Shown: one piece after another, positions 1 to 64,000 of the stretch
How the letters are laid out: each line of letters opens with the position of its first letter
Numbering within the stretch: position 1 is the first letter of the stretch
Assembly: GCF_013407955.1 (NCBI RefSeq)
Contig: NZ_JACCBU010000001.1
Span: 434,001-498,000 of the forward strand
DNA length: 64,000 nt
Direction: 5' to 3'
Source of the DNA: Microlunatus parietis
Lineage (GTDB): Bacteria > Actinomycetota > Actinomycetes > Propionibacteriales > Propionibacteriaceae
Notes under the pieces: model-generated
Database searches by the model: none
Seen by the model: only the letters and a program-made list of their open reading frames with translations
What the model was told of the DNA's origin: nothing
Translations under genes and position numbers: made by a program

Positions 1-362
1 CGGTCTGCCTCGGCACCGGTACGGCGACGCTGGCCGCGATCGAGGCCGCCGGCTCGTTCTGCGTGAACGTACTGGCCGGTGATCAACAGGGACTGTCGGA
101 CCGGTTCGGGCGACCCCGGCCGGACCGCTGGCTCGGCCTGCCCTGGACACCGGGAGCGGCCGGTCACCCGCAGCTGCCGGGGTGCCTGCTCTGGCTCGAC
201 TGCACCGTCTCGGCCCTGGTCCCGGCCGGTGATCACCTGATCGTGATCGCGTCCGTCGACCGGCTCCGGCTCGGTGACCCGGCCGCCGGCCCGCTGCTCT
301 ACTACGGCGGCGACTACCGCAGGCTCGGCGGATCACCGGCCGACGTCCGGCTGGCCGGTTGA
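1..362 (+). CDS. Flavin reductase-like domain protein, 5'-truncated by window edge
   Basis: C-terminal part (about 119 residues; first full codon at 3) of a flavin reductase-family, FMN-binding split-barrel protein. The translation has the family signature: a VNVLAGDQ segment, then RFG, an LDC segment near the middle, GDH followed by a V-rich strand, and PLLYYGGDYRRL near the end. Such proteins reduce FMN/FAD with NAD(P)H, usually as the small partner of a two-component monooxygenase. No oxygenase partner is visible because the window begins here. The stop codon TGA lies inside the dodecamer TTGATCATGGTC at 359-370. Family assignment is firm; substrate is unknown. Confidence 0.75.
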   Translation, partial: VCLGTGTATLAAIEAAGSFCVNVLAGDQQGLSDRFGRPRPDRWLGLPWTPGAAGHPQLPGCLLWLDCTVSALVPAGDHLIVIASVDRLRLGDPAAGPLLYYGGDYRRLGGSPADVRLAG

Positions 363-454
363 TCATGGTCGGCGCCGGTCCGCGAGCGGTCCGGGACCGG
401 CCGGCATGGCATGATCGGCGGACCGGCGCCGATGACGTGAACGAGGGGGTCTGC

Positions 455-1144
455 ATGGTGGGGTTGCGGCTGCAGGTGGTCCCGGAGCCGGGCGTCCTGG
501 TGGACCGGATCTGGATGGCGGACTGCGACGACGACACGCCGGTCAGCGCCGTGGCCTCGTACCACACCAGCATCTGCTGCGTCCGGGCCGGCGGCGTCAC
601 CACCGTCTACCTGCGCGGTCCGGTGACCCGGGCCACTCCCCTGGTCTGCCCGCCCGGAACCGAGTTCTTCGGCGCCGACTTCCGGACCGGCGCCTACCTG
701 ACCGTGGCCCCACCCGCCGGCCTGGCCGACTGGAACGACATCGCCCTGCCGACCCTGCCCGACGGCCGGATCCTGCTCGGCGGGCAGACCTGGGAGACCC
801 CGACACCGGACAACCTCGACGTCTTCGTCGACCGGCTGCACCGGGCCGGCCTGCTGATCTTCGACCCGCTCGTCGAGGATCTCCGGTACGGCTGCACGGT
901 GCCCGTCTCCACCCGCGTGGCCCAGGCCCGCTTCCGCCGCGCCGCCGGTCTGTCCCGCCGCGCCTTCGACCTGATCGACCGCACCCGACAGGCCGCCGAC
1001 CTGCTCCGGGCCGGCTCCCCGATCCGCGAGGTCGTCGCCCGCACCGGGTTCTACGACCAACCGCAACTGACCCGCGTGGTGCGGCGGCTGATCGGGCACA
1101 CCCCCGGCGAGCTCGCCCGCGGCGACCTCGTCGTCACGCTCTGA
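455..1144 (+). CDS. AraC-family transcriptional regulator
   Basis: A 229-residue regulator. The C-terminal part carries an AraC-type helix-turn-helix: an RFRRAAGLSRRAF segment as first HTH and SPIREVVARTGFYDQPQLTR as second, followed by the family's GHTPGE. The N-terminal part is an unrecognised sensor domain. The ATG at 455 is chosen because a purine-rich acgaggggg lies just upstream; the open frame extends further 5' into non-conserved sequence. It follows the flavin reductase in the same direction and ends 11 bp inside the convergent XRE gene. Target and ligand cannot be told from sequence. Confidence 0.8.
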   Translation: MVGLRLQVVPEPGVLVDRIWMADCDDDTPVSAVASYHTSICCVRAGGVTTVYLRGPVTRATPLVCPPGTEFFGADFRTGAYLTVAPPAGLADWNDIALPTLPDGRILLGGQTWETPTPDNLDVFVDRLHRAGLLIFDPLVEDLRYGCTVPVSTRVAQARFRRAAGLSRRAFDLIDRTRQAADLLRAGSPIREVVARTGFYDQPQLTRVVRRLIGHTPGELARGDLVVTL

Positions 1145-2021
1145 ACCCAGGATTCGCCGGTTGATCATGGTCCGGTTGTTGATCATGGTCGTGTTGATCA
1201 TGGTCCGGGGACGCGGCCCAGCTGGCCAGCAGCCGCAGCCGCTCCTCGGTCGGCGAGCCGGCCGCCGCCGTGTACATGGCGAGGGTGAGGTCCGGGTCAC
1301 CCGACGGTCGCAGTGACTCGTAGGCCAGGTCGAGCTCGCCGACCACCGGGTGGTTGATCAACTTCGCCCCGTACGTCTTCTCCAGCACGGTGTGTTCGGC
1401 CCAGAGGGTACGGAACGTGTCGTCCTTCATCGACAACTCGCCGATCAGCGCGGCCAGCTCGGCATCGTCGGGGTACCGGCCGGCGTCCAGCCGCAGGAAG
1501 GCGACCATGTCGGCGGCCACCGCCGGCCAGTCCCGGTAGAACAGCCGGGCCTCCGGCCGCAGGAACGTGTGCCGGGCCGAGTTCCGCTCCGCCGGCTGCA
1601 TCGAGGAGAAGTCGTACACGGCGTCGGCGAGCGGATTCCAGGCGAGAATGTCGGAGCGCCGGCCCATCACGAACGCGGGCAGGTCGCCGGCCATCTCGAG
1701 CAGCCGGCTCAGGCCGGGCCGGACCCGCTGGGAGGCCGGCCGGCGCCTGCGGGCCGGGCGGACCAGGTTGCGCAGATGGCTCCGTTCGGTCTCGTCCAGG
1801 CGCAGCACCCGCGCGACGGCGTCCAGCACCGCGTCCGAGACGGCCGGGGTGCGGCCCTGTTCCAGCCGGACGTAGTAGTCGACGCTCACGCCGGCCAGCA
1901 GCGCCAACTCCTCCCGGCGCAGGCCCGCGACCCGACGCCGGCCGCCGGCCGGCAGCCCGACGTCCTCCGGCCGGACCCGGGCCCGCCGGCTGCGCAGGAA
2001 CTCGCCGAGATCATGGGACAC
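1134..2021 (-). CDS. XRE-family regulator with MmyB-like ligand-binding domain
   Basis: A 295-residue protein. Residues about 5-75 form an XRE helix-turn-helix (GLRREELALLAGVSVDYYVR), preceded by the LGEFLRSRRARV segment typical of this family. The rest matches the MmyB-like domain (LLEMAGDLPAFVMGRR, WNPLADAVY). Members often repress an adjacent divergent oxidoreductase, and an SDR gene starts 120 bp away in the opposite direction. The GTG start at 2021 fits the usual N-terminus. The last 20 or so residues (repeated DHDQ units) are unusual: they are translated from three copies of TTGATCATGGTC at 1161-1205, read on the opposite strand. Confidence 0.88.
   Translation of the reverse strand: MSHDLGEFLRSRRARVRPEDVGLPAGGRRRVAGLRREELALLAGVSVDYYVRLEQGRTPAVSDAVLDAVARVLRLDETERSHLRNLVRPARRRRPASQRVRPGLSRLLEMAGDLPAFVMGRRSDILAWNPLADAVYDFSSMQPAERNSARHTFLRPEARLFYRDWPAVAADMVAFLRLDAGRYPDDAELAALIGELSMKDDTFRTLWAEHTVLEKTYGAKLINHPVVGELDLAYESLRPSGDPDLTLAMYTAAAGSPTEERLRLLASWAASPDHDQHDHDQQPDHDQPANPGFRA
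1161..1205 (+). repeat. Triple copy of dodecamer TTGATCATGGTC
   Basis: Three exact copies at 1161-1172, 1179-1190 and 1194-1205. They sit inside the 3' end of the XRE regulator gene and encode its DHDQ-rich tail. Single exact copies also lie at 359-370 and 22096-22107, where the motif contains the stop codon of the preceding gene. Confidence 0.85.
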
Positions 2022-2141
2022 GGTTCCCAGTATGGCCGCGCGCCGCCGTCCGAGCCTGGGTACTGCCAGACCCAGGATCGGCGGACCGATGGTCGACCGG
2101 AGCCTCGGGTCCCGGTCCGGATCGCGACCACAGTGGTCTGC

Positions 2142-2897
2142 ATGACCACCACTTATGAACTGAACGGGCGGACCGCGGTCGTCACCGGCGCCGCCAGCGG
2201 CATCGGCACCGAGATCGCCCGCACCCTGGCTCGCTCCGGCGCAGGAGTCGCGCTGCTGTCCCGCCGGGCCGACCGGGTGCAGGACCTGGCCGGAAAGATC
2301 GCGGCCGACGGCGGCCGGGCGCTCGCCGTGGCGGCCGACGTGACCGCCGACCTCACCGAGGTCGTCGAGACCGTCCACGCCGGACTCGGCCGGGTGGACC
2401 TGTTGATCAACAACGCGGGCGTGATGCTGGCCAACCCGTTCAGCGAAGGCCGGATGGACGAGTGGCGGCGGATGATCGACACGAACCTGACCGGCCTGCT
2501 CAACGTCACCCGGGCGTTCAGCGCCGACCTGGTCGCCGCCGGTCGGGACGGCACCGCCGACCTGATCAACGTCTCCTCGGTCGGCGCCCACCTGACCTTC
2601 CCCAACTACGCCGTCTATACCGCGACCAAGGCCGCCGTCACCCATCTGTCGGCCAACCTGCGGACCGAGTTCGCCGCACTGGGCATCCGGGTCACCAACC
2701 TCGAACCGGGCCTGGTCTCGACCGAGCTCGGTGATCACATGGACAACCCCGAAGTGGAGGCCCATCTCGCCGCCTGGCGCGCGGAGGTGCCGCCGCTCAG
2801 CCCGGCCGACATAGCCGACGTCGTCGGCTTCGCCGCCAGCCGGCCGAAGCAGGTCAACCTCCGGCAGCTCATGGTCATGCCGACCGTCCAGGCCTGA
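2142..2897 (+). CDS. SDR-family NAD(P)-dependent oxidoreductase
   Basis: A 251-residue classical short-chain dehydrogenase. It has the cofactor motif TGAASGIG near residue 17, the NNAG motif near 90, catalytic Ser in NVSSVG and the YTATK active-site Tyr/Lys. The C-terminal ELGDHM and LSPADIADVV segments resemble the YdfG/NADP-dependent dehydrogenase branch. The ATG at 2142 is set by the cofactor motif. The gene is divergent from the XRE regulator, the common arrangement for a regulator and its SDR target. Substrate unknown. Confidence 0.9.
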   Translation: MTTTYELNGRTAVVTGAASGIGTEIARTLARSGAGVALLSRRADRVQDLAGKIAADGGRALAVAADVTADLTEVVETVHAGLGRVDLLINNAGVMLANPFSEGRMDEWRRMIDTNLTGLLNVTRAFSADLVAAGRDGTADLINVSSVGAHLTFPNYAVYTATKAAVTHLSANLRTEFAALGIRVTNLEPGLVSTELGDHMDNPEVEAHLAAWRAEVPPLSPADIADVVGFAASRPKQVNLRQLMVMPTVQA

Positions 2898-2912
2898 GAT
2901 CAGGCGTCGCGA

Positions 2913-4232
2913 TCACTTCTTGAGCGCGTCGGTGGCGGCCCGAACCAACTGCTTCGCGGCTTCCCGGGGCGCCACCCGGCCGAACATGACCTCGGCGTCG
3001 ATCGACTCGACCGCGTCGGTGACGGCCGTCGTGCCGGCCGGGGCCGGCCGCGTCTCCACCAGATCCTCCTTGGTGAGGTCGCGAATGTACTCCACCGAAC
3101 GTTGATCATCCGGCCCGAGCGCGTCGAAGATCCCGTCCACCACGGCGGTACTGATCGGCACCCCGCGGGTCGGGCCCACCGCCAGGTTGGCCTCGACGTC
3201 GTTGATCATGAAGTTCAGCAGGTCCAGCGCACCGGCCTGGTTCGGGGCCTTGGCCCCGATCGACCAGTACATCGCGACGCCGATCTGCATCCCACGCCGG
3301 ACGGCCTGAGTCTCACCGGGGAACCGATTCAGCTGCAGGTCCCCGTCCACGGAATCGTTGTAGGCCTTGAGATTGTTGGTCGGGATCATCTGTGCGGCGA
3401 CCAGTCCGGCGGCGAGCGGCGACTGCGCGGAACCGCCACCGGCGGACTCGATGAACCCGGCCGGCGGCAGGCCGCCCTTCTCGCGCTGCTCGACCGACAT
3501 CGCCCACCACTCGACCAGGCTCTCCTCGCTGCCGCCGAAGCCGCCGTCGGTGGTGTACAGGTCCTCGCCGCGCTGACGCAGGAAGATGGCCAGTGCATCG
3601 GTCTCGCTGAACGGGAGGTTGATGCCGTACAGCTCCTTGTCGTCGCGGTCCTTCGCGGCCTTCGTGATCGACTGACTGAACGACCACAGGTCGTCCCAGG
3701 ACCACGTGTTCCCGTCCGGGATCTCGACCTCGTACCGCTCCGTCAGCGCGGTGTTGATCACGAAGCCGGAGGCGTTCAAGCCGGCCGGAATGCCGAACAG
3801 GCGATCACCGAACCTGGCCAGCGGAAGCTCCGGCGGTACGTCGTCGAGCTTGATCACGTCGAGATGCTGGTTCAGGTCCAGCAGGGCGCCGCGATCCACG
3901 TACTCGCTGATCCCGTCGCCGCGTTGATTGCAGAGATCGGGAACGTCCCCGGCGGCGAATCGCGTCGCCATCTTGTCCTGGTAGGGACCGCTGTCCTGAT
4001 ACTCCGTCTTGATCGTGACGCCCGGGTGCGCCTCCCGGTAGAGATCGAGCATCGCCTCGGTCAGCTTCGCCCGATTCGCATCGCCCCACCAGATCATGTT
4101 GATCGTCGATCCGGCGTCGGCACTGCCACCGCCCACGCCGAACCGGTTGCATCCCGTCAGCGCTGCCGCCGCCGTTCCCAGGCCCAGCCCGAGAACGGCC
4201 CGGCGACCGACACTCATTCCAGTCACATCCAT
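2913..4232 (-). CDS. ABC transporter sugar-binding lipoprotein (family 1)
   Basis: A 439-residue extracellular solute-binding protein. The N-terminus has an RR pair, a hydrophobic stretch and a lipobox (LTGC), so it is a lipid-anchored lipoprotein. The mature part has family 1 features: INMIWWGD, the long PGVTIKTEYQDSGPYQDKMA segment and GDVPDLCN. It would deliver a sugar or oligosaccharide to an ABC importer. No permease or ATPase gene lies next to it: the neighbours are a convergent SDR (15 bp away) and rarA. It is therefore an orphan binding protein, or it works with permeases elsewhere. A LacI-type operator lies upstream. ATG 4232 is used; the open frame extends upstream through the operator. 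Confidence 0.9.
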   Translation of the reverse strand: MDVTGMSVGRRAVLGLGLGTAAAALTGCNRFGVGGGSADAGSTINMIWWGDANRAKLTEAMLDLYREAHPGVTIKTEYQDSGPYQDKMATRFAAGDVPDLCNQRGDGISEYVDRGALLDLNQHLDVIKLDDVPPELPLARFGDRLFGIPAGLNASGFVINTALTERYEVEIPDGNTWSWDDLWSFSQSITKAAKDRDDKELYGINLPFSETDALAIFLRQRGEDLYTTDGGFGGSEESLVEWWAMSVEQREKGGLPPAGFIESAGGGSAQSPLAAGLVAAQMIPTNNLKAYNDSVDGDLQLNRFPGETQAVRRGMQIGVAMYWSIGAKAPNQAGALDLLNFMINDVEANLAVGPTRGVPISTAVVDGIFDALGPDDQRSVEYIRDLTKEDLVETRPAPAGTTAVTDAVESIDAEVMFGRVAPREAAKQLVRAATDALKK

Positions 4233-4285
4233 AACGAACCCTTCGCCTCGTCGCGACGTCACGCCCGGGCCCGCACCAGGGACTC

Positions 4286-4299
4286 GGAAACCGCTTTCT
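4286..4299. promoter_or_regulatory. LacI-family operator-like dyad (GGAAACCGCTTTCT)
   Basis: The near-palindrome GAAA-CCGC-TTTC with a central CG matches the general LacI-family operator pattern. It lies about 55 bp upstream of the sugar-binding protein start, as expected for sugar-responsive control. No lacI gene is visible in the window. Confidence 0.55.
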
Positions 4300-4505
4300 G
4301 ACCTAGCCCGGAGTCTCACACCAGCGGCTCAGCAGTGTCAAGAATCGCGGCCCCCGTGGTAATTGCAGCGCACCAGCGGTCGCGCGTCCGGCCGCAGTCC
4401 GCCGACCGCAGCCTCGTCGAGTGGCGTGGGCCCGGAACCGATTGCCAGCCTGCACCGGCGGCCGTCACCCGGGCGCCGCGCGGGCCCGCCGGGGTGGGCT
4501 CGGCG

Positions 4506-5885
4506 TCAGCCCTTCAACAGTTCGGTGATCCTGGCCAGCCGGTCGGCGACCTGCGCCTCGTACCCGTGGTTGGTCGGCTGGTAGTAGTCCGCGTCGGCCA
4601 GTTCGTCCGGCAGATACTGCTGGGCGGCGATCCCGTGCGGCGCGTCGTGCGCGTACTGGTAGCCCACGCCGTGGCCGTGTTGCTTGGCTCCCGCATAGTG
4701 GGCGTCCCGCAGATGAGGTGGGACCAGCCCGATCCGGCCCTCCCGAACGTCCGCCTGGGCGGCCCCGATCGCCAGCACGACGGCGTTGGACTTCGGTGCC
4801 AGCGCGCAGTGGATGACGGCGTGGGCCAGGGTGATCGCGGCCTCCGGAAACCCGATCAGCTGGACGGTCTGGGCGGCCGCGGTGGCCAGCGGCAGCGCGG
4901 TCGGGTCGGCCATCCCGATGTCCTCGGAGGCCAGGATCATGATCCTGCGGGCGATGAACCGCGGGTCCTCGCCGGCCTCGATCATCCGGGCCAGGTAGTG
5001 CAGTGAGGCGTTGACGTCGGACCCGCGCATCGACTTGATGAAGGCGCTGATCACGTCGTAGTGCTGATCACCGTCCCGGTCGTACCGCACCGCCGCCTTG
5101 TCCACGGCCCGTTCCACCGTCTCGGTGGTGATCGACGCGCTGTCCACCGCGGTCGCGCCGGCCGCCGATTCCTCCAGGTACGTCAGCGCCCGCCGGGCGT
5201 CGCCGCCGGCCAGACGGAGCAGGGTGGCCCGGGCCTCGTCGTCGAGTTCGTACGTCTTGCCGTCGGGGGTCCGCAGCCCGCGCTCGTCGGTGAGAGCCCG
5301 GGTCAGCAGCCCGGACAGGTCGTCGTCGGTCAGCGGCCGCAGGGTCAGCAGCAGTGACCGGGACAGCAGCGGCGAGATCACCGAGAAGCTCGGGTTCTCC
5401 GTGGTGGCGGCAATGAGAGTGACCAGCCGGTTTTCCACGGCCGGCAGCAGCACGTCCTGCTGGGCCTTGGAGAACCGGTGCACCTCGTCGACGAAGAGCA
5501 CGGTCTGGCGCCCCTGCCGCAGCTCGCTGCGGGCCTGGTCGAGCACGGCCCGGACGTCCTTGACCCCGGCCGTGACGGCGGAGATCTCGACGAACCGGCG
5601 GTCCGTCTGCCGCGACACCACACTCGCGATCGTCGTCTTGCCCACCCCCGGCGGGCCCCACAGGAACACCGACATCGGCTCGCCGGAGGCCAGCCGGCGC
5701 AGCGGCGATCCGGGCGCCAGCAGGTGGCCCTGGCCCACGATCTCCTCCAGGGTGCGCGGGCGCATCCGTACCGCCAACGGTGTGCCGGCATGGTCCACGG
5801 CGCCGAGACTGCCGCCGGTGGTCGCCTGGCCGCTCCGGCCCGACCGCGGCTCCGGCACCGGGTCGCCGAACAGGTCCTCACTCAC
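4506..5885 (-). CDS. rarA: Replication-associated recombination protein A (AAA+ ATPase)
   Basis: A 459-residue RarA/MgsA (WRNIP1-like) clamp-loader-type ATPase that acts at stalled forks. It shows the family start ([17 protein letters not shown]), Walker [10 protein letters not shown] near residue 70, Walker [10 protein letters not shown], sensor 1 AATTENPSF and the C-terminal tetramerisation region ([18 protein letters not shown]). Full length. Two GTG codons are possible; 5885 is preferred because a GATGAGG ribosome site sits 7 nt upstream of it, but only 1 nt from GTG 5891. In many actinobacteria rarA is near aspS and hisS; here it is 5 kb from aspS with accessory genes and an IS between. 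Confidence 0.95.
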
Positions 5886-5951
5886 GGACACACCTCATCA
5901 CACGGGACCGACGTTCGCCCGCCACCCTCGACCCAACTGACTTACGGTCGC

Positions 5952-5967
5952 TGCAGTGATGACTGCA
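5952..5967. promoter_or_regulatory. Perfect dyad TGCAGT-gatg-ACTGCA, likely operator
   Basis: A perfect 6-bp inverted repeat with a 4-bp spacer, 20 bp upstream of the GbsR/MarR-like regulator start. Position and symmetry fit autoregulation by that regulator. Confidence 0.5.
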
Positions 5968-5987
5968 ATGACTGGTACGTTAGCGGC

Positions 5988-6461
5988 ATGAACTCCCCGA
6001 CCGAGGCGGAACTCGACTTCACCGACGCCGTCGCCGCGTTCTTCGCCAGGGAGGGCATGCCCCTGATTCCCGGCCGGGTGATCGGCTGGCTGTTGATCAG
6101 TGACCCGCCGGAACAGGCGGCGGCCCAACTGGCCGAGGTGCTCCAGGCCAGCCGCAGCTCGATCAGCAGCGCAACCCGGATGCTCACCCCGAGCGGCCTC
6201 GTCGAGGGGATCCGCAAGCGGGGCGACCGGCAGGAGTACTTCCGGATCGCCGCGGACGGCTGGAGCCGGATGCTGATGCGCCGGTACGGCTACGCGACAG
6301 AGTTCCGCGATCTCCTCAGCCGCGGCCTGACCGTGCTGGACGACGCGCCGGCCGACCGTCGGGAGCGTCTGCAGAACGTCCATTCCCTCTACGGCTTCCT
6401 GGCCGACGAGCTGCCGGCCCTGCTGCAGCGGTGGGAGAACCTGAACAGGAGCGAACGATGA
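5988..6461 (+). CDS. GbsR/MarR-like winged-helix regulator
   Basis: A 157-residue winged-helix protein. The segment IPGRVIGWLLISDPPEQ followed by LAEVLQASRSSISSATRML is the GbsR-type HTH, and RKRGDRQEYFRI is the wing. The C-terminal half is helical and probably dimerises. Its stop overlaps the start of the downstream hydrolase (ATGA), so the two are translated together. This points to local control of the hydrolase by this regulator through the dyad at 5952-5967. Confidence 0.82.
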   Translation: MNSPTEAELDFTDAVAAFFAREGMPLIPGRVIGWLLISDPPEQAAAQLAEVLQASRSSISSATRMLTPSGLVEGIRKRGDRQEYFRIAADGWSRMLMRRYGYATEFRDLLSRGLTVLDDAPADRRERLQNVHSLYGFLADELPALLQRWENLNRSER

Positions 6462-7324
6462 CCGACGATCTTGCCGTCGACCACGACAGCCACGAGGTCG
6501 TCTGTCCGGAGGGACGGCTTCGGGTGATCACCGCCGGCGACACCGGCCCGCCGGTCGTGCTGCTCAGCGGGGGCGGTACCGACAGCGCGACGCTCAGCTG
6601 GCGCCACCTGATCCCCGACCTGGCAGACTCGTTCCGGGTCTTCGCACCGGACTGGCCGAAGCAGGGTCGCAGCCGGCCCTGGAACGGTGTCGCCGACCAT
6701 GATCGACTGGTCCGCTGCGTGACCGAGGTGCTTGATCATTTCGGGCTGGACCGGGTGGCGCTGGTCGGGCTCTCGCAGGGCGGCGCTGTCGCGCTCTCGT
6801 ACGCGATCGATCATCCGGGCCGGGTGAGAAGGCTCGTCGCGCTGGCACCGGGTGGCATCATCGACTTCCCGCCGGTCGTCCACCAACTGCTCTGGCTGAC
6901 CGCGAAGATCCCGTTCCTGAACCGGACCCTGCCCAGCCTGATGGCTCGAGACCGGCGCAGCACCGCAGCGTTCGCCCGCCGCGCCCTGTTCACCGACCTG
7001 CCGGCGGACTTCGACGAGATCGTGGACGAGATCATGATCGAGTCCCGGGCCGGCTCCAGTTCCAGTGACTGGCAGAACACCTCGATCGGCCCGTTCGGCA
7101 TGACGGTCGACCTGCGCCCACGCCTGTCCGAGATCCGCTGCCCGACCCTGTTCCTCCAGGGCGACTCGGATGTCGGCATCCGGCAGCACTTCACCGCCGC
7201 GGCCGCCCGGCTGGTGCCCGGCGCGAAGTTGATCATGCTCGACAACACCGGCCACTGGATCAGCCGCCAGTCCCCCGAGCTGGTCAACCCGATGATCAAG
7301 GAATTCCTCGCCGCACGCGGGTGA
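6458..7324 (+). CDS. Alpha/beta-fold hydrolase
   Basis: A 288-residue single-domain alpha/beta hydrolase. The nucleophile elbow is GLSQGG (Ser near residue 112). The oxyanion region is LLSGGGTDS, the acid is likely the Asp in QGDSDVG and the His is in DNTGHWISRQSPE. Typical of small esterases or C-C hydrolases; substrate not predictable. Translationally coupled to the GbsR-like regulator upstream. Its 3' end overlaps the convergent YhhN gene by 29 bp. Confidence 0.87.
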   Translation: MTDDLAVDHDSHEVVCPEGRLRVITAGDTGPPVVLLSGGGTDSATLSWRHLIPDLADSFRVFAPDWPKQGRSRPWNGVADHDRLVRCVTEVLDHFGLDRVALVGLSQGGAVALSYAIDHPGRVRRLVALAPGGIIDFPPVVHQLLWLTAKIPFLNRTLPSLMARDRRSTAAFARRALFTDLPADFDEIVDEIMIESRAGSSSSDWQNTSIGPFGMTVDLRPRLSEIRCPTLFLQGDSDVGIRQHFTAAAARLVPGAKLIMLDNTGHWISRQSPELVNPMIKEFLAARG

Positions 7325-8012
7325 CCGTGGCAACGGTGATCAACAGGAGCCCGAGCGGATAGGCCAACCGGACCTGCAGCCGATGCCAACTGTCCGCACC
7401 CTCGACCCAGCCGACCGTGCCCGCCCCGACGAGCAGCACGGAACCGGCGAACACCGCTGCGCCGATCCCGGCCCAGGTGTCCACGGCGAGCGAGGTGATG
7501 GCGGTGCCGACCAGCAATGCCAGGTAGCTGCCCGCGGCAACCCGGAACGTCGGCGCGAGTCCGCCCCACATCAGGCCGAACACCACGGCGGCCACGATCA
7601 GATACAGCAGCGCGACAACCGACCGCCAGCGCTGCCGGCCGCGGACCGAGGCCCGCAACGCCTCGACCGCGCCGCTACGCACGTACACCACGAGGAGACA
7701 GGCCTGCGCGGCGGCGAACGCGGCCACGCTGAACAGCAGCGCGTCCCGGTCCAGGCCGATCCGCCGCGGGTTCCCGAGCAGGTCGCCGACAGCACACAGC
7801 AGCAGGGCCAGGACCAGCAGCCTCGGACCGTTCCGGCGCCACACCCAGACCGCGAGCAGCGGCGCCAAGATCGTCACGGCGATCAGGTCGACCGGGGTCG
7901 GGACCGGTACGACGACGAAGATCAACTGCGCCAGCGCGACCAGTCCGAACCCGATCAGCCAGGGACTCCTGATCAGGTCGACGGCGGTGAGCGGCCCCGG
8001 GCGTGCGTCCAT
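7296..8012 (-). CDS. YhhN/TMEM86-family integral membrane protein
   Basis: A 238-residue polytopic membrane protein with about seven or eight hydrophobic segments. The conserved YhhN region is recognisable as AVGDLLGNPRRIGLDRDAL followed by the small-residue helix FSVAAFAAAQACLLVVY. Vertebrate TMEM86 relatives are lysoplasmalogenases that cleave the vinyl-ether bond of lysoplasmalogens. The bacterial role is inferred from family only. Convergent and overlapping with the upstream-numbered hydrolase. Confidence 0.72.
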   Translation of the reverse strand: MDARPGPLTAVDLIRSPWLIGFGLVALAQLIFVVVPVPTPVDLIAVTILAPLLAVWVWRRNGPRLLVLALLLCAVGDLLGNPRRIGLDRDALLFSVAAFAAAQACLLVVYVRSGAVEALRASVRGRQRWRSVVALLYLIVAAVVFGLMWGGLAPTFRVAAGSYLALLVGTAITSLAVDTWAGIGAAVFAGSVLLVGAGTVGWVEGADSWHRLQVRLAYPLGLLLITVATVTRVRRGIP

Positions 8013-8062
8013 GCCGGGGACCCTACGAGCCGGCAGCTATCGCCGGCGTATCGATCAGCGCG

Positions 8063-8464
8063 TCAGTTGATGACTTGGATCGGGCAACGAGCCAGCCCCG
8101 TCTTGGCGAGCCGCAGGTCCGCCGTGACGAGAGTGGCGTCGTGATCTTCCGCAGCAGCGACATAGGCTGCGTCATAGCCCGACAGGTTGGAACGCAATTG
8201 CCACATACGGTCCAGGAGCGGAGCGGTCGGAGCAATCGCGACGACCATGCGAGCAAGGGTTCCGGCCGCACGGACGGCTTGCGCATCGTCGAACTTCCTG
8301 CCCAGCCAGAGACCTCGGATGACGTTGAAGACCTCAGTGCGCCAATGCTCCGGAACGACCCACGCCGGGTCGGCGTCGAGAAGTTCGCGGGCCCGTATGG
8401 TGCGGGGCTCGGCGTCCTCGTCAGCGAAGATCAGCGCTAATGCCGAAGCGTCCGGAACGATCAC
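8063..8464 (-). CDS. vapC: VapC-type PIN-domain ribonuclease toxin
   Basis: A 133-residue PIN-domain toxin. All four acidic positions expected of an active PIN nuclease are visible: Asp in VPDASAL, Glu in WRTEVFNVI, Asp in SGYDAAYVA and Asp in LVTADLRL. VapC toxins cleave specific tRNA or rRNA sites. It starts with GTG overlapping the stop of the antitoxin gene (GTGA), the standard coupled arrangement. Confidence 0.92.
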   Translation of the reverse strand: MIVPDASALALIFADEDAEPRTIRARELLDADPAWVVPEHWRTEVFNVIRGLWLGRKFDDAQAVRAAGTLARMVVAIAPTAPLLDRMWQLRSNLSGYDAAYVAAAEDHDATLVTADLRLAKTGLARCPIQVIN

Positions 8465-8709
8465 CCGGCACCGCCGGGCCGCCCAGCCCGCCCCTCGTCG
8501 ATGATCGCGAGAACGTCATCGCCCGTAACCCCGGTCCCGACAGTCCATTCGGCAACCTCGCGGAGAAGGTTGCGGTTCTGAGCGAACGACGCTTCGCGGA
8601 GGACGACGCCCAGCAGGAATCCCTGCAGCGACTGTCCGTTCTGGGCGGCTCGCTCGGCGAGCGCGTCCCGCACCTCCTCGGGAACGTCACGAATCTGAAG
8701 TGCCACCAT
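8461..8709 (-). CDS. vapB: VapB/FitA-type ribbon-helix-helix antitoxin
   Basis: An 82-residue antitoxin starting at ATG 8709 (MVALQIRDVPEEV, the common FitA-like start; ATG 8724 is also in frame). The N-terminal part is a ribbon-helix-helix DNA-binding domain (LQIRDVPEEVRDALAERA). The C-terminal part would wrap the PIN toxin. Three ATGCAT sites overlap its start region and probably form the operator bound by the VapBC complex. Confidence 0.88.
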   Translation of the reverse strand: MVALQIRDVPEEVRDALAERAAQNGQSLQGFLLGVVLREASFAQNRNLLREVAEWTVGTGVTGDDVLAIIDEGRAGRPGGAG

Positions 8710-8735
8710 GCATTCATTATGCATGCTAGATGCAT
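8708..8735. promoter_or_regulatory. Three ATGCAT sites at 11-bp spacing (TA operator)
   Basis: ATGCAT occurs at 8708-8713, 8719-8724 and 8730-8735, exactly 11 bp apart, so all three face the same side of the helix. They overlap the antitoxin start region, as expected for autoregulation by a ribbon-helix-helix antitoxin. Confidence 0.65.
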
Positions 8736-8772
8736 GAGCCGCACGGCGAACCTCGGGACAACCGGCCGGACG

Positions 8773-9162
8773 TCAGCTGGGCGTGGACCAGTTCGCGATC
8801 CGTTGGCCGATGTCGAGCAGGTCGAGCGAGCCAGTGGCCACGCCGAGGACGAACCGCTCGCCCTCCTGGAGCGAGGTTGCCCGAAGGGTGATCCCGTTGA
8901 ACAGCAGGAAGAGCTTGGTTGCCGCCCAGGCCAGGCGTTTGTTGCCGTCAACCAGGGGGTCGTTGCGGGCCAGCGAGTGCATCAGCGCCGCAGCCTGCGC
9001 CGGCAGGTTGGGGTAGGCAGGCTCGCCGAAGGCGCTGGCCCGCGGCCGGGCCAGCGCCGATTCGAGCAGTCCGGGGTCGGCGATCAGAAAGTCTTCACCT
9101 TCCTCGGCCATCATCGCGATACCGAGGTCGGTGACATCCTCCAGCGTGAGGAAGTAGGTCAT
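8773..9162 (-). CDS. Doc-like (Fic-fold) toxin with altered active-site motif
   Basis: A 129-residue Fic-fold toxin of the death-on-curing type: start MTYFLTLEDVTDLG, a long helix, then the active-site loop. Doc toxins phosphorylate EF-Tu with a motif beginning with His (H-x-F-x-D-x-N-K-R). Here the loop reads NDPLVDGNKRLAW, so Asp replaces the catalytic His and Leu replaces Phe; the DGNKR anion-binding part is intact. A His lies eight residues earlier (MHSLARND). Activity is therefore uncertain. Its ATG overlaps the antitoxin stop (ATGA). Confidence 0.85.
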   Translation of the reverse strand: MTYFLTLEDVTDLGIAMMAEEGEDFLIADPGLLESALARPRASAFGEPAYPNLPAQAAALMHSLARNDPLVDGNKRLAWAATKLFLLFNGITLRATSLQEGERFVLGVATGSLDLLDIGQRIANWSTPS

Positions 9163-9350
9163 TGCGAGAGGCGGTGCAACAGCTCGCGATCCTCGTCGAG
9201 GATGTGCCGGATGAACCGCGACCGTCGCTCACCGTGCAGCATCTGCCGGATCGCGTCGAGCGCAGCCTGCTGCATCGACGTGCCGTGCTCGGCGGCGTAG
9301 GCGCGCAGAGCCTCGGTGTCCTCGTCGGTCAACCTCAAGTTCATCGCCAT
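9159..9350 (-). CDS. CopG-like ribbon-helix-helix antitoxin of the Doc-like toxin
   Basis: A 63-residue protein starting MAMNLRLTDEDTEALRAYA, a ribbon-helix-helix N-terminus, with a short charged C-terminal tail for toxin binding. The start at 9350 is set by the RHH motif; the open frame continues upstream in non-conserved sequence. It is the first gene of a coupled antitoxin-toxin pair. Two GGTACC palindromes lie just upstream (9360-9365 and 9372-9377) and may be its operator. Confidence 0.82.
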   Translation of the reverse strand: MAMNLRLTDEDTEALRAYAAEHGTSMQQAALDAIRQMLHGERRSRFIRHILDEDRELLHRLSQ

Positions 9351-9848
9351 ACCGACGACGGTACCGCCAGCGGTACCGACGAGGGTTCGTCTTGGATCGG
9401 CTTCGATCCCCACAGGAGTGAATTTCAGCCGGTCAGTCACGGCGGAAATCCACAGCGGTCGGGTCGGGAGGTCGCCGCCGACCGGTTTCCCGGCCGTTGA
9501 GCGACAGCAACGTGCAATTCTGTGCCACAACCCCACCGGCCGATCAAGGTCACTAACTGAGCGGACGCCTTGACCTCCATGTCGTGGGGCAGATGCCGGT
9601 CAGATCGTCTGTGAGGATCGTCAAGTGCCGTTCGCGGCGGTGGGTCTGACTCGCAAATCGTCTGGGCTTGGTGCCTTTGAGCGGATCTGTCGGCCTGTCG
9701 CTGCGAGCGGTGCTTGCTGCCACCGGGCGGCTGGGGGCGTGTCCCGATAGGGGCCTTGCCGTCACAAGAGCGCCATCACAGTCCTGACCGCTCCCTTGTG
9801 CCACCCGGTGACGGCCAATCCGTTCCCAAGCACAGGAGGAGATCGACC
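9351..9848. other. 498-bp non-coding region: TA promoter plus IS110 left end
   Basis: No convincing gene. The first 30 bp carry the GGTACC operator pair of the TA module. From about 9550 onward the sequence is probably the long 5' non-coding end of the IS110 element, which in this family encodes the bridge RNA. An ATAGGGGC octamer at 9747-9754 recurs at 10958-10965, just past the transposase stop. The strong ribosome site aggagga at 9834-9840 decides the transposase start. Confidence 0.5.
9360..9377. promoter_or_regulatory. Paired GGTACC palindromes upstream of RHH antitoxin
   Basis: Two GGTACC sites start 12 bp apart, within 30 bp of the antitoxin start. This resembles the phased sites of the neighbouring VapBC operator, with a different core sequence. 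Confidence 0.45.
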
Positions 9849-10975
9849 TTGTCCAGCATGCCGCAATCGCCAGTTCATTCCCAGCCCGGTCCCGACCCCG
9901 CCGGGGAGGTGGTGCTGGGGGTCGACACCCACAAGGATTTCCACGTCGCGGTTGTGCTGTCCCTGCTCGGCCAGGTGCTGGGCACACGATCCTTCCGGAC
10001 CACGGCGGCGGGCTATCGGGCCCTGCTGGCCTGGGCGCAGAGTTTGGGGGTGGTGCGCCGGGCCGGGGTCGAGGGCACCGGCAGTTACGGCAAGGCGTTG
10101 ACCCGTCAGCTGCTCGCCGCCGGGGTGGCGGTGGTTGAGGTGAATCAGCCCGACCGGGCCGAGCGGCGCCGGCGCGGCAAGACCGACGCCATCGATGCCG
10201 AAGCCGCGGCCCGGGCCGTCTTGTCGGGCCGGGCCACCGCGACCGCGAAGACCGGTAACGGGCAGGTCGAGATGCTGCGGATGTTCAAGCTGGCCAGGGA
10301 ATCCGCGGTCAAAGCGCGCACCCAGACGCTCAACCAGCTCAAGACCATGATCATCACCGCCGATCCCGAACTCCGCGACCAGCTGACCGGCCTGACCACC
10401 CCGAAACTCGTCCGGCACTGCGCCGGCCTGCCCGACCAGCCCGTCACCGACATCACCGCCGCGGCCCGCTACACGCTGCGCCTGCTGGCCCGGCGCGTGC
10501 AGCAACTCACCGCCGAGATCACCGACCTCGCCCGCCAACTCAAAGCCACCGTCACCGCCCTGGCCCCCGCGTTGCTGCAACAGCAAGGGATCGGGCCCGA
10601 CCACGCCGCGCAACTCCTGATCACCGCCGGCGACAACCCCGACCGGCTCCGCTCCGAAGCAGCGTTCGCCGCGCTCTGCGGCGTCAGCCCGATCCAGGCC
10701 TCCTCCGGCAACACGACCCGGCACCGGCTCAACCGCGGCGGTGACCGCCACGCCAACTCCGCGCTCTACCTGATCGTGGTCTGCCGGCTACGCCACTGCC
10801 CAGCCACCCGCGCCTACACCGCCCGCCGCACCGCCGACGGAAAGTCCAAACGCGACATCATCCGCTGCCTGAAACGCTACATCGCCCGCGACATCCACAA
10901 GATCATCACCGGAGCCCTCCGACCCGCAGAACCCGCACCCGCGACCCCTTGACAAACATAGGGGCATCCGCTCGA
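9555..10975 (+). mobile_element. IS110-family insertion sequence (ends approximate)
   Basis: The element contains the intact transposase gene and a long 5' non-coding segment. IS110 members lack classical terminal inverted repeats, so the borders are estimated. Possible boundary signals are GAGCGGACG at 9559-9567 with its near-inverse CATCCGCTC at 10966-10974, and the shared octamer ATAGGGGC (9747-9754; 10958-10965). It lies between a double toxin-antitoxin module and the 3' end of aspS. Confidence 0.6.
9849..10952 (+). CDS. IS110-family transposase (DEDD / bridge-RNA-guided recombinase)
   Basis: A 367-residue transposase. The N-terminal RuvC-like DEDD domain shows Asp in GVDTHKDFHV (about residue 25), Glu in GVEGTGSYG (about 74) and the KTDAIDA Asp pair (about 111-115). 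The C-terminal Transposase_20 domain has the HhH-like QQGIGPDHA segment and SPIQASSGNT, where the catalytic Ser lies, followed by RLNRGGDRHANSALY. A TTG start at 9849 is chosen because aggagga lies 8 nt upstream; ATG 9858 is the alternative. The frame is intact, so the copy may be active. Confidence 0.93.
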   Translation: MSSMPQSPVHSQPGPDPAGEVVLGVDTHKDFHVAVVLSLLGQVLGTRSFRTTAAGYRALLAWAQSLGVVRRAGVEGTGSYGKALTRQLLAAGVAVVEVNQPDRAERRRRGKTDAIDAEAAARAVLSGRATATAKTGNGQVEMLRMFKLARESAVKARTQTLNQLKTMIITADPELRDQLTGLTTPKLVRHCAGLPDQPVTDITAAARYTLRLLARRVQQLTAEITDLARQLKATVTALAPALLQQQGIGPDHAAQLLITAGDNPDRLRSEAAFAALCGVSPIQASSGNTTRHRLNRGGDRHANSALYLIVVCRLRHCPATRAYTARRTADGKSKRDIIRCLKRYIARDIHKIITGALRPAEPAPATP

Positions 10976-11073
10976 CGAAGTCACCGCGCCAACAAGATCT
11001 TCCGCCGGTCAGTCGCGGCAGGTGGGGGCTCTCTCCACACTGTTCCCGCCGGGTCTCCGGGATCGAAGGGCGG

Positions 11074-12858
11074 TCAGGACTGCTTGGCCGCCTCGGGCTT
11101 GGCGTCGACGCCGGCCTCCTTGCGCTGAGCCGCTGTGATCGGGGCCGGGGCGTCGGTGAGCGGGTCGACCCCGCCGCCGGACTTCGGGAACGCGATCACC
11201 TCGCGGATCGAGTCGGACCCTGCGAGCAGGGCGACGATCCGGTCCCAGCCGAAGGCGATGCCGCCGTGCGGCGGGGCGCCGAACGAGAAGGCGTCGAGCA
11301 GGAAGCCGAACTTCTGCTGCGCCTCCTCGGGCTCGATCCCCATCACCTTGAAGACGCGCTCCTGCACGTCCCGGCGGTGGATACGGATCGAGCCGCCGCC
11401 GATCTCGTTGCCGTTGCAGACGATGTCGTACGCGTACGCCAGCGCCGAGCCCGGATCGGTGTCGAAGGTGTCCAGCGACTCCGGCTTCGGCGACGTGAAC
11501 GCGTGGTGCACCGCGGTCCAGGCGCCCGAGCCGACCGCGACGTCACCGGCAGCGACGGCGTCTCCGGCGGGTTCGAACAGGGGCGCGTCGACGATCCAGA
11601 CGAACGACCAGGCGGACTCGTCAATGGCACCGATCCGCTTACCGATCTCCAGCCGGACCGCACCGAGCAAGGCCTGCGACGCCGACCGGCCGCCGGCGGC
11701 GAAGAAGACACAGTCCCCCGGCTCGGCTCCGGTGGCCTTGGCCAGTCCCTCCCGCTCGGTCTCGGACAGGTTCTTGGCGACCGGGCCGCCGAGCTCGCCG
11801 TCCGCCCCGAACAGCACGTACGCCAGCCCGCGAGCCCCGCGCTGCTTGGCGAACTCCTGCCAGGCGTCCAGCGTTCGCCGCGGCTGATCCGCGCCGCCCT
11901 TCATCACGACCGCGCCCACGTAGTCGGCCTGGAAGACCCGGAACGGCGTCTCGGCGAAGTAGTCGGTCAACTCGGTGATCTCGAGGTCGAACCGCAGGTC
12001 AGGCTTGTCGGTGCCGTACCGGTTCATCGAGTCCCGGTAGGTGATCCGCGGGATCGGCGTGGCCACCTGGTGGCCGATCAGGCTCCAGATCTCGGTCAGC
12101 AGCCGCTCGCTCAGCGCGATCACGTCGTCCTGGTCGACGAAGCTCAGCTCGATGTCGAGCTGGGTGAACTCGGGCTGCCGGTCGGCCCGGAAGTCCTCGT
12201 CCCGGTAGCAGCGGGCGATCTGGTAGTAGCGCTCCAGGCCGCCGACCATGAGCAACTGCTTGAACAACTGCGGGCTCTGCGGCAGCGCGTACCAGGAGCC
12301 GGGCCGGAGCCGGGCCGGGACCAGGAAGTCGCGGGCACCCTCGGGCGTGGACCGGGTCAGCGTCGGCGTCTCGACCTCGACGAAGCCCTCGCCGGCCAGC
12401 ACGGTGCGGGCCACTCGGTTGACCTCGCTGCGCAGCCGGATCGCGGCGGCGGGGGCGGGCCGGCGCAGGTCGAGGTAGCGGTACTTGAGCCGGGTCTCCT
12501 CGCCGACGTTGACCCGCTCGTCGATCTGGAACGGCAGCGGCGCGGCCGGATTGAGCACCTCGAACTCGGCCGTGACGACCTCGATCTCGCCGGTCGGCAG
12601 GTCCGGGTTGGCGTTCCCCTCGGGCCGCAGCGCGACCTCGCCGATGATCTTGATGCAGTACTCGTTGCGCAGGTCGTGGGCGCCGGAGGCCGCCAGGATC
12701 TCGTCCCGGACCACGACCTGGACGATCCCGCTCGCGTCCCGCAGGTCGAGGAAGGCGACCCCGCCGTGGTCCCGGCGCCGGCCGACCCACCCGGCCAGCG
12801 TGACCGTGGTTCCGGCGTGTTCGGCGCGCAGCGTCCCGGCGTCGTGCGTGCGAATCAA
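11074..12858 (-). CDS. aspS: Aspartyl-tRNA synthetase
   Basis: A 594-residue bacterial-type class II synthetase. It has the OB-fold anticodon domain ([20 protein letters not shown]), class II motif 2 ([16 protein letters not shown]), a GAD insertion domain and motif 3 ([14 protein letters not shown]). Length is normal for bacteria. The N-terminus fits a TTG start at 12858 ([16 protein letters not shown], with aaggga upstream); the open frame extends 84 bp further without conserved sequence. It charges tRNA-Asp, and in organisms with GatCAB also tRNA-Asn. Confidence 0.96.
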
Positions 12859-12950
12859 CTCATCTGTCCCTTCATCGGATCTGGCCCAGGCCCCGCCCGA
12901 TCCTAGTGGTCCATTCGCCGGGCTCCTAAGAATGGGTGACACTAGAGGGC

Positions 12951-13589
12951 ATGGGTAGGACGCAGCTGAGCGGTCAACATCGTGTCAACCGGCGACCCCG
13001 TGGATTCGCCGGCCTGCTCACCGCCATCCTGGTCCTGATCGCCGGCTGCGCCTTCGTCGTCATCGGCGCGCCCCCGGCCCATGCCTGCGAGTGCGAACCA
13101 CCGACCCGGCCGCAGGCGGTCCAGCGGGCCGACGTGATCATGTACGGGACCGTGCGCTCGGTCCGGCCGGTCTCCGACCCGGCGTCCGGCCACGAGTTCA
13201 CCGTCGCCGTCCGGTACGTCTACAAGGGCACCGCGTACTCCGAGCAGATCGTCCAGACCCCCGACGCCGCGGCCTGCGGCTTCGTGCCGACGATCGGCTC
13301 GACGATGCTGATCTTCGCCACCGAGCGGCAGGAGCCGTCCGTCGAGCACGCGTACGAACTGGTCACCACCCAGTGCGACGGCAGCATGCCGGCGAACAGT
13401 CCGCCGCGGGACCTGGGCACTCCGCTGGCACCGCTGACCGGGTCGTCGGCCGATGTCGGCGCGGCGGAACGCACCGACGCGACGATCGGCCGGATCTTCG
13501 GCACGGTCGCTCTGGTGATCATCGGGATCGCCCTGGTCGGCGGTGCCGCCCTGTTCTGGCTCTGGCGACCCGGCCGCACCCCTCGCTGA
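12951..13589 (+). CDS. Secreted/membrane NTR(TIMP)-like protein with C-terminal anchor
   Basis: A 212-residue protein. It has a hydrophobic N-terminal segment ([20 protein letters not shown]) ending in PAHA, a likely signal-peptidase site. The mature start [17 protein letters not shown] followed by IMYGTV resembles the netrin/TIMP-like OB fold of bacterial cell-surface proteins; CGF and QCDG supply further cysteines. One C-terminal transmembrane helix ([20 protein letters not shown]) ends in a basic tail, placing the domain outside the cell. No LPXTG motif. Divergent from aspS. Function unknown. Confidence 0.68.
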
Positions 13590-13674
13590 CACCGTTCTTC
13601 GTCGCGATCCGGTTCTGATCATGGACTGAGCCGATCATGGAAAGCTCTTCCGCGCCCGCGAGTTACATGGCACA

Positions 13675-13694
13675 TTGTTCCACGTACTGTTCCA
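13675..13694. promoter_or_regulatory. Direct repeat TTGTTCCA/CTGTTCCA, 12-bp period
   Basis: Two near-identical octamers (13675-13682, 13687-13694) sit about 20 bp before the sialidase-like gene. The spacing suggests tandem binding of a regulator. The stretch 13614-13640 also carries two GATCATGGA motifs. Confidence 0.35.
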
Positions 13695-13712
13695 TCGGGA
13701 GGCAGGGTCGCC

Positions 13713-16025
13713 ATGACGAACCGGAGCACGGGAGCGCCCACCTGGCTGCGCCAGCTGGGATTCGCAGCGAGCATGATCGGGATCGGGGTCGGCATCGGCA
13801 CCGTGGTGCAGACCGGCGGTTCCGCGCCGGAGCCGGCCACGGCGCGGCTGCCCGGAGAGGTCAGAGCGGTCGGCGATCCGGACGACCCGCCGGCCGAGGG
13901 CGACGGGCTGCCCGGTGATCGTCCGTCGTTGTCCGGCGGCGCGCTGTGGTACCCGTGGGCACCTGGACCGGGCGAACTCGGCGCGGTCCCGATGGCGTTC
14001 TCGGTGGACCACCTGATCGACGACCGCACCGCGAAGAAGGTGATCGCGTCCTGGGGTCGCAACGAGGACTCCCCCACCGCGCCGCTGATGAACACCCGGG
14101 CGGTCGGCGAGGACAACGGCCAGATCTTCAAGCCGTACGAGGCGTTGCCGTCGTCCTTCACCATGGTCGCGACCACCCGGCTGCGAGACGGCGCGATCCT
14201 CTCAGCGAGCTTCGTGCCGGTCCCGTCGCCGGCACCGAACCGGCTCGGCATCCCGATGGCGAAGTCGACCGACATGGCGAAGAGCTGGACCACCTGGACC
14301 GCACCGCTGATCGAGAACAAGTGGAAGCTCGGCTGGTACCGGGTGCACCGTGACCTGCTCGAGCTGGCCGACGGCACGCTGCTCCTCGGCGGTTACGGCA
14401 GCGGCGTGATCGACGGCGTCAACAAGCAGTACAGCGTGATCTTCGAGTCCACCGACGGCGGCAAGTCGTTCCGACAGCGCTCGGCGGTGAACGCCGGCAC
14501 CTCGTACGCAACGAACGAGCTCGGCTTCGGCCGGACCGCCGACGGCAGGCTGGTCGCGATGATGCGCGGCGTCGAACCGAACCCGCGGCCGCCGTCGATG
14601 CCGCTCACCCAGGCGTTCTCCGACGACGACGGGCTGACCTGGACCGACGTGAAGCCGTACCAGCCGCCGGAGGGGATGCCGAACAACGGGATCATGCCGA
14701 AGTTCCTGCTGCAGCCCAACGGCCAGCTGCTGATGACGTACGGGCGCCCGGACAACAACGTCGTCGTCTCCTTGGACGGCACCGGGCGGACCTGGGACAC
14801 CGGCGAGACGCTCTACTCCCGGCACCCCGGCGAGGAACCGTTGCGGCGCTGGTCCGGCAGCAGCGGCAACATGGATCTGGTCGCGCTGAACAACGGATCG
14901 TCGCTGGCGTTCGGTGACACCTGCCACAACATCTGGTACTGCCGTGAATACGGCCACGACAACAAGATCTGGACCCGCAAGGTGGACGCCCTCGGCCCCG
15001 GCGTCGGCAAACTTGATCTTGCCACCAAGGTCCGGGACAAGATCGTCAAGCTGACCGGCAACGTCGCGCCCGCCGATGATCGTTACCCGGAACAGCGGCT
15101 CGCCGCGGTCGTTGACGGCAGCTCCGAGTACCGCTCCGCGGCCCGGTTCGACCGGCGCCAGGAGTTGATCATCGAGCTGGACCGGACGTACACGCTGAAC
15201 CGGATCGGGCTGATGCTGGCCAAGGGCGAGCTGAACAGCGCCAAGGTCCAGGTGTCCACCGACGGCGACACCTGGAGCGCGCCGATCCTGCGCACCGGCG
15301 ACCGGACCGACTGGGCGATGCGTTACCAGGACCTCGACCCGGTCCAGGCGAAGTTCGTCAAGATCACCAGGGACGGCCGGGCCCCGTTGTCGGCGATCAC
15401 CGAGCTCGAGCTGTACGCGAGCCACCTGCTCACGTTCGAGAACGACGGGATCACCACGATCCCGCGGACGATCAAGGACGCCCGCTACGCCCTGGTCGCC
15501 GACAAGGGCATGGTCCCGGGCTACGACCATTCCAACGCCCGGATGGTGCTGATCGACGCCGACCAGGCGGCACGGGCCACCGCGACGATCCCGGCACAGG
15601 AGCCGGCCGCCGGGCTGCGGTTCGGCTTCGGTTTCGAGGGTTACGGCTACGGCTCCGGTGCGATCTGGGAGGTCCTCGGCCGGTCCGGCGACGGCGAGGA
15701 GAAGGTCGCGTACCGGCTGATCCTGTCGCCCGACTGGACCGCCAACGTGATCACCGTGAAGGCCTGGAACGGCTCGGCCTGGGTCGAGGTCGGCCGCACC
15801 GGAAGTCCGGTGATCCCCAACAAGCAATGGATGTCGGTGACCCTGGACAGCACCGCCGCGGGCACCAAGATCGCGATCAACGGCACCGTGCTCGGCACCG
15901 CCACCCAGCGACTGGCCGACGTCGACACCCTCACCGGTCTGCGGGTCCAGACCGGCCTCAACCCCGAGGACGTGGGCAATATGGAGCACTCGTACGACGA
16001 CATCATGATCACGCCACTCCGCTGA
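13713..16025 (+). CDS. Secreted sialidase-like (BNR/Asp-box) protein with F5/8 C and lectin-like domains
   Basis: A 770-residue exported protein. Residues about 10-35 are a hydrophobic signal segment. Residues about 80-420 form a beta-propeller with Asp-boxes (STDGGKSF, SDDDGLTW), as in sialidases and related exoglycosidases. About 450-570 resemble an F5/8 type C carbohydrate-binding domain (LDRTYTLNRIGLM, VQVSTDGDTW, AKFVKITRDG, ELELYA). About 575-770 look like a concanavalin/LamG-type fold (LIDADQAARATATIPA, GTKIAINGT). It probably releases terminal sugars from host or plant glycans; the canonical sialidase Arg triad was not confirmed by eye. Followed by a type B repeat that may act as terminator. 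Confidence 0.8.
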   Translation: MTNRSTGAPTWLRQLGFAASMIGIGVGIGTVVQTGGSAPEPATARLPGEVRAVGDPDDPPAEGDGLPGDRPSLSGGALWYPWAPGPGELGAVPMAFSVDHLIDDRTAKKVIASWGRNEDSPTAPLMNTRAVGEDNGQIFKPYEALPSSFTMVATTRLRDGAILSASFVPVPSPAPNRLGIPMAKSTDMAKSWTTWTAPLIENKWKLGWYRVHRDLLELADGTLLLGGYGSGVIDGVNKQYSVIFESTDGGKSFRQRSAVNAGTSYATNELGFGRTADGRLVAMMRGVEPNPRPPSMPLTQAFSDDDGLTWTDVKPYQPPEGMPNNGIMPKFLLQPNGQLLMTYGRPDNNVVVSLDGTGRTWDTGETLYSRHPGEEPLRRWSGSSGNMDLVALNNGSSLAFGDTCHNIWYCREYGHDNKIWTRKVDALGPGVGKLDLATKVRDKIVKLTGNVAPADDRYPEQRLAAVVDGSSEYRSAARFDRRQELIIELDRTYTLNRIGLMLAKGELNSAKVQVSTDGDTWSAPILRTGDRTDWAMRYQDLDPVQAKFVKITRDGRAPLSAITELELYASHLLTFENDGITTIPRTIKDARYALVADKGMVPGYDHSNARMVLIDADQAARATATIPAQEPAAGLRFGFGFEGYGYGSGAIWEVLGRSGDGEEKVAYRLILSPDWTANVITVKAWNGSAWVEVGRTGSPVIPNKQWMSVTLDSTAAGTKIAINGTVLGTATQRLADVDTLTGLRVQTGLNPEDVGNMEHSYDDIMITPLR

Positions 16026-16047
16026 CCCGCCTCGTCGGCTGCGTTTC

Positions 16048-16133
16048 GGGCTGTCGCTATTCCTCCACAGATCGAGTATTTCCGCGTGGCAACCGCGGTG
16101 ATCGGCTGGCTCGTGGAGGAATTCCGACAGCCC
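16048..16133. repeat. Type B inverted-repeat element, copy 1
   Basis: Arms CTGTCGCTATTCCTCCAC and GTGGAGGAATTCCGACAG flank a core containing CCGCGTGGCAACCGCG. It is related to copies at 42772-42852, 54166-54244 and (weaker) 60511-60591. It follows the sialidase-like stop, and its far arm lies in the degraded antitoxin frame. Confidence 0.8.
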
Positions 16134-16319
16134 GAGGTGTCGGCTGGATCGGTCCTGGCGATTGGAGGTCCGATGGATCGTCGAGCATCTCGTCGAGTTC
16201 CGCCTCGGTGAACTCGAAGTCGGCGCCGACCCGGATCTGGCCGGCGAGCGATCCCTTGGCGTCGAGGAACCGCTTGGCCGGTCCCGAGTGCCGGATCGGC
16301 ACCAGCCGGACCACTGGCA
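16057..16319 (-). pseudogene. Truncated Phd/YefM-type antitoxin remnant
   Basis: The readable part starts (L)PVVRLVPIRHSG, which matches the middle of Phd-type antitoxins (usually GKPVARLVP), and continues through GSLAGQIRVGADFEF to ELDEMLDD, the usual toxin-neutralising tail. The N-terminal DNA-binding half is missing: at about 16316 the frame breaks at a GAGCCTGTCGAAG repeat. No PIN toxin follows; the 3' side runs into a type B repeat. It reads as a toxin-antitoxin relic eroded from both sides by repeat elements. Confidence 0.6.
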
Positions 16320-16336
16320 GGCTTCGACAGGCTCAA
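16318..16336 (-). repeat. GAGCCTGTCGAAG repeat at the end of the DUF2252 gene
   Basis: On the minus strand it reads CCCCTTGAGCCTGTCGAAG; its TTGA supplies the stop codon of the DUF2252 gene. Related copies are at 28601-28621 and 53095-53132. Confidence 0.75.
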
Positions 16337-17772
16337 GGGGCGTCGTTGTCGGTGGTCGGCAGGACGCCGCGGCGGACGGCGCTGATCAACTCCTCGTGGT
16401 CGGCCTCCACCTGATCCGCGTAGCCGGCGGCGAACCGGCAAAGGGCCTGGTCGAGCTTGTCGGACGAGCCGACGTAGCCGGCGATCATGGACGCTCCGCT
16501 GGTCCGGGCGTGACCCTTGGCCAGCAGATGGCCGACGATCCCCGCATAGTCGGTCAGCGCGGCCGCGTCGATCGCGTCCAGCGGGATGGTGCCCTTCATG
16601 TTCCGGAACTGGCGGACGTAGAACTGCAGGTTGCCGACGGAAGTCCAACCCAGCAAGGGATCGCTCACGGTCTGCAGGCTCTGCTGGTATTCGACGACCC
16701 GCTGGCCCTGATGATCATGCCAGGCCGAGTCGCCGTGGACGAACTTCGCCAGCACCGACCGGCGTGCCTGCTTCAGCTGCAGGAACACCACGTCGTCCGG
16801 ACTGCTGCCCTCCAGCAGGGCGACGTAGGCGCGCAGTCCGACGCTGCCGACACCGACCACCTTGTGCGCGATGTCGACCAGCGTGTAGCCGCCGAGCGCC
16901 CGTTGCCAGTGCAGCGCCAGCGTGCCCAGATACTGATCCAGGGCCTCTCCCAGGGCGTCCGCCTCGTCCTTCGGCACCCGGGTGATCAGCGGCGGTTCCT
17001 CGACGATCCGGCGCCGGCCCTCCTGCTCCACCACGAACCGCGGCAGGGCACGGTCACTGGTCCGATTGCGGGCCCGCTTGGCGGAACGCTCGATCTCGTC
17101 CCGCAGCGTCTTCTCCGAGGCGGTCTCGTGCAGCCGCTCCACGTCGAGCCGGTTGTACGACCGCATCAGCAGCGGCTGGTCGGCAAGGAACCGTACCTCG
17201 GCCCGATAGGCCGCGACACACGCCGCGACGGCGTCTCGGCACTGGTCCTCCGACGAGCCGTTCTGCCGGCCGGCCACCCAGATGCTCGCGACCAGGCGGC
17301 GCAGGTCCCACTCCCAGCTGCCCGGATGCGCCTCGTCGAAGTCGTTCAGGTCGATCACCAGCTCGCCCTCGGGCGAGGCGTAGAAGCCGAAGTTGCCCAG
17401 GTGCGCGTCGCCGCAGATCACCGGCATGATCCCGGTCGCCGGCAGGTGCGCCACGTCCTCGGCCATCACGATCGCGCTGCCCCGCAGATAGCCGTACGGC
17501 GACGCGGTCATCCGGGCCACTCGGATCGGGATCAGGTCCGGCAGCCGGCCCTCGTGCGAGTCGAGGATCAGGGTCACCGGGTCCGGCCGGCCGTACGGTG
17601 CGCGCCACTCGCCGAGCGATTTGCGGGGCACCCGGTCCCGCAGCGCCTTGCCCATCCGGTACCGCTCCTCGCGCGAGGTCGGCCGGCGGCGCAACGAGAA
17701 GTACGCGTCACTCTCTGCCGTGGCCAGCACCGTGTGGCTGTGGCGTACGACCGGCTCCCTGGGCAGCGCCAT
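16333..17772 (-). CDS. DUF2252 family protein (kinase-like fold)
   Basis: A 479-residue DUF2252 protein. The most conserved region is GDAHLGNFGFY (about residue 118) followed by VIDLNDFDEAHPG. This resembles the catalytic HGDxxxxN and (I/L)DFxD motifs of aminoglycoside-phosphotransferase-like folds, so a kinase-like activity is suspected but unproven. The N-terminal MGKALRDRVPRKSLGEW is also typical. ATG 17772 is used; the aggaggg site is very close to it. The last codons (NDAP, stop) lie in a GAGCCTGTCGAAG repeat. The upstream neighbour is an SGNH hydrolase, 38 bp away. Confidence 0.85.
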   Translation of the reverse strand: MALPREPVVRHSHTVLATAESDAYFSLRRRPTSREERYRMGKALRDRVPRKSLGEWRAPYGRPDPVTLILDSHEGRLPDLIPIRVARMTASPYGYLRGSAIVMAEDVAHLPATGIMPVICGDAHLGNFGFYASPEGELVIDLNDFDEAHPGSWEWDLRRLVASIWVAGRQNGSSEDQCRDAVAACVAAYRAEVRFLADQPLLMRSYNRLDVERLHETASEKTLRDEIERSAKRARNRTSDRALPRFVVEQEGRRRIVEEPPLITRVPKDEADALGEALDQYLGTLALHWQRALGGYTLVDIAHKVVGVGSVGLRAYVALLEGSSPDDVVFLQLKQARRSVLAKFVHGDSAWHDHQGQRVVEYQQSLQTVSDPLLGWTSVGNLQFYVRQFRNMKGTIPLDAIDAAALTDYAGIVGHLLAKGHARTSGASMIAGYVGSSDKLDQALCRFAAGYADQVEADHEELISAVRRGVLPTTDNDAP

Positions 17773-17810
17773 CACCCTCCTGTCTCCAGGCTCAGTATGG
17801 CGGTTGGGAC

Positions 17811-18767
17811 CTAAGCCCGGCGGGAGTCCAGGCCGACCAGGTGCCGGTTCCGGGCGCCCGCCCGCTGACCGGCGAGCAGCCGCTGCCGTACCGCATCGGG
17901 GATGTCGTGGCGGCGGGCCGCGGTCCGGGCGTCGTCGGAGTCCAGGTCGGGCACCCGGACCCGGCCGCGGTACGGATCCGAGGCCACGCCGGGCACGCAG
18001 GTGACCCTGGACGCGGCCGGCGACGGGCCCAGGTTCGGCAGCGACGGCGCCACCGCCCCGGCGTAGGCGAGCTGGCCGGACGCCGTGGGATGGAACGACT
18101 CGGTCTGGTCGAACAGGACGACGTTGTGGATCCACGGATCCTCGGTGCAGGTGGCATGGCCGACGAACGGCAGCCGGACGTCGACGAACGTCCAGCCCAC
18201 GGCCGCGGCCACCTCGGCCTGCCGCTCGGCCAGGTTGTCGGCCGCGTCGTTGAGCGCGTACATCTCGTCGGAGGTGAAGAACGTCGCCAGGTGGCAGTCG
18301 GTCCCGGCGAACAGGTGCGGGTAGCCGGCCAGCACCCGGTCGATCGAGCGGCCGAGCCGGCTCTCGATCAAGGTCAGCGCCGCGGCCAGCCGGACCGGCA
18401 ACTCGTCGGTGATGAATCGCAGCGCCTCCTCGATGACCTCCGCGCTGTCACCCCACCACCATGGCCGGGCCGCCTCGGTGAGCACCCGGGCGAAGCCGGC
18501 GTCGTTGCCGCCGATCGTCAACGCGACCGCGGCCGGCTCGGCGCCGGCCGGCAGTCCGGCCTGGGCGTTGGCCAGCTGACCCTCGATGTCGGAGGTCAGC
18601 GCACCCTCGCAGGCCGCGATCAGCACATCGGCCGCGCGCTCCCGGCCGATCACCGCGCCGTAACAGTTGCGGGACCGCAGACAGTCGGTGCCGTCCTCGA
18701 TGTAATCGCCCGCACCGACCCCCGAGGAGTACGAGTCCCCGAGGATGATCAACACATCGGAAGCCAT
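17811..18767 (-). CDS. SGNH/GDSL-family hydrolase
   Basis: A 318-residue SGNH hydrolase. Block I is ILGDSYSSGVGAG (catalytic Ser near residue 12), block III is TIGGNDAGF and block V is ESFHPTASGQ (catalytic His). Relatives are secreted lipases/esterases in Streptomyces, but this protein has no signal peptide: the GDSY motif begins within ten residues of the start, so it is probably cytoplasmic. Cysteine pairs (DCLRSRNCYG, GTDCH, ATCTED) match the secreted family, which is odd for a cytoplasmic protein. ATG 18767 follows TTG ATC in frame. It starts 18 bp after hisS and is probably co-transcribed with it. Confidence 0.86.
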   Translation of the reverse strand: MASDVLIILGDSYSSGVGAGDYIEDGTDCLRSRNCYGAVIGRERAADVLIAACEGALTSDIEGQLANAQAGLPAGAEPAAVALTIGGNDAGFARVLTEAARPWWWGDSAEVIEEALRFITDELPVRLAAALTLIESRLGRSIDRVLAGYPHLFAGTDCHLATFFTSDEMYALNDAADNLAERQAEVAAAVGWTFVDVRLPFVGHATCTEDPWIHNVVLFDQTESFHPTASGQLAYAGAVAPSLPNLGPSPAASRVTCVPGVASDPYRGRVRVPDLDSDDARTAARRHDIPDAVRQRLLAGQRAGARNRHLVGLDSRRA

Positions 18768-18785
18768 GATCAAAACCCTATCGGG

Positions 18786-20117
18786 TCATGATCGACTGAC
18801 GGTGGGCCGCAACTCCTCCTCGGCGGGTCGCCAGCTGTCCGGGTCGGCCGGACCTTGATCACCGGTGCGGACGTCCTTCACCTCGCCGCCCTCCAGCCCG
18901 CCGAACCAGACGTACGGAATGCCACGCCGGTCCGCGTGCCGGATCTGCTTACCGAACTTGTCCGCCTTCGGCGCCACCTCGGTGGAGATGCCGCGCCGCC
19001 GCAGCCGTTCCGCAACGGCGATCGCGGTGTCCCGGCTCTCCTCGTTGTCGACCGCGACCAAGATCACCGTCGGCACCGAACGGGACGCCGTGATCTTGCC
19101 CTCGGCGAGCAGCGGGACCAGCAGCCGGGTCACGCCGATCGACAGCCCGACGCCCGGATAGCTGGTCCGGCCGTCACTGGCCAGCGACTCATACCGGCCG
19201 CCGGAGGAGATCGAGCCCAGGTTCGGATAGCCGACCAGCTCGGTCTCGTAGACGGTGCCGGTGTAGTAGTCGAGGCCCCGGGCGATCTTGAGATCGGCGA
19301 CCAGCCGGCCCGGCACGTAGCGGCTCGCGGTGCGCACCACCTCGGCCAGCCGTTCCACGCCCAGCTCGAGTTGATCATGCTTCACGCCGAGCTCGGCGAC
19401 CCGGTCGGCGAACGACTCGTCGGCGGTGTTGATCTGCGCCAGCCGGAGGCAGGAGTCGGCCTGGGCCGCGGACAGCCCGGCCTCGCCGGTGAGCAGGTCG
19501 CGGACGGCGTCGGGGCCGATCTTGTCCAGCTTGTCGACGATCCGGAGTACGTCCGTCGGGTCCTCGATGTCCAGTCCCCGATAGAAGCCCTGGGCCAACC
19601 GGCGATCGCTGACCCGCATCAGCACCGGCGGCAGACCAAGATCATCGTGCAGCCGCTCCAGGGCGGCCAACGTCACCAGGGCCACCTCGACGTCGTGGTG
19701 CGCGGCGAGCTCGCCGGTGTCGACGATGTCGATGTCGGCCTGGGTGAACTCGCGGTAGCGGCCCTCCTGCGGACGCTCGCCCCGCCACACCTTCTGGATC
19801 TGGTAGCGGCGGAACGGGAACTGCAGGGTGTGCGCGTACTCGAGGACGTACCGGGCGAACGGAACGGTCAGGTCGAAGTGCAGCCCGAGGTCGGCCTTGG
19901 CCTCCGGCGGCGCGGACAGCCGGCGGACCGCGTACACCTCCTTGTCGATCTCGCCGCCCTTGGCCAGCCGGTCGATCGGCTCCACCGACCGGGTCTCGAC
20001 GGAGCCGAACCCGTGCAGCTCGAACGTCTCCCGCAGCCGATCCAGGACGCTTTGCTCAACGATCCGCTGGTCCGGGGTGAACTCGGGATACCCGGACAGC
20101 GGTTTGGGGCGGCTCAC
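18786..20117 (-). CDS. hisS: Histidyl-tRNA synthetase
   Basis: A 443-residue class II synthetase. It shows motif 2 (YQIQKVWRGERPQEGRYREF), the histidine-specific signatures ARGLDYYTGTVYE and SISSGGRYESL, motif 3 (PGVGLSIGVTRLL) and a C-terminal anticodon-binding domain. GTG start 20117 has aggagaac 8 nt upstream and overlaps the stop of the metallo-beta-lactamase gene (GTGA). This coupling to an MBL gene is common in actinobacteria. Confidence 0.96.
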   Translation of the reverse strand: MSRPKPLSGYPEFTPDQRIVEQSVLDRLRETFELHGFGSVETRSVEPIDRLAKGGEIDKEVYAVRRLSAPPEAKADLGLHFDLTVPFARYVLEYAHTLQFPFRRYQIQKVWRGERPQEGRYREFTQADIDIVDTGELAAHHDVEVALVTLAALERLHDDLGLPPVLMRVSDRRLAQGFYRGLDIEDPTDVLRIVDKLDKIGPDAVRDLLTGEAGLSAAQADSCLRLAQINTADESFADRVAELGVKHDQLELGVERLAEVVRTASRYVPGRLVADLKIARGLDYYTGTVYETELVGYPNLGSISSGGRYESLASDGRTSYPGVGLSIGVTRLLVPLLAEGKITASRSVPTVILVAVDNEESRDTAIAVAERLRRRGISTEVAPKADKFGKQIRHADRRGIPYVWFGGLEGGEVKDVRTGDQGPADPDSWRPAEEELRPTVSRS

Positions 20118-20827
20118 GTGTGTTCTCCTTGCTCCTTCTCCTGCCGCAGGTGGTCCGGCTGCAGGTACGGGTTCGTGGCGCGTTCCCGCGCCATCGTCGT
20201 CTGGGACCCGTGGCCGGGCAGCACCGCCGCGGAATCCGGCAGTCCGATCACCGTGGTCCGCAGGGTTTCCAGCATCCTGGTTGGGTTCCCGCGGGGCAAA
20301 TCAGTTCTTCCGATCGAGCCGGCGAACAGGACGTCGCCGCTGAAGATCACCTCGCTGAATCCCTCGTCGTCGTACGGGAGCCGGAGCAGGGACGAGCCGG
20401 GCGTGTGACCCGGCGCCGCGACGTGGGTGAACTCGAGCCCGGCCAGCGTCAGCCGGTCCCCGTCGGCGAGGGTCTCGACCCGCTCCGGTTCGGCGAACTC
20501 GGTCCGGTAGCCGGAGTCGGCGAGCATCCGGTCCACGCCCGGCGGCATCGCGGCGAACGGGTCGGCCAGCAGGTCCCGGTCGGCGCCGTTGATCCAGCAC
20601 GGCACCTGGTAGGAGTCGGCCAGGTCGGCGATGGCGTACGTGTGATCGAGGTGGCCGTGGCTGGCCAGGACCGCGACCGGCCGCAGCTCGTGCTCGGCGA
20701 CGACGGACCGTACGCCCTCCGCGGCGTCGACCCCGGGATCGATGATGACGCACTCCGCGCCGGCCGCCGCGGCGACCAGATAGCAGTTGGCCTGCCAGGG
20801 GCCGGCCGGGAAGGATGCGATCAACAC
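20114..20827 (-). CDS. MBL-fold metallohydrolase (glyoxalase II-like)
   Basis: A 237-residue metallo-beta-lactamase-fold protein. The metal ligands are visible: SHGHLDHT (HxHxDH), AAPGHTPGS, FSGDVLF and PGHGSQT. It belongs to the GloB-like group usually found just upstream of hisS in actinobacteria. The likely role is hydrolysis of a thioester such as S-lactoyl-thiol, but the substrate is unproven. GTG 20827 is chosen because LIASFPAGPWQANCYLV is the family N-terminus. Divergent from the DUF349 gene with 30 bp between starts. Confidence 0.88.
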   Translation of the reverse strand: MLIASFPAGPWQANCYLVAAAAGAECVIIDPGVDAAEGVRSVVAEHELRPVAVLASHGHLDHTYAIADLADSYQVPCWINGADRDLLADPFAAMPPGVDRMLADSGYRTEFAEPERVETLADGDRLTLAGLEFTHVAAPGHTPGSSLLRLPYDDEGFSEVIFSGDVLFAGSIGRTDLPRGNPTRMLETLRTTVIGLPDSAAVLPGHGSQTTMARERATNPYLQPDHLRQEKEQGEHT

Positions 20828-20857
20828 ATCCGCGACACTATCGGGCAGGATGGATCC

Positions 20858-22099
20858 ATGAGCCCCGACGCTGACCCTGCTTCTTTCGGACGAGTCGACG
20901 CCGACGGCACCGTGTATGTCCGCACCGCGACCGGCGAGCGCAGCGTCGGCCAGGTGCCCGACGTCGCCCCCGCCGAGGCGCTGCAGTTCTTCGTCCGCCG
21001 TTTCACCGCGCTCGAACTCGAAGTGTCCCTGCTGGAACGGCGGATCGCCTCCGGTGCACTGTCCCCCGACGACGCCGCGGGATCGATCAAGACCGTACGG
21101 ACCGCGGTGACCGACGCCAATGCCGTCGGCGACCTGGACAGCCTGCTGAACCGGCTGAAGGCGCTGGAACCGGTGCTGGACGAGCGTCGTGCGGAACGTC
21201 GGGCGGAGAAGGCCAAGCAGCAGGAAGAGGCCCGCGCCGCCAAGGAGAAGTGCGTCGCGGAGGCCGAGCGGCTGGCCGCCAGCAACGACTGGCGCGGCGG
21301 CGTGAACCGGTTCCGGTCCCTGCTGGACGAGTGGAAGAAGCTGCCCCGGCTGGACCGGACCACCGACGGCGAGTTGTGGCACCGGTTCTCCTCGGCCCGG
21401 ACCACGTACACGCGGCGGCGGAAGGCTCACTTTGCCGAGCAGGCCGAGCAGCGCGAGTCGGCCCGGGTGATCAAGGAACGGCTGGTCAAGGCCGCCGAGG
21501 CGCTCGCGGACTCGACCGAATGGGGCGACACCACCCGCGAGCTGCGCGGGCTGATGACCGAGTGGAAGGCGGCCGGTCCGGCGCCGCGCGAGATCGACGA
21601 CGCCTTGTGGAAGCAGTTCCGCGCCGCCCAGGACCACTTCTTCGAGGCCAAGCAGGCGGCCTTCGCGGCGCAGGACAGCGAATACCGGGAGAACCAGGTG
21701 AAGAAGGAGGAGCTGCTGGTCGAGGCCGAGCGGCTGCTCCCGATCACCGACCTGGCCGCCGCCCGGGCGGCCTACCGCGACATCCTCGACCGGTGGGCGG
21801 AGATCGGCAAGGTGCCGCGGGAGGCGATGCGGTCCCTGGACGGCCGCCTGCGAGCGGTCGAGTCCGCGATCCGGCAGGCCGAGGACGACAAGTGGCGGCG
21901 AACCAACCCCGAGACCCGGGCCCGCGCGGAGGACACCGCGGCCAAGCTCGAGGCGCAGATCAACGAGCTCGAGGCCAAGGCCGCCAAGGCGGAAGCACGG
22001 GGCGACGCCCGGGCGGCACGGGATGCGGCCAACTCGGCTGAGACGTACCGGCAGTGGTTGGAGCAGGCCCGCCGAGCCGCGAGCGACTACAGCGGTTGA
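20858..22099 (+). CDS. DUF349 domain protein
   Basis: A 413-residue, highly charged, helical protein. It contains three DUF349 repeats, each about 70 residues with a W-centred core: DWRGGVNRFRSLLDEWKKL, EWGDTTRELRGLMTEWKAAG and DLAAARAAYRDILDRWAEIG. A Lys/Glu-rich coiled coil (RRAEKAKQQEEARAAKEK) precedes the first repeat, and an Ala-rich coiled coil ends the protein. DUF349 proteins commonly sit next to the hisS-MBL pair or relA in actinobacteria; the molecular role is unknown. Its stop codon lies in a TTGATCATGGTC dodecamer. Confidence 0.88.
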   Translation: MSPDADPASFGRVDADGTVYVRTATGERSVGQVPDVAPAEALQFFVRRFTALELEVSLLERRIASGALSPDDAAGSIKTVRTAVTDANAVGDLDSLLNRLKALEPVLDERRAERRAEKAKQQEEARAAKEKCVAEAERLAASNDWRGGVNRFRSLLDEWKKLPRLDRTTDGELWHRFSSARTTYTRRRKAHFAEQAEQRESARVIKERLVKAAEALADSTEWGDTTRELRGLMTEWKAAGPAPREIDDALWKQFRAAQDHFFEAKQAAFAAQDSEYRENQVKKEELLVEAERLLPITDLAAARAAYRDILDRWAEIGKVPREAMRSLDGRLRAVESAIRQAEDDKWRRTNPETRARAEDTAAKLEAQINELEAKAAKAEARGDARAARDAANSAETYRQWLEQARRAASDYSG

Positions 22100-22112
22100 T
22101 CATGGTCGCGAC

Positions 22113-22595
22113 GTGACCGCCGGTCTCAGTTACCCCGAGGTCGGCGCGACCCGAGGTGTCCTGCCACCCGGCTACCACCACATCACGCGGTCGGCCGCGA
22201 TCGGCCGCGGCGCGACAGACTTCCGTCGCGCGGCCGAGCGGGTTCTGAACTGGGAGGTGCAGCGCCGGTCCGGTCTCGCCGTCAGCGCGACCGGTCCCGT
22301 CTCCGAAGGTGCGGACGTGATCCTGACCATCGGCCCGCTGAGGGCGCCGGCGCGCGTCGTCTACGTGATCGAGGAGCCGCGCCGGGCCGGCTTCGCTTAC
22401 GGAACGCTGCCCGGCCACCCGGAATGCGGCGAGGAGTCCTTCGTCGTCGAGCACCTCGTCGACGACACGGTCCAGCTCACCGTCACCGCGTTCTCCCGGC
22501 CGGCGACTCTCCTGGCCCGGCTCGGCGGTCCCATCACCCGGCTGGTCCAGCGAGTGATCACGGACCGCTACCTCCGCGTCCTGTCGCAGAGTTGA
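22113..22595 (+). CDS. DUF1990 family protein
   Basis: A 160-residue DUF1990 protein, with the family start (LSYPEVGATRG), the YHHITRSAAIGRGATDFRRA segment, LNWEVQRRSGL, then IEEPRRAGFAYGTLPGHPE and GEESFVVE. These are START/SRPBCC-like predicted ligand-binding proteins of unknown role. GTG start 22113, 13 bp after the DUF349 stop, so probably the same transcript. The 1.2-kb repeat nest begins immediately after its stop. Confidence 0.85.
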   Translation: MTAGLSYPEVGATRGVLPPGYHHITRSAAIGRGATDFRRAAERVLNWEVQRRSGLAVSATGPVSEGADVILTIGPLRAPARVVYVIEEPRRAGFAYGTLPGHPECGEESFVVEHLVDDTVQLTVTAFSRPATLLARLGGPITRLVQRVITDRYLRVLSQS

Positions 22596-22648
22596 CGACA
22601 GTTCGCGAACCCTCCACTTTCCAACGGTGGAAGGGAAACTATCGTCAG
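22592..22648. repeat. Imperfect hairpin after the DUF1990 gene, possible terminator
   Basis: TTGACGACAGTTCGC and CCCTCCAC on the left face GTGGAAGGG and AACTATCGTCAG on the right, with a loop around TTTCCAACG. There is no U-run. It may end the DUF349-DUF1990 transcript or be a diverged member of the dispersed elements. Confidence 0.45.
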
Positions 22649-22744
22649 ATCCGCGACATCCAGTCCGCGGCGCGCACCCCGATCGGGTGCGGCGGTTGGC
22701 CCGCTGAGATCGAAACCCCGCCCCTTCCGCCTACCCGGCCCGCA

Positions 22745-23295
22745 CTTCCCGCCCACCGTGTCCGCCCACCCGGCTTACCGCATCCGCCCGGCCCCCAGCT
22801 CCCAGCCCTACGCGTCCGCGCGGCCCGCACCTCCCGGCCCAGCGCCTCCGCCCGGCCCGCACCTCCCAACACTTCGCCTCCGCCGACCTCGCACCTGCCG
22901 GCCCACTGCCTCCGACCACCCCGCGCTTCCCGGCCAGCGCGTCCGCCCGACCCGCACCTCCCAGCTCTGCGCCTCCGCCCGGACCGCACCTCCCAACACT
23001 TCGTATCCGCCGACCCCGCACCTGCCGGCCCACTGCCTCCGCCCACCCCGCACCTCCCGGCCCAGCGCGTCCGCCCGGCCCGCACCTCCCGGCCCAGCGC
23101 CTCCGCCCGGACCGCACCTCCCAACACTTCGTATCCGCCGACCCCGCACCTGCCGGCCCACTGCCTCCGACCACCCCGCACCTCCCGGCCCAGCGCCTCC
23201 GCCCGACCCGCACCTCCCGGCCCAGCGCCTCCGCCCGGCCCGCACCTCCCGGCCCACCGCGTCCGCCCGCCCGGCACATCCCCGCTCTCCGTATC
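22745..23295. repeat. 32-bp tandem repeat array, about 17 units
   Basis: C-rich tandem array. Typical units run CGCCTCCGCCCGGCCCGCAC then CTCCCGGCCCAG, 32 bp each. Variants carry AACACTT or GCCGGCCCAC at fixed places. AACACTT recurs at 22868, 22995 and 23123, that is every 127-128 bp, so the array grew partly by duplicating four-unit blocks. The unit is not a multiple of three, so all frames look open; the Pro/Arg-rich translations are not real genes. It is much longer in unit size than a typical simple repeat and is not a CRISPR array (no separate spacers). Confidence 0.85.
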
Positions 23296-23415
23296 CGCCT
23301 CTTCTTCCTCTGCTGACTGCGCAGCCGGCGGCGAGGCGGAGGAAGCAGGGGGTGCCGAAGGACCGGGACAGTGGGGGGCCGGGCGCAACGAGTGGCGACG
23401 GCGTCGGCAAGGCCG

Positions 23416-23490
23416 GCCGCACCATCGAGTGGCGAGTTATGGACGTGGCCCAGCGGAATTCGCGTCGATAGCTCGCCACTCGAATCGGAC
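23416..23490. repeat. Type C inverted-repeat element, copy 1
   Basis: Arms CATCGAGTGGCGAGTTAT and ATAGCTCGCCACTCGAAT surround a 30-bp core containing GGACGT and GCGTCG. Arms and flanks (GCACC before, CGGACC after) are shared with the copy 264 bp downstream. Confidence 0.8.
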
Positions 23491-23679
23491 CCGCCGCATA
23501 ACCGGCGAATGGCGCAGAACTGCATCTCGTCGCATCGCAACCGGAACCCGAAGCTCCGTCCGCCCCACTCCCGCCGACCGGGCGCAAAGCCAGGCGTTCT
23601 GCCGGCGTTTCGCGGCGCTGCAGCCCAGTCACCGGGAAGCGAAGGAGGGCGAGAAGCGACGATCTCGGCACGGCGGGGG

Positions 23680-23753
23680 CGCACCATCGAGTGGCGAGTT
23701 ATCGACGTGATCACAGCAGAATCGCGTCGATATCTCTCCACTCGAATCGGACC
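23680..23753. repeat. Type C inverted-repeat element, copy 2
   Basis: Same arms as copy 1 (CATCGAGTGGCGAGTTAT; ATATCTCTCCACTCGAAT). The core differs, but the symmetrical TCGACG/CGTCGA pair is kept. Conserved arms with a drifting core suggest selection for a hairpin or for end recognition. Confidence 0.8.
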
Positions 23754-23832
23754 CCGCTCGCATGATCGGCAGGTGGATGACGATCATGCTTCGGGGCCGG
23801 ATCCCCGGTGCCCAGTCAGCGAAAAAGGGGTA

Positions 23833-24330
23833 TCAGGTGAGGGGGAGGTACATCACGTGGAGGCCGACCAGGCCGTGCTCGCGGTGGTCGAAGGCCTCCG
23901 GGACGGTGCCGATGATCTTGAAGCCGAGGTCCTGCCAGAGGTGGACGGCGGCGGTGTTGGTCTCGACGACGGCGTTGAACTGGATGCCGTGGAAGCCGTT
24001 GCGGCGGTGCCAGTCGATCATGTACGTGGCGAGGGCACGGCCGACACCGCGGCCGCTGCGTTCCGGATCGACCATGAAGCTCGCGGTGCCGATGTGGCTG
24101 CCCGGGCCGGGGCGGTTCGGGCCCATCTTGGCGCTGCCCAGCACCGCGCCGTCCTCGACCGCGACCACCGCGTGGTCCGGCGGCGGCTGCAGCCACAGCT
24201 CGCGGGCCTGGTCGGAGGTCAGGTCGAGCGGGTAGGCGTAGGTCTCCCGGGCCTGCACGATCGAAGCGAAGAACGGCCAGATCCGGGGCCAGTCCTCGGC
24301 CGTGGCGGTACGGAGTTCCACGCGAATCAC
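23833..24330 (-). CDS. GNAT-family N-acetyltransferase
   Basis: A 165-residue single GNAT domain. Motif A, the acetyl-CoA pyrophosphate loop, is ERSGRGVGRALATYM; motif B is VETNTAAVHLWQDLGFKI, followed by GTVPEAF. The sequence resembles the phosphinothricin/amino-acid N-acetyltransferase branch (start TATAEDWPRIWPFF). Substrate unproven. GTG 24330 overlaps the MarR stop (GTGA), so it is translated with that regulator. Confidence 0.87.
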   Translation of the reverse strand: MIRVELRTATAEDWPRIWPFFASIVQARETYAYPLDLTSDQARELWLQPPPDHAVVAVEDGAVLGSAKMGPNRPGPGSHIGTASFMVDPERSGRGVGRALATYMIDWHRRNGFHGIQFNAVVETNTAAVHLWQDLGFKIIGTVPEAFDHREHGLVGLHVMYLPLT

Positions 24331-24779
24331 GCCTCCCGGTGATGGTCGAGGATCCGGCCGAGCAACCGGACCAAGGTCTTCCGCTCGGCCGCGGTGAGCG
24401 GCGCGACGAACTCGTCCTGCACCTCGTTCACGAGCCGGTGCAGCTTCCGCAGCCGACGCTTGCCGGCGCCGGTAACGGTCACGACGTTGCGCCGCCGGTC
24501 CGCCTCGTCCGGAGCGCGCTCCATGAAGCCGGCCGCCACGAGTTCGTCCAGCGCGGCCACTACGTCGCTCCGGTCGATGCCGGTCCGGCGGCCGAGATCG
24601 GCCTGACTCAGCGGGCCCGCCTCGTCGAGGGCCGCCAGCAGCCGGTAGTGGTACGGCCGGGCACCCTCCTCGGCCAGCCGGTCGATCAGCAGCCGGTGGC
24701 TGAACAGGGACGCCTGACCGACCAGCCAGCCCGGCATCTCGGCGAGCTGCGCGAACGCGGGCTTCTCGGCAGGACTCAT
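24327..24779 (-). CDS. MarR-family transcriptional regulator
   Basis: A 150-residue MarR regulator: N-terminal dimerisation helix, then the winged helix with recognition segment SQADLGRRTGIDRSDVVAALD and wing RAPDEADRRRNVVTVT. Start ATG 24779. It is divergent from the haloalkane dehalogenase-like gene and coupled to a GNAT gene. The two TTGG...CCAA dyads between the divergent starts are its probable operators, so it likely represses both directions and responds to a substrate of the hydrolase or acetyltransferase. Confidence 0.88.
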   Translation of the reverse strand: MSPAEKPAFAQLAEMPGWLVGQASLFSHRLLIDRLAEEGARPYHYRLLAALDEAGPLSQADLGRRTGIDRSDVVAALDELVAAGFMERAPDEADRRRNVVTVTGAGKRRLRKLHRLVNEVQDEFVAPLTAAERKTLVRLLGRILDHHREA

Positions 24780-24829
24780 GGCGGGAAGTCTAATCGATTC
24801 ATTGGTGATCCCCACGAATCTCGACTATC

Positions 24830-24858
24830 GTTGGTAGAACCAACATTGGTCGCTCCAA
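24830..24858. promoter_or_regulatory. Tandem MarR-type operator dyads
   Basis: GTTGGT-aga-ACCAAC (24830-24844) is a perfect dyad. TTGG...CCAA (24846-24858) follows directly. They lie between the divergent MarR and dehalogenase-like genes, ending 3 bp before the latter's first ATG, so bound repressor would block that start. Confidence 0.65.
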
Positions 24859-24861
24859 CAG

Positions 24862-25734
24862 ATGCGGAACTCCATGAAGACGATCGACGTACTCGACTCC
24901 TTCCTCGCCTACCGGGAGGCCGGCAGCGGCGGCCCGACCGTGGTCCTGCTGCACGGCAACCCGACCTCCTCCCACATCTGGCGCAACGTCCTGCCGTTGA
25001 TCGCCGAGCACGCCCGGGTGCTGGCGCCGGACCTGATCGGCATGGGCCAGTCGGGCAAGCCGGCGCTGCAGTACACGTTCGATGATCACGCCCATTACCT
25101 GGACGCCTGGTTCGACGCGCTCGGGCTCGACCAGGTGGTGCTGGTCGGCCACGACTGGGGCGGCGCCCTGGCGCTCGACCGAGCGGCGCGGCGGCCCGAG
25201 CAGGTCCGCGGGATCGTCCTGCTGGAGACGTTCCTGCGCCCGCTCAGCTGGTCGGACTATCCCCCGCCGGCCGTCGAGCTGTTCCAGGCGCTGCGCACCC
25301 CGGGCGTCGGCGAACGGATGGCGATCGACGACAACTGGTTCATCGAATCCGCCTTGCACGCAACGAATCCCGGCATCTCCGACGAGGATCTCGCGGTCTA
25401 CCGCGCGCCGTACGCGGACCCGGCGAGCCGGCTGCCGCTGCTGCAGTGGGGCCGGTCGCATCCGGTGGACGGCGAGCCGGCCGATGTGTACGCGCGGGTG
25501 CTGGCGTACGACCGCTGGCTGGCCGACAGCCCCGAGGTGCCGAAGCTGCTGCTGACGGCTGAACCGGGCACCTTGGTCTCCCCCGCGATCGTCGACTGGG
25601 CACGCGCCAACGTCGCGTCGCTCGACGTACAGAGCATCGGGGCCGCCGGCCACCACGCACCCGAGGACCAGCCGGCCGCGATCGCGTCAGCCATCTCCGG
25701 CTGGCTCGTCAGCTCCGCTGCGACTCGCCGCTGA
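24862..25734 (+). CDS. Haloalkane dehalogenase-like alpha/beta hydrolase
   Basis: A 290-residue protein closely resembling the DhaA/LinB branch of haloalkane dehalogenases. It has HGNPTSSHIWRN (the Asn is a halide-stabilising residue), APDLIGMGQSGKP, the nucleophile elbow GHDWGG (Asp nucleophile, Trp halide ligand), Glu in LLETFLRP as catalytic acid and His in GHHAPEDQP. All five active-site positions of subfamily II are present. It would hydrolyse haloalkanes to alcohol plus halide; Renilla-luciferase-type relatives share the same residues. ATG 24862 or 24874 could be the start. Regulated probably by the divergent MarR protein. Confidence 0.87.
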   Translation: MRNSMKTIDVLDSFLAYREAGSGGPTVVLLHGNPTSSHIWRNVLPLIAEHARVLAPDLIGMGQSGKPALQYTFDDHAHYLDAWFDALGLDQVVLVGHDWGGALALDRAARRPEQVRGIVLLETFLRPLSWSDYPPPAVELFQALRTPGVGERMAIDDNWFIESALHATNPGISDEDLAVYRAPYADPASRLPLLQWGRSHPVDGEPADVYARVLAYDRWLADSPEVPKLLLTAEPGTLVSPAIVDWARANVASLDVQSIGAAGHHAPEDQPAAIASAISGWLVSSAATRR

Positions 25735-25740
25735 AACGGC

Positions 25741-25774
25741 TCGGCTCGCTTCCCATCGCGAGAGGCGAGCCGAC
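25741..25774. terminator. GC-rich hairpin after the dehalogenase-like gene
   Basis: TCGGCTCGCTTC pairs with GAGGCGAGCCGA around a 9-nt loop, 6 bp after the stop codon. There is no T-run, as usual in actinobacteria. It probably separates this gene from the convergent relA. Confidence 0.55.
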
Positions 25775-25820
25775 CCACGGGTGTCGAGCCCTGCCCCAGG
25801 TCCGAGACCAACCTCTTGAT

Positions 25821-25881
25821 CGACCGGTCACCAACGCAGCGACACGCCGCCAAAACACCTGCTTTTGTGCCCGGTCGGCGG
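25821..25881 (+). repeat. Type A dispersed palindromic element, copy 1
   Basis: About 61 bp with end arms CGACCGGTCAC and GTGCCCGGTCGG and a conserved core GCAGCGACACGCCG. It lies between the convergent dehalogenase-like gene and relA and abuts the relA stop. Other copies are at 46521-46580, 53917-53977 and 60300-60362. Confidence 0.88.
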
Positions 25882-25885
25882 GCTG

Positions 25886-28384
25886 TTATTGGTTGATGCG
25901 GTAGACGTCGTAGACCGACGGGACGCCGCGGACGCCGCGGAGGACGTGGTCCAGGTGCGTCGGATCCGCGGTCTCGAATGTGAAGCGGGCCTTGCAGATC
26001 CGATCCTTCGTCGTGGACAGGGTGGCCGACATGATGTTGACGTGCTGGTCGGACAGTGCGCGGGTGATGTCGGAGAGCAGCCGGTTCCGGTCCAGTGCCT
26101 CGACCTGGATCGCGACCAGGAACGAGCTCTTCGCGGTCGGCGCCCAGCTGACCTGGACCAGCCGTTCCGGCTCGGTGCGCAGGCTCGACGTGTTCACGCA
26201 GTCGGTCCGGTGCACCGAGACGCCCTGGCCCTTGGTGACGAAGCCGATGATGTCGTCGCCGGGTAGCGGGGTGCAGCACTTGGCGAGCTTCACCAGCAGG
26301 TCGCTGGATCCGTCGACGTGGATGCCGCAGTCGTTCGCCGAGGTCGACGGGCGCCGCCGGCGGCCGGTGACGACCTGGTCCTCACCCGCCTCGTCCGCGG
26401 CCGCGTCGGCGCCGCCCTCGACGCTGATCAGGCGGTTCAGCACGGCCTGGGCACCCACGGTGCCCTCGCCCACCGCCGCATAGAGCGACGACACGTCGGG
26501 CATCTTGAAGAAGCCGGCGACCGCGGTCAGGTGCTCGAAGGTCAGCAGTCGCTGCAGTGGCAGGCCGCCCTTGCGGAGCTGCTTGGCCAGCGCCTCCTTG
26601 CCGATCTCGATCGACTCCTCGCGGCGCTCCAGGGTGAAGTGGTGCCGGATCTTGTTCTTCGCCCGCGGGCTCTTGACGAAGGTCAGCCAGTCCCGGCTCG
26701 GCCCGGCGCCGGCCGCCTTGGAGGTGAAGATCTCCACCACGTCGCCGTTGGCGAGCACCGACTCCAGCGGCACCAGCCGGCCGTTGACCCGGGCGCCGAT
26801 CGTCTTGTGCCCGATCTCGGTGTGGATCGCGTACGCGAAGTCGACCGGGGTGGCACCCTGCGGCAGCGAGATCACGTCACCCTTCGGCGTGAACGCGTAC
26901 ACCTCGGTGCTGTTGATCTCGAACCGCAGCGAGTCGAGGAACTCGCTCGGGTCGGCCGTCTCGCGCTGCCAGTCGAGCAACTGGCGGACCCACATCAGGT
27001 CGGTGCCGTCGCCCTTGATCTGGTGGCTCGGGCCGCCCTTGCCCTCCTTGTACTTCCAGTGCGCGGCGACGCCGTACTCGGCCCGGCGGTGCATCTCGTC
27101 GGTCCGGATCTGCAGCTCCACCGGCTTGCCCTGCGGGCCGAGCACGGTGGTGTGCAGCGACTGGTACATGTTGAACTTCGGCATCGCGATGTAGTCCTTG
27201 AACCGCCCGGGCAGGGGGTTCCAGCGGACGTGCATCTGACCCAGCGCGGCATAGCAGTCGCGCACGGTGTCGACCAGGATGCGCAGGCCGACCAGGTCGT
27301 AGATGTCGTTGAACTCGCGGCCGCGGACCACCATCTTCTGGTAGATCGAGTAGTAGTGCTTCGGCCGGCCGGTGACCGTGGCCTTGATCTTGGCGCCCTT
27401 CAGGTCGGCCTCGACCTGGGCGATCACCTCGGACAGGAACTCGTCGCGGCTCGGCGCGGCCTTCGCGACCAGCCGCACCACCTCGTCGTACACCTTCGGG
27501 TGCAGCGTGGCGAAGCAGAGGTCCTCGAGTTCCCACTTGATCGTGTTCATGCCGAGCCGGTGGGCCAGCGGCGCGTAGATCTCGAGCGTCTCGGTCGCCG
27601 TCTTGGTCTGCTTGTCCGGCCGGACGTAGTGCAGGGTGCGCATGTTGTGCAGCCGGTCGGCGAGCTTGATCACCAGCACCCGGATGTCGCGGCTCATCGC
27701 GATCACCATCTTGCGGATGGTCTCCGACTTCGCCGACTCGCCGTACTTGACCTTGTCCAGCTTCGTCACGCCGTCGACCAGGAGCGCGATCTCCTCGCCG
27801 AACTCGCGGCTCAGCTGGGCCAGCGTGTACGGGGTGTCCTCGACCGTGTCGTGCAGCAGTGCCGCGCACAGCGTCGACTCGGTCATGCCGAGCTCGGCCA
27901 GGATCGTGGTGACCGCCAGCGGATGGGTGATGTACGGGTCGCCGCTCTTCCGCAGCTGACCGGTGTGCCAGCGTTCGGCCGTCCGGTACGCCCGCGCGAC
28001 CAGACCCAGATCGGCCTTCGGATGGTTGGCCTTGATCACGGCGAACAACGGGTCCAGCACCGGGGTGGCGCTGCGGCCGCCGCTGCCGAAGCGGGCCAGC
28101 CGCTGCCGCATCCGGACCCGCGGCTGCTCCGGTCCGGTGGTCAGCCGGACCGGCACCGCCGGGCTGCCCGGGGCGTGGCCGTTGGCCCCGTTCGAGGTGC
28201 CGTTGTTGCCGTTCCCGTTCTGGTCCAGTTCGTCCAGCGGCGGCCGGACCCGGGGGGTCAACGGCGACGGCGGACGCGGGGTGTTGCTGGTGGGGGCCGG
28301 TGCCGGCCGGGCGCGCCGAGGCGACGGGCTCGTCTCCGGGCCCGAATCGACGGCCGGGTCAACGGCAATCCGCGGGTCGCTCAC
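25886..28384 (-). CDS. relA: Bifunctional (p)ppGpp synthetase/hydrolase RelA/SpoT
   Basis: An 832-residue Rel enzyme. After a Pro/Asn-rich disordered N-terminus of about 100 residues come the HD hydrolase domain (LLHDTVEDT near residue 180), the synthetase domain ([20 protein letters not shown] near 400), TGS ([19 protein letters not shown] near 495), a helical/zinc-finger region with CCTPLPGD, and a C-terminal ACT domain ([16 protein letters not shown]). Both catalytic centres look intact. It makes and degrades the alarmone in amino-acid starvation. GTG 28384 is preferred (gaggggtgttcgcc upstream) over GTG 28393. Long extension compared with the roughly 790-residue norm. Confidence 0.96.
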
Positions 28385-28600
28385 GGCGAACACCCCCTCA
28401 CCAGTTCCTGCCCAAGTCTAGGGGTCGTACCGGACCGGGAGTTCAACCGCTTCGGCTCCCACGCCCGCCACGCCCGAGACTGTTCACGCAGTTGAAACGC
28501 TCAGACTGCCCCTTGGCATTCCCTCCTGACAAGTACTCGGCCAGGAACGCCGGGGCTCTCTTGCCCTCGAGCCCGCTTTCGTGCTGTCGGCCACAACGTT

Positions 28601-28621
28601 CCCTGAGCCTGTCGAAGGGGC
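28601..28621 (+). repeat. CCCTGAGCCTGTCGAAGGGG repeat
   Basis: A self-complementary element (CCCT...AGGG ends) in the 290-bp space between relA and the potassium channel gene. The same core occurs at 16318-16336 (minus strand) and 53095-53132. The rest of the 28385-28674 gap shows no gene. Confidence 0.75.
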
Positions 28622-28674
28622 AAGGCCAGATCTGGCTCGGCACTTCCGCCTTGCTCAGTGCGCGTCGACGCGGT

Positions 28675-29766
28675 TCAGACCTCTGGCGCGGGATCCCGGT
28701 CGCCGGTCAGCTCGGACTCGGCCCGGCGCACCACGACCACCTGGTCGCCGGTCTGCAGGCTGGCCACGGTCGGGTCGTAGAACCGGCGCAGGGTCTTGTT
28801 CCGGACCACCGCGACCACGTGTTCGGTCCGGATGTCGAAGGGTTGCCGGCCCACCTCGTCGGCGGTGACCTGGCGTTCGGCGACCTCGAGGCCTTCCCGC
28901 GAGGACAGCATGTCCTCGATCACGGTGCCCAGGTTGGGGCTGACCGCCGAGAGCCCGAGCAGCCGGCCGACCGCCTCCGAGGAGGTGACCACGGCGTCGC
29001 CGCCGGACTGCCGGACCAGGGAGGCGTTGTCCTCCTCGCGGACCGCGACGACGACGTGGGCGGACGGGTTCAGCTGCCGTACGGTGAGCGTCACCAGGAT
29101 CGCCGAGTCGTCCCGGTCCAGCGTGATGATCACCTCGCGGGCCTTGACGATCTCGGCCCGGCGCAGGATGTCCCGCCGGGTGGCGTCACCCTCGATGGCC
29201 GCGTAACCGCGCAGGTTCGCATCGTTGATCGCGCTGGCCCGGCCGTCGATGATCACGATCTTCGACGGGTCGCAGCCGCTGTTCTCCAGGGTCTCGACGG
29301 CGCTGCGGCCCTTAGTGCCGAAGCCCACGACGACGACATGGTTGCGCATCCGTTTCCTCCACCGTCCGTCCAGGTAGATCCGCCGGCCCTCGGTGGCCAG
29401 CACCTGCAGTGTCGTACCGACCAACAACACCAGGAACATGACCCGGAGCGGCGTGATCAGGATCGCGTTGAGCAGGCGCGAGTGTGGTGCGATCGGGGTG
29501 ATGTCGCCGTAGCCGGTCGTGGTCACGGTGACGGTCGAATAGTAGATCGCGTCGATCAGCGAGACCTGGCCGTCCAGGTTGTCCGTGTAAGCGTCCCGGT
29601 CGAACCAGACCAGCGAGACCGAGATCGCCAGCAGGACGGCGGCCAGGATGATCCGCTGAACCAGCTGACGGGCCGGCGACGGCCGGTTGTCGGGCAGGCT
29701 GACCATGGCCTGATTGCGCCAGTGGCCACGATTGGACCGGACCCACTTCCGGCCGAACTCCGGCAT
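28675..29766 (-). CDS. Potassium channel with RCK/TrkA-type NAD-binding domain
   Basis: A 363-residue two-TM potassium channel: TM1 (RIILAAVLLAISVSLVWF), pore helix and selectivity filter (TVTTTGYGDITP), TM2 (VMFLVLLVGTTLQVLA). A cytosolic RCK-N domain follows (VVVVGFGTKGRSAVETL, glycine-rich loop; acidic ID at the strand end), then TrkA-C-like sequence (QPFDIRTEHVVAVVRNKT). It would gate K+ flow in response to a nucleotide or ion. Reads toward relA in the block after apt. Confidence 0.92.
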   Translation of the reverse strand: MPEFGRKWVRSNRGHWRNQAMVSLPDNRPSPARQLVQRIILAAVLLAISVSLVWFDRDAYTDNLDGQVSLIDAIYYSTVTVTTTGYGDITPIAPHSRLLNAILITPLRVMFLVLLVGTTLQVLATEGRRIYLDGRWRKRMRNHVVVVGFGTKGRSAVETLENSGCDPSKIVIIDGRASAINDANLRGYAAIEGDATRRDILRRAEIVKAREVIITLDRDDSAILVTLTVRQLNPSAHVVVAVREEDNASLVRQSGGDAVVTSSEAVGRLLGLSAVSPNLGTVIEDMLSSREGLEVAERQVTADEVGRQPFDIRTEHVVAVVRNKTLRRFYDPTVASLQTGDQVVVVRRAESELTGDRDPAPEV

Positions 29767-29812
29767 CAGCGTCCTCCGCGCGAGCCGGGCGACGCGGCCC
29801 GGGCGGAAGGCC

Positions 29813-30370
29813 TCATGCTTCCGGGAAGTTCAGCACGGCCGCGATGTCGGCGACGCCCAGGTGTGCGAGGCGCTTCCGGCCACCCAGGTGGTCCAGCTCG
29901 ACGAGAACGGTGATGCCGACCAGCTCGGCCCCGGCCTTGCGGACCAGGTCGACCGCCGCGCCGATCGTGCCGCCGGTGGCCAGCACGTCGTCGACCACGA
30001 GCACCCGGTCGCCCTCCTTCAGCGCGTCGGCGTGGATGGCGAGGCGTTCCGTGCCGTACTCCAGCTCGTACTCCGTCTCGATGATCTCGGCCGGCAGCTT
30101 GCCCGGCTTGCGGGCCGGCACGAACCCGGCCCCCAGCGACAGCGCGACCGGGCTGGCGAACACGAAGCCGCGCGCCTCCACGCCGAGCACCGTGTCGACC
30201 TCGGACGGGGACAGCCGCACCATGGCCTCCACCGCCTTGGCGAGGCCGCCCGGCGAGGCGATCAGGGGCGTGATGTCCTTGAACAGGACGCCGGGTGCCG
30301 GAAAGTCCGGCACGTCGCGGATCAGCCCCGCCAGCTGTTCCTTGATCTGGTCGGTGACGAGGGTGGTCAC
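29813..30370 (-). CDS. apt: Adenine phosphoribosyltransferase
   Basis: A 185-residue Apt. It has the family segments PDFPAPGVLFKDITPLI, VEARGFVF, ARKPGKLP and the PRPP-binding loop VLVVDDVLATGGT. It salvages adenine to AMP. GTG 30370 overlaps the secF stop (GTGA). The position between secF and relA is the conserved actinobacterial order, here with the potassium channel gene inserted before relA. Confidence 0.96.
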   Translation of the reverse strand: MTTLVTDQIKEQLAGLIRDVPDFPAPGVLFKDITPLIASPGGLAKAVEAMVRLSPSEVDTVLGVEARGFVFASPVALSLGAGFVPARKPGKLPAEIIETEYELEYGTERLAIHADALKEGDRVLVVDDVLATGGTIGAAVDLVRKAGAELVGITVLVELDHLGGRKRLAHLGVADIAAVLNFPEA

Positions 30371-31620
30371 GATTTCCTCCGCTGGCTCCTTGGCTTGTTC
30401 TGCGGTTGCGGCCGCTTCGCCGCGGCTTCGGACAGCGGCCGGCTCACCCGCGGCGGCGGGCTCGCGGCCGACCCGACCGAGATGGGCATCGAGGACTTCG
30501 CCTTCGGGTAGTTCTCGAACTCGGCGTCGTCCTTCGGGTCGCCGACGGAGTCCGGGCTCGCCGGCTCGGCCGGCTTCTTCGAGGCCGGCTCGGCGGTCGT
30601 CGCCGCGGCCGCGACCGGAGCCGACGCCTTCTCCTGCTTGGACCGCCGGGCCAGCACCCGGGCGGCCAGCTTCTTCATCTCGGGCTCCCGCTCCTTGAGC
30701 TGGGTCAGCAGCGGGGTGGCGATGAAGATCGAGGAGTACGCACCGGAGACCATGCCGACGAACAGGGCCAGCGACAGGTCCTTCAGCGGCCCGACGCCGA
30801 GGATGAACGCTCCGGCGAACAGCAGCGCGGCAACCGGCAGGACGCCGATGATCGTCGTATTGATCGACCGGACCAGCACCTGGTTCACGGCCAGGTTCGC
30901 GGCCTCGGAGTAGGTGCGGGTGTTGCTCGTCTTGAGGTCGCGGACGTTCTCCCTGACCTTGTCGAAGACCACCACGGTGTCGTACAGCGAATAGCCGAGG
31001 ATGGTCAGCATGCCGATCAGGGTCGCCGGGGTCACCGTGAACCCGACCAGGGCGTAGATGCCGACGGTCAGGATCAGGTCGTGGATCAGCGCGGCGAGGG
31101 CGGTCAGCGACATCTTCCAGTTGCGGAAGTAGACGCCGATCATCAGTGACACGAGGCCGAGGAACACGAACAGCGCGATCACCGCCTGTTGGGTGATCTG
31201 CTGGCCCCAGGACGCACCGATCAGGCTGTACGTCACGTCGTCGCCCGGCACGCCGGCCACCTCGCCGATCGCCCGGCGGACCTCCGGCACCTCGGTCTCG
31301 GCATCGAGCGTCCGGGTCTGCACCCGGACCGTATTGTCGCCGAGCGTGGTGACCTCGATGTCGTCCAGGTCGGGAACGCCGGAGTCCTGGACGGCCTCGC
31401 GTACCTGGTCGACCGTCTGCGCGTTGACCTGCATCCCGACCTGGAAGTCGGCGCCGCCGACGAACTCGATGCCGAGGGTCAGCCCGCGGATCGGGATCGC
31501 GGCGAGCGAGACGAGCAGCAGGACGGCGGAGATCAGGTAGAAGATCCGCCGCTTGCCGACGAAGTCGTACGAGACCTCGCCGGTGTACAGCTTGTGGCCG
31601 AACTGGGACAGCCTGGACAT
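30367..31620 (-). CDS. secF: Protein translocase subunit SecF
   Basis: A 417-residue SecF with six predicted transmembrane helices. It has the signature GIEFVGGADFQV in the first periplasmic region and the cytosolic-side motif DTVVVFDKVREN after GYSLYDTV. With SecD it uses the proton motive force to pull secreted proteins out of SecYEG. The C-terminus has a long Ala/Pro/Lys-rich cytoplasmic tail of about 90 residues ending RSQRRKS, typical of actinobacteria. Starts 1 nt after secD. Confidence 0.96.
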   Translation of the reverse strand: MSRLSQFGHKLYTGEVSYDFVGKRRIFYLISAVLLLVSLAAIPIRGLTLGIEFVGGADFQVGMQVNAQTVDQVREAVQDSGVPDLDDIEVTTLGDNTVRVQTRTLDAETEVPEVRRAIGEVAGVPGDDVTYSLIGASWGQQITQQAVIALFVFLGLVSLMIGVYFRNWKMSLTALAALIHDLILTVGIYALVGFTVTPATLIGMLTILGYSLYDTVVVFDKVRENVRDLKTSNTRTYSEAANLAVNQVLVRSINTTIIGVLPVAALLFAGAFILGVGPLKDLSLALFVGMVSGAYSSIFIATPLLTQLKEREPEMKKLAARVLARRSKQEKASAPVAAAATTAEPASKKPAEPASPDSVGDPKDDAEFENYPKAKSSMPISVGSAASPPPRVSRPLSEAAAKRPQPQNKPRSQRRKS

Positions 31621-31621
31621 G

Positions 31622-33313
31622 TCAGGCCTCCTTCGGGGCCGGGTCGCCGACCTTGACGGTGCGCCGGCGGCCGCGGCTGCCGGGCAGGGCCGCAACGCCG
31701 AGGTGGGCCGGATCGAGGCCGGACAGCTTGTGCCCGCCGCCGAAGAACTTGGTCCGGGCCAGCACGCTCATCAGCGGCTTGGTGAACAGGAACACCACGG
31801 CGACGTCGATCAGCGTGGTCAGGCCGAGCGTGAACGCGAAGCCCTTCACCGCGCCGATGGCCAGGATGAACAGGATGATCGCCGACAGCATGGACACGGC
31901 GTCCGCGATCAGCACGGTCTGCCGGGCCCGCAGCCAGCCGGTCTCCACCGACGTGCGCAGGCTGCGCCCGTCCCGTACCTCGTCACGTATCCGTTCGAAG
32001 TAGATGACGAACGAGTCCGCGGTGACGCCGATCGCGACGATCGCGCCGGCGATGCCGGGCAGGTTCAGCGCGAACCCGACCGACGAGCCGAGCAGCACCA
32101 TGAACGCGTACGTGATCGCCGCCGCGACGACCAGCGAGGCCAGGACCACGATCGCCAGGCCGCGGTAGTAGATCAGCGCGAACGCCATGACGAGGATCAG
32201 GCCGATGATGCCGGCGATGATGCCCGCCTGCAGCTGCTCACCGCCCAGCGTCGCGGACACGTTGTCCACCGACGACACCTCGAAGGCCAGCGGCAGCGCA
32301 CCGTACTTCAGGATGTTGGCCAGCTCGGTCGCCGTGGCCTGGGTGAAGCTGCCCTCGATCTGCGCCCGGCCGTCGGGGATCGACACCGTCGTCGGCGCCG
32401 AGATGACCTGGCCGTCCAGCACGATCGCGAACCGGTTGTTCGGCTCGGACTGGGTCGACAGGGACTTGGTCACCGCGGCGAACTGCCTGGTGCCCTCGTC
32501 GTTGAACTGCAGGTTCACCACCCAGCGGACGTCGTTCTGCGGGATGCCCGCCGACGCCGTGGTCAGCTTGTCGCCGGTGATCAGGGTCGGGCCGAGCAGG
32601 TACTTCTCGGTCTTCTCCCGGTTGCACGTCATCAGCGGCTGGTCGGCCACGTCGGGGAACTCGTCGCCGCACTGGTAGCCGGCGAACTCGGCCTGGTCGT
32701 TCTGGCTCGGCTGCCAGGTCAGGCCCTGATCCTCCGGCGTACCCTTCCCGGGCTCCGACGGCCGCGGCGTCTTCGGCGGCGGCGGCGCGGTCGGCAGCTG
32801 CGGCGCCGGCCGGCCGTTGCCCGTCGGGGACGCGGTCGGGCTGGTCGATGCGCTCGGCGACGGCGAGCCGCTCGGCGCCGGGGTCTCGCTCGACGACGGG
32901 GTCGGGGTCGGGGTTGGATCCGGGGCCGGTGGCGTCACCTGCTCCGCCGCGTACACCGCGCGGAAGCGCAGCACCGCGGTCTGCCCGACCAGCCGGACCA
33001 GCTCGTCCTGCTGGACATTCGGCACCGACACCGTGATCTGGTTGCCGTTGGCCGTCGTCACCTCGGTCTCGCCGACGCCGAGGCTGTCCACCCGGTTCTG
33101 GATGATCGTCTGGGCCAGGTTCAGGCTTTCTTCGCTGACCGCTCCGCCGCCGGTGAGATTGCTCGCCGTCAGCGTGATCGTGGTTCCACCCCGCAGGTCG
33201 AGACCGAGCTTCGGCGTCCAGGTCTGGTTGATCGCCATGATCCCGAAGAGGGCGGCGACCAGGACGGCGAAGACGATCAGGATACGGCCCGGGTGGCCGC
33301 TGTTCGATGCCAC
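31622..33313 (-). CDS. secD: Protein translocase subunit SecD
   Basis: A 563-residue SecD. N-terminal TM, then the signature LGLDLRGGTTITL, P1 periplasmic domain and the C-terminal five-helix bundle with GVTADSFVIYFERIRDEVRDG. Between about residues 126 and 190 there is a Pro/Ser/Thr-rich insertion (repeats such as PTPTPTPSSSETPAPSG) that splits the periplasmic domain; similar low-complexity linkers occur in other actinobacteria. GTG start 33313. Works with SecF and YajC in the same operon. Confidence 0.96.
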   Translation of the reverse strand: MASNSGHPGRILIVFAVLVAALFGIMAINQTWTPKLGLDLRGGTTITLTASNLTGGGAVSEESLNLAQTIIQNRVDSLGVGETEVTTANGNQITVSVPNVQQDELVRLVGQTAVLRFRAVYAAEQVTPPAPDPTPTPTPSSSETPAPSGSPSPSASTSPTASPTGNGRPAPQLPTAPPPPKTPRPSEPGKGTPEDQGLTWQPSQNDQAEFAGYQCGDEFPDVADQPLMTCNREKTEKYLLGPTLITGDKLTTASAGIPQNDVRWVVNLQFNDEGTRQFAAVTKSLSTQSEPNNRFAIVLDGQVISAPTTVSIPDGRAQIEGSFTQATATELANILKYGALPLAFEVSSVDNVSATLGGEQLQAGIIAGIIGLILVMAFALIYYRGLAIVVLASLVVAAAITYAFMVLLGSSVGFALNLPGIAGAIVAIGVTADSFVIYFERIRDEVRDGRSLRTSVETGWLRARQTVLIADAVSMLSAIILFILAIGAVKGFAFTLGLTTLIDVAVVFLFTKPLMSVLARTKFFGGGHKLSGLDPAHLGVAALPGSRGRRRTVKVGDPAPKEA

Positions 33314-33368
33314 GTGCTGCTAGTTCCTTATCGAGTACTGGTGCGAAGTCATTCCTGGGGCGCCGGGA

Positions 33369-33929
33369 TCAATCCTTGGGTGCGCCCGGGCCGCCGCCGG
33401 TCCCCGGCCCGCTGCCGGTGCCCGGTCCGGTGCCACGGTCGGACGTCTGCTCCGAGGCGGGCTGATCGGCCGCCGGCTTGTCCGCCGCGGTCTCATCGGT
33501 GTCGTCGTCCTGCTTGATCGAGTACTCGCGCCAGGTCTGCTCCCCCGGCTCGTCGGCCTCGGGCTTGGCGGCGTCGGCGTCGTCCTTCAGGTCGAGCGTC
33601 GAGGCCGGTTCCTCGGGCTCCGGCACGGTGCTGTTGACCGTCTCCGGGTTGTCCTCGTCCTCCGGGCCGGCCACCCGCACGATGGCCTGCTTGAGCACGG
33701 TCAGCTCGGTGCCCGGCGACAGCTCGAGCACGGCCTGCTTGTCGCCGATCCGAAGGATGGTGCCGAACACGCCGCTGCCCAGCAGCACCCTGGTCCCCGG
33801 CTGCAGCGCGTTCAGCGTCTCCTGCTGCTTCTGCTGCCGCTTCCGTTGCGGCCGGATCATCAGGAAATAGAACGCGACGACCATGAGACCGATCAGGACG
33901 ATCGTCATGACTGGCGAATTGGGGTCCAT
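33369..33929 (-). CDS. yajC: Preprotein translocase subunit YajC
   Basis: A 186-residue YajC. One N-terminal helix (MTIVLIGLMVVAFYFLMI) runs into the conserved RPQRKRQQKQQE, then the small beta domain (GTRVLLGSGVFGTILRIGD). The C-terminal third is a disordered acidic tail ending in GTGPGTGSGPGTGGG repeats. ATG 33929 has ggag upstream. First gene of yajC-secD-secF-apt. The upstream side normally abuts ruvB, but here an SDR gene lies between. Confidence 0.93.
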   Translation of the reverse strand: MDPNSPVMTIVLIGLMVVAFYFLMIRPQRKRQQKQQETLNALQPGTRVLLGSGVFGTILRIGDKQAVLELSPGTELTVLKQAIVRVAGPEDEDNPETVNSTVPEPEEPASTLDLKDDADAAKPEADEPGEQTWREYSIKQDDDTDETAADKPAADQPASEQTSDRGTGPGTGSGPGTGGGPGAPKD

Positions 33930-34063
33930 GTCTCCACAAATCAGCTTCGGGGCGCGGGGTGCGATGCCCACGCCGGATGTGCGCCGGCAAGCGCCGACCG
34001 CCGTACTCTACCCAGTCTCCCTGGGAACAGACAGACGGCAGCGGCCGCGAGTCCGGCCGAACC

Positions 34064-34840
34064 TCAATCCGGCGGCAGGCCGGGGCTGGTCAGCAGGCCG
34101 CCGTCGACCGGGAGCACGTGGCCGGTGATCCAGGCCGCGTCGGGCGAGGCGAGGAACGCCACCGCCCCGGCGATGTCCTCGGGTTCGCCGACCCGGCCGA
34201 GCGGATACAGCCCGCGGAGCCGGTCGGCGCCGCCGGGCTGCTCGTCCCAGACCCGGGTCCGGATCGTGGCCGGCGCGACTGCGTTGACCCTGATCCCGTC
34301 CCGGGCCAGGGAGGCGGCCAGATTCCCGGTGAGCGAGGTGAGACCGGCCTTCGCCGCCGAGTACGGCTCGCTGCCCAGCGCGGTCAGGCCGTTGATCGAC
34401 GTGATCGTGACGATCGAAGGGCCCCGGGTGCTCCGGCGCAGGTGCGGCACCGCGGCCCGGCAGCAGCGCACCACGCCCAGCAGGTTCAGGTCCAGCATCC
34501 GCGACCAGACCGCGTCGTCGGTCTCCTCGAAGGCGCCGTGCAGCGTGTCGCCGCCGGCGACGTTGACCAGGATGTCGAGCCCGCCCTGCGCTGCCGCCGC
34601 GAGATCGACGGCCCGGGCCACGGAGTCGGGGTCGGTGACGTCCAGCCGGTACGCGACGTGATCACCGGCGGCCACCCGGGGCAGGTCGTCGGCCACGGCC
34701 CGGGCCGCCGCCTCGTCCAGGTCGGTCACCACGACCCGGGCGCCCTCCGTTGCCAGCCGTACGGCACAGGCGCGGCCGATCCCGTACCCGGCGCCGGTGA
34801 TCAGCGCCGTACAGCCCGCGAACCGAGTCAGACCCGTCAT
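34064..34840 (-). CDS. SDR-family oxidoreductase inserted between ruvB and yajC
   Basis: A 258-residue classical SDR: cofactor motif TGAGYGIG, NVAGG, catalytic Ser in ITSING, YSAAK active site and the C-terminal ITGHVLPVDGG. The sequence resembles FabG/glucose-dehydrogenase types; substrate unknown. It starts 12 bp after ruvB and runs in the same direction, so it is probably read from the ruvB promoter. Its place in the conserved ruvB-yajC junction indicates a lineage-specific insertion. Confidence 0.9.
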   Translation of the reverse strand: MTGLTRFAGCTALITGAGYGIGRACAVRLATEGARVVVTDLDEAAARAVADDLPRVAAGDHVAYRLDVTDPDSVARAVDLAAAAQGGLDILVNVAGGDTLHGAFEETDDAVWSRMLDLNLLGVVRCCRAAVPHLRRSTRGPSIVTITSINGLTALGSEPYSAAKAGLTSLTGNLAASLARDGIRVNAVAPATIRTRVWDEQPGGADRLRGLYPLGRVGEPEDIAGAVAFLASPDAAWITGHVLPVDGGLLTSPGLPPD

Positions 34841-34852
34841 CGTCGCCGCCCT

Positions 34853-35905
34853 TCAGCTGAACAGGTCGGGCGGTTCGGCCACCGCACCCCGGGCACCGGC
34901 GGGTGCGGTCAGACCCAGGTGCCGCCAGGCCGCGGCGGTGGCGACCCGCCCACGCGGCGTACGCATCAGGAAGCCCTCCCGGACCAGGAACGGCTCGGCC
35001 ACCTCCTCGACCGTCTCGGCCTCCTCGCCGACCGAGATGGCCAACGTGGACAGGCCGACCGGGCCGCCGCCGAACCGCCGGCAGATCGCGTCCAGCACGG
35101 CGCGGTCCAGCCGGTCCAGGCCGAGCTCGTCGACCTCGTACAACTCCAGGGCGGCCCGGGCGACGTCCCGGGTGACCAGCCCGTCGGCGCGGACCTGGGC
35201 GTAGTCGCGGACCCGGCGGAGCAGCCGGTTCGCGATCCGCGGCGTGCCGCGGGACCGGGACGCGATCTCCTTCGCGGCGTCCGGGCGGACCTCGACCGTG
35301 AGCAGGACGGCCGACCGGTTGACGATCCGTTCCAGGTCCTCGTCGGCGTAGTAGTCGAGCTGGGCGGTGAAGCCGAACCGGTCCCGCAGCGGGCCCGGCA
35401 GCAACCCGGCCCGGGTGGTCGCGCCGACCAGGGTGAACCGCGGGATGTCGATCGGGATCGCCGTCGCGCCCGGGCCCTTGCCGACCACGACGTCGACCCG
35501 GAAGTCCTCCATCGCGAGATACAGCATCTCCTCGGCCGGTCGGGACATCCGGTGGATCTCGTCGAGGAAGAACACCTCGCCCTCGACCAGTCCGGACAGG
35601 ATCGCGGCCAGGTCGCCGGCGTGCTGGATCGCCGGGCCGGACGAGATCCGCAGCGGCGCGCTCAGCTCGGCGGCGATGATCATGGCCAGCGTCGTCTTGC
35701 CCAGCCCGGGCGGGCCGGACAACAGCACATGATCAGGTACGGCCTCGCGATGCCGGGCCGCGTCCAGCACCAGGCCGAGCTGGTCCGAGACCCGCGGCTG
35801 ACCCGTGAACTCGGCCAGCGTGCCGGGACGGGTCGCCGACTCCAGCGCCCGCTCGTCCGGCTCGGCGTCCGGGTTGGTCAGATCGATCTCGCTCATCGTC
35901 GCCAT
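34853..35905 (-). CDS. ruvB: Holliday junction branch migration ATPase RuvB
   Basis: A 350-residue RuvB: Walker [13 protein letters not shown], Walker [11 protein letters not shown], sensor 1 GATTRAGLL, arginine finger region RDRFGF and a C-terminal winged helix ([17 protein letters not shown]). It drives branch migration with RuvA. ATG 35905 or 35896 could be the start; neither has a clear ribosome site. RuvB normally follows ruvA directly; here a 1.6-kb opposite-strand gene separates them, so ruvB needs its own promoter in the 36000 region or read-through. Confidence 0.96.
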
Positions 35906-36009
35906 TGTGTCAAGGGCCGCCGGCTCGGAGCGGCCGACGGGCCGCCGGCGCCGGAACTGGTCCAGCGCGAGTCGTTGACGCGGGCCCGCCCAGTCGGAAC
36001 GATGCATGC

Positions 36010-36027
36010 GTATACAACGATGTCTAC
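36010..36027. promoter_or_regulatory. 18-bp imperfect dyad centred on CG, possible LacI/GntR operator
   Basis: GTATACAACGATGTCTAC is symmetric at 14 of 18 positions around a central CG. It lies in the shared promoter region between the divergent ruvB and GH43 genes, 37 bp before the GH43 start, an expected place for a sugar-responsive repressor. Confidence 0.5.
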
Positions 36028-36063
36028 GAGCCGCCTGAGGTGAGCTCGACCTCGGGAGGCGAG

Positions 36064-37584
36064 ATGCGCGCGACATCCTGGTCCGGACGGAACCCTATCC
36101 TGCTGCTGGCCCTGCTGTTCCCGGTGCTGGTGGCGCTCGGGCTGTGGGCGGCGCCGGTCCAGGCCGACGCCGAACCGGCCGCCGCGCCGGCGCAGACGGT
36201 GCGCAACCCGCTCCGGGAGGGCGTCGCGGATCCGTGGCTGTTCACCCATCACGGCAGCTACTACCTCACGTACACGACGGTGGACCGGATCGTGCTGGTC
36301 AAGGCGAAGTCGGTGGCGGAGCTGGCGACGGCGCCGGCGACCACGATCTGGCAGGACTCGTCGCCGGAACGCTGCTGCCACATCTGGGCGCCCGAGCTCC
36401 ACTTCCTCAACGGCCGGTTCTACGTGTATTACACGGCGCAGGACAGCAGCTCGGACCTCTCCAAGCACCGGATGTACGTCCTGGAGAGCCGGGGCTCCGA
36501 CCCGATGGGCTCGTACACCTTCAAGGCGAAGCTGGCGACCCAGAACGACTTCTCGATCGACGGCACCGTGCTGACGATGCCGAACGGGAGGCTGTACCAG
36601 GTCTGGTCCGGGCACCTGAACGGCAGCCCGCAGAGCCTGTTCATCTCGCAGATGAAGAATCCGTGGACCTTGGTCGGGCCGACGACCCTGCTGTCCGAGC
36701 CGACCTACGACTGGGAGAAGCACGGGTTGGTCAACGAGGGCGCGGTGGCACTGCGGCGCGGCGGCCGTACCTTCCTCTTCTTCTCCGCCAGCCAGTGCGC
36801 GACCCCCGACTATGCGGTCGGCACGCTCGAGTTCACCGGCGGCAACGTGCTGGACCGGCGGTCCTGGCAGAAGTCGACCAGCCCGGTGTTCCAGCGCAAC
36901 GACGCGAACTGGGTGTTCGGCCCGGGACACAACAGCTTCTTCACCTCGCCGGACGGCAAGGAGGTCTGGAACGCCTACCACGCGGTGACCAGCTCCAGCG
37001 GCGCGCCGTACGGCAGCTGCGGCGGCGACCGGAGCCTGCGGATCGACAAGGTCAGCTTCACCGAGGACGGCACCCCGAAGCTCGGCGTACCGTCGGCCAG
37101 CTGGCAGAACGTCGCCCTGCCGTCCGGGGATCCGGGCGTTGCGCCGGTGCCGGACGGGACGTACCGGATCGCGCCGAAGAACATCCCGGCCGGCGCCCTC
37201 GACGTGCTCGACTGCTCGACCGCGGACGGCGCCGACGTATCGGTCTGGAACGACGTCGGCAGCGCCTGCCAGCGGTGGCAGCTCAGCTACCTGAACGACG
37301 GCACCGGGACGTACAAGATCATCAACGCCGACACCGGGAAGGCGCTGCACGTCGAGGGGTGCTCGCCCGACCTGAACGTCAACGTGGTGCAGTCCGGCTA
37401 CACCGGCGCCGACTGCCAGCGCTGGTACGTGGACCGGCTGCCGGGCGACCACGTCCGGATCACCTCCAAGATCGGCGGCCGCTCGCTCGACGTGGCCGGC
37501 TGTTCGAACACGCCGCGAGCCGACGTCCGGGTCTGGAACTACTGGCAGGGCGATTGCCAGAAGTGGAAGCTGAACCCGGTCTAG
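36064..37584 (+). CDS. Secreted GH43-like glycosidase with ricin-type lectin domain
   Basis: A 506-residue exported protein. Signal peptide: basic start, hydrophobic [19 protein letters not shown], cleavage near VQADA. Residues about 45-345 form a GH43-type five-bladed propeller: Asp in [14 protein letters not shown] (pKa Asp) and NEGAVAL (acid Glu). These are the usual catalytic triad positions of alpha-L-arabinosidases/xylosidases. Residues about 370-506 are a ricin B lectin with three QxW-like repeats (CQRWQL, CQRWYV, CQKWKL). It sits on the opposite strand inside the ruvA-ruvB gap, with its own ribosome site (ggaggcgag). Confidence 0.88.
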
Positions 37585-37594
37585 CTCTTGATCA

Positions 37595-38203
37595 TCATTT
37601 CTTGGCCAGCGACTTCAGCGCCGCACGCATGATCTCGGCGACGCCGAGGTCGGGGTTCTCGGCGACCAGGGGTTCCACGTTGTCGCAGGCCGCGTCGGCG
37701 TCCCGGGCCGACCAGCCGAGGCCCTGCAGGCCCTGGCTGACCTGATCCCGCCAGGCCGGCGGCCGGCTCGGTGCCGGTGCGGCCGGGCGGTCGGCCAGGC
37801 CGACGGAGTTGATCTTGTCCTTGAGTTCGATGACGATCCGCTGGGCACCCTTGCGGCCGATGCCCGGGACGGCGGTGAGCGCGACCAGGTTCTCGGTGGC
37901 GATCGCGGACCGCAGGTCGTCCGGGCTGAGTACGGCGAGGGAGGCCTGGGCGAGTTTCGGGCCGACCCCGGACGCGGTGAGCAGCAGCTCGAACAGCTCC
38001 CGTTCCTCGGTCGTCGCGAAGCCGTACAGGGTGAGCGAGTCGTCCCGGACCACCAGCGAGGTGGCCAGTGTCGCCGGCTGGCCGAGCCGCAGGTTCGCGG
38101 TCGTGTTCGGCCCGCAGTGGACCAGCATGCCGACCCCGCCGACGTCGAGCACCGCCGAGGTCGCGCCGAGCTGGACCACCTCGCCGGTCAGCCTGGCGAT
38201 CAC
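37595..38203 (-). CDS. ruvA: Holliday junction DNA-binding protein RuvA
   Basis: A 202-residue RuvA: N-terminal OB domain ([20 protein letters not shown]), helix-hairpin-helix pairs ([16 protein letters not shown] and [20 protein letters not shown]) and a C-terminal domain III ([16 protein letters not shown]) that binds RuvB. GTG 38203 overlaps the ruvC stop (GTGA). It tetramerises on junctions and loads RuvB. Confidence 0.96.
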
Positions 38204-38796
38204 GCCCGTCCTCCCCTGACCCGTCCGGTCGCTGCCGCGTAGGCCGCCCGCTGCCGGGCCTGCTGGGCCGCCGCCGCGCCGGTCGCCTCGGCCAGCCGCG
38301 ACGTGCCGCCGCCGCGCCAGACGTGACAGATCGCCAGCGCCAGCGCATCGGCCGCATCGGCCGGCTTCGGCATCGCGTCCAGTTTGAGGATTCGGGTCAC
38401 CATCTGTCCTATCTGTTCCTTGCCGGCCCGACCGGAGCCGGTGATCGCCGCCTTGACCTCGCTCGGGGTGTGCAGCGCGACCGGCAGGCCGTGCCGGGCC
38501 GCGACCAGCATCGCGATCCCGGCGGCCTGCGCCGTGCCCATCACGGTCTGCACGTTGTGCTGGGCGAACACCCGCTCCACCGCGACCGCGGCCGGCCGGT
38601 GCTCGGCGACCCATTCCTCGATGCCCTGCTCGATCTGCAGCAGCCGGCGGGCCGGGTCGAGGTCGGCCGGGGTCCGGACGACACCGACGGCGACCATCGT
38701 CGGCGGCCGGCCGGGCCGCCCGTCGACCACGCCGAGCCCGCACCTGGTCAGCCCGGGGTCGACCCCGAGCACGCGCACCGACCCATCCGAACACAC
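38200..38796 (-). CDS. ruvC: Holliday junction resolvase RuvC
   Basis: A 198-residue RuvC. Catalytic acids are visible in [23 protein letters not shown] and the C-terminal [12 protein letters not shown]. It cuts junctions positioned by RuvAB. Length is slightly above the usual 170-190 because of an Ala/Arg-rich tail. GTG 38796 is used; GTG 38778 is an alternative. In most actinobacteria yebC lies directly upstream; here yebC is 7.8 kb away beyond inserted genes. Confidence 0.95.
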
Positions 38797-38867
38797 GTTC
38801 GGAACCCTATCCCCGGTACCTCCGCCGCCTCCTGCGGCGCGCCGGGCCCGCGCCCGACCGCATTTTC

Positions 38868-38889
38868 ACAAATTGTTTGACCAAAGAGT
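38868..38889. promoter_or_regulatory. AT-rich dyad island upstream of the GxGYxYG gene
   Basis: ACAAATTGTTTGACCAAAG contains overlapping CAAA/TTTG dyads (CAAA-ttg-TTTG and TTTG-ac-CAAA). It stands out in GC-rich DNA between divergent ruvC and the secreted protein gene and may be a regulator site or promoter element. Confidence 0.35.
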
Positions 38890-38995
38890 GGAACGCTGCC
38901 TCGAAGGCGCTGACCGGGGCCGGTTCTCGTTGGTACGGTCACCGCAACTGGCGGGGACTCGTACCCCCGGGATCACCACACAAAGGAGTGGCGCC

Positions 38996-41101
38996 ATGGT
39001 TTCCCGACGCAGTTTTCTCAAGATCAACACCGCACTCGCGACGGCAGGGCTGACCGCCGGGTGGCTCGGCTCGACGGCCACCGGTGCGGCCGCGGCCGGA
39101 ACGGGCGTGACCTGGACCGACGGCAGGCTGCTGCCGTCGTTCGCCCGGCCCAAGCATCTCGACGTCGCCGACATCCACACCCTGCACGGCGAAGATCAAC
39201 TTCTGCTGACCACGTTGCAGGGCGCGGTCAACCGGAATCGGCCGGAGCTCTACTTCGCCTACGACGACTCGGGTGTCGACGACAAGTGGCTGGCCGGCAT
39301 CGACGTACCGAAGACCGTTCATGATCAACCACTGGACCTGGTCGCGAAGTATGCGGGCCGGGTCAAGGGCGCGATCGTGTACGACCCCGCGGTGCGGGAC
39401 ACGGTCAACATCGCCACCACGCTGGCCGGTCTGAAGGGTGCCGTGGTGGCCACGGCCGAGCAGGCGGAGACGTACCAGCTCAAGATCATCGAGGACCTCC
39501 GCGGCCGGTTCGACGGGCAGTCCAAGACCGAGATCTACCAGTGGCAGCTGGACCACCTGTGGCCGCAGTGCGAGCAGCGGCTGCTGACCGGGCTGCCGCC
39601 GACCCGGGTGGTCGACGTCGACGGCGTCACCTGGCGCGAGGTGGCCCGCGAGACCGAACAGATCCGGGACTCGTCCAACCGCGACTTCTACACATTCGAC
39701 GTGTCGGCCGAGCTCGGCGGCGAGGCCGTCTATGTGAAGTTCGGCGACGCGTTCGGCTCCGACGGCTGGGGCGCGTCGGTGGCCTCGGTGAAGGTCCTCG
39801 CCGACGGCACCGAGATCGCGAACTTCCTGCCCGACACTCCCGAGGAGGCCGAGTTCCTGGTCGAGGGCGGCAACTCCTCGATCGGCGGCGACGCCAACCG
39901 GTTCGCCGACGGCGGCAACTTCTTCGTCTACCGGTTCGCGCCGCCCGCGGGCACCACCAAGCTCGAGGTCACCGTCGATCTGTGGAACCAGTACCTGGTC
40001 TCCGCGACCGACACCGCGCCGACCCGGATCGAGCCGTTCCCACACTTCCGCGACTACGTGGTCGCGACCAGGGCGATGGTGGTCTGGCTGGACCCGAACG
40101 GGGAGCCCGGCGAGCTGCTCCGGACGATCTTCGGCGCGACCGAGACGACGACGCCGTACCTGGGCTGGTTCTCCAACGACGTCGCCGGCGAGTGGGGCGG
40201 AGTTGATCTTGCCGCGACGCAGAGCGTCGAGGTGTTCGCGGCCGACTTCTTCACCAACGGCACCGTGCACGGCGGTGTGCCGGCCGACATCTCGTCCCGG
40301 GTCCGCAGGATCCGCCGGACCGGGATCGAGAACAAGGCGTACGTGACAATGACCGTCGGCGAGGGCGACAACATCCAGTACTGCCAGCGGCACATGCGCC
40401 ACCTCTGGGACAACCCGGACCGCGGCAAGGCGCCGACCAACTGGACCATCAGCCCGGTGCTGGCCGACACGGCTCCCGCGCTCTACCGCTACTACCAGGA
40501 GACGGCGACCGAGAACGACCTGCTGGTCTGCGGGCCGTCCGGCGCCGGCTACACCTACGGCGGGTCCTGGCCGCGGGCGGACTTCGACGCCTACACCGAG
40601 GTGACCGGACGCTATCTGCGGCTGACCGGTCTTGATCTTGTGTACGCCTACAACAACCGGGACGAGAACGGCTGGATCCCGATGCCGGACTGGGTGATCG
40701 ACTCGTACCGGAAGAACACGCCGCTGCGCGGGATCATGCAGTCCTGGGACGGCGGCGGGATCATCGCCGACGGCAAGCTGCCGGTGATCGGTCACTTCGG
40801 CGTCCCCGGGCAGGCGGTCGAGTTCAAGGCCGGCCTGGACGCCTACATCGCCGACTGGGATGGGAACTCGCCGTTCTTCATCTCGGCCGGGATCTTCGCC
40901 TGGGGCTGGAACCCGACCGACATCGCACAGCTGAACGAGCTGCTGGCGGCCGACGACCGCTACCAGGTGCTGCTCGGCGACACGTTCTTCGACCTGCTCC
41001 GCCGGACGCCGAACCCGGGACCGCCGCCGCCCCCGCGGACTGCGACCGCCCGGCGGCGGGCCGGAACGGCGACGCCGGAGCCGCGGATCACGCCGCGCTG
41101 A
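38996..41101 (+). CDS. TAT-exported GxGYxYG-motif protein
   Basis: A 701-residue protein. The N-terminus is a twin-arginine signal (SRRSFLKINTALATAGLTAG, cleavage near GAAAA). The family motif GAGYTYGGSWP (GxGYxYGxxxP) is at about residue 520. This family is found in secreted proteins of carbohydrate-degrading bacteria, often near polysaccharide loci; enzymatic role unknown. A central beta-rich part (residues about 235-340, FDVSAELGGEAVYVKFGD) looks like an embedded carbohydrate-binding-type module. The C-terminus is a Pro/Arg-rich tail. Ribosome site aaaggag with good spacing to ATG 38996. Confidence 0.78.
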   Translation: MVSRRSFLKINTALATAGLTAGWLGSTATGAAAAGTGVTWTDGRLLPSFARPKHLDVADIHTLHGEDQLLLTTLQGAVNRNRPELYFAYDDSGVDDKWLAGIDVPKTVHDQPLDLVAKYAGRVKGAIVYDPAVRDTVNIATTLAGLKGAVVATAEQAETYQLKIIEDLRGRFDGQSKTEIYQWQLDHLWPQCEQRLLTGLPPTRVVDVDGVTWREVARETEQIRDSSNRDFYTFDVSAELGGEAVYVKFGDAFGSDGWGASVASVKVLADGTEIANFLPDTPEEAEFLVEGGNSSIGGDANRFADGGNFFVYRFAPPAGTTKLEVTVDLWNQYLVSATDTAPTRIEPFPHFRDYVVATRAMVVWLDPNGEPGELLRTIFGATETTTPYLGWFSNDVAGEWGGVDLAATQSVEVFAADFFTNGTVHGGVPADISSRVRRIRRTGIENKAYVTMTVGEGDNIQYCQRHMRHLWDNPDRGKAPTNWTISPVLADTAPALYRYYQETATENDLLVCGPSGAGYTYGGSWPRADFDAYTEVTGRYLRLTGLDLVYAYNNRDENGWIPMPDWVIDSYRKNTPLRGIMQSWDGGGIIADGKLPVIGHFGVPGQAVEFKAGLDAYIADWDGNSPFFISAGIFAWGWNPTDIAQLNELLAADDRYQVLLGDTFFDLLRRTPNPGPPPPPRTATARRRAGTATPEPRITPR

Positions 41102-41111
41102 CCTGACGCGT

Positions 41112-41144
41112 CCGAGCTCCCGGTCCTGACGGGCCGGGGCTCGG
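41112..41144. terminator. Strong hairpin between convergent genes
   Basis: CCGAGCTCCCGG pairs with CCGGGGCTCGG around a 10-nt loop. It lies between the GxGYxYG stop and the convergent VOC gene stop and could terminate both. Confidence 0.6.
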
Positions 41145-41148
41145 GCGG

Positions 41149-41586
41149 TCAGTCGAGGCAGAACTCGTTGCCCTCCGGGTCGGCCATGATGATGAAGCCC
41201 TGGCTCATCGGCGGTTCCGGATCGTTCCGCTTGAGTTGCCTGGCCCCGAGCGCCTGCAGCCGCTCGGACTCCGCGCCCAGCGCGGCCATCCGCTCCTCCC
41301 CCTCCAGGCCCGGAGCGGTCCGAACATCGAGGTGGACCCGGTTCTTGATCGTCTTGCCCTCCGGCACCCGCTGGAAGTAGAGCCGCGGCATGGTTCCTTC
41401 GGGGTCGTGGATCGCCGACGCGCCGTTGCGCTGGTCCGCCGGCACCCCCCACGCGTCGAGCGCCGCATCCCAGGTGTCGAAGCCTGGCGGCGGTGCGTCG
41501 AACTCGTACCCGAGCGCCTCGGCCCAGAAGCCGGCCAGGGCGCCCGGATCGGCGCAGTCGTACGTCACCTGAAATTCCTTGGCCAT
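41149..41586 (-). CDS. VOC-family (glyoxalase-like) protein
   Basis: A 145-residue VOC protein of the type starting with FQVTYDCADPGALAGFWAEAL. It has HLDVR in the second half and ends in MADPEGNEFCLD, the usual metal-site Glu region. Members bind small metabolites or antibiotics or act as isomerases/dioxygenases; role not assignable. ATG 41586 has gaggcgtgaa upstream. Confidence 0.87.
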   Translation of the reverse strand: MAKEFQVTYDCADPGALAGFWAEALGYEFDAPPPGFDTWDAALDAWGVPADQRNGASAIHDPEGTMPRLYFQRVPEGKTIKNRVHLDVRTAPGLEGEERMAALGAESERLQALGARQLKRNDPEPPMSQGFIIMADPEGNEFCLD

Positions 41587-41809
41587 TTCACGCCTCCTGT
41601 CAGGATGGGGAATTCTCGGTCGGCCGTTCCGTCCGGCTCGGCGACCGTGGCATGATGCAACGGTACGGCCACGGCAGCCGGCTGCCTGCCCCGGTGACGG
41701 GATGGCGAATGCCGTACGTCCGCAGAGTTGATCATCGACGATGACACCACCGCGGATCGACTGGGCAACGCAGGCACCCCATGTGTTCACTCCGCGGAGA
41801 GGACATCTC

Positions 41810-42757
41810 ATGATCATCCTGCCCACCCCGCCCGAGGCCAAGGCACAGGCCAAACGACTGCGCCGCGCGCTGGCCGCCCAGGGCGTCGAGTTGAGTCATG
41901 CCCGAGCCCTGGAGTTGATCGCCGCGACGCACGGCGTCCGGGATTGGAACACCTTGTCCGGACTGGCACCCGCCGAAGCACCGGCCGGAGCCGTGGTCCC
42001 CATCCTGCGGATCTTCGACTGGGACGCGACGCAGGCGTTCTATCGTGAGTTCCTCGGCTGGACTGTCATCAGCCATCAGCAGTTCGAGGGCCACGCCCCG
42101 CGCTACCTGCGACTGCGTGGCCCCGACGGCGTCCGGATCGATCTTTCCGAACACCCCGGCGACGGCACGCCCGGCACCGCGATCTTGATCGAGATCTCGG
42201 AGGTCGCCGCCCTGCACGCCGAACTGCTCGGCCGGAATTTCGGATACGCGCAGCCGACTCTGGAGGACTCGGAACACGGGCGCACCGTGACGTTGCACGA
42301 CCCCTGCGGCAACCGGATCACCTACCTGGAGGTGCGGACAGCGGGCGCCGACCGAGTGCCGGACGAGCTCTCGCCGATCGTTCACGAACTCCGAGTTGAT
42401 CTTGACCCGGGTGCCGCCTTCGACCGGTTCACGTCGTTCTCCTGGTGGCGCAACTACGGGATCAAGGAGGGTGGCCGCGTGGTGATCGAGAACGGCGAGG
42501 TGATCTTCAAGAACCCCGACGGCGCGTTCTCGATCGGCACGATCACCGACTGGCAACCCGGCCGTCGCTACGCCCAGACCTTCACGCTGGCGCAGGATCC
42601 GGACTTCCCGTCCAGCCTGACCGTCACCTTCACCGCGGACGGCGACGGCACCCTGGTCCGGTTCGAGCACGGCGGCTGGAACGCGACCAACGCCGGCCGC
42701 CGCGGCCATTTCGCCGAATGGCCGGTCATCCTCGCGGGCTACACCGACCTGACCTGA
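41810..42757 (+). CDS. Three-part fusion: glyoxalase-associated helical domain, VOC domain, SRPBCC domain
   Basis: A 315-residue protein. Residues about 8-50 (KAQAKRLRRALAAQGVELSH ... THGVRDWNTL) match the small helical domain that precedes some glyoxalase-superfamily proteins. About 62-180 form a VOC domain (ILRIFDWDATQAFYREFLGW ... LHDPCGNRITYLEV). About 188-315 are an AHSA1/SRPBCC ligand-binding domain (LDPGAAFDRFTSFSWW ... FEHGGWN). The triple fusion suggests a ligand-binding or resistance role. ATG 41810 follows ggagaggacatctc. Confidence 0.8.
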   Translation: MIILPTPPEAKAQAKRLRRALAAQGVELSHARALELIAATHGVRDWNTLSGLAPAEAPAGAVVPILRIFDWDATQAFYREFLGWTVISHQQFEGHAPRYLRLRGPDGVRIDLSEHPGDGTPGTAILIEISEVAALHAELLGRNFGYAQPTLEDSEHGRTVTLHDPCGNRITYLEVRTAGADRVPDELSPIVHELRVDLDPGAAFDRFTSFSWWRNYGIKEGGRVVIENGEVIFKNPDGAFSIGTITDWQPGRRYAQTFTLAQDPDFPSSLTVTFTADGDGTLVRFEHGGWNATNAGRRGHFAEWPVILAGYTDLT

Positions 42758-42771
42758 GCCCCGGATCCGGC

Positions 42772-42852
42772 GTGTCGGAATTCCTCCACGGACGAGGCAT
42801 TTCCACGTGGCCATCGCGTTTTGGGCGCTCGCCCGTGGAGAAATAACGACAT
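42772..42852. repeat. Type B inverted-repeat element, copy 2
   Basis: GTGTCGGAATTCCTCCACGG on the left and CCGTGGAGAAATAACGACAT on the right, with core CCACGTGGCCATCGCG, as in copies 1 and 3. It lies between convergent genes, 15 bp after the fusion gene stop. Confidence 0.8.
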
Positions 42853-42866
42853 CGAGGAGCAGACCC

Positions 42867-43397
42867 TCATTCGATCGGCCCCGAATAGGCGCTGCAGGTG
42901 ATGATCATGCACCCGCCGTAGAGCGCACTCATGATCACCGCGGCTCCGGCCGCCAGCAGTCCGAGCGAGAGCAGGAGGTCGCGGACCAGGTGGCGGCCGG
43001 CGCTGCGGAAGCGCCACGCGGCCCAGGTCGCGATGCCGCCGAGGAACAGGGCCGCGATCGGGAGGTGGACGAGGATCGGCACCGGCACGAGCATGATGCC
43101 GAGAAACACGATGGCGGCGACCAGGACCGACAGCGCCGCTGTCGTCCCGACGACGACCAGGACGCGGCTGCTCGTGCCGGCCGTGAAGATGTTGCGGACC
43201 CAGGTCGCGGCGAGTGCGGCGAGCAGGGCGCCGGCCAGCACGGCCACCGGGACGATCAGCTGCGGAGGCACCGCCAAACCCAGCGTCATGAGAGGCATGA
43301 TCGCGATGAAGGCGAGCAGGGACGCGAGCACCCAGCTCATCGGCCCGGCGGCCTGGCTGGTGGTGTCGGAATCGCTGGCGGTCGTCATCATCGACAT
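42867..43397 (-). CDS. Integral membrane protein of unknown function
   Basis: A protein of about 176 residues with five hydrophobic segments (for example WVLASLLAFIAIMPLMTLGL, LIVPVAVLAGALLAALAA, VLVAAIVFLGIMLVPV, LPIAALFLGGIATWAAW, LSLGLLAAGAAVIMSALYGG). The C-terminus has two cysteines (GGCMIITCSAY). No family recognised. Three ATGs are possible (43397, 43391, 43388); a GAGG fits 43391 best. Divergent from the epoxide hydrolase gene. Confidence 0.6.
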   Translation of the reverse strand: MSMMTTASDSDTTSQAAGPMSWVLASLLAFIAIMPLMTLGLAVPPQLIVPVAVLAGALLAALAATWVRNIFTAGTSSRVLVVVGTTAALSVLVAAIVFLGIMLVPVPILVHLPIAALFLGGIATWAAWRFRSAGRHLVRDLLLSLGLLAAGAAVIMSALYGGCMIITCSAYSGPIE

Positions 43398-43493
43398 CCT
43401 CGATTGGCAGTTCGAGCGTAACCCGATGTCGACGGCGGCTGATCGGCTCCGACCTCGGGGGTGAAGGACCGAACCGAGACAAGGAGCACCGCC

Positions 43494-44597
43494 ATGAACG
43501 ATCAGATCCAGCCGGCACCGATCCACGTACCCGACGCCGAGCTCGACGACCTCAAGGACCGGCTGGCCAGGACCTGCTGGGCGCCCGAGCCGGCCGGCGG
43601 CGACGTCGACTACGGCACCTCGAACGCCCGGGTCCGGGAGCTCGTCACGTACTGGAAGGACCGCTACGACTGGCGCGCCTGGGAGGCCAGGCTCAACGCA
43701 TACCCGCACTACGAGACCGAGATCGACGGCACCCGGGTGCACTTCGGCTGGATCAAGTCGCCCGAGCCGGACGCGATCCCGCTGATCCTGTGCCACGGCT
43801 GGCCGGGCTCGGTCTTCGAGTACGTCAACGTGATCGGCCCGCTCAGCGACCCGGCCGCCCACGGCCTGGATCCGAACGTGGCGTTCGACCTCGTGCTGCC
43901 GTCGCTGCCCGGCTTCGGCTTCTCCGGACCGACCCCGGACACGGGTTGGGGCGTCGGCAGGATCGCGGCGGCGTTCGTCGAGCTGATGCGGCGGCTCGGC
44001 TACTCCCGGTACGGGACGGTCGGCAACGACTGGGGTTGCGGGATCGCCCCCGAGCTGGGACGACTGGCGCCCGACGCGGTGATCGGCGCGCACGTCACCG
44101 AGGCGTGGTTCGACGCACCGGACGACCCGGAGTTGATCGCCGGCCTATCGGAGCGGGACCGGGGCGCGATGGAGGCCTGGCAGCAGTTCTCCACCACGGC
44201 CGCGTACGCCATGGTGCACAGCGAGCAGCCGCAGAGCCTGGCCCACGCGATCACCGATTCACCGGCCGGGTTGGTCGGCTGGAACGTCCAGTGCATGGAC
44301 GATCAGGAGGTCGAGGCGATCCTGACCCACGCCTCGGTGCACTGGCTGACCAACACGGCCGGCTCGGCGATCCGGATCTACGCCGAGGCCGACCGGGAGC
44401 AGCTGCCGGTCGCGGCCGACGTGCCGCTCGGCGTGATCCAGTTCCCGCATGACCTGCCGTCGGTCCGGGCCTTCGTCGAGCGGCAGCACAATCTGGTGTC
44501 CTGGACCGAGGCGGACCGGGGCAGCCACTACGGCGCCTACGATGCGCCGGACCTGTTGATCGACGACGTGCGCCAGTTCTTCGCCGGGCTGCGCTGA
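43494..44597 (+). CDS. Epoxide hydrolase (EHN-domain alpha/beta hydrolase)
   Basis: A 367-residue protein. Residues about 5-100 form the epoxide-hydrolase N-terminal domain (IHVPDAELDDLKDRLARTCW ... YPHYETEIDGTRVHF). The alpha/beta core has HGWPGSVFEY (HGxP oxyanion motif), PSLPGFGFSGP and the nucleophile elbow GNDWG with Asp. The acid is probably in the Glu/Asp-rich region after the lid, and the His is in GSHYGAYDAP. It would hydrolyse an epoxide to a diol through an Asp ester. Usual elbow is GGDWG, so the Asn is a mild variant. Ribosome site acaaggag before ATG 43494. Confidence 0.92.
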   Translation: MNDQIQPAPIHVPDAELDDLKDRLARTCWAPEPAGGDVDYGTSNARVRELVTYWKDRYDWRAWEARLNAYPHYETEIDGTRVHFGWIKSPEPDAIPLILCHGWPGSVFEYVNVIGPLSDPAAHGLDPNVAFDLVLPSLPGFGFSGPTPDTGWGVGRIAAAFVELMRRLGYSRYGTVGNDWGCGIAPELGRLAPDAVIGAHVTEAWFDAPDDPELIAGLSERDRGAMEAWQQFSTTAAYAMVHSEQPQSLAHAITDSPAGLVGWNVQCMDDQEVEAILTHASVHWLTNTAGSAIRIYAEADREQLPVAADVPLGVIQFPHDLPSVRAFVERQHNLVSWTEADRGSHYGAYDAPDLLIDDVRQFFAGLR

Positions 44598-44676
44598 GTA
44601 GCGGCGCGACCTCGCCGCCCGCCGTGCTGGTGCGGGTTTGCCGTCGGATACGGTCGGGCCGGGCGAAGGAGGGCAC

Positions 44677-45468
44677 GTGCGAGATCCGTGGGAAGACGTC
44701 GACGATCGGGGGTGCATCGTCACGGGCGCGGCCAGAGCCCGGGTGCCGCTGGCGTACGAACCGGTCCTCGAAGCCGCCCTGATCGGCGTGGCCGACGCCG
44801 CCCCGGACGCGGAACTGCACCTGTACGGCTCGGTGGCCACCGGGCGGGCCGTGATCGGGCGTTCCGACGTGGACCTGTTGGCGATCGGGCTGCCGGCCGA
44901 CACCGCCGACGCCCTGGAGCGCGACCTCTCGGCCCGGTTCGCCGGGCTCTGCCGCTCGGTCGACGTCGGTGCGGTCCGCTGGGACGAGTACGACGGCGAC
45001 GGCGACATCCCGTACGGGAATCGGGTGTTCCGGCGGCACTACTGCGTACCGCTGACTCGCACCGACCGCGAGGTCGAGCCGCCCTATCCCGCGGACCGGC
45101 GCGCCGCCCGGGCCTTCAACGGCGACCTCGGCCGGCACGCCGCCGGCTGGCGCAACGACCCGATGGCTGACCCGGCCGCGCTGGCCCGGCGGGTGGGCCG
45201 GAAGACTCTGCTCGCGGTCGCCGGGTTGGTCAGTATCCACGACCGGACCTGGACCACCGACCGGGAGGCGGCCGCGCACCGCTGGGCCGAACTCGAGCCG
45301 GGCTGGGCCGGGCCGCTGCGCACCCTGTTCGCGTGGGGCGAGTCGACCGTCGTCCCCGATCCGGCCGGCCTGCGCGACGCCCTGGCGCCGGACGGCGTCG
45401 TCGCCGCGGTCGAGACGGTATTCGCCGACCGGATCGGGTTCTGGGCCGACGACCTCGGCAGCTCCTGA
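44677..45468 (+). CDS. Nucleotidyltransferase-domain protein
   Basis: A 263-residue protein. The nucleotidyltransferase motif LYGSVATGRAVIGRSDVDLL (GS then DxD) is near residues 48-70, with a third acidic position likely in RSVDVGAVRW. The C-terminal half is helical, as in MNT/aminoglycoside-nucleotidyltransferase-like proteins. No HEPN partner adjacent. It could modify a drug, a tRNA or a protein; not assignable. GTG 44677 has gaaggaggg just upstream. Confidence 0.8.
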   Translation: MRDPWEDVDDRGCIVTGAARARVPLAYEPVLEAALIGVADAAPDAELHLYGSVATGRAVIGRSDVDLLAIGLPADTADALERDLSARFAGLCRSVDVGAVRWDEYDGDGDIPYGNRVFRRHYCVPLTRTDREVEPPYPADRRAARAFNGDLGRHAAGWRNDPMADPAALARRVGRKTLLAVAGLVSIHDRTWTTDREAAAHRWAELEPGWAGPLRTLFAWGESTVVPDPAGLRDALAPDGVVAAVETVFADRIGFWADDLGSS

Positions 45469-45487
45469 AGAACTCCCGGGGGTCCGA

Positions 45488-46495
45488 TCATCCGGAGGCG
45501 GCGGCCCGGAGGCTGAGGTCGGTGGCGATCCTGGTCGCGGCCAGCCCGTCCCAGCCGGTCGGCAGCAGGTCGCTCGCTCCCGTGGCCAGGGCGTCGGCGA
45601 ACGCGGCGTACATGCCGTCGAAGGACTTCTCGGGTGACCAGTGCAGGTCGCGGATCCCGTCCCGGCCGATCGCGACGAACTCGCGTTCCTCGCGGCGGTA
45701 GCGCAGCACGCCCTCGCTGCCGATCACCTCGTAGCTGAAGGTCGGCCGGGTGGCCGGCGCCGTGTGCCCGTACGCGATGCTGATCTCGATCATGACCTGG
45801 CAGCCGTCGACGTCGAGGTGGGCGACCAGGTGGTCCGGCGTCTCCCGGCCCTCGACCCGGATGCCGATCACCGACGTCGGCACCGGCTCGCCGCCGAGCC
45901 ACCAGCGGGCGAGGTCGATCTGGTGCACGCCGCAGTCGATCATCGGGCCGCCCTCGGCGATCCGGCCCTCGCGGCGCTCGTTGATGCCGGTGAAGTGCTC
46001 CCGGTCGGCGAAGGCGCCGTGCAGATCCCAGAGGTAGATCAGCCGCAGCGCCCGCGGCTTGCCCACGGCGCCCTCGCCGAGCAGCCGGCGGATCTCCAGC
46101 GCCGCCGGTGCGAACCGGTACGTGAAGCCGACGTAGAGCGGTTGCCCGGCCTGTTCCATCAGCTCGATCGTCCGCACCGAGCCCGCCTCGTCCAGCGTGA
46201 GGGGCTTCTCGCAGAGCACCGGCAGCCGGTGTTCCGCGGCCCAGGCGAGGTGTTCCTCGTGCAGTGGCGCCGGCGAGGTGATCACGAGCGCGTCCAGGTC
46301 GGCATCCACCAGCTCGCCGAGCGACGTGCACGGGCGGGCGCCGGTCGCGTCCGAGACCTCGGCCAGCCGGTCGCGGTCGACCTCGCAGACGGCCGCGAGC
46401 TCGAGGTCGTGCGTCCTCAGAATGGCCGGCAAGTGGCCGTACTGGGCGACCGCGCCGCAGCCGATCACGCCGATCCGCTTCGAATTCACCGGCAC
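45488..46495 (-). CDS. Gfo/Idh/MocA-family oxidoreductase
   Basis: A 335-residue NAD(P)-dependent sugar/inositol-type dehydrogenase. N-terminal Rossmann motif IGVIGCGAVAQYGHLP, the family's CEKPLTL motif near residue 95, and the C-terminal domain with GGPMIDCGVHQIDLARWW containing the likely catalytic Asp/His. Substrate unknown. GTG 46495 with ggaagga upstream. A type A repeat lies between its start and yebC. Confidence 0.88.
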   Translation of the reverse strand: MPVNSKRIGVIGCGAVAQYGHLPAILRTHDLELAAVCEVDRDRLAEVSDATGARPCTSLGELVDADLDALVITSPAPLHEEHLAWAAEHRLPVLCEKPLTLDEAGSVRTIELMEQAGQPLYVGFTYRFAPAALEIRRLLGEGAVGKPRALRLIYLWDLHGAFADREHFTGINERREGRIAEGGPMIDCGVHQIDLARWWLGGEPVPTSVIGIRVEGRETPDHLVAHLDVDGCQVMIEISIAYGHTAPATRPTFSYEVIGSEGVLRYRREEREFVAIGRDGIRDLHWSPEKSFDGMYAAFADALATGASDLLPTGWDGLAATRIATDLSLRAAASG

Positions 46496-46520
46496 CGCGG
46501 GAAGTCCTTCCGATGCTGCC

Positions 46521-46580
46521 GAGTAGTCACTTCTGCAGCGACACGCCGTCAGAACGCCTGCTTTTGTGACCGGTCAGCGG
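46521..46580 (+). repeat. Type A dispersed palindromic element, copy 2
   Basis: Left end GTAGTCACTTCTGCAGCGAC (the outer arm has drifted), core GCAGCGACACGCCG, right arm TTTTGTGACCGGTCAGCGG. Located in the 99-bp space between the oxidoreductase start and the yebC stop, in the same orientation as copy 1. Confidence 0.88.
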
Positions 46581-46594
46581 TAGGTGGTGGGGGT

Positions 46595-47353
46595 TCAGGC
46601 GTCGACGAGGGCTTCGTCGGGGGCGTCGAAGTTCGCGTAGACGTTCTGCACGTCGTCGGAATCCTCCAGCGCCTCGATGATCTTGAACACCTTCTCCGCC
46701 GTCGGCACGTCGATCTCCTGGGTGAACGACGGCACGAACGACACCTCGGCCGACTCGTAGTCGAGCCCGGCCTCCTGGACCGCGGTCCGGACCTGGACCA
46801 GGTCGTTCGGGTCGGTGATGATCTCGAAGTTCTCGCCGAGGTCGTTGACCTCCTCCGGCCCGGCCTCGAGGGTCGCCTCCAGCAGGTCGTCCTCGGAGAG
46901 CGTCTTGCCCTCCTGCTCCTTGCCGACGATGACCACGCCCTTGCGGTTGAACATCCGGGCGGTCGAGCCGACGTCGGCCATGGTGCCGCCGTTGCGGGTG
47001 ACCGCGACCCGGACGTCGGAGGCGGACCGGTTCCGGTTGTCGGTCAGGCACTCGATCAGCAGCGCCACGCCGGCCGGACCGTACGCCTCGTACATCAGCG
47101 TCTCGTAGTCCGTGCCGCCACCCTCGGCGCCCGAGCCGCGCTTGACGGCGCGGTCGATGTTGTCGTTCGGCACCGACGACTTCTTGGCCTTCTGGATCGC
47201 GTCGTACAACGTCGGGTTGCCGGCCGGGTCACCGCCGCCGACCCGGGCCGCCACCTCGATGTTCTTGATCAGCTTGGCGAACAGCTTGCCCCGCCGTGCA
47301 TCGATCACGGCCTTCTTGTGCTTGGTGGTTGCCCACTTGGAATGACCCGACAT
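46595..47353 (-). CDS. yebC: YebC/PmpR-family protein
   Basis: A 252-residue YebC-family protein: start [20 protein letters not shown], then [39 protein letters not shown], and the C-terminal [10 protein letters not shown]. Members were described as transcriptional regulators and recently as ribosome-associated factors for proline-rich stalling. In most actinobacteria it is directly upstream of ruvC; the two are 7.8 kb apart here. Full length. Confidence 0.95.
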
Positions 47354-47363
47354 GCAGCCGATC

Positions 47364-48410
47364 CTAATCCGAATCCGCGGTCGGCTGCTCGGGGCCGCGC
47401 TGCTCCAGCTTCGCGTACATGACGATCGTGCTGGACGCCGTGTAGCCGAGCTCCGGGTACAGGTTGATGCTGCCGGTCGGGCTGTCGGAGTCGACGCCGA
47501 TCCCGGCGCCGTCCAGGCCGGCCTCCGCGAACGACGTCATCGAGGCGGTCAGCAGGGCCCGGGCGATGCCACGGCCGCGGAACGCGTGCCGTACCCCGAG
47601 CCGTTCGGTCCAGCCCTCCGAGAAGCCCTGCTCCTCCCAGTCCTGCTCGTAGGCGGAGTTGATGGCGTAGCCGGCCACCTCGCTGGTCGCCGCGTCCAGC
47701 GCCACCCAGGACCAGCTCGGCCGGGCCACCGACCGGCTCAGCTGGTCCTCCCACGGCCCGCGCGCCACCGGCTGCGAACCCCAGTGGTCGGCGAACGCGT
47801 CGTTGTGGGCGAGCCGGACCGCCTCGGAAAGCTTCTTGCTGTACGGGACCAGCCGGATCCCGTCCGGAGCGGGGCCGGCCGGCGGCGGCACCGGCCGACC
47901 GTCGGGTCCCTTCTCGAACGTCAGGCCCATGTCGGCGAACCAGCGCACCGGTTCCAGCCCGGCCGCCCGGTAGAGGCGCTGGTGCACCTCCAGCTTCTCG
48001 TCGACGTACGCGGTCAGCTGCAGTGGTCCCATCGGCGGCGCGTAGGTCTCGTCGTACCACTCGCGGGCCCGGTCCAGTTGCCAGGCGAGCACCTGCCGGC
48101 CGATCGTCTGGCTCCGCCAGCCGGGATGCACGCCGCCGGTCAGGTAGACCCGGCGCGGGTCGACGTCGGTGGCCACCGGATGATTCCAGGCGTACGCGAC
48201 CGCCATGTCGCCGCCGTCCCGGCCGAGCAGGGTGTCGGCGCTCGGGCTGGTCTCGGCGCCGACGAACGCGTCCGCGAGGGCGTCCATGCTGTGCCGCTCG
48301 CTCGGCTCGTCGAGATGCTCGATCGCGGTCAGCAGCGCGCCCAGATCATCCAGGTCGGCCGGGGTGATGGGTTGCCAGGTCAGGCCGTCGATGGCCGGCT
48401 GGTCTACCAC
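47364..48410 (-). CDS. Tandem GNAT-domain acetyltransferase
   Basis: A 348-residue protein with two GNAT halves. The N-terminal half contains [19 protein letters not shown] and the C-terminal half [19 protein letters not shown] with a well-preserved acetyl-CoA loop. The layout recalls mycothiol synthase (MshD)-like duplicated GNATs, but the sequence does not single out MshD. GTG 48410 is chosen because aaggagcaca lies directly before it; the open frame extends 33 bp further. It reads toward yebC with a 10-bp gap. Confidence 0.83.
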
Positions 48411-48488
48411 TGTGCTCCTTACCTGCTCGGGGATGGGCGGCACGCGGGAAGCTGCACTCTTCGGCGAGTGGCCGTGCCGGGTCTCTGC

Positions 48489-49142
48489 TCAGCGTTGCCA
48501 GATCCGCCCGCCCGGGCGCGGACCGCCGAGCAGCGGCGGCTCGGTCTGCTGCCAGGTCCGGCGCCAGCCGCGGACGGCCGGTGCCTCGGCGGCGGCGGGA
48601 AGCCCGTCGGCTTGCCGTCGCCGTACGGTCCACCAGGTGGCGGCGTCCTCGGCGACCAGGGCGTCGATCGCCTCCACCGTCCGAGCGGCCAGCGCCAAGG
48701 GCGCCTCGCCGACCCGCGGTTCCAGCGGCGTCCCGTACCGGAGGACGACGCGGGGCCGGCCCGGGACCGGACGGATCCGGCCCGGCTCGATCGCCGCGAC
48801 ACTGCCCCGCACGCCGACCGGGATGATCGGCACCCGGAACCGTGCCGCGATCGCGGCGATCGCCTGGTCGGCGGTCGCGACGACGTTCCAGTCGCGGTCC
48901 AGCAGCCCGGGCGCCTGGCCGGCGTCGGCCACCGGCACGGTGCGGCGGCGCAGCGACCGCGGCAGCCCGGCCACCGCGAGCTGGCGATCCGCCCGGGATC
49001 CGTCGCCGACCAGGAACACCAGCGGGCCGGTCCGGTCGCGCAGTTCGGCGGACCCGTACGTCTCGAGGGCGAGGCCGGCCCGCAAGGCCGGCCGGAGCAG
49101 CGTCTGGTAGGCGACCTCGACGGCCCCGGCGACGCTGTTCAC
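48489..49142 (-). CDS. PlsC-like acyltransferase homologue lacking the HX4D motif
   Basis: A 217-residue protein resembling 1-acylglycerol-phosphate acyltransferases in overall order: hydrophobic start, LVFLVGDGSRADRQLAVAGL where PlsC proteins have the NHxSxxD motif, and FRVPIIPVGVRGS, which matches the conserved PlsC segment for the substrate site. The catalytic His is absent (GDGSRADRQ), so it may be inactive, use another mechanism, or belong to a diverged family. GTG 49142 overlaps the stop of the LarA-like gene (GTGA). Last gene of the priA to acyltransferase run. Confidence 0.6.
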   Translation of the reverse strand: MNSVAGAVEVAYQTLLRPALRAGLALETYGSAELRDRTGPLVFLVGDGSRADRQLAVAGLPRSLRRRTVPVADAGQAPGLLDRDWNVVATADQAIAAIAARFRVPIIPVGVRGSVAAIEPGRIRPVPGRPRVVLRYGTPLEPRVGEAPLALAARTVEAIDALVAEDAATWWTVRRRQADGLPAAAEAPAVRGWRRTWQQTEPPLLGGPRPGGRIWQR

Positions 49143-50668
49143 GTGACCTCCGCGAGAAGCCGCGGCGGACTGTGCAGGTAGCTGATCGTCGGGTCCGAAC
49201 CGACCGACGCGGCGGTCATCTCCAGCGCGTCGGCCAGGCTGGATGCGGCCCGGAAGCCCATCCGGGCCACCGTGCTCCGGTCGCCGCCGACCCAGACCAC
49301 GTCGGACAGCCGGGCGGTCGCCGCGGTCACCTCGGCCCAGGTCAGGAACGGATGGACGCCGTGGAACGCGTGGCTGGTCCGGTACAGGTGCCGGTACCAC
49401 TCGTCGGTGGCGAACCGGCCGAACGCCTCCGGGGTCACGCCGGTCGGCAGCACCTCGTCGAAGAAGTCGACGTAGGACGGGTGGTGCAGCGGCGAGAACT
49501 CGCTCCGCGCCGGGTGGTAGAGGATCACCGCGCCGCCGTCGCGGACCACCGGCTTGCCGGTCGCCGCGCCGAGCGTGCCGACCAGCCCGGACCAGGCGGC
49601 CAGGATCGGGTTGGTCACCGAGCCGAGGCTGCCCGGTCCGGCCTGGGGCACGCCGACCACGGCGACGTCCGCCTGGCCGCCGACCTCGACCAACTGCTGT
49701 GCCCGTACGGTCTCGGCCGCCGCGTCCGCCACCAGGGCCGGGTCGCCGGCGGCCACGCTCACCACGCCGTACCCGCCGGGCAGGTTGCCGGCCAGGCTGC
49801 GGCGGAGCTTGGCCGGGACCAGGGAGAGTCCCTGCCGGAGCCCGTACGCGCGGGCCTGTTCGCGCAGGCTCCATTCCCACTCGCGCTTGCCGAGAAATTC
49901 CACCGGTGCGCCGAACGTGCGGTTGTCCAGGACCGCGTCGACGGCGAACGCGGTCACCGCGCCGCCGACCAGCCGGGCGACCGACTCGCCGTCCGGGCCG
50001 GTCAGGCCGGTGATCGTCGCGGTCGAGCCGAGGCTGGCGGCCAGCCAGTGACCGAGGCTGCCCTCCGGGATGTCGAACGCCGGCGCCGGCTGCCCGGCGA
50101 CCCGGACCACGACCACCAGGTCGGACTCGACGACCCGCCGGTCGATCCGTACCGTCAGCGTGTCGGACACCGATCCGATGGCGGTCAGCCGGTTCTCGTC
50201 CTCGGCGTCGTGGTTGCGCAACAGCCCGTCGCCGACGAAGGAGCGGTACACCCGCTCGCCGACCAGGCGGCGCAGTTCGGCGCCGGTCAGCCGGCGCCGC
50301 AGGCCGGTGCCGACGATCACCTCGACGTCGTCGACGCCGGCGTCGGCCGCCCGGCTGAGCACCTCCTCGACGATCACGCCGCGGACATCGGGATCCGGCA
50401 TCGACGGCACCGGGACGCTGAGGTCCTCGACGACGACGGTGAGCCTGCTGTCCGGCCGGAGCCGGGCCGCCAGCGGATCACCGCCGAGCGGCTGGTCCAG
50501 CGTCCGGCCGACCTCGCCCCGGACGTCGGCCAGGGTGGGCAGCGGATCGGGTGGGTAGACCACCTTGGCGCCGAGGGGGAACAACTGACGCACCACAGTG
50601 TCGCCGGAGTGGACGACGAGCGGCGGCGTGCGTTCGTCGACCTCGAGCACGAAGCCGGGACGGGCCAT
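49139..50668 (-). CDS. LarA-like (DUF2088) protein
   Basis: A 509-residue protein related to the N-terminal domain of nickel-pincer lactate racemase LarA. Recognisable are VVVEDLSVPVPSMPD (in place of the DxTRP motif), VIVGTGLRRRLTGAELRRL (in place of ATGxHRPxT, so the usual His is Arg) and LLRNHDAED. The C-terminal half has GGYGVVSVAAGDPALV and a GG-rich region. Loss of these residues makes lactate racemase activity doubtful. It lies 58 bp after the reductase-HAD fusion and overlaps the acyltransferase-like gene, so the three probably act together. Confidence 0.7.
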   Translation of the reverse strand: MARPGFVLEVDERTPPLVVHSGDTVVRQLFPLGAKVVYPPDPLPTLADVRGEVGRTLDQPLGGDPLAARLRPDSRLTVVVEDLSVPVPSMPDPDVRGVIVEEVLSRAADAGVDDVEVIVGTGLRRRLTGAELRRLVGERVYRSFVGDGLLRNHDAEDENRLTAIGSVSDTLTVRIDRRVVESDLVVVVRVAGQPAPAFDIPEGSLGHWLAASLGSTATITGLTGPDGESVARLVGGAVTAFAVDAVLDNRTFGAPVEFLGKREWEWSLREQARAYGLRQGLSLVPAKLRRSLAGNLPGGYGVVSVAAGDPALVADAAAETVRAQQLVEVGGQADVAVVGVPQAGPGSLGSVTNPILAAWSGLVGTLGAATGKPVVRDGGAVILYHPARSEFSPLHHPSYVDFFDEVLPTGVTPEAFGRFATDEWYRHLYRTSHAFHGVHPFLTWAEVTAATARLSDVVWVGGDRSTVARMGFRAASSLADALEMTAASVGSDPTISYLHSPPRLLAEVT

Positions 50669-50726
50669 CTCTAACGTTCTCCCCTGTAGTTCGTCTGTTC
50701 CATGATCGGTTGCGGTACGCGAGCCG

Positions 50727-53069
50727 TCACTGCTGTGGCCCGGGCAGCGTCCAGCGCGAGTTCTCGGGCCTGATCCTCCATTCCACCACCGACCACTGGT
50801 TCGCGGCAGCAGCGCGCATCAACGCGATGTCGGGTGTCACCGCGACCGCGTTGCCGACCGCGGTCAGCATCGGCAGGTCGGAGTGGGAGTCGGCGTAGGC
50901 GTAGCTCTTGGCCAGGTCGATCCCGTGCGTGTCGGCGTAGTGCCGCAGCCAGGCCGGCCGGGACTCGCCGACCAGCGGCGGGCCGGTCAGGAAGCCGGTG
51001 CAGCGGCCGTCGGCGTCGGTGGCCAGCTCGGCGGCGACGATCTCGTCGAACAGCGGCCGCAGCGGCCGGGTCAGCGGCGCCACCACGCCGGTGATCAGGA
51101 TCGTCGTGTGCCCGGCGGCCCGGTGTGCCCGGACCCGCCGTACCGCCTCGGGCGAGAGCCGGCTCAGGATGTGCGGGGCCAGGTCGTGGTCGATGTGCTC
51201 CTCGAGCGCGGCCAGGTCGGCGCCGGCGTAGCGGCGGTACACGGCGCGGAGGAAGCTGCCGCGGTCCCGGCGCTCGGTACGCAGGTAGGCCGGCAGCCGG
51301 CGCAGCACCCGACCGACCTCGGCCAGCTGGGCCGACCGAGACAACTCCGGCAACCGGGTCCACAGATACTGCTCGATCACGTTCGTCGACATGATCGTGC
51401 CGTCCAGGTCGAACACGGCCAGCGCCGACGAGCCCGCGGTGTCCTTGGACAGGTCGCGCATCGTCGTCGCCCGGTTGCCGCGCTTGCGGCGCAGCGCGTC
51501 CATCCGGCGCACCGGGGCCGTGATCGACGGGCAGTGCACCTCTTCCAGGTACGTGGTCCAGTCGAACACCGACGTGTCGAAGGCGAACGAGTCCAGGTCG
51601 TCGGCGTGCAGCGCACCGTGCAGGGAGAGCGTGTTGTCGTCGACGAAGTGCAACTCGGACTGGGCGTACTCGTTGTAGAGCGACAGGTACTTGCGCAGGA
51701 AGTCGAGCCGGCCGCGGGTCCGGTCCAGGCCCTTGGCCATGGTCCGGGTCCGGTTCGACCGCGGGGCGAGCGACAGCACCCGGTCGGCGACCTTGTGCGC
51801 GCGTTCGGAGGTGGACAGCAGCCGCTCCACCGACGCCGCGCCCGGGAACTTCCACTGCGGCAGGTGGGCCGCGCCGCGGGCGCCGCCGACGAACGGGTGC
51901 GCGGTGAAGTAGGCCCGGACGTGGCCGTACAGGTCCTTGAAGGTGAGCGCGTTCCGGGCGCCGGACGAGACGTGGTAGAACTCCGGCTCGCCGACCTCGG
52001 GCTCGGTCGCGGCGACCGCGATGATCGCGTTGACCACGTGATCGCAGGGCACGATGTCGACGACGGAGTCCGGTGAGGCCGGGAACTCGGGCAGCTCGCC
52101 GCGGCCGTACGCGAGGATCAGCGGCTCCGCCATCTTGAAGCCCTCGATCCAGCCCGGGTACGGGTGCAGCCAACTCGACTCGACGATCGACGGGCGGACC
52201 ACGGAGACCCGGATGCCGGCCGCGTGATCGGCGACGGCCCGCTCCCCCAGCGCCTTGGTGAACGTGTAGACGTCGGTCCAGCCCAGCGAACGGGCCCGCT
52301 CCGTACCGGCCTTGACCAGTTCGGCGGTGACCCATTCCTTGCGGCGCCGCTCGGTGTCCTCCGCGGTGGTCAGGAAGCCCGCCGCGCGGTGCTCCCGCTC
52401 GGCCTCCTTGCGCAGCTTGGCCAGCCGGTCCGAGGTCCGCGACTCGGCCTCGATCAGATCCCGCATCGCCAGCCCGGCCTCGGTCTCGGCCCGGTAGTCG
52501 ATGTCGTGCGCGTGCTGCGCCTCCGGGATCACGCCACGCCGCCGGCCGGCCGTGTAGGCGGTGGAGATGTGCACGTAGTGCGGCAGTTTGGTCAGCGTGC
52601 CGTCGGGACCGGTGTTGGCCTCGATCAGCCGGTCGATCAGCGCCGTCGTGCCGAGCACGTTGGTCGTGAAGGCCTGGTCGATCGGAGGGTCGAACGACAC
52701 GTCGCCGGCGGAGTGGATCACCACATCGATGCCGGCCGGCAGTTCCGGCACGTTCGGCAGGTCGCCCTCGACGACGATCACCCGGGCGTCCAGCAACTCC
52801 TCGGCACCGCCGGCCGCATCGCGCAGGTCGCTGAAGATCTTCTTCTTGAGCAGCGTCAGGATCCGGTCCCGGCCGCTGGCCGACCGCTTCCGCCGGACCA
52901 GCACGGCCGCCTTCGTGTCCGGCAGCTCGGTGAGGATCTTCCAGAGCAGGTGCTCGCCGATGAAGCCGGTGACGCCGGTGACCAGCACCGTCATGCCGGC
53001 CAGCCGCTCCCGCAGCCGTAGCCCGCCGAGCGGGGACGGGCCCGCGGCGGTCTCGGTGAGCTGGGTCAT
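50727..53069 (-). CDS. Fusion: fatty-acyl-reductase-type SDR plus HAD-IB phosphatase
   Basis: A 780-residue two-domain protein. Residues about 25-390 form an extended SDR of the NAD_binding_4 (male-sterility/fatty acyl-CoA reductase) type: [37 protein letters not shown] and YTFTKALGE (Tyr/Lys). About 400-520 is a linker rich in Arg/Asp with an FAR-C-like part. About 540-755 is a HAD-IB domain: [20 protein letters not shown] and [11 protein letters not shown]. The combination suggests reduction of an acyl thioester and removal of a phosphate in a lipid pathway. ATG 53069 overlaps the priA stop (ATGA). Confidence 0.82.
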
Positions 53070-53851
53070 GAAACCGGTCCGCTCGCCCTCGCGCCCTGAG
53101 CCGCACCCTCCGCGCCCTGAGCCTGTCGAAGGGCCTCGGGCAGCGTGAAGTTGCCCACGTACAGGGCGGTGCCGATGATCGCGCCCTCGACACCCTCGGA
53201 CACCAGTCCGGTCAGCGCGGTGATGTCGTCCAGGCTGGAGATGCCGCCGCTGGCGATCACCGCCGCTTCGGTACGGGAGCAGACGTCCCGCAACAGGTCG
53301 AGGTTGGGCCCGGCCAGCATGCCGTCGGAGGCGACGTCGGTGACCACGTAACGGGCGCAGCCGGCGGCGTTCAGCCGGTCCAGCGTCTCGTACAGCTCGC
53401 CGCCCTCCTCGGTCCAGCCGCGCGCGGCCAGCCGGGTGCCGCGGACGTCCAGGCCGATCGCGATCTGCTCGCCGTGGTCGGCGATGATCTCGGTGCACCA
53501 GTCCGGCCGCTCCAGCGCCGCGGTGCCGATGTTGACCCGGGCGCAGCCGGTGGAGAGGGCACGGGTCAGGCTCGCGTCGTCCCGGATCCCGCCGGACAGC
53601 TCGACCTTCAGGTTCGGATGATCATCGGCGAGGCCGGCGATCACGTCGGCGATCAGCGCCGCGTTGTCGCCGCGGCCGAACGCCGCGTCAAGATCGACCA
53701 GGTGGATCCACTCGGCCCCCGCCTCGGCCCACCGCCGCGCCGCCGCCTTCGGCTCCCCGAACCGCTTCTCCGTGCCCGCCTTGCCCTGCACGAGTTGCAC
53801 GGCCTGTCCTCCGGCCACGTCGACCGCCGGTAGCAGCACCAAAGAATCCAC
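53066..53851 (-). CDS. priA: Phosphoribosyl isomerase A (HisA/TrpF type)
   Basis: A 261-residue TIM barrel of the actinobacterial PriA group: [58 protein letters not shown] (second catalytic Asp) and [11 protein letters not shown]. PriA isomerises both the histidine and the tryptophan intermediates. No other his or trp gene is adjacent. The last 20 or so residues ([16 protein letters not shown]) are not conserved; they are encoded by GAGCCTGTCGAAG-type repeats at 53095-53132. The stop overlaps the start of the reductase-HAD fusion. Confidence 0.92.
53095..53132 (+). repeat. Double CCCTGAGCCTGTCGAAGGGC repeat inside the priA 3' end
   Basis: A partial unit (CCCTGAGCC) followed by a complete CCCTGAGCCTGTCGAAGGGC. 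The insertion extends priA beyond its normal end and places the start of the next gene after it, without breaking the ATGA overlap. Confidence 0.75.
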
Positions 53852-53916
53852 GCGCCAGACCCTATCTTCCCGCTCACCCTGATCAGCAATCCGTCCACCC
53901 TGAACCGACCCAGTAT

Positions 53917-53977
53917 CCGCCGACCGGTCACAAAAGAAGCCGTTCTGGCGGCGTGTCGCTGCACAAGTGACCGGTCG
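53917..53977 (-). repeat. Type A dispersed palindromic element, copy 3
   Basis: Reverse orientation. Ends CCGCCGACCGGTCAC and AGTGACCGGTCG, core CGGCGTGTCGCTGC. It lies 66 bp upstream of priA, in its promoter region. Confidence 0.88.
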
Positions 53978-54040
53978 ATGCGCTCGGGGCGGACGCAAGG
54001 GACGCAATCCCACGTGCGCGGAGCGCCGGGGAAGTCGTAG

Positions 54041-54165
54041 CCGGGGCGCACGCCGGTACCGGGGGTGCGACTTCGGCCTGCCCACCACTGCGGATCGTGC
54101 GGAGCTCGCGGCCGGGGCGCACGCCGGTGCCGGGGGTGACCTCGGCCCACCACCACTACCGATCG
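54041..54165. repeat. 71-bp tandem duplication
   Basis: CCGGGGCGCACGCCGGT starts at 54041 and again at 54112. Similarity continues through GGGGGTG, CTCGGCC, CCACCAC and GATCGTG. The second copy runs straight into type B element copy 3. No gene is seen in 53980-54165. Confidence 0.8.
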
Positions 54166-54244
54166 TGTCGCGATTCCTCCTCAGGTCGAGCACTGCCGCG
54201 TGGCAATCGCCCGGAGTGCTCCGTCCGTGGAGGAATAGCGACAG
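54166..54244. repeat. Type B inverted-repeat element, copy 3
   Basis: TGTCGCGATTCCTCCTCAGG on the left, CCGTGGAGGAATAGCGACAG on the right, core CCGCGTGGCAATCGC. Best preserved together with copy 1. Confidence 0.85.
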
Positions 54245-54316
54245 CGACCGACCCGAACTCACCCGTCGTACGACTCCCGGTGCCAACCTCGACACCACAG
54301 AGGCCCGGGAGCACTC

Positions 54317-54406
54317 CTACTGCGCCGCCCGTCGCCGGAACACCGTCACGACTGCCCCGGCGACGGCCACGACGATGGCGACGACCGCCCCTCCCAGCTG
54401 CGACAC
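54317..54406 (-). CDS. Small single-helix membrane protein (29 residues)
   Basis: A 29-codon frame starting with GTG one nucleotide after the vWA gene stop and ending with TAG. It encodes MSQLGGAVVAIVVAVAGAV followed by VTVFRRRAAQ: one hydrophobic helix with a basic tail, which by the positive-inside rule would place the C-terminus in the cytoplasm. The 1-nt spacing suggests translational coupling to the vWA protein. Too short for family assignment; real status rests on its position and clear membrane-protein composition. Confidence 0.5.
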   Translation of the reverse strand: MSQLGGAVVAIVVAVAGAVVTVFRRRAAQ

Positions 54407-54407
54407 G

Positions 54408-55049
54408 TCAGTCGGCCAGGTTGGCCCGTTCCTCGTCGGTGAAGGCGGGCATCGCGGCGCCGGGGTCGGTCAGCCGGGCGGAGCGCATGGCGGCGATCTT
54501 GGCGCTGTTGGTCGCCATCGCCGCCGCGCTCCGGCCGCGGCCGTAGGTCACGGCATAGTCGCGCTGGATCCCGATCGAGGCGCCGACCTCGATGGCGTCC
54601 TGGTCGGCCCCCATGTAGAGGAACTGCCAGTGGTAGCTCTTGGTCTGCTGCTCCACCAGTGACTTGATCGCCGGGTGGGTCCACTCGCGGCTGGCGTTCT
54701 CCATCCCGTCGGTCATGATCGCGACGACGACGGTGCCGGGGCGCTGGTCCTCGGGCAGCGCGGCCAGCCGGGCGCCGGCCTCGGTGATCAGCCGGCCCAT
54801 CGCGTCCAGCAGGGCGGTCGAGCCGCGCGGCTGCAGGTCCAGCGGCGGCACGTCGGCGACGGGGCGGTCGGTGTAGACCTCTTCGTAACGGTCGTCGAAC
54901 TGGGCCAGGCTGACCCGACAGGTCCCCTCGCCGGCGCGCTGCTCCTCGATGAACGCGGCGAACCCGCCCTCGACGTCGTTCTTGATCGACTGCATCGAGC
55001 CGCTGCGGTCCAGCAGTACGTAGATCTGGGTGAGCGTGTGGTCGGTCAT
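54408..55049 (-). CDS. von Willebrand factor A domain protein
   Basis: A 213-residue soluble vWA protein. The MIDAS metal site is complete: DRSGSM (DxSxS) near residue 14, Thr in PRGSTALLDAMG and Asp in IMTDGMENAS. No signal peptide or membrane segment, so it is cytosolic. The C-terminal GRGRSAAAMATNSAKIAAMR is helical. vWA proteins of this kind usually scaffold partners such as MoxR ATPases, but none is adjacent. It follows a small HTH-like gene by 27 bp and precedes the 29-residue membrane protein. Confidence 0.87.
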   Translation of the reverse strand: MTDHTLTQIYVLLDRSGSMQSIKNDVEGGFAAFIEEQRAGEGTCRVSLAQFDDRYEEVYTDRPVADVPPLDLQPRGSTALLDAMGRLITEAGARLAALPEDQRPGTVVVAIMTDGMENASREWTHPAIKSLVEQQTKSYHWQFLYMGADQDAIEVGASIGIQRDYAVTYGRGRSAAAMATNSAKIAAMRSARLTDPGAAMPAFTDEERANLAD

Positions 55050-55076
55050 CTCCTGAATTCCCCTCTCCTCGTTTCC

Positions 55077-55454
55077 TCAGCCGGTCGGCCGGCGCGGCTT
55101 GAACCGCAGCGGCGCGGCCCGCTCCGGGGTCGTGCGTGGTGTGCCCGACTCCTCGTCGTACCTCGCCCGTTCCACCCCGGCGGCGGTCACCCGCCCCCGC
55201 TCGTCGGCGTACGCCCCCAACTGCCGGGTCCGGGCCAGCCGGGGGCCGACCGCGTTCTCGGACAGGCCGGCCTTAGCCCCGGCCGCGCGGAGGCTCGACC
55301 GACCGCTCAGCACGGCGGCGGCGAGTGTGTCGTCGATCAGCTCGGTGAGCCGGTCGGCGGCCTCGCGCAGGTGCGGCAGCGCCTCCTCCGGGGGCGCGCC
55401 GTCCGCCGCGTCGAGGGCTCGTCGTACGTCGTCGACGGTGGTGTCTTCGGACAT
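55077..55454 (-). CDS. Small HTH-like protein upstream of the vWA gene
   Basis: A 125-residue protein. The N-terminal half is acidic and helical (VDDVRRALDAADGAPPEEAL). The centre, SLRAAGAKAGLSENAVGPRL, looks like a helix-turn-helix of the type found in small actinobacterial proteins, and the C-terminal third is basic and disordered. No family recognised with certainty. It is probably the first gene of a transcript with the vWA and 29-residue genes. ATG 55454. Confidence 0.65.
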   Translation of the reverse strand: MSEDTTVDDVRRALDAADGAPPEEALPHLREAADRLTELIDDTLAAAVLSGRSSLRAAGAKAGLSENAVGPRLARTRQLGAYADERGRVTAAGVERARYDEESGTPRTTPERAAPLRFKPRRPTG

Positions 55455-55571
55455 GCTCCGAGCATACGCACAATCTGCGGACACGCAAGAAGTTCGGATC
55501 AGAGATTTCTGCGGTACGGCGAAGCGCCCCGCGAGCCGGTCGCTCGCGGGGCGCTTCGTAGGGTCCAGGCT

Positions 55572-56582
55572 TCAGCAGGCCGCGGCGGTCAGCCCGTGGG
55601 TCAGGCGTGCGCTCGACGCCACGTGGTTGAGGAACGTGCTCGAGGCCGCACTGGTCTTCGTCGTGTACCAGTCCTGGTTGATGTCGCAGACGACCAGGTC
55701 CGCCGCGGTGTCGGCCAGCACCACCGGCAGCGTGTGCACGACCGTCGACGGGAAGCTGATCACGTGCCGGCCGATCGGGCCCATCCGCGCGGTCAGCTCG
55801 ATCGGCAGCTCCGGCCGGACCACCTGGATGCCGAGCGCAGTGATCCGGTCCAGCTTCGCCGGCTCTTCCTTGCGGTGCGCGAAATAGCGGTCCACCTTGT
55901 AGCGCTTCGCCAGGCTGGCGACACCGGCCAGATAGGCCTCCTCGTCCACCACCCCGGTCTCGACGAGGGAGGTGCCGACCAGGTCGCCGGTGATCTTGAC
56001 CGTCGGCTGCCCGTATTGACTGCGGGTCCAGCCGAAGTCGTTCTTGATCACCGGCAGCTCGACCTCCAGCGGCAGGCAGCTGAACAAGCTGATCTTGCTG
56101 CCGGTCGCGGCGGTCATCCGGCGCCGGGCCAGCGAGGCGATCTGCCTTCGGTGCGGCGCGGTCTTGGTCGTGTGCCAGCGGACCAGCTCCTCGCCCGCCG
56201 CCCAGAGCCGGGCGAACTCCATCGTGGCCGTACCGTCGTCGACGATCACCACCTCGGGCACCCGGGTCACCCCGAGCACCACCTGGATCACGCCCGAGAA
56301 CGGGTCGCCGATCACCAGCCGGTCGATCCCGATCAGCTCACCGGCCATCGCCCGCACGGTCCGCGCGGTCGACGCCGCGCCCAGCCGCGGCTCGTGCCAC
56401 CGGACGACGTGCCGCAGGTTACGGGCGATCTCCGTCATCCGCCGCAGTTGCAGCCGCGACTGTTCCGGGCGCGGCGCCAGCACGACCGTGGTCAGGTCGT
56501 CTCGCTGTACGTCGTGCCGGTGGGCCCATTCCAGGACGTTGAGCAACTGGGCCGGGCTCTCCACCAGAGCGAGCGTCTTCAT
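55572..56582 (-). CDS. Polysialyltransferase-like / capsule-type glycosyltransferase
   Basis: A 336-residue protein starting MKTLALVESPAQLLNVLEW, which is the typical start of the alpha-2,8-polysialyltransferase-like family found beside NeuB. The acidic motif VIVDDGTATMEF matches the conserved (D/E)(D/E)G motif, and FPSTVVHTLP near the end matches the S/T motif. An HR-containing segment (RYFAHRKEEP) corresponds to the HP region, less clearly. It probably transfers a nonulosonic acid or related sugar during wall-glycopolymer synthesis. 35 bp after neuB in the same direction. Confidence 0.75.
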   Translation of the reverse strand: MKTLALVESPAQLLNVLEWAHRHDVQRDDLTTVVLAPRPEQSRLQLRRMTEIARNLRHVVRWHEPRLGAASTARTVRAMAGELIGIDRLVIGDPFSGVIQVVLGVTRVPEVVIVDDGTATMEFARLWAAGEELVRWHTTKTAPHRRQIASLARRRMTAATGSKISLFSCLPLEVELPVIKNDFGWTRSQYGQPTVKITGDLVGTSLVETGVVDEEAYLAGVASLAKRYKVDRYFAHRKEEPAKLDRITALGIQVVRPELPIELTARMGPIGRHVISFPSTVVHTLPVVLADTAADLVVCDINQDWYTTKTSAASSTFLNHVASSARLTHGLTAAAC

Positions 56583-56617
56583 CCCGCCTTCCTCACCCCG
56601 CAGCAACGACCGGTCGG

Positions 56618-57556
56618 TCAGGCACCGACCAGCTGCGGCGACTCCTGCTCGGCCAGCACGCCGGGGACCCGGCGCAGCTTCTTCATCGCGGCGAGTTCGC
56701 CCTCGTACACCTTCTTCACCCCGTCGCCGAGCGACTCGGAGATGATCCGGATGTCGCGGACCAGCCGCTGCAGGCCCTGCGGCTCGACGGACGCGGCCTG
56801 GTCGGAGCCCCACATCGCACGATCGAGCGTGATGTGCCGCTCCACGAAGACGGCGCCCAGCGCGACGGCGGCCAGCGTGGTCTGCAGGCCGGTCTCGTGG
56901 CCGGAGTAGCCGATCGGGACGTTCGGGAATTCGGACTGCAGGGTGTGGATCATCCGCAGGTTGAGTTCCTCGGCCTTCGCCGGGTACGTGCTCGTCGCGT
57001 GCAGCAGCACGATGTTCTCACTGCCCAGCACCTCGACGGCGTGCCGGATCTGCTTCGGGGTGGACATGCCGGTGGAGAGGATGATCGTCTTGCCGCTGGC
57101 CCGCAGCCGCCGCAGCAGCTCGTCGTCGGTCAGCGAGGCCGAGGCGACCTTGTGTGCTGGCACGTCGAACTGATCAAGGAAATCGACCGACTCGACGTCC
57201 CACGGCGAGGCGAACCAGTGGATCCCGCGCGCCTTGGCGTGGGCGTCGATCTCCTGGTACTCCTCGACACCGAACTCGACCCGGTGCCGGTAGTCGATGT
57301 ACTTCATCCGGCCCCAGGGGGTGTCCCGCTCGATGTCCCACTGATCCCGCGGGGTGCAGACCTCGGGCGTCCGCTTCTGGAACTTGACCGCGTCGCAGCC
57401 GGCGTCGGCCGCGATGTCGATCAAGGCCTTGGCGTTGTCGAGATCACCGTTGTGGTTGATGCCGATCTCCCCGGTGACGTAGACCGGGTGATCGATTCCG
57501 ACCTCGTGATCACCGATCGAACGGGTCGGCGAGGTGAACGAAACGTTGGCTGTCAT
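56618..57556 (-). CDS. neuB: NeuB-family nonulosonic acid synthase without SAF domain
   Basis: A 312-residue aldolase-type synthase that condenses PEP with a hexose to make a nine-carbon acid (Neu5Ac, Kdn or legionaminate type). TIM-barrel signatures: VTGEIGINHNGDLDNAKALI, CDAVKFQKR, KVASASLTDDELL, LSTGMST, LHATSTYPA, IGYSGHETG and VERHITLDRAMWGSDQAAS. The family normally has a C-terminal SAF/antifreeze domain of about 60 residues reaching 340-350; here the chain ends soon after ESLGDGVKKVYEGE. The SAF domain is therefore missing, or supplied by another gene. Confidence 0.9.
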   Translation of the reverse strand: MTANVSFTSPTRSIGDHEVGIDHPVYVTGEIGINHNGDLDNAKALIDIAADAGCDAVKFQKRTPEVCTPRDQWDIERDTPWGRMKYIDYRHRVEFGVEEYQEIDAHAKARGIHWFASPWDVESVDFLDQFDVPAHKVASASLTDDELLRRLRASGKTIILSTGMSTPKQIRHAVEVLGSENIVLLHATSTYPAKAEELNLRMIHTLQSEFPNVPIGYSGHETGLQTTLAAVALGAVFVERHITLDRAMWGSDQAASVEPQGLQRLVRDIRIISESLGDGVKKVYEGELAAMKKLRRVPGVLAEQESPQLVGA

Positions 57557-57891
57557 GACAGTGAAGCTAGGAACCGTACGTGGCGAGATCGCACCGCCGA
57601 ATTGAACGTCCAACGAACAAACCACGACATCTGGTGTCACTCGATGGGACCACCGTGAACGGGCGGTGAACCGCCTTCGAACACTCACTGACGCCGGCCC
57701 GGTGGGCGCGACGCGAGCTTGTGCGCCGCCCGATGCTTCACTGGGAGCCGGGGCGTGGGGTTACGGTCGGATGACAGCAACCGCCGTTCACCCGTGGTCC
57801 GTCGAGTGTTCACCTGGCTCCCGAATGATGACGGACCGATGCCGTGGCCCCGGCCGCAGCAGCCGACCAGTCTGCGACAACGAGGAGGACG
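57557..57891. promoter_or_regulatory. 335-bp divergent promoter region with long inverted repeat
   Basis: Separates neuB from the divergent glycosyltransferase gene. An inverted repeat of about 20 bp lies at 57647-57666 and 57781-57800 (GGACCACCGTGAACGGGCGG facing CCGCCGTTCACCCGTGGTCC, two indels). A smaller pair GAACACTC / GAGTGTTC is at 57679-57686 and 57804-57811, and GGCGGT-ga-ACCGCC at 57662-57675. No gene is seen. The symmetry suggests coordinated control of both directions. Confidence 0.5.
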
Positions 57892-58872
57892 ATGCATCGC
57901 GCCGACGGCGGCCAGCCGACGCGACTCTGCGTGATCATTCCGTGTCACAACATCGAGGCCTACGTCGGGCCGATGCTGCAGAGCTTACGTCGGAATTCCG
58001 GCCCAGGGATCAGATTCCTGCTGATTGACGACGCCTCGACCGACGCGACCGCGTCGATCATCGAGCGACAACTTGATCGTGTCGCCGGCGCGGAGTTGAT
58101 CAAGTGTCCGGACAACGTAGGCCTGGCGGCGGCCCGCAACGTGGGAATTGATCATGCCGGTGACGCGACGTACCTGACGTTCCTGGACGGTGACGACTTC
58201 GTCCGTCCCGGCTACTACCCCGAGCTGCTCGCCGCGATCGAGCGGCTCGGCTGCGACTTCCTCCGGACCGATCACGTACGCGTCGTCGGGCGGAAGCGGA
58301 CCGTGCACCGGATCAACCACCCGCACCGCAACGCGGTCGCCAACCCGCGGCAGGCGATCCTGCCGGTGGACCGGACCACGTCGGTCGATGCGCCGAACGC
58401 CTGGGCCGGGATCTTCCACCGCCGGCTCGCCGACAGCGGACTGCTGCGGTTCAACGAGAAGCTGAAGACCTGCGAGGACCGGCCCTGGAACTGGCGGCTG
58501 CACCTGAAGGGCGAGTCGTTCGCCGTGGTCGGGCTGCTCGGCGTCTTCTACCGGCGCGACGTGTCGACCTCGCTGACCAAGATCTCGGACCGGCGGCAGT
58601 TCGACTTCATGACGGCGTTCGACCAGATCATCGCCGACGTCACCGCCGACCAGGATGCGGAGTTGCTGCTGCCGAAGGCGATCCGCAGCTACTGCAGCAT
58701 GATCTGCCATCACCTGGGCCGGCTGAACACGTACGAGGAGCCGCTCGGTGAGGAGTTGTACGCGCTCTGTGCCGCGGCCCTGGCCCGGCTCCCCCGGCGT
58801 CAGCTCACCGAGGTGGTCGCCGGGCTGGATCCCCGTCGCCAGAAGGTGATCTCCGAGGTGATGGCGGCATGA
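57892..58872 (+). CDS. Family 2 glycosyltransferase
   Basis: A 326-residue GT-A enzyme. N-terminal CVIIPCHNIEAYVGPMLQSL, then LLIDDASTDATA, NVGLAAARNVGIDHA and the metal-binding LDGDDF. The acceptor region includes KTCEDRPWNWRLHL (ED acid/base motif). It transfers a sugar from a nucleotide donor in the wall-polymer pathway. ATG 57892 with gaggagga upstream. Its stop overlaps the start of the next gene (ATGA). Confidence 0.92.
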   Translation: MHRADGGQPTRLCVIIPCHNIEAYVGPMLQSLRRNSGPGIRFLLIDDASTDATASIIERQLDRVAGAELIKCPDNVGLAAARNVGIDHAGDATYLTFLDGDDFVRPGYYPELLAAIERLGCDFLRTDHVRVVGRKRTVHRINHPHRNAVANPRQAILPVDRTTSVDAPNAWAGIFHRRLADSGLLRFNEKLKTCEDRPWNWRLHLKGESFAVVGLLGVFYRRDVSTSLTKISDRRQFDFMTAFDQIIADVTADQDAELLLPKAIRSYCSMICHHLGRLNTYEEPLGEELYALCAAALARLPRRQLTEVVAGLDPRRQKVISEVMAA

Positions 58873-60284
58873 CCACCCAGATCTTCGTCGCCTCGACCCC
58901 GTTCGGGCTGACCACGCTCGCCGCCGCCCTGGCCGACGGGGCCTGGCCCGCCGCCGACCAGCGGATCCTGGTCACGACCAACAACAGCATCGCCCCGGAG
59001 GCCAGTCCCGGCCTGCTCGGCTCGGCGGGCATGGAGCAGCTGACCGGCCTGTTCGACCGGACGTACGACTACAACGAACTGATCTCGCCCCTGCATCCGT
59101 CCGAGTGGCGTCCGCCGGACACCGAGCTGCCGCTGTTGCAGCGCCTGGTCGCGCACGAGTGGGGTGCGGTCGATCATGATCTTCGGCTGATTGTCGAGAG
59201 CATCCAGGCGGCGCCGGCGCTGACCATCGCCCGGCTGTTCCCGGACGCCCAGATCGACGTCTACGCCGACGGCCTGATGTCGTACAGCCCGACCCGGGTC
59301 GGGCTGTACACCCAGATCGGTTCCCGGGTGGACCGGGTGCACCATCTCGACCTGGTGCCCGGCGTGACGCCGCTGCTGCTCCGCGAGTGGGGCGCGAAGC
59401 CGGCGCTGATCGACTCCGCGTCGTTCCGTACCGTCGTCGGCAGCCTGGGCATCGAGGTGCCGAAGGTGATCACCGCGGCCGAGCCCGGCTCGGTGGCGGT
59501 GCTGCTCGGGCAGTATCTGTCGGCGATCGGCATCCTCAGCGTGGAAGAGGAACAAGACCTGCTGCGGGAGCTGGTCACCGGCGCGGTCGCCGCCGGTTTC
59601 AGCACGCTCGTCTTCAAGCCGCACCCCAGTGCGCCCGACCTGCTCACCACGGCGCTGGTCGAGGAGGCGGACCGGCTCGGCGTCGACCTCACCGTGCACG
59701 ACGAGCCCGACCTGGCCGAGGCCTGGTTCGATCAGCCGGGCATCGGCCTGGTCGCCGGCTGCTTCTCCACCGCACTGCTGACGGCGGCCAGCTGCTACGG
59801 CCTGCCGACCGCCCGGATCGGGACCGAGCTGGCGCTGGAGCGGGTCCGGCCGTACGAGAACAGCAACCGGATCCCGGTCACCCTGGTCCACGCGACGCTG
59901 CCCGATCTGCACCAGCTCGCCGCCGGCCCGGCCCTCGCCCCGGCCGCCGTCGGGGCGGTGTCCACCGACGACCTGGTCCGTACGGTGGGCTACTGCATGC
60001 AGTCGGTCCGCAACCCCGACCTCCGGCCGACGGCCGAACGGGTGCTGGCCGAGCACTGGGAGGAGGTGCGGGGGTACGTCAAGCGTCGCCGCCTCACCAT
60101 CCTCGACCTGCCCGGCCGCCTTCCGTCTGCGCCCGTCAAGAAGCGGCAGCGCAAGAAGCAGTCGCCCCTGCGGCGCACGGTCCGCCGGATCCTCGGCCCG
60201 AAGCTGAGCCGGATGGTCGGCCGCGGCAAGCGGAAGATCCTGCGGACCCTCCGCCCCGCACCCCGCCCCGTCCCAACCCCCTGA
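58869..60284 (+). CDS. Polysialyltransferase-family protein
   Basis: A 471-residue protein of the bacterial polysialyltransferase type. It has TQIFVASTPFGLTTLAAAL at the N-terminus, the acidic YADGLMSYSPTR motif near residue 135 ((D/E)(D/E)G position), the FKPHPS motif near 255 (HP motif) and GCFSTALLTAASCYGLPTA near 297 (S/T motif). These are the conserved catalytic motifs for CMP-sugar transfer. The C-terminal 60 residues are strongly basic (KKRQRKKQ), probably a membrane or polymer contact. Coupled to the family 2 glycosyltransferase. Confidence 0.82.
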   Translation: MTTQIFVASTPFGLTTLAAALADGAWPAADQRILVTTNNSIAPEASPGLLGSAGMEQLTGLFDRTYDYNELISPLHPSEWRPPDTELPLLQRLVAHEWGAVDHDLRLIVESIQAAPALTIARLFPDAQIDVYADGLMSYSPTRVGLYTQIGSRVDRVHHLDLVPGVTPLLLREWGAKPALIDSASFRTVVGSLGIEVPKVITAAEPGSVAVLLGQYLSAIGILSVEEEQDLLRELVTGAVAAGFSTLVFKPHPSAPDLLTTALVEEADRLGVDLTVHDEPDLAEAWFDQPGIGLVAGCFSTALLTAASCYGLPTARIGTELALERVRPYENSNRIPVTLVHATLPDLHQLAAGPALAPAAVGAVSTDDLVRTVGYCMQSVRNPDLRPTAERVLAEHWEEVRGYVKRRRLTILDLPGRLPSAPVKKRQRKKQSPLRRTVRRILGPKLSRMVGRGKRKILRTLRPAPRPVPTP

Positions 60285-60299
60285 CCCCACCCCAAAACT

Positions 60300-60362
60300 C
60301 CGCCGACCAGTCACCAAAGCAGCGCCTTTGACGGCGTGTCGCTGCAGAAGTGACCGGTCGGC
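60300..60362 (-). repeat. Type A dispersed palindromic element, copy 4
   Basis: Reverse orientation, 15 bp after the polysialyltransferase-like stop. Ends CCGCCGACCAGTCAC and GTGACCGGTCGG, core CGGCGTGTCGCTGCAG. Confidence 0.88.
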
Positions 60363-60404
60363 GCAGGACTGCGGAGCCCGAGCCCGGAGCCGAGAACGTC
60401 GAGT

Positions 60405-60451
60405 GTGACGGTTCCGACCGCGACAGCGAGGATCGGGGTCGGAACCGTCAC
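60405..60451. terminator. Perfect 15-bp inverted repeat, strong hairpin
   Basis: GTGACGGTTCCGACC and GGTCGGAACCGTCAC flank a 17-nt loop. It lies about 120 bp after the gene stop, following the type A element. It may be a terminator or a further mobile-type palindrome. Confidence 0.5.
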
Positions 60452-60510
60452 GGTTCGGCGCAATGCTGTGGCGCCGGAGGTGCCGGTCGCGGTTCTTGCG
60501 CCTGCGGTAG

Positions 60511-60591
60511 CTGTCGCGATTTCACTGCTGACGGAGCGCTCCGGCCGATTCCAACGTTGAACCCTCCGATGTGCAGAGAAATCGCGACATC
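60511..60591. repeat. Type B-like inverted-repeat element, diverged copy 4
   Basis: CTGTCGCGATTTCACTGC and GCAGAGAAATCGCGACAT keep the TGTCG...CGACA ends and the 81-bp length, but the core lacks CGTGGCAA. Membership is less certain than for copies 1-3. Confidence 0.6.
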
Positions 60592-60963
60592 GGAGTGGAG
60601 GGTCGTCGCGGTGGCGAGCGACGGAAACACCGATCGGGGCCGGCGAACGCAGGTTCCTGGCGCGCGTCGGTGACCATGACCTGACGTGCGGATCGCCGGC
60701 GCGGGCTGCGCGCGGCTTCTCGAGGTGGCGACCAGCCGAGGGTGCGTGACATCACGAACGCGACGCCGCGGTGGGTCGGTCGCGTTCGGGCGGCAGCCTC
60801 CGCGCCCGACGTCCACGGACCGGGTCACACCGGCCGCGACCCTGCAACCGGCACCGGCGCCGTGATCCCCGGACCGGACCTGACCCGGGCGCACCCGGAA
60901 GGTGGGACTTTCGGTCGACCAGACCCGGCGCAGGTTTCCGCGTTGAGCGCCCGGCGAAAGGGG

Positions 60964-61791
60964 TCAGGTGGCGCGGAGGCCGTTCAGGGCCGGGCCGAGC
61001 TTCGTGATCAACCGCTCGCTGATCCGGTCGATGTCGGCGTCGGACATGGTGCCCTTCGGGGCTTCCTTCTGCTTGATCAGATTCAGCCGCGGGACCTGGC
61101 GGCCGAGGATCTCCTGCTCCTCACCCCAGACCCGGTCGTCGTTCTTGATCAAGTCCCGGACCACCGTGAGGTACGGTTCCGGGTCGCCGAAGACGCCGTA
61201 GAACTTGGTCGGCGTCAGCGCGAACGGGATCAGGCCGTCGGCGAACACCGACTCGAAGACCGCGGCGGTGACGCCCGGCGTGTGCTCCCCGCGCCAGTCG
61301 TCGAAGACCACCACGCCGTCGGACCGCAGCATCGACTTCGCGTTCCGGGCATCCTCGCGGACGTACGGATACAGGTGCGAGGCGTCGACGTGCAGGAACC
61401 GCACCGTGTCCGGCTGCACCGACTCCACGATCGCGGTGCTGGGCGCCTCGATGATCTCCGGAAGTTGATCATGGAGAGCGAGGTAGTTCTGCTCGAAGGT
61501 GAGCCGGTCCAGCGTCGCGTACGAACGCTCGGCCTCGGTCCGATTGGCCCGGTCGGCGGCCGTGTCGGTCAGCAGCTCGGTGCGGCCGAACAGGTCCAGC
61601 ACGACGAACCGCTCGCCCGGCCGGACGTGGTTGCCGATGATCACCGCACTCTTGCCCTTGTAGGTGCCCAGCTCGACGAGCACGCCCGGCGCCGAGTCCG
61701 CCTGGGCGTCCAGGATGGTGGCGAAGAGCTGGCGATCGATCCACCAGAACCAGCCTGGGATGTCGGAGTATCCGCGAATGGGCTTGCTCAT
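60964..61791 (-). CDS. Class I SAM-dependent methyltransferase
   Basis: A 275-residue protein with the SAM-binding loop VLVELGTYKGKSAVIIG (motif I) and acidic VVLDLFGR (motif II), followed by FLHVDASHLYPYVREDA and VVVFDDWRG. This matches the Methyltransf_24 type found in surface-polysaccharide clusters. The likely role is O-methylation of a sugar in the wall polymer. ATG 61791 overlaps the stop of the upstream gene (ATGA). Confidence 0.83.
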   Translation of the reverse strand: MSKPIRGYSDIPGWFWWIDRQLFATILDAQADSAPGVLVELGTYKGKSAVIIGNHVRPGERFVVLDLFGRTELLTDTAADRANRTEAERSYATLDRLTFEQNYLALHDQLPEIIEAPSTAIVESVQPDTVRFLHVDASHLYPYVREDARNAKSMLRSDGVVVFDDWRGEHTPGVTAAVFESVFADGLIPFALTPTKFYGVFGDPEPYLTVVRDLIKNDDRVWGEEQEILGRQVPRLNLIKQKEAPKGTMSDADIDRISERLITKLGPALNGLRAT

Positions 61792-63074
61792 AGGGTCCTT
61801 CCGTTCCTGATCAGATTCCGGAGTGAGCGGTTGAGGATCGGCGGCAGCAGGGACACCGAGGCCTGGGCGAGCACGCCCTTGACGGGGCCGTGCCGGACCA
61901 TCCGGCGGCGCAGCGCGACCAGGCTGTGCTGGCCGTTCGGCCGGCCGCCGCCCGGTCCGGCCGAGGTCTCCCGGTGGAACGCCGCCGCGCTGCGCAGGTA
62001 GTCGGTCTCCCAGGCGGTGTGCGAGGGCCGGGTGCCGGCGGCGACCAGCTCGTCGGCCCGGTCGGCGATGATCGCCGTGGAGGTACGGTCGCGGTCGAAG
62101 AAGTAGCTGTCCAGGAAGGATGGCTCCGGCGTGCCCAGCTGGTCGGCGCCGATCGCGTCGAACGTCCGCAGCAGCCCGCTGTCCAGGAACACCTGGTTGC
62201 CGTACCGCTCGTGGATGCCGAGGTCCAGCACCAGCGCCACCCGGCAGCCGCGGTCCAGCGCCTCCAGGCAGGCGGTCGACGACATCGTGATCATGAGGTC
62301 GATCGAGTCCAGCACCTCGCCGATCGGCGTGTAGTCGATCTTGAAGTTCGCCGGCTGTTCGATCCCGGCCAGCACGGCTTCCGGGTGGTAGAGCATCTTG
62401 TGGAACGTGTCCTCACCCGGCCGGTGCCGCGGTTTCAAGATCACCTCGCGGTCCGGGTGTTCGTAGGCGTAGTCGACCAACTTCTGGTAGACGTACCGCC
62501 GCTCCACCTCACGGCCGGGCACCGTCGGCTGGTCGGCGAACAGCACCCGTCGGATCGGCCCGGTCCGCTGCGGCTGCGGCCGCGGGCTGAGGAACGGCAG
62601 GCCGGTCAGTACCAGGTTGTCCGCCGGCAGTCCGAGCCGGTCGCCGACGGTGCTGAAGTGATCGAAGTCGGCGACCGAGTTGACCGCGACGATGTCGGAG
62701 CCGCAGCGGTCCAGGTAGCCGGCCGTGATCTTCTCGATGATCACGCCCACCCAGCCGGTGATCAACACCGGACCGACCACCCCGGCGGCGCGGCGGCGGT
62801 CGGCCAACTCGACGCTGAAACCCTTGGTGATCGGCCCGGACAGCCCGCAGACCACGACGTCGCTGTGCACCGCGACGTCGAGCAGGTTGGACCAGTTCAT
62901 CGAGTCGACCCGGTCGAAGCCCGCATCGGCGATCTGCTGGGCCGACAGCGCGGACCGTACGTCCGGCACCACGACCCGGCACTCGTAGCCGCGGCCGGCG
63001 AACTCGTCGCGGATCCGGCCGCACCATTTCAGCTGCGAGTCGAAGGCGGCGATGAACAACGCGTTTCTCGGCAC
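61788..63074 (-). CDS. GT-B-like glycosyltransferase of a NeuB-type cluster
   Basis: A 428-residue protein with a GT-B-like layout. N-terminal half: FIAAFDSQLKWCGRIRDEF, then GVVGPVLITGWVGVIIE. C-terminal half: ILKPRHRPGE, then IDLMITMSSTACLEALDRG (the conserved Ser/Thr-rich donor site of CDP-glycerol/capsule-type transferases) and ALVLDLGIHERYG. Family name uncertain. It probably builds or decorates the polymer together with the coupled methyltransferase. GTG 63074. The last 60 residues are basic. Confidence 0.65.
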   Translation of the reverse strand: MPRNALFIAAFDSQLKWCGRIRDEFAGRGYECRVVVPDVRSALSAQQIADAGFDRVDSMNWSNLLDVAVHSDVVVCGLSGPITKGFSVELADRRRAAGVVGPVLITGWVGVIIEKITAGYLDRCGSDIVAVNSVADFDHFSTVGDRLGLPADNLVLTGLPFLSPRPQPQRTGPIRRVLFADQPTVPGREVERRYVYQKLVDYAYEHPDREVILKPRHRPGEDTFHKMLYHPEAVLAGIEQPANFKIDYTPIGEVLDSIDLMITMSSTACLEALDRGCRVALVLDLGIHERYGNQVFLDSGLLRTFDAIGADQLGTPEPSFLDSYFFDRDRTSTAIIADRADELVAAGTRPSHTAWETDYLRSAAAFHRETSAGPGGGRPNGQHSLVALRRRMVRHGPVKGVLAQASVSLLPPILNRSLRNLIRNGRTL

Positions 63075-63199
63075 CCGCGGAGACTAGGGATCGACGCTGA
63101 ACACCGAGTGAACTGACGGCAACGTGTCCGGAACGGAGCGTAGTTCCGTGCCCCGGCGGGCCCGGCCCGAACGCACCCCGAACGTTCGACAGCACCCTC

Positions 63200-64000
63200 C
63201 TAGCGACGGACCTTGCCGGCCAGCGCGGCGACGCTGCGGCCGAGCGCCCGCAGCGGCGACAGCGAACCGGGCCCGTCGCCGGGTCGGGCCGAGCCCGCGA
63301 CCGCCGCCTCGACCGACGCCCCGACCGCCGCCTCGGCCGGCACGTCGACCGGCGCCCGCGCCTCGAGTTCGGCGACCTGGCGGGTGAGCCGCTCGACCAG
63401 GTCCTCCAGCCGGTGCACCTGGCCCGCCTCCGCCGACACGGCCGCCGCCGGCACCGGCGATTCCTGACCGAGCAGCTTCGGGCTGGTCACCACGCCCTGT
63501 GTGTCCCTCCGCAGGTGCACGGCCAGCGGATGATCACCGTCCTTGAAGCGCGGAACGTCCTCGCCGGGCCCCTTGCGGGCCACCACGTAGACCGACCAGT
63601 GCTCCCGCCAGCCGCCGAACTGATCGACCGGAACCGAGTCCTTGCCGCTGGGCCACTGGCCAGGCTGGTCGATCCGCCGCTGGCTCAGGTCGTACCCCTT
63701 CTCCAGCACGGTCAGGTCCTGGAACAGGAACTCCAGGCACTCCGGCGAATAGCGCCAGTAGTCGATCGGGCACGGGTGATTGCGCCACGACCACAACGTG
63801 TGGTGCACCGTGACGCCGCCCGGCTTGAGGATCCGCGCGATCTCGGCGGCGGCGAGCCACGGCCGGTCGATGTGCTCGAAAACGTCGGAGGAGAAGATGA
63901 AGTCGAACGAGTCGTCCGGGATCTGGTCGCGGCAGTCGGTGATGTCGGCGATGATCGTGTTCGGGATGTCGGATTCGACCAGGTTGAGGTCGTGATACCG
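63200..64000 (-). CDS. SAM-dependent methyltransferase, 5'-truncated by window edge
   Basis: At least 266 residues; the N-terminus lies beyond the window. Visible from the edge inward: acidic FDFIFSSDVFEHIDRPW (motif IV of class I methyltransferases) and ARILKPGGVTVHHTLWSW, then PIDYWRYSPECLEFLF. The C-terminal 110 residues are an added tail with a short coiled coil (VHRLEDLVERLTRQVAELEA) and a disordered Ala/Gly-rich end. Likely modifies a sugar in the same envelope pathway. Confidence 0.8.
   Translation of the reverse strand, partial: RYHDLNLVESDIPNTIIADITDCRDQIPDDSFDFIFSSDVFEHIDRPWLAAAEIARILKPGGVTVHHTLWSWRNHPCPIDYWRYSPECLEFLFQDLTVLEKGYDLSQRRIDQPGQWPSGKDSVPVDQFGGWREHWSVYVVARKGPGEDVPRFKDGDHPLAVHLRRDTQGVVTSPKLLGQESPVPAAAVSAEAGQVHRLEDLVERLTRQVAELEARAPVDVPAEAAVGASVEAAVAGSARPGDGPGSLSPLRALGRSVAALAGKVRR

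Follow-up and report, generated by a model that had tools for sequence, protein, structure and literature searches.

Among the closest described relatives of the locus are homologues of LarA. In the accessible part of the survey by Desguin et al. (2020; PMC7583248), no activity was seen for the Frankia LarAH14 in any of seven assays of small 2-hydroxyacids, group 16 was set aside as probably not using the nickel-pincer cofactor (NPN), and a lipid link for the LarAH14, 15 and 16 groups was not seen. The name LarAH15 was given in 2024, according to the accessible part of that report, to a D-gluconate 2-epimerase of Phytophthora (PMC11770544), which may not be the same "15". For single-His LarA homologues of Streptococcus plurextorum and Blautia wexlerae, carbohydrate metabolism was suggested from gene context (PMC12611868).

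Gene run behind priA

The window, the whole analysed stretch of 64,000 nucleotides from Microlunatus parietis, contained a close-packed run on the minus strand. The first gene was priA (53066..53851, GTG start), encoding a hisA-trpF bifunctional isomerase that scored 343.3 bits against TIGR01919 (cut-off 306.45). Its TGA overlapped, as ATGA, the ATG of a gene for a 780-residue fusion (50727..53069) of a fatty-acyl-CoA reductase and a HAD-IB phosphatase (FAR-HAD), the conserved core of the cassette described below. The gene for a LarA-like protein (49139..50668; 509 residues) started 58 bp past the fusion end, with a possible ribosome-binding site, AGGGGAG, in front, and was joined by a GTGA overlap to the gene for a PlsC-type acyltransferase derivative (48489..49142; 217 residues, GTG start). 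The four genes, their coordinates and their overlaps were thus as the sequence-only reading had given them. The run extended beyond 48489, with a GNAT-family acetyltransferase gene (47364..48443, minus strand) 45 bp on and yebC (46595..47353, minus strand) another 10 bp on. The former is a syntenic neighbour rather than a cassette member, and yebC marks the end of the run and the locus boundary. Promoter and terminator scans of 48300–54300 gave no match, which is a weak test for a high-GC actinobacterium. A defence system was considered and rejected, as PADLOC returned no match for the three proteins submitted.

The reductase part of the fusion (residues 1–520; 51510..53069, minus strand) matched PF07993 (NAD_binding_4) with 163.9 bits, and the fatty acyl-CoA reductase 7eoz aligned with the fusion over 508 residues (E 4.9e-53). 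The TGxTGFxG and YxxxK motifs of fatty acyl-CoA reductases were present, and the nucleotide-binding motif, YxxxK and two HAD motifs (DLDGT and ADSHSDLP) were intact. The HAD part (about residues 550–747; 50829..51422, minus strand) scored 107.5 bits against TIGR01490 (cut-off 98.3), and the HAD domain was also matched in Pfam. The C-terminal Sterile domain reached 32.2 bits against a cut-off of 35.4. Among the cassette proteins of M. parietis, FAR-HAD appears to be the sole one with recognisable full active sites.

The LarA-like protein contained the Lar_N domain (PF09861; 79.5 bits, cut-off 23.3), and its predicted structure had a mean pLDDT of 89.1, with a low-confidence segment at residues 194–202. 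Alignment bore out the earlier claim that the usual DxTRP and ATGxHRP residues are missing. The DxTRP position reads VEDLSVP and the catalytic-His motif reads GTGLRRR, in which Arg occupies the position of the catalytic His (H108 of LarA). The Lys that binds NPN (K184) and the Ni-ligand His (H200) were also absent, and the GGHKSV...HHN stretch of relatives was deleted or replaced in the NPN loop (about residues 191–226; 49991..50098, minus strand). R75 of LarA showed no conservation even in cassette LarAs outside Propionibacteriaceae.

In the PlsC-like protein, the reported absence of HX4D was likewise verified by alignment, NHSSHLD being replaced by GDGSRAD. Also lost were FPEG, some 70 residues at the N terminus and one internal segment of roughly 25 residues. 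Neither this protein nor its M. speluncae orthologue matched Pfam, and all four intact cassette PlsCs tested matched PF01553. On its sequence, the PlsC-like protein of the window is probably not catalytic.

The cassette and its reduction in Propionibacteriaceae

A cassette of FAR-HAD, zinc alcohol dehydrogenase, LarAH14/15/16 and PlsC, in this order, is present across Actinomycetota. The sequence-only reading depended on the three families of the run staying together in related genomes, and they did: of the 60 loci fetched first, 58 had the fusion upstream of the LarA-like gene in the same orientation, at a spacing of up to 3.7 kb in 56 of the 58 and of up to 6 kb, with genes between, in two. 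Named loci with this order came from Frankia, Nocardioides, Kribbella, Actinomadura and Phytohabitans. Genes are dense in actinobacterial genomes and overlaps are common, so that unrelated genes might be packed together by chance, but this explanation is refuted by the conserved order and retains practically no weight. Of 135 loci showing both FAR and HAD, 132 had them in one open reading frame; in L135, L189 and L191 their best matches were in different frames.

Outside Propionibacteriaceae, the dehydrogenase was kept in 96 of 98 loci (L109 truly lacks it and L163 begins at a contig end), the catalytic His and the NPN Lys and His in 97, and both PlsC motifs in 91. PlsC was missing from five of these loci, including L150, which ends after 1 base, and L185, which has about 1.6 kb left; L130 gave no match in the PlsC motif search. 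The counts for the outside and inside groups include duplicate loci on the same contigs (L122 and L061, L124 and L063, L177 and L095, L180 and L094) and two contigs of one MAG (L164 and L173), and exclude L119 and L120, which have a divergent LarA and no cassette. FAR-HAD was found in none of 41 outside genomes without a cassette LarA, three of which had a divergent homologue. Among the non-cassette neighbours in 95 outside loci, named by eye except for ten proteins run against Pfam, no partner hinted at the product beyond the lar genes, priA/hisF and, in 7 loci, an acyl-CoA-ligase-like family. In agreement with the earlier statement that no pathway with this combination had been described, none was found in the literature searched, among the matches listed, nor was the cassette itself; Table S1 of PMC7583248, which gives contexts per LarA group, may note some neighbours.

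Within Propionibacteriaceae, the full NPN motif was lost in all 41 loci, with the Lys position not occupied by Lys in any, and this loss was a single change on a quick tree. Both PlsC motifs were kept in 7 of 35 PlsC homologues; six loci had no PlsC, three of which (L070, L074 and L086) end within 600 bases. The window genome had no cassette-type dehydrogenase. A relocated dehydrogenase was rejected, because the best match in the same genome was 35% identical over residues 48–380 and represents a generic relative. Since the motifs were intact in 97 and 91 of the 98 outside loci, the absences in the window are losses from a fuller cassette with an alcohol dehydrogenase. The earlier proposal that the missing residues reflect the design of a variant pathway was therefore abandoned; motif counts, alignment and tree indicate lineage-specific losses. 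On this sequence evidence, the window run is a derived, pared-down form of the Actinomycetota cassette.

The reduction goes further in other relatives. Of 19 Propionibacteriaceae genomes that lacked a cassette LarA, 11 kept FAR-HAD, and eight of these 11 kept the order priA-fusion-yebC, where neither larA nor plsC was matched in between. The GNAT gene preceded yebC in three of the eight, and in four (L209, L211, L212 and L214) 1.2–1.4 kb of unassigned sequence separated the fusion from the next recognised gene. In this comparison, the matches of G041 and G011 were flagged for an in-frame TGA.

The overlap with priA, a coupling at first called unexplained, stands as first read. Of the 41 Propionibacteriaceae loci, 39 had priA beside the cassette, the remaining two being short contigs, and so did 15 of 98 outside loci (13 Kribbella-titled, one Streptomyces and one Actinopolymorpha). 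The priA-fusion pair persists in the eight relatives without larA or plsC, and the coupling therefore need not be functional. It looks like lineage-specific synteny, which suffices as an account, and a functional link was rejected. A role of the cassette in histidine or tryptophan metabolism, as the reason for the coupling, is very improbable. The gene overlap, a second hisA/hisF-type match after the cassette in the Kribbella loci seen, and the resemblance of the HAD part to HAD-IB histidinol phosphatases would fit such a role, but the HAD part reached 73 bits against two histidinol-phosphatase models with cut-offs of 280 and 400 bits, priA is rare beside the outside cassettes, and a fatty-acyl-CoA reductase and PlsC would be out of place in that metabolism.

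Cofactor genes and selection

Outside Propionibacteriaceae, the cassette was linked to NPN synthesis. LarC and LarE were present in 27 of 30 outside genomes carrying a cassette-type LarA, which was the only Lar_N protein in 18 of the 27, and the flanking sequence fetched with the loci contained larB, larC and larE together in 11 of the 98 outside loci and in none of the 41 Propionibacteriaceae loci. Both LarC and LarE were absent from 14 of 28 Propionibacteriaceae genomes. All 14 with LarC had another Lar_N protein, and 12 of the 14 without LarC had the cassette Lar_N only. The window genome had one Lar_N protein, no LarC (TIGR00299, PF01969) and no LarE over the cut-off. Cassette context was confirmed for 24 of these 30 genomes outside the family and for 27 of the 28 within it, the rest being counted by the LarA match alone. 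The pairing was not strict, since G409 and G440 had an intact NPN motif yet no LarC or LarE over the cut-off, and G088 and G120 (LarC and LarE) and G017 (LarC) had no Lar_N match.

When compared with M. speluncae, the dN/dS values were 0.18 for the LarA-like protein, 0.19 for the fusion and 0.65 for the PlsC-like protein, and that of priA was similar to the LarA-like value. All dN/dS values were computed with an in-house Nei-Gojobori script from stretches that had been aligned or matched by tblastn. The LarA-like protein is under purifying selection. The PlsC-like protein is fast-evolving in this species pair, with most of its constraint gone. Within Propionibacteriaceae, LarA dN/dS rose to 0.44 in one pair; among hand-picked pairs, LarA was less conserved than FAR in all 12 further inside pairs and more conserved in all six outside pairs. 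Motif-less PlsC-like proteins of other genera had dN/dS values of 0.06–0.30 in four pairs which, together with the motifs kept in 7 of 35 homologues, indicates that motif loss is not simple decay.

These values bear on the possibility that the larA-like and plsC-like genes are both becoming pseudogenes, carried along while FAR-HAD alone matters. The fast evolution and motif loss of the window PlsC-like protein, and the eight relatives that kept priA and the fusion with no match for either gene at the same locus, agree with it. This explanation is nevertheless unlikely, as the LarA-like reading frame is open, full length, confidently modelled and as constrained as priA and the fusion, and motif-less PlsC-like proteins are constrained in several pairs. 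Furthermore, of the 182 LarA columns conserved outside, 57 were retained by 90% or more of the 39 Propionibacteriaceae sequences.

The residues kept in the family included EWEW (263–266), His385-Pro386, Asp401, Asp422, Trp424, Tyr425, Leu428, Tyr429, Arg430 and Asp480-Ala481-Leu482-Glu483. Such a set, under purifying selection, might belong to an enzyme that acts on the same lipid substrate by another chemistry, one that does without NPN. However, the same residues are also kept outside and so may serve the fold or substrate binding only, and polar columns conserved outside are gone inside (window positions 191, 207, 222, 223, 314, 364, 442 and 449). We consider an NPN-free enzyme of this kind doubtful.

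Proposed function and comparison with known systems

The cassette likely encodes a lipid pathway. Of the multi-step lipid conversion first proposed for the run, the grouping of the families is supported and the enzyme types suit such a pathway; the missing residues as its design are not supported. In the full cassette, FAR would reduce a fatty-acyl thioester to an alcohol, HAD-IB would take phosphate off an intermediate, the dehydrogenase and a single-His NPN LarA would perform hydride chemistry at a carbon that bears a hydroxyl, and PlsC would acylate a free hydroxyl. The product would be a hydroxylated lipid or one derived from a fatty alcohol.

For the window, the reading we favour, with some confidence, is a Propionibacteriaceae descendant of the cassette behind priA in which FAR-HAD is active, the LarA-like protein is nickel-free but kept, and the PlsC-like protein is motif-less. 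FAR-HAD most likely would still yield an alcohol or aldehyde product. The LarA-like protein would have given up the nickel-pincer cofactor and act as a substrate-binding or partner protein of FAR-HAD, or as a cofactor-free enzyme, and the PlsC-like protein lacks its catalytic motifs and is, in this species pair, largely free of constraint. Against this reading stand the inactivity of the Frankia LarAH14 in the published assays, the published view that group 16 probably does not use NPN, the unconserved R75, the loose pairing with LarC and LarE, the constraint on motif-less PlsC-like proteins in other genera and the LarA dN/dS of 0.44 in one inside pair. More tentatively, LarAH14/15/16 could be the nickel-pincer enzyme dedicated to a lipid pathway of Actinomycetota that has not been described. 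It would then be the first NPN enzyme with a lipid as its substrate, and its nickel-free Propionibacteriaceae descendant would go on working with FAR-HAD while under purifying selection. The LarAH14/15/16 group has the look of an orphan among nickel-pincer enzymes, for which the cassette context gives a testable substrate class, lipids. In Propionibacteriaceae, the series that leads from cassettes lacking the cofactor site to a fusion left by itself at that locus offers a natural experiment in cofactor loss with enzyme retention.

In the animal ether-lipid pathway, too, a fatty-acyl reductase works together with an acyltransferase, a dehydrogenase and a phosphatase. The cassette resembles it in enzyme types only, and no alkylglycerone-phosphate synthase was noticed in the cassette. 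The window fusion shares YxxxK and an RPSxxESxWxxPxPGW stretch with 7eoz, but differs in its fused HAD-IB phosphatase; its match to the Sterile domain falls short of the cut-off. Apart from its deletions, the PlsC-like protein could be aligned with the intact cassette orthologues of the PlsC/AGPAT family (PF01553), from which it and the M. speluncae orthologue differ in lacking the Pfam match and the catalytic motifs.

The outside cassette LarAs belong to LarAH14/15/16, with 890–928 bits against NF052592 in all seven tested, whereas the window protein scored 493 bits, under the 740 cut-off, and has lost the catalytic His and the NPN Lys and His. The single-His LarA homologues 9q2u, 9q3k and 9q3j were nearest by sequence profile (E 3e-41) and by fold, where Foldseek placed 9q3k and 9q3j closest to the LarA-like model (9q3k, E 1.7e-29). 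As in these homologues, the position of the second catalytic His is not His in the outside cassette LarAs, where an Asn aligns with it. The cassette LarAs differ from them in adjoining lipid-type enzymes, and the window protein differs further in having lost the cofactor site too.

Gene run and encoded proteins

The run lay on the minus strand and was composed of priA (53851–53066), a fusion of 780 residues (53069–50727) joining a fatty-acyl-CoA reductase (FAR) to a HAD-IB phosphatase (HAD), a LarA-like gene (509 residues, 50668–49139), and a PlsC-like acyltransferase homologue (217 residues, 49142–48489). The ATGA, 58-bp, and GTGA junctions reported in the sequence-only reading matched these coordinates. 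A GNAT gene and yebC followed, with gaps of 45 and 10 bp. The genome was one 7.24-Mb contig, and the nearest named match at the locus, Microlunatus speluncae, shared 85% identity in the LarA-like protein (among the best 80 of 483 relatives). From this and further named matches, the family of the window ('the family' below) is taken to be Propionibacteriaceae. Upstream of the run, a 413-residue reading frame (55572–56813), which had no Pfam match at E 0.1, overlapped the gene of a NeuB-family synthase (56618–57688).

The FAR part of the fusion aligned with 7eoz over 508 residues, the HAD part exceeded the TIGR01490 cut-off for HAD-IB phosphatases, and the four motifs searched for were all intact. 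The HAD domain (50829–51422), behind the histidine gene priA, also resembled models of HAD-IB histidinol phosphatases, although its 73 bits fell well short of the cut-off. The LarA-like protein matched Lar_N in Pfam and, among NCBIfam models, best matched NF052592 (LarAH14/15/16), scoring 493 bits where the cut-off is 740. Its model (pLDDT 89.1) was nearest to 9q3k and 9q3j; the LarA fold was kept entire, and the former Lys-loop stretch was the sole segment with a pLDDT below 50. The PlsC-like protein, without a Pfam match, had lost NHX4D as previously noted, together with FPEG, ~70 N-terminal residues, and one internal stretch.

Two versions of the cassette

At E 0.001, the LarA-like query matched 64 of the 147 genomes from its own family and 121 of the 296 from the phylum, divergent homologues among them; 49 of the 147 matched at E 1e-40 or better (counted from the listing). 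A class-wide search with a profile of proteins from outside Propionibacteriaceae was positive in 53 of 296 genomes, several of them divergent. A set of named loci comprised the best 80 of 483 relatives and came from Frankia, Nocardioides, Kribbella, Actinopolymorpha, Actinomadura, Phytohabitans, and others. Among 60 longer loci, drawn from the LarA-like matches by score and contig extent, 58 had the fusion on the strand of the LarA-like gene and upstream of it, so the two genes stay together in relatives; the remaining two were divergent LarA homologues. FAR and HAD shared one reading frame in 132 of the 135 loci where both were detected. At one locus, L098, the gene after the cassette (3690–5348) encoded a PAP2 and diacylglycerol-kinase fusion, a lipid hint from a single genome.

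The 139 loci, counting the window and including some duplicates and short contigs, were split into 41 belonging to the family and 98 from elsewhere. In the latter, the fusion and LarA genes were separated by an alcohol dehydrogenase gene of the zinc type (ADH_N and ADH_zinc_N in the Kribbella copy). The dehydrogenase was present in 96/98 of these outside loci, the nickel-pincer nucleotide (NPN)/catalytic motif of LarA was intact in 97/98, and PlsC carried both motifs in 91/98 and had no match in 5. Inside the family, the NPN motif was retained in 0/41, the dehydrogenase in 2/41 (one MAG counted twice), and both PlsC motifs in 7/41, with no PlsC match in 6. The NF052592 cut-off was passed by all seven outside LarAs tested (890–928 bits) and failed by those of the window, M. 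speluncae, L122 (a family locus), and L189 (493–667 bits).

L189, a Pseudonocardiales MAG locus retaining the dehydrogenase, was the single outside exception for the NPN motif. It was sister to the family clade on a quick LarA tree of 100 rows, in which the program flagged long branches; therefore, one loss of the motif would explain all cases. L189 is possibly an intermediate stage. The only family MAG with the dehydrogenase (L061, 5818–6999, on the contig of L122) had GISGSD, compared with GICGSD in the outside copies examined. The Cys of GICGSD, a likely zinc ligand, is thus gone there too.

In the pair formed by the window and M. speluncae, the dN/dS values were as follows: priA, 0.20; fusion, 0.19; LarA-like gene, 0.18; PlsC-like gene, 0.65; GNAT, 0.23; and yebC, 0.09. 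LarA was less conserved than FAR in 12/12 other family pairs, whereas it was more conserved in 6/6 outside pairs; with a LarA dN/dS of 0.09–0.44 among inside pairs, these values indicate that LarA is under relaxed, though still real, constraint. Among the 182 columns of LarA that are conserved outside, 57 were unchanged in 90% or more of 39 sequences from the family; the columns of the catalytic His, of the Lys, and of the His pair were among those lost. The PlsC-like rate was uneven, fast in the window pair and 0.06–0.30 in four other pairs also lacking both motifs (among L081–L084, L085/L087, and L089/L100), which hints that, in some genera, the protein may also serve a non-catalytic purpose.

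Fusion without LarA and the position of priA

A fusion search of 70 genomes at E 1e-40 found the fusion in 10/10 cassette genomes, in 11/19 family genomes without the cassette LarA, and in 0/41 such genomes outside the family. The order priA, fusion, (GNAT in three), yebC was found in eight of the 11. Neither LarA nor PlsC had a match between fusion and yebC in these eight, and in four of them 1.2–1.4 kb there carried no recognised gene. We infer that larA and plsC were lost at these eight loci, rather than never present. In the other three (fusions 42–44% identical), neither priA nor yebC was found nearby. These results make FAR–HAD the core and priA a neighbour. In Kribbella, priA was also upstream of the cassette, and a second hisA/hisF-like match downstream is probably hisF.

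The priA-to-yebC run was flanked by two oppositely oriented copies of a dispersed ~57-bp repeat (cores at 46540–46573, plus strand, and 53924–53957, minus strand; a more divergent copy at 25841, plus strand). The 53924 copy and the fetched locus L207 terminated in the inverted repeat CGACCGGTCAC...GTGACCGGTCG. The core had 50 copies in the genome with at most two mismatches (26 forward, 24 reverse; the 25841 copy not counted), and the reversed control had none.

Nickel-pincer genes and comparison with known LarA proteins

With residue roles from PMC7583248 and PMC12611868 (sections 2.1 and 2.5), alignment of the outside profile with LarA (6c1w, 8ezf) showed that the catalytic His, NPN Lys, and Ni-ligand His were all retained; the second catalytic His was replaced by Asn, and Arg75 was not conserved. 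In the fetched flanks, larB, larC, and larE occurred together at 11/98 outside loci (L096 of genome G435, 3124–5099 and 5231–6052, where larB and larC overlap; L101–L103, L154, L157, L166, L187, L191, L192, and L197) and 0/41 inside loci. Genome-wide, LarC and LarE accompanied cassette-type LarA in 27/30 outside genomes, the exceptions being G359 (84% complete), G409, and G440. Cassette-type LarA was the only Lar_N protein in 18 of these 27, and is therefore the only apparent NPN user there.

Inside the family, 14/28 cassette genomes had LarC and LarE, all 14 with another Lar_N protein. Twelve of the 14 without them carried the cassette Lar_N protein only; of the other two, G119 added LarA fragments and G006 three LarAs. 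The cassette-free G088 and G120 (LarC and LarE) and G017 (LarC) had no Lar_N match; the pairing of Lar_N proteins with NPN synthesis genes is not strict. In the window genome, with its single Lar_N protein, LarC was absent by two models and LarE had no match above the cut-off.

From the enzyme types, FAR would reduce an acyl thioester to an alcohol, HAD would dephosphorylate, the dehydrogenase and single-His NPN LarA would carry out hydride chemistry at a hydroxyl carbon, and PlsC would O-acylate. In the window genome, intact sites remain for the FAR and HAD steps only. The view that the pathway is undescribed was supported within a largely open-access literature: among the papers listed on fatty-acyl reductases in combination with lactate racemase, Kribbella/Nocardioides, ether lipids, or Microlunatus, top-ranked papers only for two of these combinations, none described it. 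Of the two papers with both 'nickel-pincer nucleotide' and 'lipid', one had 'lipid' in a reference title only and the other was on nickel toxicology.

In PMC7583248, Frankia LarAH14 was inactive in seven assays, and other hydride reactions were proposed for LarAs without the catalytic residues. The authors of the single-His LarA study suggested one-way processing of D-substrates for their own enzymes (PMC12611868, section 2.5), and the same may apply to the cassette LarA.
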